NCBI GenBank assembly: GCA_030019075.1
Contig: JASEHD010000020.1
Location: 1-32,469 of the forward strand
Length of the DNA: 32,469 nt
Reading direction: 5' to 3'
From: Bacteroidota bacterium
GTDB lineage: Bacteria; Bacteroidota; Ignavibacteria; UBA10030; SZUA-254
This document shows, in pieces, positions 1-32,469 of this stretch (the first letter of the stretch is position 1; every line of letters starts with the position of its first letter). A model generated the notes under the pieces. That model was not told the DNA's origin, did not search any database, and worked only from the letters and a program-made list of their open reading frames with translations. A program made the position numbers and the translations under genes.

Positions 1-2
1 CA

Positions 3-3000
3 CAAGATACACAACAGCGTGCATGGTTGTTACAATTTGCGAGCGATAAAGCACAAGAGTGGCAGATGAAGCGAGCCGAAGCAGAATCGATTGCCACAAA
101 ACTTGGTACGCCGATTCGGCAAACCTACGCTGATGGAGTAACAATTGAGCTTCAGCGATTTGAAGCAGGAATGCCAATTTACTACATGACGCACAATCTT
201 AGTGCAGCACGAACAATTTCTACGAATAAAGTGTGGCCAAGTGGTGGATATGGTTTTTCATTAACCGGAAGTACCGATACACTTGGAATTTGGGATGCAG
301 GCCGTGTAAGACTTGAGCATCAAGAATTTGCAACGAATAGAGTCACACAGGTTGATGGAGCTACTACCAATAACGACCATGCAACTCATGTAGCGGGCAC
401 AATGGTTGCTACCGGGGTCGTTGCAAGCGCAAAGGGTATGGCTTATCAAGCCAGACTAAGAGCTTGGGACTGGAATAATGACGAGAGTGAGATGGCTAAT
501 TCTGCTGCCGCGGGTTTGCGTGTGTCGAACCACTCCTATGGAATTCCTACTGGCTGGCGTTACAATTATTTTAATGACAATCGTTGGGCATGGTTTGGTG
601 ATACAACAATAAGTAATACTGAAGATTACAACTTTGGATTCTACAATTGGTTAGCAAGAAATTGGGACGACATAGCGAGGAACGCACCTCATTATCTAAT
701 TGTCAAATCAGCAGGTAATGAACGTCTGGAAGGACCTGCCAGCCAGCCGGTTCAACATTGGGTGCAGATAAGTGGACAATGGGTGCTTCGCACTATAACT
801 CGGAACCGGGACGGCGCACCTAATGGTTACGATTGTTTGAGTTACTATTCTGTTGCAAAAAATGTATTGACTATTGGTGCTGTGAATGATATTCCCGGTG
901 GGTACAACCAGCCCAGTGATGTAGGTATGTCATCTTTTAGTTCCTGGGGTCCAACCGATGATGGAAGAATTAAACCCGACATTGTCGCAAACGGTGTGGA
1001 TTTGTACTCTCCTATTGCATCAAGCAATACAGCATATGGCACTTATAGTGGTACATCAATGGCATCACCGAATGTTTCAGGGTCTATTGGTTTACTTTTA
1101 CAGCATCATAAAAATCTTTACGGAGATAATCCACTTCGCGCTTCAACCCTGAAAGCTTTAATTATACATACTTCAGATGAAGCCGGAACAAATCAGGGAC
1201 CAGATTATCAATTTGGCTGGGGATTGATGAATACTTTGAAAGCTGTGCAGGTTATAAAGGCAAATCATGAACGTGGTGGTTCTCACGTTTATGAATTAGT
1301 TCTTCAACAAGGCAGCACGATTGAAATGCAAATTCGTGCGTCAGGGACAGAGCCGCTTAGAGCAACAATATGCTGGACAGATCCGGCAGGTACTCCACCA
1401 TCGCCTTCACTGAACCCTACAACAAGGATGCTAGTTAATGATCTTGACGTTCGATTAATTAGGTTTGATGCAACTACGTTTTCACCATACGTGCTTAATC
1501 CAAGTAATCCATCCGCAGCCCCCACAACTGGTGATAATATACGTGATAATGTTGAGCAGGTACATATTCAATCGCCTCAAGCTGGTCTTTACACAGTGCG
1601 TATCTCACACAAAGGAACGCTCAGCGGCGGCTCGCAGGCGGTTTCTTTTGTCATAACTGGCAATACCGATATACTTGTTCGGGTTGATCAGAAATTAGAA
1701 GATAATATAACATCTGTGGATAGTATCGGGCGTTGGGAGGGCGGACCAATCTTTAAAAAATATCTTGCACCAAAAACATTTTCTTTCGCTGAAGGTGCTG
1801 CTGAAGTTCTTCGTGGAACAGATATTTTACATAGTAGTCAAAAGTACAATCGCTGGAATAAAGATATGAATGTTGTTAATCATCGCTCGTTTACAATACA
1901 AATTGGTGAATGGTCGATTATTTCTCAATTGAAATCCACCCATACTGGCATCACCATCCGCAACGAACTCATTGATGCGCCATCGCTAAATGGTGGAAGC
2001 ATCGAGTTCAAAGACCCGTGGCTTGTAGATGTAACCGATTCAAGATTTTATGAAGCACCATACGGATACAGAAACTTAGGGATGAATGCACCGTTCAAGC
2101 AGGAATCATCACCATTCTATCCAACTACCGCATCAAAATACAAAGGCGTGTTCTTGAATCAAGACCCGGCATTAACCCCTGCTTACTACAGCGTCCGTGT
2201 GCCGCAAACACAAACAATTGGAAATTTCCAATGCAGCTTCGTTGGCTGGGAAGCAACAGGTGCACAATTGGTTCAAGTTGGGTCAAATCCTACAGGTTAC
2301 GATCAAAAAGCAGTAATCTTTACTTCAGCCAATGCAATCGTCAAAGCCCGCTACAGAGCAACAAGTGCCTCTATCACAACTACGCTTGGTGCTGGTTGGC
2401 ATATGGTAAGTATTCCAGATACAGTTTCGAACTTTCATAGATCGGTTGTTTATTCAAATTCACCCGACGTGTTTGCTTATAATGCTCAGAGTGGAGTTTA
2501 TGTAAAAAAAGATACACTTAAAATTGGTGTTGGATATTGGGTCAAGTTTAGTTCAACACAGGATATTACATATACAGGTAAACCGATCTTCAAAGATTCG
2601 TTAACAGTATATAATGGCTGGAATATGATAGGTTCTATCTCGGCACCATTCCCGGTTTCAAAGCTCAAATCGTCCCCCAACAATATAATATCATCGGATG
2701 TTTTTGCTTATCGAGGAAGTTATGTACCGATAGATACCATAAAACCCGGTTATGGATATTGGATAAAGGTTAACCAAAATGGTAAGTTAATATTCGATTT
2801 AACTACGAGTAGCTACACAGCACCGGTAGTAAATTCTCCTGTACCTCCTAACCCTCCTTGCGAGGAACCACCCACTCCCACTTTGTCAGGCACAACTGTA
2901 TTACATAATAACATGAGATTCCCTCACTTGACTTGGACATCGAGCGGCAGTGGTATCACATATCGCTTATATCTCTATATGTGCTACACTGGCTTCGAGG

Positions 3001-3527
3001 ATTGTTATAGAGAAAACTCCGCCGTCTGTATGTATACAGGTCCAAATTTATCATTTACAGATTATTATATCGAAGTTGGGCACAAATTATCTACACGCAG
3101 AGCATATTATTTTGTGGTTGCAGAAAATGCTTGTAACGAGACATCAGGTAATTCTAATAAAATTTCTTATGCGGTAGGAACGACTGGCGATTTCAAGCAA
3201 GTCTGGGATTCAAACGTGGAAGAAAATAATATATTGCCATTAAATACAGAGCTATTAGATTGTTATCCAAATCCGTTTAATCCGCAAACCACGATACGCT
3301 ACACCTTAGCCGAGCCAGCACATGTGAAGTTAGTCGTACTGAATACGCTTGGGCAGGAGGTTGCAACACTTGTAGACGAAATGCAAGAAGCAGGATTCAA
3401 GTCGGTGAGGTTTAATGCCTCAGAACTTCCAAGTGGCGTATATTTCTATCAGATTGACGCAGGAAATCCCTCGTCACGCTCAGGACGATGGTTTAGAGAT
3501 ATGAAAAAACTCTTATTGGTTAAATGA
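3..3527 (+). CDS. T9SS-exported S8 (subtilisin-like) serine protease, 5' end cut by window edge
   Basis: The reading frame is open to the first bases of the window, so the true start and signal peptide lie upstream; the TTG at 27 is only an internal codon. Counting residues from 27, the S8 triad is Asp90 (LGIWDAG), His118 (DHATHVAGTM, with Ala where most subtilisins have Gly) and Ser344 (SGTSMASP); Asn231 (KSAGNE) is the likely oxyanion residue. A KP-43-like jelly-roll domain follows at about 420-550. Two GW(H/N)M...GYW(V/I)K repeats lie at about 780-930 and an FN3-like stretch at about 945-1040. A T9SS type A sorting tail runs from about 1075 to the end. This is probably an extracellular or surface protease whose tail is removed during export. 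The tail holds an unusual 8-codon insert (3468-3491). A terminator follows directly. The protease call is firm; substrates are unknown. Confidence 0.93.
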   Translation, partial: QDTQQRAWLLQFASDKAQEWQMKRAEAESIATKLGTPIRQTYADGVTIELQRFEAGMPIYYMTHNLSAARTISTNKVWPSGGYGFSLTGSTDTLGIWDAGRVRLEHQEFATNRVTQVDGATTNNDHATHVAGTMVATGVVASAKGMAYQARLRAWDWNNDESEMANSAAAGLRVSNHSYGIPTGWRYNYFNDNRWAWFGDTTISNTEDYNFGFYNWLARNWDDIARNAPHYLIVKSAGNERLEGPASQPVQHWVQISGQWVLRTITRNRDGAPNGYDCLSYYSVAKNVLTIGAVNDIPGGYNQPSDVGMSSFSSWGPTDDGRIKPDIVANGVDLYSPIASSNTAYGTYSGTSMASPNVSGSIGLLLQHHKNLYGDNPLRASTLKALIIHTSDEAGTNQGPDYQFGWGLMNTLKAVQVIKANHERGGSHVYELVLQQGSTIEMQIRASGTEPLRATICWTDPAGTPPSPSLNPTTRMLVNDLDVRLIRFDATTFSPYVLNPSNPSAAPTTGDNIRDNVEQVHIQSPQAGLYTVRISHKGTLSGGSQAVSFVITGNTDILVRVDQKLEDNITSVDSIGRWEGGPIFKKYLAPKTFSFAEGAAEVLRGTDILHSSQKYNRWNKDMNVVNHRSFTIQIGEWSIISQLKSTHTGITIRNELIDAPSLNGGSIEFKDPWLVDVTDSRFYEAPYGYRNLGMNAPFKQESSPFYPTTASKYKGVFLNQDPALTPAYYSVRVPQTQTIGNFQCSFVGWEATGAQLVQVGSNPTGYDQKAVIFTSANAIVKARYRATSASITTTLGAGWHMVSIPDTVSNFHRSVVYSNSPDVFAYNAQSGVYVKKDTLKIGVGYWVKFSSTQDITYTGKPIFKDSLTVYNGWNMIGSISAPFPVSKLKSSPNNIISSDVFAYRGSYVPIDTIKPGYGYWIKVNQNGKLIFDLTTSSYTAPVVNSPVPPNPPCEEPPTPTLSGTTVLHNNMRFPHLTWTSSGSGITYRLYLYMCYTGFEDCYRENSAVCMYTGPNLSFTDYYIEVGHKLSTRRAYYFVVAENACNETSGNSNKISYAVGTTGDFKQVWDSNVEENNILPLNTELLDCYPNPFNPQTTIRYTLAEPAHVKLVVLNTLGQEVATLVDEMQEAGFKSVRFNASELPSGVYFYQIDAGNPSSRSGRWFRDMKKLLLVK
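3468..3491 (+). repeat. 24-base in-frame insert in the S8 protease T9SS tail
   Basis: Eight codons (PSSRSGRW) separate YFYQIDAGN from FRDMKKLLLVK in the sorting tail. Removing them would leave a standard tail. It matches the insert at 17143-17166 in length, position and 16 of 24 bases. Confidence 0.65.
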
Positions 3528-3552
3528 CAATCCTCCGTTGTTTGTTCTTAGA

Positions 3553-3584
3553 AAGCCTCGGCGAAATTTCAGCCGGGGCTTTTC
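3553..3584. terminator. Bidirectional rho-independent terminator between convergent genes
   Basis: Arms AAGCCTCGGC (3553-3562) and GCCGGGGCTT (3572-3581) pair with one G-U, and TTTT follows on the + strand. On the - strand the hairpin is followed by a shorter T-rich run. It ends the S8 protease gene. The stop codon of the opposing glycosylase gene (3569-3571) lies in its loop, so the last codons of that gene run through one arm. Confidence 0.8.
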
Positions 3585-4333
3585 CTTCCACCTGAGGTGG
3601 ACGGATACGCCTCTGGTGTATATGTTTTTGAGACGAATGGACTATCTTTGATATAAAATCTCCAACGCTTTTCCTTTCCGTTATTTATTCCGATTCTTGT
3701 CGTGGAAACAATCTTTTCAGCCGTAGGCTGATCAGCCCTTGTCTGAGATTTCGGAACTGCTCCTCCAAAAGTAAGAAAGATTGAATCACCAAGTAAATCC
3801 GTTCCATTCTGCTCTCGTTTCAATCCAAATGCTTCACACAATTTCGCTGGTCCATTAGTCAAATTAACAACAACCCTCTTGCTTACATCATTCCATCCGC
3901 CGCAGGCGGACTCCAACAATCTCGACGAGTCGAGTCGTCGACCATTCCTCCGTTTTATCTCTCTGTTTCTTTTCATTATTTCAATACCTTTAATCGGCTC
4001 AACCGCTCTCAGCAAAACCGCTCTTCCTTTTCCTTCTTCTTCCGTTACGATGTTTGCGCAGAAGTGCATTCCGTATGTGAAATAAACGTAAAGATGTCCA
4101 CCTCTCCAGAACATCACATCGTTGCGTTTTGTTCTTCCGCGATACGCATGGCTCGCTGGATCGTTTTCGCCAAGGTAAGCTTCGACTTCGACAATTTTTC
4201 CAACGAGAAGATTCTTGTTTATTTTTCTGACAAGATATTTTCCAAGAAGGTCTTTTGCAACAGTTAGAGTTGAGCGAAGATAAAAAGGGCGAGGCAGTAT
4301 TTTCAGCTTTTTTTGTTCGAGACTAATTCCCAT
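3569..4333 (-). CDS. mpg: DNA-3-methyladenine glycosylase (AAG/MPG family)
   Basis: This base-excision repair enzyme removes alkylated purines such as 3-methyladenine from DNA. From the ATG at 4333 it has 254 residues; a TTG two codons upstream is possible, and neither has a clear ribosome site. Counting from that TTG, family motifs are EVEAY with catalytic Glu53 and Tyr55, His64 (ASHAY), Tyr86/Tyr89 and Asn96 in LYVYFTYGMHFCANI, Arg111 (LLRAVEP) and TNGPAKL at 161-167. These match human AAG Glu125, Tyr127, His136, Tyr159, Tyr162, Asn169 and Arg182. Unusual are a palindrome-encoded stretch at about 133-149, another around 200-208, and about 18 extra residues after the normal family end (SPFVSK), encoded by a double-hairpin repeat and the shared terminator. 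It is last in a - strand run, 50 nt after the TPR lipoprotein gene. The enzyme core looks intact. Confidence 0.93.
   Translation of the reverse strand: MGISLEQKKLKILPRPFYLRSTLTVAKDLLGKYLVRKINKNLLVGKIVEVEAYLGENDPASHAYRGRTKRNDVMFWRGGHLYVYFTYGMHFCANIVTEEEGKGRAVLLRAVEPIKGIEIMKRNREIKRRNGRRLDSSRLLESACGGWNDVSKRVVVNLTNGPAKLCEAFGLKREQNGTDLLGDSIFLTFGGAVPKSQTRADQPTAEKIVSTTRIGINNGKEKRWRFYIKDSPFVSKTYTPEAYPSTSGGRKSPG
3587..3620. repeat. Double-hairpin palindromic element at the 3' end of mpg
   Basis: The first hairpin is TCCACC-TGA-GGTGGA (3587-3601), perfect with 6-bp arms and a 3-base loop. Four bases later comes TACGCC-TCT-GGTGTA (3606-3620), the same geometry with one G-T pair. A close copy lies at 20784-20813 inside a T9SS sorting tail, where the second hairpin reads TACGCC-TCT-GGCGTA. 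Here it is read antisense as the extra C-terminal residues of the glycosylase. Confidence 0.8.
3717..3731. repeat. 6-3-6 palindrome inside mpg
   Basis: TCAGCC-GTA-GGCTGA is a perfect 6-bp inverted repeat with a 3-base loop. On the - strand it encodes the DQPTAE segment of the glycosylase, just before the conserved RIGI motif. The geometry is the same as the TCCGCC-type palindromes elsewhere in the window. Confidence 0.7.
3896..3942. repeat. Composite palindromic element in frame inside mpg
   Basis: TCCGCC-GCA-GGCGGA (3896-3910) is followed by a second inverted repeat, TCGACGA (3922-3928) and TCGTCGA (3935-3941). The 47-base stretch is read on the - strand without a stop and encodes residues from about Arg134 to Gly148. 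In the family the preceding helix normally leads much sooner to the LTNGP motif, so this looks like an in-frame insertion. Confidence 0.75.
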
Positions 4334-4383
4334 AGTCAAATACCGGTTGTTATAAAATGAATGAGAAAGTGTTGGTCAATATT

Positions 4384-4971
4384 TCAGACGCTTGCCGAGA
4401 GAATTTCAATCTCTTTTGCAAGAGCCGTTTGTCCAGCGACAGTTGAGACATCCTCGTTGAATTTTGGATTCAGAAGTTTGACATAAGCGAGACTCTGAGT
4501 GTAATTTGCAATAGCAAAAAAATTCTTGGCAACAAGAAGTTGAACATCTTTAAAATTTATAGATGCGTCTTTAGAGAATGACCAGGTTGGATTTGATTGA
4601 AGTATCGCAAGAGCAAGCTCATTAGAGGAGGAATAGTTTTTTCGTGCATTGTAAACAAACGCAAGTCCAGCTTTCATTTCAAGGTTTGTTGTATCTTTGT
4701 TTAATCCAAACAAAAACTTACTCATAGCGCTATCAAGTTTGTTTAGTTTTGCATTCGTCCATCCTAAACCGTTAATAGCGTCAACTAAATTAGCATCTTT
4801 GGTCAGAGCTTCACTAAAACGTGTTTGTGCAAGTTGATAATCTTTCCCTTGATATGCCTGCCATCCTTCAGCGAGTAGTTGAGCCGCTGTTTTTCCTTCA
4901 GGTTCGGTATTTTTATCACAAGAGATAAAAATGATCGAGAAGATGAGTATCCAAATAATTCTTAGATGCAT
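4384..4971 (-). CDS. TPR-repeat lipoprotein
   Basis: A 195-residue protein with a hydrophobic N-terminus ending in a lipoprotein cleavage site at Cys18 (FISCDK), so it should be anchored in a membrane by lipid. Residues about 28-130 read as TPR helices (LLAEGWQAYQGKDYQLAQ, then ALTKDANLVDAINGLGWTNAK, which is one canonical TPR spacing later). The C-terminal third is helical with no motif I recognise. It starts 9 nt after the stop of the giant BNR/T9SS gene, and its AAGGA ribosome site lies next to that stop, so the two are likely translationally coupled. TPR lipoproteins often act as scaffolds; a role in anchoring or assembling the neighbouring propeller protein is an inference only. Confidence 0.85.
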   Translation of the reverse strand: MHLRIIWILIFSIIFISCDKNTEPEGKTAAQLLAEGWQAYQGKDYQLAQTRFSEALTKDANLVDAINGLGWTNAKLNKLDSAMSKFLFGLNKDTTNLEMKAGLAFVYNARKNYSSSNELALAILQSNPTWSFSKDASINFKDVQLLVAKNFFAIANYTQSLAYVKLLNPKFNEDVSTVAGQTALAKEIEILSASV

Positions 4972-4980
4972 TCCAAATCC

Positions 4981-7900
4981 TTATTTGATTAAAATCATTT
5001 TAGATGTAGCATGATATTTTATGTTGTCGTTCATCTTTACCGTAATTCGGTAGAAATATATTCCAGTTGCGACAACCTCTCCCGAGTTATTCCTTCCATC
5101 CCATACGGCGTCGTGTTCACCTAAATCTTTTTGTTCGTTTATTAAAGTTTTGACTTCTTTCCCCATCAAATCAAAAATCTTTAAGGTAATATTACCCGGT
5201 TCAGGTACGACAAACCGAATCGTTGTGCTTATATTGAAAGGATTTGGATAGTTTTGATTCAATATGAATTTCGTTGGATTCTCATTTAATCCATCGGCAT
5301 CCTTTAATCCAATTGCATAAGTCCCTAACTTGGTAACCTGTATCGACACCAAGTTTTGTTCTGTATTAATCTGACTTTCAATAGGCACCCAAACATTTTC
5401 AGCTTTTTTAAAAAGAGTTATTGTTTTTCCAACCTGTTTTAAATTTTCATCCTCTGATGAGAATGCTATAGTTAATGCTGATCGAAACTCTCGCGCTGGT
5501 CCAAATTGATATGCCTTAAAAATAAACTGCGATTCCTGCTCTGAAATTTTTTCAGATGTATTTGTGAAATAAACATCTTCGTCCAAAGCATCGGGTGGAA
5601 CAGTAATGTGAGCAGATTTATCCAAACTATTCACAATTGTTGTTGTTCCGGCTTTTGCAAGCTGAACACCAAATGTTCGGGCTGCGTTTATTGGTTGGCT
5701 TATGGAGTCATTAGCCGTAACATTAAGCAAATATCTGCCATTGGAAGAAAATTTATAGCTTCCTTTAAAAACCCTCCATGAGATTGAGTCTAATATTACC
5801 GAATCAGGTGTTGATTCATTCACCGTTACTAACAATGATGGTCTCGTCGAGAGTGATTCAAGAGCGGTTACATAAAGATCGGCATATTGAGTCATAATTT
5901 GATTTTGGTGTATGATGATGGAAAGACCATTCGTTGCAGAGATTGGTCGGGAGCTTTTAAACATTCCACGTCCATGGGTTGCTGCAAATAAATATCCGTA
6001 ATCATTAAGGTCAAGGTCTGCAACGGAGACGTTTGCCATACCACTATTTTGTTGTATCCAGTTTATCCCGCCGTTATTTATTTCATAAATCCCAAGGTCA
6101 GTACCAATGATGATATGATTCGTGTTCAAGGGATTTATAAGGATTGTGTTCGCCGGTATATCCGGTAAATCACCGCTGATATCCTGCCAGCTTGTTCCGC
6201 GGTTTGATGAGCGAAAAATATGACCCGGTGTTGCCGGCGTGTTTGTGTTATATCCCGAATACCCTACGAAAACTCTATCTCGGTTCCCAGGATCAACGGC
6301 GATAGTTTTGATGTACCTGTTGGGTAGTGTGCTCTTCGTGATAGGCAGCCAACCAGATCCAGCATTGGTTGTTACCCAAATAGATGATGGCGAGGTTAAG
6401 CTTCCGCTTGTACCGATATAAATTGTTTGTGATGAAGTTTTTGCAATTGCTATTGCTGAAATATAGGCGCCAGTTGAGCCAGATCCATCACCTGTTAAAT
6501 CGTTGCTTATGGACGTCCACAATGATCCTCCATTTGTTGTTCTATAAATACGATAAGTACCAGCTACAAGAATTTTCGGGTCTGATGGATCCATAAAAAT
6601 AGGTGCGATGAATGCACAACGATCACTCGTCCCATCGAATTGATTGTTACCTTTTGTCGGAATTCCACTCATTATCCTTGACCATGTATTCCCTTGATCA
6701 AAAGACTTTTGGATGCAGAGATTCACGTATTCTGTGTAAACGATAGAAGGGTTTACATAATCAACCCAGGTACACCCGCCATCGCCACCAAGGGCTATCG
6801 ACCAACCGGGAACTGTAGCCGACTTCAAAGTTCCATTATCTTGTGTACCTCCGTAGTATATATTTTGGGTTGGATGAACTGCACCACTGTAAAATTGAAC
6901 AGTTCGAAAATTTTTATTAATGTCGATAAACGAACCTCCCCCATTCGTTGATTTAAAAATACCGCCGTCTCCACCGAAGTACATTATATCAGGATTGGAT
7001 GGATCGAAGGTTATCGCATGTTGATCGACATGAACGTACGGTTCCCCGTAGCCGTCACTTATTCGAAACCAATTTACACCCCCGTTTGTAGATTTAAAAA
7101 GATTGATTCCTCCTGTATATACGATGTTTGGATCTGATGGATGGACTGCAATAACATTGTTGTACCAACCTTGTCCACCTAAATGTGTACCGTTGACAGC
7201 TTGAGTGTAATCATACGGTGTTCCCACTGCAAACCAGCTCTCACCACTATTAGTCGATTTCTGGATACTGTGTGTATAAGAATTTGAATCTGCTAAACAT
7301 GCATAAAGAATATTGTTATTACTCGGTGCGATAGCTAAACTTATCCTTCGATATTTTGTTGTTGTCAAAGGGAAACCCGTAGTAAGTTTTCTCCACGAAC
7401 CGCCGCCATTTGTAGTTTTATAGATTCCATCTGTCGAAGCATAAAGACCATGTGCTGAATATAACGTGTTTGGGTTGTTCGGATCCATCACGAGGTCAAC
7501 GCAGAAATTTGATGATGATGATGGAGCGAAATCTTTAGTCCATTTGGCACCACCATCTGTCGATTTCCAAACACCAGCATCCTTTGCTGAAAGTGCAGCG
7601 TAAAGGATGCTCGGATTATTTGGATTGATGACGATTTTGTTAATAAAATAATAATAGTAAGGATCGCTTGCTTTCTGGAAATTTTTCAGAACTGACCACG
7701 AGTTACCCGCGTCGGTCGATTTGAGTATTCCAATTCCACGAAGTGCATCGACATTGAAATATCCTTCTCCAGTTCCAGAATAAATGATGTTTGGGTCGGT
7801 AGGATGAAACGTAATGCATCCAATCACTAAATTGGGTGCAAAATCTGTAAGAGGTTCCCACGTAGAACCAGCATCGGTAGTTTTCCAGATTCCACCACTT

Positions 7901-8277
7901 ACCGAACCGCAATAGATGATGTTGGGATTTGTTGGATGAATTGCAATTGAGCGTACGCGTCCGGCGATATTGTTCGGTCCAACCGATATCCACGCAACTG
8001 AAGAAATTGAATTAGATTTTGATAAGTTGTGCTTGCTGGTATGTTCAATTGCTTCCTCACGCCACCCATAGGGAATGAAACCTGTGGGATAAGCACGTTG
8101 ATCGTTATACCATCGCATTGCTTCCTTTGCTTCAGTAGCTTCAAATTCGTTTAGATCGTTTATTGCAGAGCGTTCAGGTTGTTGTGGTTTTCTATCGTTA
8201 CTATGGTAGATTGTAATAACAAACGCGATGATAAAAAATAAAATAGGCATAAATATTTTGAAGCCGGATAATTTCAT
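4981..8277 (-). CDS. Giant BNR/sortilin-type beta-propeller protein with T9SS sorting tail
   Basis: 1098 residues. A hydrophobic segment at about 8-25 serves as signal or anchor. From about 95 to 790 there are many BNR/VPS10-type repeats of the form IAIHPTNPNIIYCG ... GIWKTTDAGSTW, building one or more beta-propellers like those of sortilin and exo-sialidase-like proteins. Residues about 895-1000 resemble a ZU5-like domain (ITVPPDAL ... FGPAREF ... ITLFKK ... GTYAIGL). The end is a T9SS type A tail with FlgD-like features (YPNPFNIST, FDLMGKEVKTL, VWDGRNNSGEVVATGIYFYRI, KMILIK). It should be exported and surface-attached. No catalytic motif is visible, so binding rather than catalysis is likely. 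It lies 22 nt after the small lipoprotein gene and 9 nt before the TPR lipoprotein gene, indicating one transcript. Confidence 0.88.
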   Translation of the reverse strand: MKLSGFKIFMPILFFIIAFVITIYHSNDRKPQQPERSAINDLNEFEATEAKEAMRWYNDQRAYPTGFIPYGWREEAIEHTSKHNLSKSNSISSVAWISVGPNNIAGRVRSIAIHPTNPNIIYCGSVSGGIWKTTDAGSTWEPLTDFAPNLVIGCITFHPTDPNIIYSGTGEGYFNVDALRGIGILKSTDAGNSWSVLKNFQKASDPYYYYFINKIVINPNNPSILYAALSAKDAGVWKSTDGGAKWTKDFAPSSSSNFCVDLVMDPNNPNTLYSAHGLYASTDGIYKTTNGGGSWRKLTTGFPLTTTKYRRISLAIAPSNNNILYACLADSNSYTHSIQKSTNSGESWFAVGTPYDYTQAVNGTHLGGQGWYNNVIAVHPSDPNIVYTGGINLFKSTNGGVNWFRISDGYGEPYVHVDQHAITFDPSNPDIMYFGGDGGIFKSTNGGGSFIDINKNFRTVQFYSGAVHPTQNIYYGGTQDNGTLKSATVPGWSIALGGDGGCTWVDYVNPSIVYTEYVNLCIQKSFDQGNTWSRIMSGIPTKGNNQFDGTSDRCAFIAPIFMDPSDPKILVAGTYRIYRTTNGGSLWTSISNDLTGDGSGSTGAYISAIAIAKTSSQTIYIGTSGSLTSPSSIWVTTNAGSGWLPITKSTLPNRYIKTIAVDPGNRDRVFVGYSGYNTNTPATPGHIFRSSNRGTSWQDISGDLPDIPANTILINPLNTNHIIIGTDLGIYEINNGGINWIQQNSGMANVSVADLDLNDYGYLFAATHGRGMFKSSRPISATNGLSIIIHQNQIMTQYADLYVTALESLSTRPSLLVTVNESTPDSVILDSISWRVFKGSYKFSSNGRYLLNVTANDSISQPINAARTFGVQLAKAGTTTIVNSLDKSAHITVPPDALDEDVYFTNTSEKISEQESQFIFKAYQFGPAREFRSALTIAFSSEDENLKQVGKTITLFKKAENVWVPIESQINTEQNLVSIQVTKLGTYAIGLKDADGLNENPTKFILNQNYPNPFNISTTIRFVVPEPGNITLKIFDLMGKEVKTLINEQKDLGEHDAVWDGRNNSGEVVATGIYFYRITVKMNDNIKYHATSKMILIK

Positions 8278-8299
8278 ATACTGATCTTTCTCACCACCA

Positions 8300-8758
8300 T
8301 TATTCTAATACATCTGCCAAAAGCCATTCCCCTGCTTTAGTTAGCGTGATTTTGCCTTTAATAATACCGCCTGCTTTCAGTGCCTTTATCTTCAGGAGCC
8401 GTTTGTTTCGCTCATTCAGTAGGTCAATCTTGTGTGAATCATCGAGGACATAGTTTGGTTTTACGGTCATCCTTTGCCCGACTTCTGCAAAATTATCTAT
8501 TGCTCCAATCGATGAAACTTTTATGATGGCAATAGATAATTCGTACTGTAAATCATCAATAACTATCAACGAATCTATTATCGCATCTATTAACGCTGCA
8601 TTTTCTTTGAGGGTAGTGGGTTTGATAAGTATTGAATCTTGGACCAGTGAAAGAGCCGAATCATTAGTTTTCTTGCATTCCCTGGATTTATCTGATGAGC
8701 AGCAGCTATAACTAATGACAAAAAGAAAAATTAAGTTTATATAAAAAATAAGATTCAT
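8300..8758 (-). CDS. Small lipoprotein of unknown function
   Basis: I do not recognise the family. The frame extends upstream to 8866, but the ATG at 8758 puts a hydrophobic signal segment at residues 1-17 followed by Cys19-Cys20 (SYSCCSSD), a plausible lipoprotein site. This start gives 152 residues and is preferred over the longer form, whose leader is not signal-like. After a short polar linker the protein is mostly helical and ends in a basic stretch (NERNKRLLKIKALK) and a compact C-terminal segment. It is first in the - strand run, 22 nt ahead of the giant propeller gene, and diverges from the FKBP gene across a gap of about 140 bp that must hold promoters for both directions. Confidence 0.65.
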   Translation of the reverse strand: MNLIFYINLIFLFVISYSCCSSDKSRECKKTNDSALSLVQDSILIKPTTLKENAALIDAIIDSLIVIDDLQYELSIAIIKVSSIGAIDNFAEVGQRMTVKPNYVLDDSHKIDLLNERNKRLLKIKALKAGGIIKGKITLTKAGEWLLADVLE

Positions 8759-8896
8759 ACCGTATGTAATATGCTGAGTATTTTCTTGAAAATCAAGAAT
8801 TTGGAACAAGGCATAGAAAATCGTATTTTTATCTTCAATGGTAATGGAAAATAAATATCCAACCAAAAATTAATATCATTCATGAAAGGATAGTTG

Positions 8897-9589
8897 ATGA
8901 AAAACCTAATTTTTTTGGTAAGTTTTATCTTTTTTGCCTGTCAGGGTAATACACAGGATAAAGTTCAGTTAAAAGCACAAATGGATAGTGTGAGTTACAG
9001 TATTGGTATGAGCATCGGTCAGAATCTGAAAGCTCAGATGGTAGAAGTCGATCCAGTGATTTTAGCTAAAGGGATAAAGGATATACTTGACAGCAATCAA
9101 ACACTTATGACAGACGAGCAAGCGCAGATTGTCATGATGCATTTTCAACAACAAATGTCTGCCAAGCAAGAGGAAAAAATGAGAGAACAAGGTGAAAAAA
9201 ATAAAACAGAAGGTGAAGCATTCCTGACTGAAAATAAAAAGAAAGAAGGAGTAGTCACATTACCAAGTGGCTTACAATATAAAGTATTAACAATGGGAAA
9301 AGGTCCTAAACCAAAAGCAACAGATACAGTAAGCGTTCATTATAGCGGAACGTTAATTGATGGCACAGATTTCGATAGCTCGATTAAACGTGGACAACCC
9401 GCAACATTTCCGCTTAATGGAGTCATCAAAGGTTGGACTGAAGGATTGCAGCTAATGCCTGTTGGTTCAAAATATCAATTTTTTATTCCATCGGAACTTG
9501 GATATGGTGAACGTGGTGCTGGCTCAACCATTCTGCCAAACTCAACATTGATTTTTGAAATCGAGCTGCTTTCAATCGGTACAAAGTAA
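8897..9589 (+). CDS. FKBP-type peptidyl-prolyl cis-trans isomerase lipoprotein (Mip/FkpA-like)
   Basis: The ATG at 8897 follows an AAAGGA ribosome site by 6 nt, giving 230 residues; the TTG just before it is not needed. A signal segment ends at Cys15 (FFACQGN), a lipoprotein site. Residues about 20-110 are the helical FKBP_N dimerisation region (DSVSYSIGMSIGQNLK and a charged coiled coil). Residues about 115-229 are the FKBP catalytic domain (LPSGLQYKVL, DTVSVHYSGTLIDGTDFDSS, GVIKGWTEGLQLMPVGSK, IPSELGYGERG, ILPNSTLIFEIELL). The enzyme speeds isomerisation of X-Pro bonds and helps fold proteins in the envelope; large exported neighbours are plausible clients, though this is inference. A strong terminator follows at 9631. 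Confidence 0.95.
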   Translation: MKNLIFLVSFIFFACQGNTQDKVQLKAQMDSVSYSIGMSIGQNLKAQMVEVDPVILAKGIKDILDSNQTLMTDEQAQIVMMHFQQQMSAKQEEKMREQGEKNKTEGEAFLTENKKKEGVVTLPSGLQYKVLTMGKGPKPKATDTVSVHYSGTLIDGTDFDSSIKRGQPATFPLNGVIKGWTEGLQLMPVGSKYQFFIPSELGYGERGAGSTILPNSTLIFEIELLSIGTK

Positions 9590-9630
9590 CCCAATTACTT
9601 TTTTATATCAAAGTCTATTCATTGTTTTTA

Positions 9631-9668
9631 GAGCAAATTACCTATGTTGGGTGTTTGCTCTTTTTTTT
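9631..9668 (+). terminator. Rho-independent terminator after the FKBP gene
   Basis: Arms GAGCAAA (9631-9637) and TTTGCTC (9654-9660) are followed by eight T residues. The stem may extend by ACC/GGT. It separates the FKBP gene from the DUF1684 gene. Confidence 0.85.
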
Positions 9669-9695
9669 CTTGATGTTCTAAATAAAGGGTTCATT

Positions 9696-10616
9696 ATGAA
9701 CAAGTATATTAGAAGATTTATTTTTATAACCATCATACTTTCTATATTTTCCAGCAGCTGCCGGGAAAAGATTGATATCGATATCAACGCTTATAAAAAT
9801 GAATTTGAGCAGTGGCAAATAAAACGAGCAGAGAGTTTAAAAAAAGAGAACGGGTGGCTTACACTTTGCGGCTTGTTCTGGCTGAAAGAAGGTGAAAATA
9901 AATTTGGAACTGACTCTTCGAACACAATAATTTTTCCTCCCGGAAGATCACCAGCATACGCTGGCTCGATATTCTTAAAAAACAACCAGCTTAGCTTGAA
10001 GTGCGCAAAAAATGTAACAGTATTTTGTAACGACTCTGCAGTTTCAGAGATGAAAATCAAATCCGACGAAACGGGGAAAGCATCTCCAACTGTAATGAAA
10101 CTTGGCTCGTTAAGCTTTCATGTAATCAAGCGTGGTGAGGAACTTGGAGTACGGGTGCGTGATAAAGAAAATCCCCCACGAGTTAATTTTAAAGGATTAG
10201 AATATTTTCCCATTGATCCAGAGTGGCGAATCGAGGCAACATTTGTTCCTTATAATCCACCAAAGATTATTCCGATTGTAAACGTACTCAATCAAGTTAA
10301 AAATGACACATGCCCGGGTGCAATTGTATTTAAAAAGGATAGAAATACATACCGACTTGATGCACTTAGGGATGAGAAAGAGTTATTCATCATTTTCCAC
10401 GACGAGACTGCCGGGAAAGAAACCTACGCTATGGGACGTTTCCTTATGGCACCTCTACCAGATTCGAATAATATCGTAATTTTGGATTTTAATAAAGCAT
10501 ATAATCCCCCTTGTGCATTCACCGAGTTTGCAACTTGCCCCCTACCCCCAAAACAAAATCATCTTTCTCTTAGGATTGAAGCTGGTGAGAAAAAAGATGT
10601 GGGACGTGGACATTAA
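9696..10616 (+). CDS. DUF1684 domain lipoprotein
   Basis: The ATG at 9696 follows AAAGGG by 6 nt and gives 306 residues; an open frame upstream to 9555 overlaps the FKBP gene and its terminator and is not part of the gene. The signal segment ends at Cys22 (FSSSCREK), a lipoprotein site. The rest matches the DUF1684 family: FEQWQIKRAESLKKENGWLT, CGLFWLKEGENKFG, a middle segment RVRDKENPPRVNFKGLEYFP, and the conserved end LDFNKAYNPPCAFTEFATCP followed by RIEAGEK. The biochemical role of the family is not established. Length and end are typical for the family. It is probably transcribed alone, between a terminator upstream and a broken gene downstream. Confidence 0.88.
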   Translation: MNKYIRRFIFITIILSIFSSSCREKIDIDINAYKNEFEQWQIKRAESLKKENGWLTLCGLFWLKEGENKFGTDSSNTIIFPPGRSPAYAGSIFLKNNQLSLKCAKNVTVFCNDSAVSEMKIKSDETGKASPTVMKLGSLSFHVIKRGEELGVRVRDKENPPRVNFKGLEYFPIDPEWRIEATFVPYNPPKIIPIVNVLNQVKNDTCPGAIVFKKDRNTYRLDALRDEKELFIIFHDETAGKETYAMGRFLMAPLPDSNNIVILDFNKAYNPPCAFTEFATCPLPPKQNHLSLRIEAGEKKDVGRGH

Positions 10617-10624
10617 TATAAGAG

Positions 10625-10823
10625 AAAAATACCTATACACAACCTCTATGTCATAAAATTGCAGACTTCGCAAAGTGGAAACAAGTGTTTGATTGTTCTT
10701 CTTTCCCGAGCGGACGACCTGAACAAAGCAAAAGCATTCACGCAAAATCCAGATGCGTGTGAACATAGAGAGATATCCGGTGTTATCGGAATGCCGGAAA
10801 TTTTATGGCTGAATGATTATTAA
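10625..10823 (+). pseudogene. Broken small gene resembling stress-type ABM/cyclase-like proteins
   Basis: No intact frame exists, but two fragments fit one small protein of roughly 90-100 residues. From about 10652 one frame reads HKIADFAKWKQVFD, like the start of ABM-type small proteins (HKVxDYxKWKxVFD). From about 10691 a second frame reads VLLSRADDLNKAKAFTQNP and ends ISGVIGMPEILWLNDY before TAA at 10821, like the family end (LFEWDDLxKARxFxxSPDL ... VxGxPEIYFL). The middle of the domain, around 25-30 residues, is missing and the frame shifts at the junction, so this looks like a gene remnant with an internal deletion. Family assignment is from memory of the pattern and is moderate. Confidence 0.6.
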
Positions 10824-11063
10824 CATTTCTCCAAAATATCATCGTTTTTCCCACACTATCTAAAAAAATATTAAAAAAATCCATCTGGAGGGCTAAATTA
10901 CTGATAATTTTATCTGAAATTCTCCCTGTTGATAAGTCATAAAAAACATTTAAAATTTTGCTGATTTTAACTATTTTGATATCTTGACAAATTGTGGATA
11001 AAATAGCTTCTATGAAATGAAAGAGATTAATTGCTTTTTCTCAAGTCTTTCTTAAAAAAATGC
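10824..11063. other. AT-rich intergenic stretch with no recognised gene
   Basis: About 240 bases upstream of the kinase promoter candidate. It is rich in A and T runs, has no open frame of note and no strong hairpin. One TTGACA occurs near 10985 without a convincing -10 at standard spacing. I see nothing further in it. Confidence 0.5.
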
Positions 11064-11092
11064 TTGCATCTTATTGAAAAATTGTGTATAGT
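11064..11092 (+). promoter_or_regulatory. Candidate sigma-70-type promoter for the hybrid kinase
   Basis: TTGCAT (11064-11069) and TATAGT (11087-11092) are separated by exactly 17 bases, about 75 nt upstream of the kinase start. This is by sequence only. Confidence 0.4.
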
Positions 11093-11166
11093 CAAACTAT
11101 CAAACGTCTGGAGTTTTCTTAAAGTTTTACAAAAATATCAAGTAGTAATAAATTAATAGGTAGTAT

Positions 11167-13584
11167 ATGAGTACATCCAATAAGTATGTTGAAATCCTTG
11201 AAGGTATATCGGGTGGATTTTTTGCCATAGATAATGAATACCGATTTACATATTGGAATCGCGGAGCAGAAGATGGTACAGGTTATTCCCGTGATCAAGT
11301 TTTAGGAAAAAGTGTTTTCGATGTCTTTCCCAACGCTCGTGAGGCAGAGCTTGGTGAAAAATATCGACTTGCAATGGAGACTAAAACATTTCAGAGCTTC
11401 GAGACTTGTTATAAAGATGAACGTTTTGAGGCATGGTACGACATACGTATTTACCCTACAGAAAACGGTATTTCAGTATTTTTTCAAGACATTACTAATC
11501 AGAAACGAGAGCAACGTCAAAAGGAAATGCTGATGGAAGTATCGCATGTCATTAACGTTGCCCCCCATTTAGATGATTTGTGTTTGAATGCAGGTGAGCG
11601 AATAGCCCAGTTTATGGATATTCCGGCAAAATTTGTTTGCATCTATCGTTATGACCAACGATCCTCACTTTTGCATCTGATGGCGCCCACGCTCATTGAT
11701 GTTAGGGTCGATCCTGAAGTGGAGCATCAAATCGTCCATGAGAAATCTACTACGATAGCGGTTCAAACTGCATTAAGCAGGAAAGTAATCGTTTCTGATG
11801 AATTATCGAGAAGTTCAGTTGCTGCATATTTTTTAGTAGAAACTGAAGAGTTAAAGCTCAAGACACTTATATCAATTCCTTTGATGGTTCAGCATGAACT
11901 CCAGGGTATTTTGGAGGTCCTTTCTCCCAAAGTCGATAATTATGTTAATGAAGAACTTAAAATGTTGTCGATTATTGCAAATGAATTGTCGATTGGGATG
12001 AGCCGTAAGCGATTAATGGATGAAATTACCATAAAAAATATTGAATTAGAGAATGAGAAAAAGAAAACGGATGATGCGAATGATACGTTGAAGAGATTTT
12101 TAGCTACGTTTAGCCATGAATTACGTGCTCCACTCAATGCAATTGTAGGTTTTTCTGAAATTTTAGCTTCAGGCGTAAATAGTCTTCCCGCCGAGAAAGT
12201 TAGTGATTTCATGAAAAACATAAATGAGAGTGGCAAACATCTCCAAGGGCTAATAAATGATATTCTCGACCTCTCAAAAATTGAGGCGGGAAGAATGGAG
12301 CTGCATATAGAAGCGTATCCGGTTTCGTATTTCACTGAAAGTGTTCAGCGTGTTATGCAGGCGGCTATGCAACAAAAGAATGTCAGTCTGGTTTTTGATA
12401 TTGCACATGAAATCGATCAGCTCGTTGTTGATCAAACGAGATTTAAACAAATACTTGTGAACCTTGTCTCCAATGCCATTAAATATAGTCACAAAAATGG
12501 TAAAATTACAGTTGGTATGAAAAGGTTTGTTAATGAAATAGAGATTGCAGTTAGTGATGAAGGAGTGGGTATCAAACCGGAGGATCAAGCACACCTTTTC
12601 CAGGCATTTAAACAAGGAAAGAATTCAAATGGTCTGAAAGAAGGAACAGGATTAGGTTTAGTCATTACTAAAAAATTAGTCGAATTACACGGTGGGCATG
12701 TTCATGTTGAAAGCGAATGGGGTAAAGGAAGCACTTTCCGTTTCCGTATACCTATGGTTGTTGCAGGTGAAGTTGTAGAATCCGCCGATCAGCTTATTAG
12801 GATTGTTGGTAAACAGCGCCTCTCAATTCCTGATGGCGAAAAACTCCTTGTGCTCATTATTGAAGATAATCTGCAGGCAAGTCAGCTTCTTCAGATGTAT
12901 CTCCATGAAGCCGGATACCGGACTGAACTTGCCAAAGATGGGTCGGAAGGAATAGAAAAAGCAAAACATCTCAAACCGCACATCATAACACTCGATATGA
13001 TCATGCCTGTAAAAGATGGCTGGCAGGTTTTAAAGGAGCTTAAACGTCATCCTATTTGCAAAGATATTCCGATTATTATCATTTCCATTACTGATGAGAA
13101 AAAATTAGGATTTAGTATGGGTGCGATAGATTATTTTGTTAAGCCCGTTAATCGTGAAGAATTCCTTAGTTCATTAAAGAAAATTCCGCTCGGTCGGTTT
13201 GACCATAACCAACATCCGAAAGTGTTGATCATTGATGATGACCGCAACGCATCGGAGTTAATTCAGGTGATGCTCCAAGCCGAAGGTTACGATGTGATCC
13301 GGACGATGCAAGGTAAAGAAGGCATGAAATTGGCGCTTTCTGAATCTCCGGATTTAATTATTCTCGATTTGATTATGCCCGATATTTCCGGTTTCAATGT
13401 CGCTTATCAGCTAAAACAAAACGTAAAAACACGCAATACACCGATTATCATTCTGACATCGATGGAGGTTGATGATGAAACACGCGAACAAATGCAGGGT
13501 TTCATCTCATCGATCATGAGTAAATCGAAATTCACAAAGAAAGACCTTCTTCGCGAGATTAACACTATTGAGAAGATGAGGTAA
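11167..13584 (+). CDS. Hybrid histidine kinase: PAS-GAF-HisKA-HATPase-REC-REC
   Basis: 805 residues with no membrane segment, so a cytoplasmic sensor. Domains in order: PAS at about 5-112 (GGFFAIDNEYRFTYWNRGAE, VFFQDITNQK); GAF at about 125-280; a short coiled coil; HisKA with phospho-acceptor His317 (FSHELRAPLN); HATPase with N box NLVSNAIKY (432-440), G1 DEGVGI and G2 GTGLGL; receiver 1 with Asp610 (ITLDMIMP) and Lys659; receiver 2 with Asp734 (IILDLIMP). Such kinases pass phosphate from His to Asp, here with two internal receivers and no DNA-binding output, so an unlinked partner (phosphotransfer protein or regulator) is needed. The signal is not readable from sequence. It stands just before three T9SS cargo genes on the same strand, about 195 bp away; a regulatory link is only suggested by position. 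Confidence 0.95.
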   Translation: MSTSNKYVEILEGISGGFFAIDNEYRFTYWNRGAEDGTGYSRDQVLGKSVFDVFPNAREAELGEKYRLAMETKTFQSFETCYKDERFEAWYDIRIYPTENGISVFFQDITNQKREQRQKEMLMEVSHVINVAPHLDDLCLNAGERIAQFMDIPAKFVCIYRYDQRSSLLHLMAPTLIDVRVDPEVEHQIVHEKSTTIAVQTALSRKVIVSDELSRSSVAAYFLVETEELKLKTLISIPLMVQHELQGILEVLSPKVDNYVNEELKMLSIIANELSIGMSRKRLMDEITIKNIELENEKKKTDDANDTLKRFLATFSHELRAPLNAIVGFSEILASGVNSLPAEKVSDFMKNINESGKHLQGLINDILDLSKIEAGRMELHIEAYPVSYFTESVQRVMQAAMQQKNVSLVFDIAHEIDQLVVDQTRFKQILVNLVSNAIKYSHKNGKITVGMKRFVNEIEIAVSDEGVGIKPEDQAHLFQAFKQGKNSNGLKEGTGLGLVITKKLVELHGGHVHVESEWGKGSTFRFRIPMVVAGEVVESADQLIRIVGKQRLSIPDGEKLLVLIIEDNLQASQLLQMYLHEAGYRTELAKDGSEGIEKAKHLKPHIITLDMIMPVKDGWQVLKELKRHPICKDIPIIIISITDEKKLGFSMGAIDYFVKPVNREEFLSSLKKIPLGRFDHNQHPKVLIIDDDRNASELIQVMLQAEGYDVIRTMQGKEGMKLALSESPDLIILDLIMPDISGFNVAYQLKQNVKTRNTPIIILTSMEVDDETREQMQGFISSIMSKSKFTKKDLLREINTIEKMR

Positions 13585-13779
13585 ATTAGAGGGTTCAAAA
13601 TTCAAGGTATTTGTAAGGAAATTCTGATTGTTATCCTGATATAGCCCAAAGAGAGGAGATAGAATTCTTTCCCTATAAGTTTTTCTACCTCTTGACAAAT
13701 ATTATTATTAATTTCAGTAATTTATTTGTAAATTGATATTCATAGATAACTATTTTAATTTCATAGAAAAGGAAAATAT

Positions 13780-16700
13780 ATGAAATATCGAATACTCTCG
13801 TTTGTTTTTATATCATTTATTATGCTGTTAATTTTTCCGTTATCCAGTATTTTAGCGCAAGGGACGATAACCGCAGTACAAATTCCAACCGCAATAGCAG
13901 GTGGCGGTGGCGCTGGAACGTTGGGATATCCTTATGCTGTTTATGTCCAGATTCAAGGATGGACCGCGGGTGCAAATGGACAAGCATATCTAAAACTGTA
14001 CACTGGATCATTCAATGAATACATGTGGAGCGCAACAAGTGTATGGAGCAACACAACCACATACGGAGACGCTAACCAACCAAAGGTGGATATTGATGCG
14101 AGCGGAAATTGGTCCGGTTGGATTTATGCAAAACATAATGATGCTTTAGGTTCATCAGTATTGGTTAGAGCCAGAAAGATACCAACTTCTCCCACAGTTC
14201 AATTAACTACCAGTAGTATAGCGTTAACAATTTTAAACATGTCAACAACCGGTGGTTGGATTGTTAAACAAACCTCAACCGCCGTAAACAAAGGTATCAT
14301 CACTTATTCGGGTGGTGCGGTTGTTGGTTCGTATCGGTCGGAAGATAATTTAATAACAGAAGGTTATACATATGGAGCGGGTGGATTTAAAGTTGCTGTG
14401 CCTGCCGGGACTGTGGATTCATTGGTTGCCCTAAATGATGATGGTTCACGCTTTCAAACATTTGTTGGACCATGGACTGTATCAGCAGGACAGGAAACCG
14501 AAGCAGGTAATTCTGGTGGAACTGTTGGAAAAGGATCTGCAACAATTGAACCGACCGCAATTCAAGGAGCAATACCGGGGACATTAACATTAAAATTGGC
14601 AGGTGATGCACCCGATACAATTACGAAGGCACGTATTCATGTTCCCTCATCATGGTCATGGTCGCAATCGATGACTGATGTAAGTATTGTAGGTGGCGGA
14701 GCACCATCCGCAAATGTTTCAGGAGATACAATTGAAGTCTCAACCTTGACGTTGATAGGAACCGACACGATGAAACTAACAATCACAAATCTAATCCCTT
14801 ATGATTCAACAGGATATTTTACATTTCTAACCGAGACCGGATTGCACAGCGATACCGTCAGTGCAATTGCAACTCAACCCAAAATATTTGTTTACAGCAC
14901 ACCAATACCGATAGCAATTGCAAAGGAAAATGACGCTCTGGGAGTTCCGCTCCTCAATAATGCTTTGATAACCGTCCGTGGAGTTGTTACTTCCGGCAAT
15001 CAACTTGGTGCCGCGGCGTATATTCAGGATAACTCAGGCGGTATGGTGGTGTACGGTTCGTCATTTTCATCGGCAGTAACAATTGGAGATGAGGTAATAG
15101 TTTCAGGTTTAGTCCAACCGTTTTACGGATTGTTCGAAATTGTGAATCCGATGCTTCATTCAATTATAAGTCAAGGTAATCCGGTTGAGCCGCTTGTTGT
15201 TACAACATCACAAATTGCAAAGGATGGAATCGGCGGAGTTGAAGTATATGAAGGTTCACTTGTTCGAATTAACAGTGTAACGGTTACCGATACGTTCAAT
15301 GTAGCTATCCCGACATGGGCAGTAACAGGTTCAGGTACGAACTATCGTTTACATGATGCGACCGGTTATATCGTTATTCGTGTAAGCCCTCTTGTTGAGT
15401 TTGCAAATCAACCAGCGCCGCAGAAAATATTCGATGTGATCGGTGTGGTTAGTCAGTTTAAATATACCGCTCCATATATCGGCGGTTATCAGTTGATGCC
15501 GAGATTCTTAAAAGATATTATTGCCACAGGTCCCATAATCGCAACCATGCCTGAAGAAAGCAATCTTCAACCGACATCGTTAATAATTAGCTGGGCAACG
15601 TTATATCCAGGGACAACAGAAATCCGATACGGGAAAACCAATTCATACGAACTCGGGTTTATTAAATTAGATGATTCATTACGTTTGAATCATTCTATAG
15701 CCCTGAGCGGCTTAATTGTTGCAACGATCTATAACATTCAAGCATTTTCCACAAGCGGCACCGATACAAGTTTTGCAGGTAATCTAATCGTAAGTACAAC
15801 GTCAGCATCCCCGACAACAGGGCAAATTAATGTGTATTTTAATAAGAGCATAAATAGCTCAGTTTCGATTGGCGAAGTAGCTCAAGGAAATGTTGATTTT
15901 GTTGCTAAGCTCGTTTCGCGAATTAGTAATGCAAAACAATCAATCGATTTGGCACTTTATAGTTTAAGTGGAACCGTTGGTGCCAACGTGGCGAGTGCGC
16001 TCGTTTTTGCAAAGCAGCGTGGTGTGAAAGTGCGTGTTATTGGTGAATATGATAATAGGACCACCGTCCCTTGGTCAACACTTGCTTCGAATGGGATCCC
16101 GGTTATTTACGATATGTACGGTGCGAATGATGGCTCAGGTTTACACCACAATAAATTTATCGTTATCGATTATCGTGGGGGTGCCGCAGAGAGTGTCTGG
16201 GTTTGGACTGGTTCAACTAATTTCACCGACCCGGGTATAACTGCTGATAGACAAAACGTCATCGAGATTCAAGATGTTGCACTTGCCGGTGCCTTTACTG
16301 CTGAGTTTGAAGAAATGTGGGGCAGTAAAACCGAAACTCCTAATTCAGCAAACTCAAGATTTGGTGCAAGAAAACAAAACAACACACCACATAAATTTGT
16401 TGTTGGCGGGAAAAATATTGAATGTTACTTTAGTCCGAGTGATCGCACAACTTATTATATCGGTAAGACATTGGGAAAAGCACAAGGATCGATTAACACC
16501 GCAATATTAACATTTACCCGAAAAGAACTTGCCGATTCAATAATCAATAAGAAGAAAGCGGGTCGGAAGACACGTGTTGTAATGGATAACAACACCGATC
16601 TTGGAAACCAATATAGCTATTTACAATCAAATTCTGTTGATGTATTGCTGAAAGGAGGAAGCGGAATGCTCCATCATAAATACGCTATAGTTGATGCAGA

Positions 16701-17202
16701 ACCAACGGGTAGAGGGGCTTATGTCATTACCGGCTCGCATAACTGGTCAAGCTCTGCCGAGACAAGGAATGATGAGAATACATTGATTATTCAGGATGAT
16801 CGCATCGGGAATCTCTATTTACAGGAATTTCTTGCTCGTTATCTTGAAGCAGGCGGCTCTGATCCGGTTGTTGTAGGTGTTGAAAAAATTGATAATGAAA
16901 TTCCGGCATCTTATTCATTATCGCAAAACTATCCCAACCCGTTCAACCCAACGACAGATATCAGATATCAGATATCAGATATCGGATTTGTTTCTATTAA
17001 AATTTATGATATTCTTGGACGAGAGATTACCACACTTGTAAACGAAGTTAAACAACCTGGGACTTATGAAGTTACTTGGGATGCGTCCGCCTCAGGCGGA
17101 TTTGCAAGCGGAGTGTATTATTATAAAATTCAGGTTAACGATCCTTCGACCAGCTCAGGACACAGTTTTGTTGATGTAAAAAAGATGCTGTTATTGCGTT
17201 AA
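13780..17202 (+). CDS. Secreted phospholipase-D-type nuclease with OB-fold, FN3 and T9SS tail
   Basis: 1140 residues; ATG at 13780 after AAAAGGA. Signal peptide at about 1-26 (SSILAQG). Unrecognised beta-rich regions run to about 375. An OB-fold/DUF5689-like nucleic-acid-binding-type domain lies at about 380-580 (ALITVRGVVTSGNQLGAAAY, GDEVIVSGLVQPFYGLFEI). An FN3 domain lies at about 590-680. Two PLD halves follow: HKD1 His790-Lys792-Asp797 (HHNKFIVID) with GSTNFTD, and HKD2 His965-Lys967-Asp972 (LHHKYAIVD) with GSHNWSS. Both active-site halves are present, so it should be active, most likely on extracellular DNA, as other OB-plus-nuclease exported proteins are; phospholipid is an alternative. 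The T9SS tail (about 1044-1140) holds a 4x7-base repeat, a 15-base palindrome and a 24-base insert. A strong terminator follows. Confidence 0.92.
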   Translation: MKYRILSFVFISFIMLLIFPLSSILAQGTITAVQIPTAIAGGGGAGTLGYPYAVYVQIQGWTAGANGQAYLKLYTGSFNEYMWSATSVWSNTTTYGDANQPKVDIDASGNWSGWIYAKHNDALGSSVLVRARKIPTSPTVQLTTSSIALTILNMSTTGGWIVKQTSTAVNKGIITYSGGAVVGSYRSEDNLITEGYTYGAGGFKVAVPAGTVDSLVALNDDGSRFQTFVGPWTVSAGQETEAGNSGGTVGKGSATIEPTAIQGAIPGTLTLKLAGDAPDTITKARIHVPSSWSWSQSMTDVSIVGGGAPSANVSGDTIEVSTLTLIGTDTMKLTITNLIPYDSTGYFTFLTETGLHSDTVSAIATQPKIFVYSTPIPIAIAKENDALGVPLLNNALITVRGVVTSGNQLGAAAYIQDNSGGMVVYGSSFSSAVTIGDEVIVSGLVQPFYGLFEIVNPMLHSIISQGNPVEPLVVTTSQIAKDGIGGVEVYEGSLVRINSVTVTDTFNVAIPTWAVTGSGTNYRLHDATGYIVIRVSPLVEFANQPAPQKIFDVIGVVSQFKYTAPYIGGYQLMPRFLKDIIATGPIIATMPEESNLQPTSLIISWATLYPGTTEIRYGKTNSYELGFIKLDDSLRLNHSIALSGLIVATIYNIQAFSTSGTDTSFAGNLIVSTTSASPTTGQINVYFNKSINSSVSIGEVAQGNVDFVAKLVSRISNAKQSIDLALYSLSGTVGANVASALVFAKQRGVKVRVIGEYDNRTTVPWSTLASNGIPVIYDMYGANDGSGLHHNKFIVIDYRGGAAESVWVWTGSTNFTDPGITADRQNVIEIQDVALAGAFTAEFEEMWGSKTETPNSANSRFGARKQNNTPHKFVVGGKNIECYFSPSDRTTYYIGKTLGKAQGSINTAILTFTRKELADSIINKKKAGRKTRVVMDNNTDLGNQYSYLQSNSVDVLLKGGSGMLHHKYAIVDAEPTGRGAYVITGSHNWSSSAETRNDENTLIIQDDRIGNLYLQEFLARYLEAGGSDPVVVGVEKIDNEIPASYSLSQNYPNPFNPTTDIRYQISDIGFVSIKIYDILGREITTLVNEVKQPGTYEVTWDASASGGFASGVYYYKIQVNDPSTSSGHSFVDVKKMLLLR
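16956..16983 (+). repeat. Tandem 7-base repeat (AGATATC x4) in a T9SS tail
   Basis: Four perfect copies of AGATATC lie head to tail in the coding sequence of the nuclease sorting tail, encoding DIRYQISDI. The unit is not a multiple of three, so a change in copy number would shift the frame and remove the end of the sorting signal. Confidence 0.85.
17086..17100. repeat. TCCGCC-type palindrome in a T9SS tail
   Basis: TCCGCC-TCA-GGCGGA is perfect and exactly five codons long (SASGG), placed directly before FASGVYYY of the nuclease sorting tail. It is the same 6-3-6 element as in the glycosylase gene and at 20784. Confidence 0.75.
17143..17166 (+). repeat. 24-base in-frame insert in the nuclease T9SS tail
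   Basis: Eight codons (PSTSSGHS, CCTTCGACCAGCTCAGGA at its start) lie between the YYYKIQVND and FVDVKK strands. The S8 protease tail has an insert of the same length at the equivalent place (3468-3491), with 16 of 24 bases identical. Two other tails in the window have much shorter or different sequence there. Confidence 0.65.
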
Positions 17203-17220
17203 AATCATCGTTTATTATTG

Positions 17221-17264
17221 AAACCTCCACAGGTCTATTCGAGTTGTGGAGGTTTTTCTTTTTC
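17221..17264 (+). terminator. Rho-independent terminator after the PLD nuclease gene
   Basis: Perfect 11-bp arms AAACCTCCACA (17221-17231) and TGTGGAGGTTT (17245-17255) are followed by a T-rich tract. It lies 18 nt after the stop codon. Confidence 0.92.
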
Positions 17265-17325
17265 TGTTTGATATTAACCTATTTGTTTTGTAAATTTTGT
17301 GGTGTGGCGGTCCCAAAAGTCTCGA

Positions 17326-17435
17326 GTCATGCTGAACTTGGTTCAGCATCCCTGCTTGCAGCAGGCAAGTACGCAAAGCAAGCAGGTTTGCTGAGGTCAG
17401 ATTCCGATCCCGCTCTATGAGCGGGACGGAATGAC
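17326..17435. repeat. Composite intergenic palindromic repeat element
   Basis: The unit is bounded by GTCAT and ATGAC. Inside are three inverted repeats: ATGCTGAAC-TTG-GTTCAGCAT (17329-17349, perfect 9-bp arms), CCTGCTTGC (17351-17359) with GCAAGCAGG (17378-17386), and TCCCGCTC-TAT-GAGCGGGA (17408-17426, perfect 8-bp arms). It encodes no protein. The form is like REP/BIME-type repeats; I recall similar GTCATGCTGAAC-type repeats in other genomes but cannot verify that here. Confidence 0.75.
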
Positions 17436-17472
17436 CCTTATATTTGTTTTTTAGATAGCCTCATAGGTGATG

Positions 17473-17508
17473 TCAAGTTTGTGTCTGAAGGAAACTTTCG
17501 ACACCATT
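17473..17508. repeat. GTGTCGGAAG-type hairpin repeat, copy 1
   Basis: The core GTGTCTGAAG-GAAA-CTTTCGACAC (17481-17504) is a 4-base-loop hairpin with an imperfect 10-bp stem. It is preceded by CAAGTTT and followed by CATTA. A near-identical copy with a perfect stem lies at 24466-24489. Both lie about 75-95 nt upstream of a start codon. Confidence 0.7.
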
Positions 17509-17579
17509 AACATAGAAGATTGAAGAAAATAAAAATGTAATCATAACTAACAATATTTCAATGAAGACAGGAGGTCGTC

Positions 17580-20500
17580 ATGAAGTTATTTACAAATGTT
17601 ATTGTTCTCTCCTTATTATTAGGTTTTTCTGCATCGGGAAGCATACCCAAATCAAATAAATTCAAACAAACTAACCATAGAGAAGGAGGTACATCTTTTT
17701 CTAAGCCATCTGAAACCATGGTTAACTTTGCATTGCGTGTTAAGCAGGGATTCAACATGCGTGTCTGGATAAGTAATCAGATGACTATGGGATTACAGGC
17801 ATGGGATGGTGAACAAAATACACCAGATGGCTTTGGGATGGAATATCCGGCTGGCTCAGGTGTTGAGCATATCTATGGTGCCGGTCCCAGAATCGGTGGA
17901 ATTATTGATGGTGCAAGGCGGGTTAGCGAGGGGTATAATGGAACTGATGCAAGAAAGGAATTTCTACCCGAATGGCGACATTTATACCGTGAACGGATAT
18001 GGAGAACCTCTATCCGCGAAAGCATCGATCCGAATACAGGAAAATTTTATCCCAATAAAAGTGGATATGATGATGATGGTGATGGAAAAGTTGATGAGGA
18101 TGATCTTGATGGAACCGATAATGATGGAGATTGGGACCCAATATACGATGATGTTGGGGAAGATGGACTACCTGACAGTTTAGAAGTTGGCTGCAAAGGG
18201 GGATACAATTCTGTGACAAATCCTGACCCAGCATATGATAATTTTCGTCCTGGGGAATACGATAAATGCCATCTAAATCCTGATGGGACATGGCGTTTGA
18301 TAACATTTGCTGATCGTGATCGCTATACTGAGAAGAATGGACTTCCGGATCATGGTGAGCCAAACGTAGATGAAGATTACGGTGCAGTATCTGACCAAGA
18401 CTACTACTGCTCTGCAACTGATACTTTTATTCATCCCGTAATCGGTGGACATAAACCGATGTGGATTAAAGTAATCCAGAAGTCTTATGCATGGGATGGA
18501 GGGAGTGCTGAAGCAATACTTCCGTTTGAATACATTTTCATAAATATGGGTCGCAAGGTAATCAAAGATGTTTACATTGGTTTTTTTGCAGACTGTGATG
18601 TAGGTCCAATTAATACTTCCAGGTATTATGAACGCAACTATTCAGCTTATGATGAGATTACAAAAACTTCCTACGTACATAACCCAATAGACAATGGATC
18701 AACGCCTATCGGATTTACACTTTTAGGTTCCACAAAGCCATTGGATTCACTGTCCTTTATATGGCAGTGGTGTGATTTTACACGACCGGATCCGGGAACA
18801 GATGATTCAGTCATATACTCATGGATGTCTGGTGAAGCATTTCCGGGGCAACCAATAGCACCGAACCAGTCACCGGACAATCTATCAGACACGCGATTTT
18901 ACTTTTCCATCGGGAAGTTTGATTCAATGAAGCCGGGTGATACGTTGAAAATCTCTTTAGCTCTGGTCTCTGGGATGTCTGTTCCCGAAATGCTTACGAA
19001 TGCACAACGTGCACATAGGATTAATAAAAGTAATGGTTTCATAATGCCGGTAGTTCATATAGCCGATTCAGGTACAGGTGCGCCGATAACTATTTATTGG
19101 GATGCACTGGCTCGTTCTCCATACGGAAATGTTATATCGTATCGGGTTTATCATGGTACCTCCTCCGGTCATTATACGGATTCTATTGATACTGGAAATC
19201 TATCAACAACATTTTCAGGATTAATGGGCAGTCAAACTCATTATTTTGCCGTTGCGGCTTATGATGATAAAGGAAATCGCAGTGCCTTATCTGATGAGAT
19301 TACAAATGTACCATATATCCCAAGTGGACTTGTCGTCATCAATCAACAAACATCAATTGTACTCCACTGGAATGCTAATCCCGACCCGGATATTGCAGGT
19401 TATAATGTTTATCGCCGATCATCTGTCGATAGTACATTGGTTAAAATCACACCTAACCTGTTAACATTACCAAGTTATATAGATACTGATGTTTGGGGGA
19501 ATAAAATTTACTACTACCAAATTTCGGCAGTTGACAGGGATGGGCATGAAAGTGAATATTCGCTTCCGAAAAGTGGTCGGTTAATTCCACCCGCAACCCC
19601 AGCCAATTTTGTTGTTGGTCCAGGGAAAAAATTTCTACATCTTAGTTGGTCAGCGAACACAGAGGACGATATAGTTGGATATAACATCTATAAAAAAGGG
19701 GGTCTCCATTCAGACTTTGTCAAACTTAATGCCGATGTTTGGATAACGACTAATTACATTGATTCGATGGTTTTACAAGATGTTGATTACTATTATTACA
19801 TTGAAGCGATTGATAGAACTGATGCTGTTAGTTCACCAACCTATCCATTTGGAGTGCATACCGCTTCAATGGATAATGGAATTCTTGCTGTGAACTTAAA
19901 TGATAATTCTATTACTTTACCTTCTTATCGATTTTGTGAATCATTGCTTGTTGGTTATAAGCATAGGACAATACCTTATCGACCTCCCGTCTACATCCCA
20001 GGGCATGTAAACGAATTGGGAAAATATTCATCAGTATTATGGTTGGAAGATAGTCCCCCCGGTGCGAAGCTTCCATATTATCCCCGAGCTTTTCCTATTG
20101 CTTTGAAAGGATATTTACTTGGTGGTGGAAAACTTTTATTTATGGGTAGAGGTCTGCCCTCACAGTCTTATCCTCATTGGTATCAGTTTCTCTCGGAGTA
20201 TTTTGGAATTGATCCATTCCTCGAAGTTGATTCGACATTCAATTTTGCCGGTGCTGCAGGAGCATGGGATTTTCCAACGGTGTCTGTTGATACTGTAAAG
20301 TTGTCCTCTAAAGGTAAGAGATTAAATTATGTTGAAAGGTTTTCAGATATCTCTCCTGTGCGTGTATTATATCGCTATCAATCTGATCCATTTGATCCAT
20401 CACGGGAGGGAAAAACAATTGGGATGCGGGCAATTGATCCAAGCATTAATGCATATTATCTGAGTTTTCCGTTGTACTATCTTGATTCTATCAATGCAAG

Positions 20501-20900
20501 AGAGTTATTAGTCAAAATTCTAACAGATTTCAAAGAAGAACCAACTACGGGTATTAATGTAACTGATCAGTTAGTGCCAAGTGAATTTCGATTGTATGAT
20601 GCATATCCCAATCCGTTCAATCCATCGACGAAAATACAGTTTGAGCTTCCACAGGAAAGTCATGTTACTTTAAAAATATATGATCTACTTGGACGAGAAG
20701 TTGAACGATTGATAGATGAAACACTTCCGGCGGGAAAATATAACATTGAATGGAATCCTTCGACGGGTTCATCAAGCGGTGTTTCCGCCAAAGGCGGATA
20801 CGCCTCTGGCGTATATTTATATCGGCTCAACGCACAAAGTTTGAGGATAAATGATACGCGTAATTTTTCAAATACTAAGAAGGTCATATTAATGAAGTAA
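17580..20900 (+). CDS. Large secreted FN3 protein with acidic calcium-type region and T9SS tail
   Basis: 1106 residues; ATG at 17580 with a strong AGGAGGT ribosome site 5 nt before it. Signal peptide at about 1-20. Residues about 160-205 are very acidic (DDDGDGKVDEDDLDG, TDNDGDWDPIYDDVGEDG), like calcium-binding thrombospondin type 3 or EF-hand-like loops. FN3 domains lie at about 490-580, 585-670 and 675-760 (each with YNVY/YRVYH ... YYY/HYFAVAA patterns). Residues about 780-990 include LLGGGKLLFMGRGLP and YYLSFPLYYLDSINARELL, reminiscent of glutamine-amidotransferase-like folds but without a visible catalytic set. The T9SS tail (about 1001-1106) carries inserted repeats at 20757-20813. No enzyme activity can be assigned; adhesion or surface structure is plausible. 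The next gene begins 53 nt later, probably on the same transcript. Confidence 0.88.
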   Translation: MKLFTNVIVLSLLLGFSASGSIPKSNKFKQTNHREGGTSFSKPSETMVNFALRVKQGFNMRVWISNQMTMGLQAWDGEQNTPDGFGMEYPAGSGVEHIYGAGPRIGGIIDGARRVSEGYNGTDARKEFLPEWRHLYRERIWRTSIRESIDPNTGKFYPNKSGYDDDGDGKVDEDDLDGTDNDGDWDPIYDDVGEDGLPDSLEVGCKGGYNSVTNPDPAYDNFRPGEYDKCHLNPDGTWRLITFADRDRYTEKNGLPDHGEPNVDEDYGAVSDQDYYCSATDTFIHPVIGGHKPMWIKVIQKSYAWDGGSAEAILPFEYIFINMGRKVIKDVYIGFFADCDVGPINTSRYYERNYSAYDEITKTSYVHNPIDNGSTPIGFTLLGSTKPLDSLSFIWQWCDFTRPDPGTDDSVIYSWMSGEAFPGQPIAPNQSPDNLSDTRFYFSIGKFDSMKPGDTLKISLALVSGMSVPEMLTNAQRAHRINKSNGFIMPVVHIADSGTGAPITIYWDALARSPYGNVISYRVYHGTSSGHYTDSIDTGNLSTTFSGLMGSQTHYFAVAAYDDKGNRSALSDEITNVPYIPSGLVVINQQTSIVLHWNANPDPDIAGYNVYRRSSVDSTLVKITPNLLTLPSYIDTDVWGNKIYYYQISAVDRDGHESEYSLPKSGRLIPPATPANFVVGPGKKFLHLSWSANTEDDIVGYNIYKKGGLHSDFVKLNADVWITTNYIDSMVLQDVDYYYYIEAIDRTDAVSSPTYPFGVHTASMDNGILAVNLNDNSITLPSYRFCESLLVGYKHRTIPYRPPVYIPGHVNELGKYSSVLWLEDSPPGAKLPYYPRAFPIALKGYLLGGGKLLFMGRGLPSQSYPHWYQFLSEYFGIDPFLEVDSTFNFAGAAGAWDFPTVSVDTVKLSSKGKRLNYVERFSDISPVRVLYRYQSDPFDPSREGKTIGMRAIDPSINAYYLSFPLYYLDSINARELLVKILTDFKEEPTTGINVTDQLVPSEFRLYDAYPNPFNPSTKIQFELPQESHVTLKIYDLLGREVERLIDETLPAGKYNIEWNPSTGSSSGVSAKGGYASGVYLYRLNAQSLRINDTRNFSNTKKVILMK
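20757..20813. repeat. Repeat-derived insert with double hairpin in a T9SS tail
   Basis: CCTTCGACGGGTTCATC starts a stretch like the 24-base insert at 17143. It is followed by two perfect 6-3-6 hairpins, TCCGCC-AAA-GGCGGA (20784-20798) and TACGCC-TCT-GGCGTA (20799-20813). They encode PSTGSSSG and VSAKGGYASGVY in frame. The double hairpin is a close copy of 3587-3620. Confidence 0.75.
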
Positions 20901-20953
20901 CGAATCTAACATTAAAATTTTTCATTTGACAAAATCTAAGATAGGGGATAATT

Positions 20954-23900
20954 ATGAAAAAGTATTTATTTATAACAATTCAATGTTTATTATTTACATC
21001 TATCCTACATGCCCAATCTGGCTGGATGCTTCAGGAGAGCGGTACAAAAGCAAATCTGCATGGATTATGTGTTGTTGAACATTATGCTCAAATGAAGATT
21101 ATTACAGTAGGTGAGAATGGTACGTTTCTGTTGTCAGATGATGAAGGTGTAACGTGGACTTCTTATCAGGTTCCAACAAACAAGACACTACGTTCTATTA
21201 GCTTTTCTTCGCCTGATAGTGGGATTATGGTTGGCGATAGTGGTATTATTTTTAAAGTTCGCCTTGAACAGTTGGGAGGATGTAAATTTGAATTAGTGCC
21301 AAATCCTGGATTTACTAATGATCTCAATGATATTTACTTGGCTCCAATTCCAAGGAAGACAGGTTGGGCAGTTGGCGATAGTTGCACAATTTTGTGGACT
21401 ACAAATCGCGGGAGTAGCTGGCAGTCATATATCCAAGGTCCAAAACCAGTTAACTTTAATCTAAACTCCTACTCACTTGAACCGGATCGTTGGCCCCGTA
21501 TGATGGCTGTCGGTGATTCTGGAACTATCCTCCGGGCAAACCGACTATATGAGTGGAATAAGATAGAACCACCTCAAGAATTATTAGGAAGAAATTTTTA
21601 TGGCGTTAGTTTCATTAATGATACAGGCTGGTTTGTTGGTGAGGGTGGTGCGATTGCACATACCAAGAGTGGAGGCCAATATTGGGTGACCCAAAAAAGC
21701 GGTGTTACTGTAACGTTGCATGGTGGCTTTTTTCCCGATGGATATTATTTTCTACGAGGTGTTGGCTGGGTTGTCGGTGATAGCGGCGTAATTCTGAAAA
21801 CTACAAATGATGGTTGGAAATGGAATCGACAAGAAAGTGGTACTCATACAAATCTACGAAAAGTTTTATTCCTAACACCCGAAATCGGTATAATCATCGG
21901 TGAGAACGGAACAATCTTGCGTACGACCGTTGGTGGAGATGTCAAAGCCATGTTTTCACCACATCCTTCAACCCTCGAATTTGGTACGGTTGTAAAAAGT
22001 GCGACTAAGGTTGGAAGTCTTACTATCCAAAATGACGGCATACTTCCATTAGATATCCAATCAGTAATTTCTGATAATGATAAATTTAGCATTTCACCAA
22101 ACAATGTTATTATACCACCATTATCACACTTCACATTTACAGTTACATTCAGTCCTATTAACCAAGGAACAGATACGGTACGGTTTATATTTACCGATAA
22201 CGCAGAAGGTTCACCACACATTGTTAAAGGAGTTGGTTCTTGTGTTGAGCCATCAACGGTAAACTGGTCTTGGCAAAACCCTCACCCTATGGGTAATTTT
22301 ATTTATGATGTCGCTTATATAGGAAACAATACTTTCGTAGGAGTTGGAGAGTGTGGTACATTCTTGAAATCTACGAATGGTGGAATAGATTGGATGGTAA
22401 AAGATAAAATAGACGGAATATCAGGTCGCATCAAAGCGATTACATCAGTAACTAACGATCATTGCATCGCTGTTGGTGACCAAGGTACTATTATTCGATC
22501 TGAAGACGGCGGTGATAATTGGCATCTACAACAGAGTGGTACAAATAATTATCTCAATGCTGTTTCATTCATTGATCCAAGCAACGGCTATATTGTTGGT
22601 GGTGGTGATTTTTTTCCACCGGGTTTTGGTTCGATTCATCACACAAGTGATGGCGGAACAATATGGCAAATAAAGTATTTTAACCCTCAAGTCAGATTTT
22701 ATGGAATTTCTGCTATTACTCCAACAAAAGCTGTTGCGGTTGGTTTTAATTTGGCAGGTCAAATAAGGTCTGTTATCTACCGAACTTCTGATGGTGGTGT
22801 AAATTGGATAAAGCAATTTGAAGGTTTGTCTGGGTTTCTTACAAAAGTTCAATTTATTTCAGAAAATGTTGGAATAGCCGTCGGGAGTGAAGGGATAATT
22901 TATCGTTCTTCAGATGGTGGAATATCATGGTACACAGTAGAAAGCGGAACACTTCAAACATTAAATGATATTTCGTTTTCAGATTCTCAAAATGGGATGA
23001 TCGTCGGAAATGGTGGTGTTGTCCTCAAAACTTCCAATGCTGGCTTATCATGGTCTGCAATAAATATACAAACTCAGAATTATTTAAAAACAATTGCACT
23101 TTCAAACTCAGGAGATGGTGTAGCTATCGGTTGGAATCTAAAACCGTGGAAACCTGCTCTATATCATGTCAGCTCAGGTGGCTTAATCTGGCAGGATAGA
23201 GCAAGTACTGTAACAGGGCAAAAGTTAAGGAGTATTTCGTTTAGTGATTTGAACAATGGATTGGTTGTAGGTGATAGAGGGACACTCCTTCACACAACGA
23301 ATGGAGGGAAAACCTGGACTCGGCGATTACAAGGGACGTTGTTTGAATCTGCAGGTGTACTGTTTTCAAGTGTTCATTTTATTGATAACTTCGTTGGGAC
23401 AGTTGTCGGAGGTGGCGGTGTAATCCTTCGAACCATGGATGGCGGTTTAAATTGGACAGTCCAGACGAGTGGTGTAACACATTCATTGAATGATATGTTA
23501 TTCTTTAATACCTATGAAGGTTTTGTGGTAGGAAGTAACGGCACAATTCTACGCACGACCAATGGTGGAAATGATTGGTTTAATAACTCGGGGTATACAA
23601 ATAAGTCGTTAAACTCAATCTCATTTTCAGATTCATACAATGGAGTTGCTGTTGGAGATGATGGAATAATCCTTCACACTACTAACAAAGGTATTGATTG
23701 GCTTCCTCGAAACAGCGGTACAAACCTTCGACTTAAAAGCGTATCTCTCCGATCTAATATTGGTGTAGCCATTGGGGAACAGGGAATAATCCTACGTACA
23801 AGCGATGCAGGAAACTCATGGTCAAAACAAACGAGTGTTATAACTAACACACTTAACGAGGTATACTTTTTTGATGATAATACTGGGATCGCCGTTGGAT

Positions 23901-24364
23901 TAAATGGCGCAATCATACGCACAACCGACGGCGGTTTGACGTGGGTTATTTTACCAAGTGTCACTAATAACTCATTATATGGTGTCTCGATTCTAGATGG
24001 GAACATTGGAACTGTCGTTGGAGATTATGGAACAATCCTTCGAACAACCACAGGTTTAGTACGTGTAGATGAATTATTATTATCTGAGATTCCTATTGAA
24101 TTTAGACTTCATCAGAACTATCCCAACCCCTTCAATCCCAGCACAACAATTCGCTACGAGTTACCGAGAGAATCGTTTGTAACGCTTAAGGTATACAACC
24201 TGCTTGGACAGGAAGTGGCAACACTGGTGAATGAGAAAAAGGAAGCGGGAAGGTACAATATCGAATTTAGGATTTCGGATTTCGGATTTTCAAGTGGTGT
24301 GTACTTCTACAGATTAGTTGCTGAAGACTATGTTTCAACGAAGAAATTTTTATTGTTGAAATAA
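20954..24364 (+). CDS. Large secreted Ycf48-like beta-propeller protein with ASH domain and T9SS tail
   Basis: 1136 residues; ATG at 20954 after AGGGGA. Signal peptide at about 1-21 (SILHAQS). Repeats of the form LRSISFSSPDSGIMVGDSG-IIFKT ... GGxxW fill about 25-325 and again about 435-1040, giving well over a dozen propeller blades like Ycf48/BNR proteins. Between them, residues about 331-430, is an ASH/choice-of-anchor-D-type domain (STLEFGTVVKSATKVGSLTI, PPLSHFTFTVTFSP). The T9SS tail (about 1048-1136) is the most standard of the five and includes a 3x7-base repeat at 24270-24290. No catalytic residues are seen; surface binding is the likely role. It follows the FN3 gene by 53 nt and ends before a palindrome-rich gap leading to guaA. 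Confidence 0.9.
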   Translation: MKKYLFITIQCLLFTSILHAQSGWMLQESGTKANLHGLCVVEHYAQMKIITVGENGTFLLSDDEGVTWTSYQVPTNKTLRSISFSSPDSGIMVGDSGIIFKVRLEQLGGCKFELVPNPGFTNDLNDIYLAPIPRKTGWAVGDSCTILWTTNRGSSWQSYIQGPKPVNFNLNSYSLEPDRWPRMMAVGDSGTILRANRLYEWNKIEPPQELLGRNFYGVSFINDTGWFVGEGGAIAHTKSGGQYWVTQKSGVTVTLHGGFFPDGYYFLRGVGWVVGDSGVILKTTNDGWKWNRQESGTHTNLRKVLFLTPEIGIIIGENGTILRTTVGGDVKAMFSPHPSTLEFGTVVKSATKVGSLTIQNDGILPLDIQSVISDNDKFSISPNNVIIPPLSHFTFTVTFSPINQGTDTVRFIFTDNAEGSPHIVKGVGSCVEPSTVNWSWQNPHPMGNFIYDVAYIGNNTFVGVGECGTFLKSTNGGIDWMVKDKIDGISGRIKAITSVTNDHCIAVGDQGTIIRSEDGGDNWHLQQSGTNNYLNAVSFIDPSNGYIVGGGDFFPPGFGSIHHTSDGGTIWQIKYFNPQVRFYGISAITPTKAVAVGFNLAGQIRSVIYRTSDGGVNWIKQFEGLSGFLTKVQFISENVGIAVGSEGIIYRSSDGGISWYTVESGTLQTLNDISFSDSQNGMIVGNGGVVLKTSNAGLSWSAINIQTQNYLKTIALSNSGDGVAIGWNLKPWKPALYHVSSGGLIWQDRASTVTGQKLRSISFSDLNNGLVVGDRGTLLHTTNGGKTWTRRLQGTLFESAGVLFSSVHFIDNFVGTVVGGGGVILRTMDGGLNWTVQTSGVTHSLNDMLFFNTYEGFVVGSNGTILRTTNGGNDWFNNSGYTNKSLNSISFSDSYNGVAVGDDGIILHTTNKGIDWLPRNSGTNLRLKSVSLRSNIGVAIGEQGIILRTSDAGNSWSKQTSVITNTLNEVYFFDDNTGIAVGLNGAIIRTTDGGLTWVILPSVTNNSLYGVSILDGNIGTVVGDYGTILRTTTGLVRVDELLLSEIPIEFRLHQNYPNPFNPSTTIRYELPRESFVTLKVYNLLGQEVATLVNEKKEAGRYNIEFRISDFGFSSGVYFYRLVAEDYVSTKKFLLLK
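24270..24290 (+). repeat. Tandem 7-base repeat (GGATTTC x3) in a T9SS tail
   Basis: Two perfect GGATTTC units and a third ending in T lie in the sorting tail just before SSGVYFYRL, encoding RISDFGF. As at 16956-16983, the unit is seven bases, so copy-number change would shift the frame. Confidence 0.8.
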
Positions 24365-24373
24365 AGAACTATA

Positions 24374-24447
24374 GAAGTGCGACTCACTTTTCCAGAGGGA
24401 CGGCTTCGCCACAAGGCAGCATCTTGATTGGAAATGAGTCGCACTTC
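24374..24447. repeat. Long inverted repeat downstream of the Ycf48-like gene
   Basis: Perfect 13-bp arms GAAGTGCGACTCA (24374-24386) and TGAGTCGCACTTC (24435-24447) enclose 48 bases, with further pairing TTTCCA/TGGAAA inside. It lies 10 nt after the stop codon and could help end transcription, but there is no T-run after it; it may also be a mobile repeat. Confidence 0.75.
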
Positions 24448-24465
24448 GCTGACGATACCAAGTTT

Positions 24466-24489
24466 GTGTCGGAAGGTAACTTCCGACAC
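24466..24489. repeat. GTGTCGGAAG-type hairpin repeat, copy 2
   Basis: GTGTCGGAAG-GTAA-CTTCCGACAC has a perfect 10-bp stem with a 4-base loop, flanked by CCAAGTTT and CACTTA. It matches the copy at 17473-17508. Confidence 0.75.
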
Positions 24490-24582
24490 CACTTAAAAAT
24501 TTATGGGCGTCAAGAAAATGTTATTGATTAGGTGATAATTTTATTATCTTATAGGAGGTATAAAAAATCACTTGGATTAAAA

Positions 24583-26151
24583 ATGACTGCTCCTACATCT
24601 CAATCGGAATTGATTATTGTTCTCGATTTCGGTTCTCAGTATTCTCAACTCATTGCACGATGCATCAGGGAATTAGGCGTGTATTCCGAGTTGCATCCGT
24701 TTAACTTACCAATTGATAAAATTCGAGAGCTACAGCCGAAAGGAATAATTCTCTCTGGAGGTCCAGCAAGTGTTTACGGAAAAAATGCTCCTCATTCGTC
24801 CAAAGAACTATTCGAGATTGGTATTCCTATACTCGGAATATGTTATGGTTTGCAGATGATTGCCTTTCAGCTCGGCGGACAAGTTGATACATCGGTGAAA
24901 AGAGAATATGGCAGGGCGGATATGTTCATAGATGACGATTCTGATTTGTTTGCGGATATTCAGGAAGATGATCAAAACCCAACGATAAATGTATGGATGA
25001 GTCATGGAGATGCGATTTCACGTCTCCCCAGAAACTTCGAGCGAATTGCCCACACGAAAAATTCTCCGATCTGTGCGATAAGAAATAAAGAGAGAAAAAT
25101 TTTTGGTGTGCAGTTTCATCCTGAAGTTGTTCACACCTCGAAAGGGAAAGAAATCCTGCAAAACTTTCTCTTTAAAATTTGTGGGTGCAAGAGCGAATGG
25201 AATGCCGGCTCGTTTGTCGAAAGAAAATTAGAAGAAATCCGTTCGACTGTTGGAAAAGAAAAAGTTATTTGTGCCTTAAGCGGTGGTGTTGATTCATCGG
25301 TGCTTGCGGTTTTGCTCCATAAGGCAATCGACAAACAACTATATTGCATTCATATCAACAATGGATTGATGAGAAAAGGTGAAAGTGAAAAAGTAGTTAA
25401 ACTTTATCGGAATACATATCATTTCAATTTGGACTATCTTGATGCGACGGATTTCTTTCTGAAAAAACTTAAAGGAGTTATTGATCCGGAGAAGAAACGA
25501 CGAATCATAGGTAAAGCATTCATCGAGATTTTTGAGGGTGAGGCAAAGAAAATTGGCAATGTCGGTTTTCTTGCTCAAGGAACTTTATACCCTGATGTTA
25601 TTGAATCGACTTCGTTCCGCGGACCTTCACACACAATTAAAACTCATCACAACGTTGGTGGATTACCGGCAAAGATGAACCTCAAACTTATCGAGCCTTT
25701 CCGGGAATTATTTAAAGATGAAGTGAGAAATGTAGGAAGGACGCTGGGTTTGACCGATGAATTCATCAATCGGCATCCTTTCCCTGGGCCCGGACTTGCA
25801 GTTCGAATTCTCGGTGAAATAACAAAAGAAAAACTTGAAGTCCTCCGCGAGGCAGATGATATTTTTATTGAAGAAATTCAAAACGCCGGTCTTTACAACA
25901 CGATCTGGCAAGCGTTTGCGGTTCTCCTTCCCGTTCATACTGTTGGTGTAATGGGTGATCAGAGGACGTACGAAAATGTTATTGCACTCAGGGCAGTTAC
26001 AAGTTTAGATGGAATGACCGCTGATTGGGCACAGATTCCACCGGAGGTTCTTTACAAAATTTCAAATAGAATTGTAAACGAAGTTCGCGGTGTTAATCGA
26101 GTTGTATATGATATCAGCTCCAAGCCGCCCTCAACTATTGAGTGGGAGTGA
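24583..26151 (+). CDS. guaA: GMP synthase (glutamine-hydrolysing)
   Basis: It converts XMP to GMP using glutamine and ATP, the last step of GMP synthesis. The ATG at 24583 gives 522 residues, the usual family length, and places the first strand [15 protein letters not shown] at the expected distance. Counting from there, the amidotransferase triad is Cys87 (GICYGLQ), His179 and Glu181 (FHPEV). The ATP-pyrophosphatase loop is SGGVDS (233-238). The C-terminal dimer domain is complete ([38 protein letters not shown]). The frame is open upstream to a GTG at 24532, but that leader is not conserved. A good AGGAGG lies 24 nt before the chosen start, too far to be ideal, so initiation may use a weaker GGA close by. 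A hairpin lies between this gene and the convergent DUF2914 gene. Confidence 0.97.
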
Positions 26152-26169
26152 ATCATATCACTTCCTCTG

Positions 26170-26197
26170 CTAATCAACTGCTTTCGCAGGGGATTAG
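26170..26197. terminator. Hairpin between convergent guaA and DUF2914 genes
   Basis: CTAATC (26170-26175) pairs with GATTAG (26192-26197), with inner CTGC/GCAG. There is no strong T-run, so its function as a shared terminator is probable rather than certain. It touches the stop codon of the DUF2914 gene. Confidence 0.5.
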
Positions 26198-26593
26198 TTA
26201 TTGAACTATAAAGTTCAATTCCTTCAACACTTTACCGTCATTATCTGTTATAGTAACGGTCCAATTGCCTGATTTGTATGCTGTTTTTGATGCCCATGTT
26301 CGCCATGGACTTCCACCGATAGGGAGTTTGGTTTCATGAACAGATGCGTTCTGTTTCCAGATCACGACCACTGTTTCATTTGTGCCACCAATAACTTTGA
26401 GCCAGAGGAAAACTTTCGATTCAGGTGCGAAACTCGAGTCCTCGTCAACGATCATTCTGTCTTTCACATCCTTACCAAGTTTTGCATCAATAATTTGGAT
26501 TCCACCTGATTCCTTTTCCTGCGATTGGGCTGGGTCTGAAATATTTAAGATCCCAGCGATCAGAACACCGGTTAAAGCGCTAAATCGTTTCAT
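26198..26593 (-). CDS. DUF2914 domain exported protein
   Basis: The ATG at 26593 follows AAGGAG and begins a signal peptide (MKRFSALTGVLIAGIL, cleavage near AQSQ), giving 131 residues; the frame open to 26704 overlaps the upstream gene and is not used. The mature part matches the DUF2914 family: an N-terminal strand IIDAKLGKDVKDRM, then FLWLKVIGG, VVVIWKQNASVHETKLPIGG, SPWRTWASKTAYKSGNWTVT and a final strand. The family is a small beta-sandwich of unknown biochemical role, usually periplasmic. It lies 43 nt after the stop of an exported protein gene on the same strand, so they are probably cotranscribed. Confidence 0.85.
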   Translation of the reverse strand: MKRFSALTGVLIAGILNISDPAQSQEKESGGIQIIDAKLGKDVKDRMIVDEDSSFAPESKVFLWLKVIGGTNETVVVIWKQNASVHETKLPIGGSPWRTWASKTAYKSGNWTVTITDNDGKVLKELNFIVQ

Positions 26594-26636
26594 ATCGTTA
26601 CTCCTTGAATATATTTGGCCGAAATTATCTGGCACC

Positions 26637-27512
26637 CTATTCAAACCGACGAGCTTTACGGTTCCATGTGTACCACTGTAAGCCATTCTTTTTGGGGATA
26701 TCATTTACTAATAGTTCCCAGCTAATAGTAATTTTATTAATATTTTCTTGTTTATCTTTATCAACGTTGATGTCTGTTTTATAAACAGTCGTCGAGTCAC
26801 CTGCGATATCGTCATGCAGCGTCTCGGTTCGGTTTGTGACGAATGACAGTACTTCTCTAACTCCATTTACTTCAAAAGTGAAATATTTTTTTATTTCTTC
26901 TTTAAAAATATCAGGTCCATCACAACACGGATTTTCATTAGAGATAAGCATGATGATACTAATTGATGAGATTCCATGAATCTGCATTTCTTCCTCCAAA
27001 CCGATGCGTGTTAGTTCCGAACAATTATCGCATGGTTTTGAATGTGGAATAAATTTGAGTTGGGATGAGAGATTGTCAATGGTTAAAAGTACGAGCCGCT
27101 CGTCATAAAATTTATCACCATATTCTTTCGTACCCGAAAAACAAGTAAAAACGAGTAATACCTGCTGAAGATTTTTGTCATGATTTTTTAAGTAAAGTAC
27201 TCGTAATACGGTTGATGCAGTCCCTTTTGCAACTTCCCTCCATGCAGAGATCATCTGTGTGCAGCCATCCTTATATTCTTTTGGAAAATATCTGGTTATT
27301 AGCTGTTCAATTTTATCATCTATTTGACCTGGCGTACCAGTGAGAGGTTCAAAGTAATTTTTCAATTGAGCATGATCTTTACCCTTTATCGAAACCTGAT
27401 AATGCGATTGGGGGAGATTTAAACCTGCAATTAGATATGAGGTCAGTGAAGCACTTAAAAATAGTGTGAGTAAAATAATGGACGATATTTTAGCTATAAT
27501 TCTAATATACAT
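26637..27512 (-). CDS. Exported protein of unknown function
   Basis: I do not recognise the family. 291 residues; the ATG at 27512 has AGGAG about 10 nt upstream. Residues about 7-30 form a single hydrophobic signal or anchor. The mature part contains an early helical region (DDKIEQLITRYFPKEYKDGC), strands such as TVLRVLYLK and VLLVFTCFSG, and several cysteines, including a CDNC pair and a CC pair (NPCCDGPD). The end is polar and has a WELLV ... LQWYTWN pattern. The cysteine pairs could form disulfides after export; this is inference. It lies about 98 nt downstream of nrdJ and is followed by the DUF2914 gene. Confidence 0.65.
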   Translation of the reverse strand: MYIRIIAKISSIILLTLFLSASLTSYLIAGLNLPQSHYQVSIKGKDHAQLKNYFEPLTGTPGQIDDKIEQLITRYFPKEYKDGCTQMISAWREVAKGTASTVLRVLYLKNHDKNLQQVLLVFTCFSGTKEYGDKFYDERLVLLTIDNLSSQLKFIPHSKPCDNCSELTRIGLEEEMQIHGISSISIIMLISNENPCCDGPDIFKEEIKKYFTFEVNGVREVLSFVTNRTETLHDDIAGDSTTVYKTDINVDKDKQENINKITISWELLVNDIPKKNGLQWYTWNRKARRFE

Positions 27513-27610
27513 TTCAACGATACTCCTATTAATACAAATCAGTTATTAAACAAATATATATCGTGGGGATATAAAAAGCAATTGGGAGAATTAAATCTTA
27601 AGAAATTAAC

Positions 27611-30361
27611 TCAAGAACAACCGGATGTTTCGCCGCAGTTTCTGCACTTATAGCATGACCCGCTCCTTACCATGATGCTGCCGCATTGATGGCAAGGCGG
27701 TGCATCGGCTTGGGCATGGAAGACTTCTTGTTCTTTCTGTTCCCGCGTCGGTGCAGTCAAAATCTTAATCTCAATTGGTGAATCGTCTGTCGTATGGTCG
27801 GTATCGTCGAAGCTTCTCACCTGATCATCAGGCAGGAGGAATTTTTTCCCCAACCAACGGAAAATATAATCGAGTATCGATTTTGCCATCGGGATATCTT
27901 TGTTTCCGGTAAAACCGCTGGGCTCGAATCGCATATGCGAGAACTTTTCAATAAGAACGCGAAGTGGAACGCCATATTGCAATGCCATTGAAACCGATGT
28001 TGCAAACGCATCCATTAAACCTGATATCGTTGATCCTTCTTTCGACATGGTAATAAAAATTTCACCGGGGGTGGCATCTTCATACAATCCGGCAGTAATA
28101 TAACCCTCATGACCTGCGATGGAGAATTTGTGTGTGAGTGCTTGTCGTTCGTCAGGTAAACGCCGGCGTATTGGTTTTTGTTTAACTTTGCCAGAAGTTT
28201 GGTCAAGACTTGTATTCAAGGGCTGTGTTCGCTTGCAGCCATCACGATAGATTGCGATTGACTTTAAACCCATTCTCCATGCTTCAATGTATGTGTTGAT
28301 AATATCTTCGGGTGTAACATCGTTTGGCATATTGACTGTTTTCGAAATAGCGCCGGAAATGTATGGCTGAACGGCAGCCATCATCTTTACGTGTCCCATA
28401 TATTGAATTGAACGCTTGCCTTTTGCAGGTTTGAAAGCGGAATCGAAGATTGAGAGATGCTCTTCTTTCAAATGGGGTGCGTTTTCGATTGTATCGTTCT
28501 TATCTATGTACGCCATTATATGTTCAATCTGTTCATCTATGTAACCGAGTTTTTTTAGGGCAAGAGGGACAGTCTGATTCACTATCTTCATTAATCCACC
28601 TCCAGCCAGCTTTTTATATTTTACCAATGCAATATCCGGCTCAATACCTGTGGTGTCGCAATCCATCATAAAACCAATTGTACCTGTTGGAGCAAGAACA
28701 GTAGTTTGTGCATTCCGAAAACCGTATTCACGCCCGAAAGTAATAACATCATCCCAAACTTTGCGTGCAGCAGTAAGCAAATCGCCTGGCACATATTTAT
28801 CGGGAATTTGATCGGCTGCTATTCCATGCATTTTCATAACTTTCAGCATCGAATCACGGTTTTTCTTGAAACCTTTGAATGGACCGAGATCTCTTGAAAT
28901 CAAAGCCGATTGTTTGTATGCTTGTCCGCACATCAATGCGGTTATTGCAGAAGAATATGCACGTCCTTCCTCGCTGTCATAAGCAAGCCCCCGCGCCATG
29001 AGCAGTGCGCCAAGATTGGCATAACCCAAGCCCAACGGCCTGAAGTTATGACTGTTCTGCTCAATCTTTGATGTTGGATAGCTTGCGTTATCGATTTCTA
29101 TTTCTTGTGCAGTGATAGTGATGTTTATCGCATGGCAGAAAGATTCAGAATCGAATTCACCGTCATCAGATCGAAACTTCATTAAGTTCAATGATGCAAG
29201 ATTACATGCAGAGTCGTCGAGAAACATATATTCACTGCAAGGATTTGATGCGTTGATTAGTGCGCTGTTCGGGCAGGTATGCCATTTATTAATTGTTGTA
29301 TGGAATTGTATTCCCGGATCGCCGCAAATCCATGCTGCATCAGCCATCTCTTTTATAAGATCATGGGCGCGGTATCTATCCATTGGATATCCACCATGGA
29401 CAGCCCTCGTCGTCCATTCTCGGTCTTCAACGACAGCCCGCATATATTCATCAGTTACACGAATGGAATGATTAGCATTTTGATAGAATACTGAATCGTA
29501 TGCACCGCCCTGAATATTGAAGCCGCCATTGTATCCCGCGTCAATCAAAGCCCATGCTTTTTTTTCTTCTTCAGCTTTGCAGTGAATAAAAATAGAGATA
29601 TCTGGATGGTCAACGTTAAGAATTACCATCTTTGCGGCGCGTCGGGTTTTCCCGCCGGATTTAATAACACCGGCGAATGCATCATATCCCTTCATAAACG
29701 ATACAGGTCCCGATGCTGTGCCTCCACCCGAAAGACTCTCTTTCGACGAGCGTAAAGTCGAAAGATTAGTTCCAGTTCCTGATCCCCATTTAAAAAGTTT
29801 ACCTTCAGTCTTTGCTAATTCAAGAATTGAGTCCATTGTGTCATCGACTGAATTAATGAAGCATGCTGAACATTGGGGTTTCTCTTCAATGCCCACATTG
29901 AACCATACCGGACTGTTGAATGACATATATTGATTTACCAGAAGATATGTCAGTTCAGCATAAAATGTTTCAGCATCTTCATCTGAAGCAAAGTAATTTT
30001 GTTCTTTACCCCAGACAGTCATAGTACGTGAAATACGATCGATTAATTGTTTGACACTCGTCTCGCGCTGCGGGGTTCCAATTTTTCCATAAAAATATTT
30101 AGATGCAACAACATTCGTTGCAGTGATTGACCAAAATCTTGGCACTTCGACATTATTTTGTTCAAATATAATCTCGCCTTTTTCATTATTAATAATCGCT
30201 GTCCGAAGTTCCCAATCAATAGTATCGAATGGATGCACATTTGCCTTTGTAAAAAATCTTTTGAAAGTTAACCCGCGTCTCTGTACTTTTATGTCGGATC
30301 TAACAGTCGATGTCCTTGACTCTTCGGTGCTATTAAAAAGCGTTGTCTCACTATTTGCCAT
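27611..30361 (-). CDS. nrdJ: Adenosylcobalamin-dependent (class II) ribonucleotide reductase
   Basis: It reduces ribonucleotides to deoxyribonucleotides using a B12-derived radical, so it works with or without oxygen. 916 residues; ATG at 30361 with AAGGAG 9 nt before it. Key residues: the redox pair Cys167 (CSACFIN) and Cys386 (DDSACNLASLNL), and the active-site NPCSE with Asn373, thiyl Cys375 and Glu377. Conserved segments include FNSPVWFNVG, KWGSGTGTNLS and LAPTGTIGFMMDCDTTGIEP. A TSCPD-type domain lies at about 735-840 and a C-terminal zinc-ribbon-like tail (CHQCG ... CYKCRNCG) provides the thiols that re-reduce the active site. No B12 transport or NrdAB genes are in the window. No cobalamin riboswitch was recognised upstream. 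A perfect 10-bp inverted repeat lies at 30390-30420 in the leader. Confidence 0.97.
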   Translation of the reverse strand: MANSETTLFNSTEESRTSTVRSDIKVQRRGLTFKRFFTKANVHPFDTIDWELRTAIINNEKGEIIFEQNNVEVPRFWSITATNVVASKYFYGKIGTPQRETSVKQLIDRISRTMTVWGKEQNYFASDEDAETFYAELTYLLVNQYMSFNSPVWFNVGIEEKPQCSACFINSVDDTMDSILELAKTEGKLFKWGSGTGTNLSTLRSSKESLSGGGTASGPVSFMKGYDAFAGVIKSGGKTRRAAKMVILNVDHPDISIFIHCKAEEEKKAWALIDAGYNGGFNIQGGAYDSVFYQNANHSIRVTDEYMRAVVEDREWTTRAVHGGYPMDRYRAHDLIKEMADAAWICGDPGIQFHTTINKWHTCPNSALINASNPCSEYMFLDDSACNLASLNLMKFRSDDGEFDSESFCHAINITITAQEIEIDNASYPTSKIEQNSHNFRPLGLGYANLGALLMARGLAYDSEEGRAYSSAITALMCGQAYKQSALISRDLGPFKGFKKNRDSMLKVMKMHGIAADQIPDKYVPGDLLTAARKVWDDVITFGREYGFRNAQTTVLAPTGTIGFMMDCDTTGIEPDIALVKYKKLAGGGLMKIVNQTVPLALKKLGYIDEQIEHIMAYIDKNDTIENAPHLKEEHLSIFDSAFKPAKGKRSIQYMGHVKMMAAVQPYISGAISKTVNMPNDVTPEDIINTYIEAWRMGLKSIAIYRDGCKRTQPLNTSLDQTSGKVKQKPIRRRLPDERQALTHKFSIAGHEGYITAGLYEDATPGEIFITMSKEGSTISGLMDAFATSVSMALQYGVPLRVLIEKFSHMRFEPSGFTGNKDIPMAKSILDYIFRWLGKKFLLPDDQVRSFDDTDHTTDDSPIEIKILTAPTREQKEQEVFHAQADAPPCHQCGSIMVRSGSCYKCRNCGETSGCS

Positions 30362-30389
30362 CTCAAATTCTCCTTTTTCCTAACAGTTA

Positions 30390-30420
30390 TTTTCATTCGG
30401 TTATATTAAACGAATGAAAA
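30390..30420. promoter_or_regulatory. Perfect inverted repeat in the nrdJ leader
   Basis: TTTTCATTCG (30390-30399) and CGAATGAAAA (30411-30420) are perfect 10-bp arms around 11 bases, 29 nt upstream of the nrdJ start. It could be an operator or a leader hairpin. An ATATATATAG stretch near 30433-30442 resembles part of an NrdR box but lacks the conserved C, so that reading is weak. Confidence 0.5.
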
Positions 30421-30619
30421 GGCATTGGTTCAAAATATATATAGTTACAGTCAAGAAGTCAAGTAAAAAATTATTAAAATTTTATCAGGCAAATATTTTT
30501 TTGATTATTTTAATTTTTTTCCTTGACACAATCCGAAAATTGTAAAAATTGGGGAGTTTGCTTTTAATCTATCAAGACACTATTTTAAAATATTATTTTA
30601 TACATTAATGAGGTAAAAA

Positions 30620-32469
30620 ATGGCAGTTATTGAGGAATTTTCAACAATAGTTGAAATGTTTGACAAGGTAACGTTAAGGTTTCAAAATGATCAGCGCCCA
30701 ATGCTCATGCACAAAGTGGAGGGAAAATACCAGAAGATCGGTTACGGTGAATTAAAAATGAAGGTCGACAATTTTGCGCTCGGTTTAGCGGCGATTGGAG
30801 TAAAACGTGGAACAAATATCGCAATAATTTCTGAGAACCGCCCCGAATGGGTTATTGCTGATATGGCTATAATGAAACTTGGTGCAGTAAGCGTAGCTCT
30901 TTACCCAACATTAACACCTAAACAGATAGAATTTATTCTAATAGACTCTTGTGCAAAATATGTAATTGTTTCCAATCAGCTTCAGTTAAATAAATTACTC
31001 AAAGGGATCGATAGTATCCCTTTACTTGAAAAAATTATTCTGATTACAGATGATTTAAAAATAAATGATGATCGCATATATTCATTCTCCAAAGTGATTA
31101 AGATGGGTATAGAATACCGGAAAGACAATTCAGGATATCTCCAGAATGAAATGAATAAAATTAAACCTGAAGACCTGCTGACAATCATTTATACTTCTGG
31201 AACAACGGGAAATCCGAAAGGTGTAATGCTCAGTCATAAGAATCTTGTCAGCAACGTAATCGCATCAGCAGAATGTATCCTATTTAATCATGAAGATACA
31301 ATTCTTTCATTTCTACCTTTGAGTCACTCTTATGAGAGAATGGCGGGATATTACACTGCTGTTGCTTGCGGTGCAACTATTGCTTACGCTGAAAGCATTG
31401 ACACGGTGCGCGAAAACTTACTCGAAGTGCAGCCAACCATAGTTACAACTGTACCGAGATTGTTCGAGCGGATTTATAACCGTCTTATGAAGCAAATAAG
31501 CGATGAACCGAAAATTCGTCAGAAAATATTTTCGTGGGCAATAGGTGTGGGGAAAACTTATGCATGCGCACGTAAAAATAAAATCACATCTCCCACGTTA
31601 TCGCTGCAATATAAGATTGCTGATAAATTAGTATTTCAGAAAATCAAAGCACGTACAGGAGGGAAGATAAAATTTTTTGCTTCAGGAGGGGCGGCGCTCG
31701 CACCAGAACTTGGAGAATTTTTCGAAGCTATCGGAATTCAAATCGTTGAAGGATATGGAATGACAGAATCTTCACCTGTGATCAGTGTAAATCGACTTAA
31801 CGATTACAAATGGGGTACAGTCGGTAAACCTATTCCCGGTGTAGTAGTTAAGATTGCTGAGGATGGCGAGATACTTGTGAAAGGTCCTAACGTTATGATT
31901 GGATATTGGAACAACACAAAGGCAACAGAAGAAATTATTGATAAAGATGGATGGCTCCACACAGGCGATATCGGCATGTTGGATACTGAGGGATATTTAA
32001 AAATTACAGATCGTAAGAAGCATTTATTCGTCAGCTCCGGCGGTAAAAATATTGCACCGCAGCATATTGAGAATTTATTCTTGCAAAGTCAATTTATTGA
32101 CCAATTTGTTCTCATCGGTGATGGAAAAATGTATCTCAGCGCCCTTATCGTTCCAAATTTTGATATAATTAAAGAGTATGCCTCGAAACATCATATTACT
32201 TTCCAAACAGTAGAGGATTTGACGAACCATCTGGAAATCTACAAACTTTTAGAGACCGAGTTGAATAAAATTCAAAGAGACCTTGCAAACTATGAGCGTG
32301 TCAGAAAATTCACTATTCTGGATAGACCTCTTACAATCGAGAACGGTGAGATTACTCCGACCTTAAAACCGAGAAGGAAAATCATTGAGGAGAATTTCAG
32401 AGATGCTATCGCTAAAATAACGACAAATGTCGCCTCAGAAATGATTAAATTATACAAAAAAACTGAGGT
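30620..32469 (+). CDS. Long-chain acyl-CoA synthetase (AMP-forming), 3' end cut by window edge
   Basis: The frame is open from ATG 30620 (GAGGT ribosome site 5 nt before it) to the last base, at least 616 residues, so only a short C-terminal part is missing. It activates fatty acids to acyl-AMP and then acyl-CoA. Motifs of the adenylate-forming family are in order: the P-loop YTSGTTGNPKG (191-201), FLPLSHSYERM, TTVPRLFERIY, FFASGGAAL, GYGMTE (378-383), HTGD (447-450) and DRKKHLFVSSGGKNIAP with LKPRRK near the end. The pattern is of the FAA1/FadD15 group (long-chain) rather than acetyl-CoA synthetase. It diverges from nrdJ across about 260 bp of AT-rich DNA; TTGACA at 30523-30528 could be a -35 element, without a clear -10. 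Confidence 0.95.
   Translation, partial: MAVIEEFSTIVEMFDKVTLRFQNDQRPMLMHKVEGKYQKIGYGELKMKVDNFALGLAAIGVKRGTNIAIISENRPEWVIADMAIMKLGAVSVALYPTLTPKQIEFILIDSCAKYVIVSNQLQLNKLLKGIDSIPLLEKIILITDDLKINDDRIYSFSKVIKMGIEYRKDNSGYLQNEMNKIKPEDLLTIIYTSGTTGNPKGVMLSHKNLVSNVIASAECILFNHEDTILSFLPLSHSYERMAGYYTAVACGATIAYAESIDTVRENLLEVQPTIVTTVPRLFERIYNRLMKQISDEPKIRQKIFSWAIGVGKTYACARKNKITSPTLSLQYKIADKLVFQKIKARTGGKIKFFASGGAALAPELGEFFEAIGIQIVEGYGMTESSPVISVNRLNDYKWGTVGKPIPGVVVKIAEDGEILVKGPNVMIGYWNNTKATEEIIDKDGWLHTGDIGMLDTEGYLKITDRKKHLFVSSGGKNIAPQHIENLFLQSQFIDQFVLIGDGKMYLSALIVPNFDIIKEYASKHHITFQTVEDLTNHLEIYKLLETELNKIQRDLANYERVRKFTILDRPLTIENGEITPTLKPRRKIIEENFRDAIAKITTNVASEMIKLYKKTE

Follow-up and report, generated by a model that had tools for sequence, protein, structure and literature searches.

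Palindromes inserted in frame into genes have been described chiefly in Rickettsia and Wolbachia, and tend to be regarded as an oddity of these intracellular bacteria. Among other small repeats, MITEs usually show target duplications and have a parent transposon. The Rickettsia palindromic elements (RPEs) are approximately 150 bp long, encode a conserved peptide, and have been described in Rickettsia, where they lie in frame (PMC10969869). MITEs are 70-300 bp long, and the two REP superfamilies are recognised by a tetranucleotide, GTAG or CGTC, at the foot of the hairpin (PMC3733652). The mitochondrial double-hairpin elements and the GC clusters of yeast are tiny, GC-rich, made of hairpins and thought to be mobile (PMC5910586, PMC4478555). 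The elements of Allomyces mitochondria also consist of two hairpins.

The element described here is distinct, far smaller and sharply defined, and is likewise found in frame in rpoB, cysS, pyrG, hemB, dnaG and other genes of Patescibacteria, Omnitrophota, Ignavibacteria and further lineages. It works like the RPEs and the mitochondrial double-hairpin elements, to which it is likened by description and with no claim of membership of either. As in the palindromic elements of Rickettsia and Wolbachia, the copies are palindromic and in frame in unrelated, probably functional protein genes. However, the element here is 30 bp (10 codons) long, rather than about 150 bp with a matching conserved peptide, and it differs from the RPEs in its double hairpin with compensating arms, its defined target, its hotspot in tRNA remnants and its range across phyla. 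With the mitochondrial elements it shares two adjacent GC-rich hairpins that are inserted as a unit, but its copies are on bacterial contigs, and the likeness to these elements and to the GC clusters is one of description. REP and BIME repeats are likewise small hairpins, single or paired and in some cases within ORFs (PMC3733652), whereas the element here has neither a GTAG or CGTC tag nor Y1 linkage and has a fixed 30-bp head-to-tail form with zero spacer. Like the MITEs, it appears to be non-autonomous, with no coding capacity and an inverted-repeat structure, but it is shorter (30 bp), and neither target duplication nor a parent transposon was seen. No description of these double-hairpin elements was found in the open-access literature that was searched, and the family of 30-letter insertions, which recurs in many lineages of uncultured bacteria, is apparently undescribed.

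The window, which is the whole stretch of DNA analysed (32,469 nucleotides; contig JASEHD010000020.1, 1-32,469, forward strand), provides all coordinates given below for this genome unless another contig is named (Table 1). The protein encoded by its mpg gene matched human AAG (1f4r) with an E value of 8e-31 (phmmer). An earlier note had listed four palindromes with 6-bp arms and 3-base loops in this gene, and a second inverted repeat adjoining the last of them. The palindromes at 3587-3601, 3717-3731 and 3896-3910 are perfect, the one at 3606-3620 has a mismatch at one of its six pairs, and the second inverted repeat is present in the sequence. The four are better grouped into a near-intact double hairpin, a decayed one whose halves are 4 bp apart, and a lone single hairpin. 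The double-hairpin unit had been overlooked, as had the target site, the broad taxonomic spread and the tRNA hotspot.

Table 1. Features of the window, with positions in the window, and elements in protein genes of other genomes (a dot marks a feature listed without a strand)
Feature	Position	Strand	Basis or remark
mpg, ORF for AAG-family 3-methyladenine DNA glycosylase, 256 aa	3569..4339	-	relatives' alignment and human AAG match
Decayed double hairpin TCCACC-TGA-GGTGGA, 4-bp spacer, TACGCC-TCT-GGTGTA (one mismatch)	3587..3620	.	tandem scan
30-bp double hairpin TCAGCC-GTA-GGCTGA + TCAGCC-CTT-GTCTGA, in frame in mpg	3717..3746	.	gap in relatives and tandem scan
Single 15-bp hairpin TCCGCC-GCA-GGCGGA, variable loop of mpg	3896..3910	.	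genome pattern search
Inverted repeat TCGACGA-N6-TCGTCGA adjoining the 3896 hairpin; sequence unrelated to the main family	3922..3941	.	sequence check
Single hairpin TCCGCC-TCA-GGCGGA, C-terminal domain of gene 13780-17202	17086..17100	+	genome pattern search
Perfect double hairpin TCCGCCAAAGGCGGA+TACGCCTCTGGCGTA in gene ending with type IX secretion C-terminal domain	20784..20813	+	tandem scan, phylum scan
Element in rpoB (Doudnabacteria)			gap of 8 vs solved structure
Element in cysS (Falkowbacteria)			gap of exactly 10 residues vs solved structure; adjoins KMSKS-type motif
Element in pyrG			gap of 7 vs solved structure
Element in hemB (Chloroflexota)			gap of exactly 10 residues vs solved structure
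Element in dnaG (Kaiserbacteria)			gene name by sequence reading
Element in uvrB (Liptonbacteria)			gene name by sequence reading
Two elements in pheT (Campbellbacteria)			gene name by sequence reading
Elements in Fe-Fe hydrogenase and transketolase			gene names by sequence reading

The proposal that palindromes had been inserted in frame into mpg was supported, and one segment is a clean 30-bp insertion. The DNA at 3717-3746 consists of TCAGCCGTAGGCTGA followed by TCAGCCCTTGTCTGA, exactly 30 bp, flanked as CTTT^GATTT. The corresponding 10 residues (approximately 198-207) face a gap in all 11 of the relatives aligned from the same family, and in silico excision of the element yielded ...PKSKIVSTTRIG, matching the ...PESKIISTIRIG of the counterpart in one of them (G006). 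Its second half (3732-3746) pairs at five of six positions, and because of this mismatch the insertion is judged not to be recent.

The other two segments that had been taken for insertions are of different kinds. The pair at 3587-3620 prolongs the reading frame past the normal stop codon of the family: relatives end at ...FVSK, and the resulting C-terminal tail was absent from 11 of 11, with one relative (G007) ending in a tail that differs from it. The intact counterpart of this decayed pair is in the same window, as the perfect TCCGCC-AAA-GGCGGA/TACGCC-TCT-GGCGTA at 20784. Residues 133-149 (approximate limits) fall in a loop that separates conserved blocks of the family and varies in length. 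G007 shares the TTGGAGTCCGCCTGCGGCGGATGGA segment in this loop and has a further copy of it, so the 3896 copy is not unique to the genome of the window. G006 has a different, nested palindromic insert in this loop. Palindromic inserts were found there in three genera, in which the loop is prone to insertion. All three segments are outside the best conserved blocks as judged by the human AAG match. Palindromes resembling the adjoining inverted repeat (CGACGA...TCGTCG) occurred once in approximately 885 kb sampled from the same genome. At the 5' edge of mpg in relatives (L017-L019), a PSPRRRG/SSPRRRG-like sequence upstream of the start looks like a further GC-rich palindromic repeat.

Elsewhere in the window, the double hairpin at 20784-20813 is read in phase 0 and encodes SAKGGYASGV, and near-identical insertions are present at the same motif in two other genomes (G373 and G162). 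The single hairpin at 17086-17100 encodes SASGG. Other peptides in the type IX secretion C-terminal domains (such as DPSTSSG and NPSTGSSSG, within 17086-17200 and 20740-20813) resemble short in-frame repeat inserts of another kind, with a sequence that differs from the double hairpin. The intergenic region at 17329-17425 holds a cluster of unrelated palindromes (CTGAACTTGGTTCAG, CCTGCTTGCAGCAGG and CCCGCTCTATGAGCGGG).

The search of the whole genome that the earlier note had proposed showed that such palindromes exceed chance: the pattern TCCGCC-N3-GGCGGA (TCCGCCNNNGGCGGA) occurred 43 times in 3.18 Mb, and the reversed-pattern control was not found at all. The same pattern was present in all 14 other family members (1-38 copies each; control 0-2). 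In 414 kb of contigs with matches, there were 69 GC-rich 6-3-6 palindromes, versus 16 in a Markov shuffle, a ratio that is biased upward because the contigs were picked for having matches, and the enrichment of GC-rich palindromes with 6-bp arms in these contigs was greatest at a loop length of 3. No palindrome excess was detected in approximately 500 kb of contigs from the same genome that contained no matches, which indicates that the copies are patchily distributed. In this genome the doubles are fewer than the single 15-bp hairpins, which often have TNA loops. These singles are not fully accounted for by a 30-bp element, and count against it. Both the genome-wide excess and the in-frame copies in many other genes fit the likeness to the Rickettsia palindromic elements that had been suggested for mpg.

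The unit is a 30-bp double hairpin, which consists of two head-to-tail 15-bp palindromes of the 6-3-6 form. Among tandem palindrome pairs searched at spacers of 0-8, those with zero spacer numbered 16, versus 0 in shuffled sequence; pairs at other spacings were few and, apart from the decayed one at 3587 with its 4-bp spacer, seemingly unrelated. The strict search pattern, TNNGCCNNNGGCNNATNNGCCNNNGGCNNA, places no constraint on the loops or on positions 2-3 of the arms, and covariation was tested only at these unconstrained arm positions; loci above 62% GC were excluded from the covariation and coding-phase statistics. The free arm positions were paired within each half in 92-95% of cases (163 unique elements at loci below 62% GC). 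In the 105 elements with unlike halves, these positions paired within the half in 89-92%, and across the halves in 33-50%. Sites with two or fewer changes from TCCGCC...GGCGGA on contigs with matches comprised 16 paired double, 11 unpaired double and 4 single changes. This covariation within halves indicates that the two-hairpin structure is more conserved than the sequence. It also led to rejection of one long hairpin as the unit, yet the whole 30-mer can fold in that way. The most frequent arms were TCCGCC, TCAGCC, TGCGCC, TGAGCC and TACGCC. Loop 1 is mainly purine, usually with A as the last base, and loop 2 is mainly pyrimidine, usually with T as the first. Folding z-scores were near -5 in three of the four examples that were folded.

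The element is inserted as an exact unit at short pyrimidine/purine sites, mainly TTY^RAA. The flanks are symmetric, with T at position -2 in 75-100%, C or T at position -1 in 82-90%, and the complements opposite. Empty sites show the same profile, which is therefore a property of the target and not of the element. Filled and empty versions of one site were found both across species, in mpg, and within one contig, in tRNA-Ser paralogues. The latter contig (C172 of genome G000, locus L111) has an intact tRNA-Ser(CGA) at 9962-10050 with partial copies alongside, in which exactly 30 bp interrupt GGTT^GAAAG of the D-loop and TCTC^GAAAAC of the anticodon loop. Another long inverted repeat family (ATTGTCATTCTGAACGAAG...CTCAGAATGACA) adjoins this tRNA-Ser cassette at 10200-10290. 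Adjacent direct repeats were found in 8 of 137 cases, versus 4 of 137 in the mispaired control; since this is not a clear excess, target duplication does not appear to be part of the process. Targeting of DNA hairpin loops beyond TTY^RAA was considered but found no support, as flanks outside tRNA-like sites were barely more complementary than mispaired flanks.

Remnants of tRNA genes are a recurrent location of the element. In relatives, it repeatedly interrupted a partial tRNA copy precisely at the T-loop (GGTTC^GAATCC or an equivalent), beside an intact tRNA of the same kind, and the remnants were of tRNA-Ser, Val, Lys, Pro, Arg and Ala. The same arrangement was found in other phyla, with a tRNA-Ser in Bacteroidetes and, in other MAGs, remnants of tRNA-Val, Ile, Gly and Arg. 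One locus (L153; contig C9 of G349, 1400-2280) contains an array of tRNA-Val 3' ends, spaced at 140 bp, with a double hairpin in each T-loop. These examples from relatives and other phyla were found via the element itself. To avoid circularity, tRNA 3' fragments in the genome of the window were sought without reference to the element: the flanks of its 38 tRNAs contained six such fragments, four with a hairpin exactly at the T-loop and two without a hairpin. In 69 kb of element-bearing loci, the only Rfam matches were to tRNAs.

Many copies of the element are in protein genes. Gene names are readings of the sequences, and matches to solved structures confirm cysS, pyrG, rpoB and hemB. The gaps of 7 and 8 in pyrG and rpoB depart from the 10 residues seen in cysS and hemB, and count against the element. 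Among the matches listed, 45 of 162 unique elements (those with at least three of the four free pairs) were inside long open frames, in many phyla. The residue preceding the insertion is most often Phe, as expected for TTY^RAA in phase 0. In 28 elements, none of the three sense frames contained a stop, and 25 of these elements were in phase 0, compared to an expectation of 60% that was derived from how TY^RA sites are phased within the same ORFs (p = 6e-4). Phase 0 yields SAxGGSAxGG, a small flexible peptide. Arms bearing stop codons were found in 4 of 41 coding copies versus 69 of 116 others, a difference that is partly forced by the requirement for an open frame. The phase-0 excess suggests selection on the translated peptide, and hence that the element probably undergoes translation and is not removed. 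In a PheT-like ORF of Candidatus Campbellbacteria (L219, approximately 5845), an apparent NlpC/P60-type domain is inserted right after the second double hairpin. A helicase-like ORF of Candidatus Magasanikbacteria (L250, approximately 1949) contains other in-frame repeat peptides, SSRAESRDLDNTTRDSSTALRSGRND and VILNEAKRNEESS, which suggests that there are several families of in-frame repeats in Patescibacteria.

The genomes compared were mostly MAGs, one per species. Of the 395 genomes searched in the phylum, 18 contained strict double hairpins, with at most 13 copies each, and the control was zero in all 395. Among the matches listed, the element was present in many named genomes, including those of Patescibacteria, Omnitrophota, Ignavibacteria, Kiritimatiellae, Elusimicrobia, Zixiibacteriota, Bacteroidetes and others. 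Matches in Streptomyces, Micromonospora and other high-GC genomes look like chance, and several of them fail to pair. Among viral contigs, only 13 stretches in 2.9 million matched a narrower pattern, and carriage by phages was rejected because of this near-absence.

Taken as a whole, the palindromes are probably intact and decayed copies of a non-autonomous miniature mobile element that has a hotspot in tRNA genes and is kept in protein genes only where it can be translated. The double hairpin is inserted as an exact unit, without target duplication, at sites centred on TTY^RAA. In tRNA genes, sites of this kind are present in the D-arm, in the anticodon loop and, as GGTTC^GAATCC, in the T-loop. 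An intact tRNA gene presumably could not receive the element without lethal effect, so that only redundant copies hold it, and the tRNA remnants would be a hotspot because insertions survive only in such partial copies. In protein genes, 30 bp add 10 codons, and the phase-0 peptide may be tolerated even in essential enzymes, with the result that surviving coding copies would be mostly in phase 0. Spread is likely to have involved active copy-and-paste mobility, with an enzyme acting in trans, possibly on the element as a folded single strand; GIY-YIG cassettes are a candidate source of it. Such an element would be a direct route for selfish DNA to add linkers to essential proteins. Its specific tRNA hotspot needs explanation, and the countable motif can be tested for in metaproteomes and genome collections.

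A system centred on the tRNAs themselves is an unlikely but conceivable variant for many uncultured bacteria: the minimal 30-bp double hairpin would be the transposing unit, entering TTC^GAA-type sites of tRNA genes together with cassettes, often with a GIY-YIG nuclease gene, that supply a fresh intact tRNA, it would disarm the remnant, and it would leak into protein genes. If true, this leakage would seed 10-residue linkers in essential enzymes across phyla. Also unlikely is that the hairpin belongs to cassettes encoding a GIY-YIG endonuclease, which would home into tRNA genes and reach protein genes as off-target events. The nuclease would cut TTC^GAA-like sites, and the hairpin would be copied into the break, or would mark and protect the displaced tRNA remnant. 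The GIY-YIG gene is often found between the remnant and the intact tRNA, and this order of hairpin remnant, GIY-YIG gene and intact tRNA recurs mostly at tRNA-Ser loci. There were 20 GIY-YIG ORFs in 208 kb of hairpin loci from relatives (overlaps counted twice), versus 2 in 503 kb of match-free contigs from the genome of the window. GIY-YIG genes were also more numerous in hairpin-positive genomes (p = 2e-4), a comparison that is confounded by relatedness and by the general load of mobile elements. However, no GIY-YIG gene was detected near the Val, Lys, Arg and Ala remnants with hairpins or near the Pro remnant of genome G011, and loci from other phyla, mostly Patescibacteria, were little enriched (3 of 80). 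These GIY-YIG-free tRNA insertions and the scarcity at loci of other phyla argue against GIY-YIG as the sole cause.

It is improbable that the copies are REP/RAYT-type elements, whose hairpins a Y1 (REP-associated) transposase would move in single-stranded form. The hairpin form, small size, lack of target duplication and occasional copies in genes are all features of such elements, and the genome of the window has seven Y1 transposase matches. However, the flanks are TTY^RAA, with no GTAG or CGTC tag, none of the seven Y1 loci had a GC-rich 6-3-6 palindrome within approximately 1.5 kb, and two element-rich genomes, G011 with 11 copies and G292 with 7, had no Y1 match.

A local origin, with no movement between sites, is more improbable still. 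Template switching is able to perfect palindromes, and this process, or quasi-palindrome correction, would create the palindromes and keep them perfect, or they would come from Ser/Gly-rich coding such as type IX secretion C-terminal domains, where several copies in the genome of the window are located. However, distant phyla have the same consensus, of the same exact length and at the same target site, both in tRNA remnants and in genes that are unrelated, and the arms are not supplied by the flanks. The least probable explanation is that the hairpins were selected in place for a function as RNA or DNA signals, such as terminators, processing sites or protein binding sites; their stability and the position of some between genes are consistent with this, but they are located within essential reading frames and broken tRNA copies, are missing at the same site in relatives, and had no Rfam counterpart other than tRNA in the 69 kb of loci.

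The architecture of the mobile element that is favoured here was also found with another sequence and arm length. On contig C182 of G373 (L156), a 22-bp double hairpin, TCCCGAAGGGA-TCCCTTTGGGA, is located at the TTC^GAA T-loop site of a tRNA remnant, between a tRNA-Ser at 1856-1943 and a hairpin at 1359.
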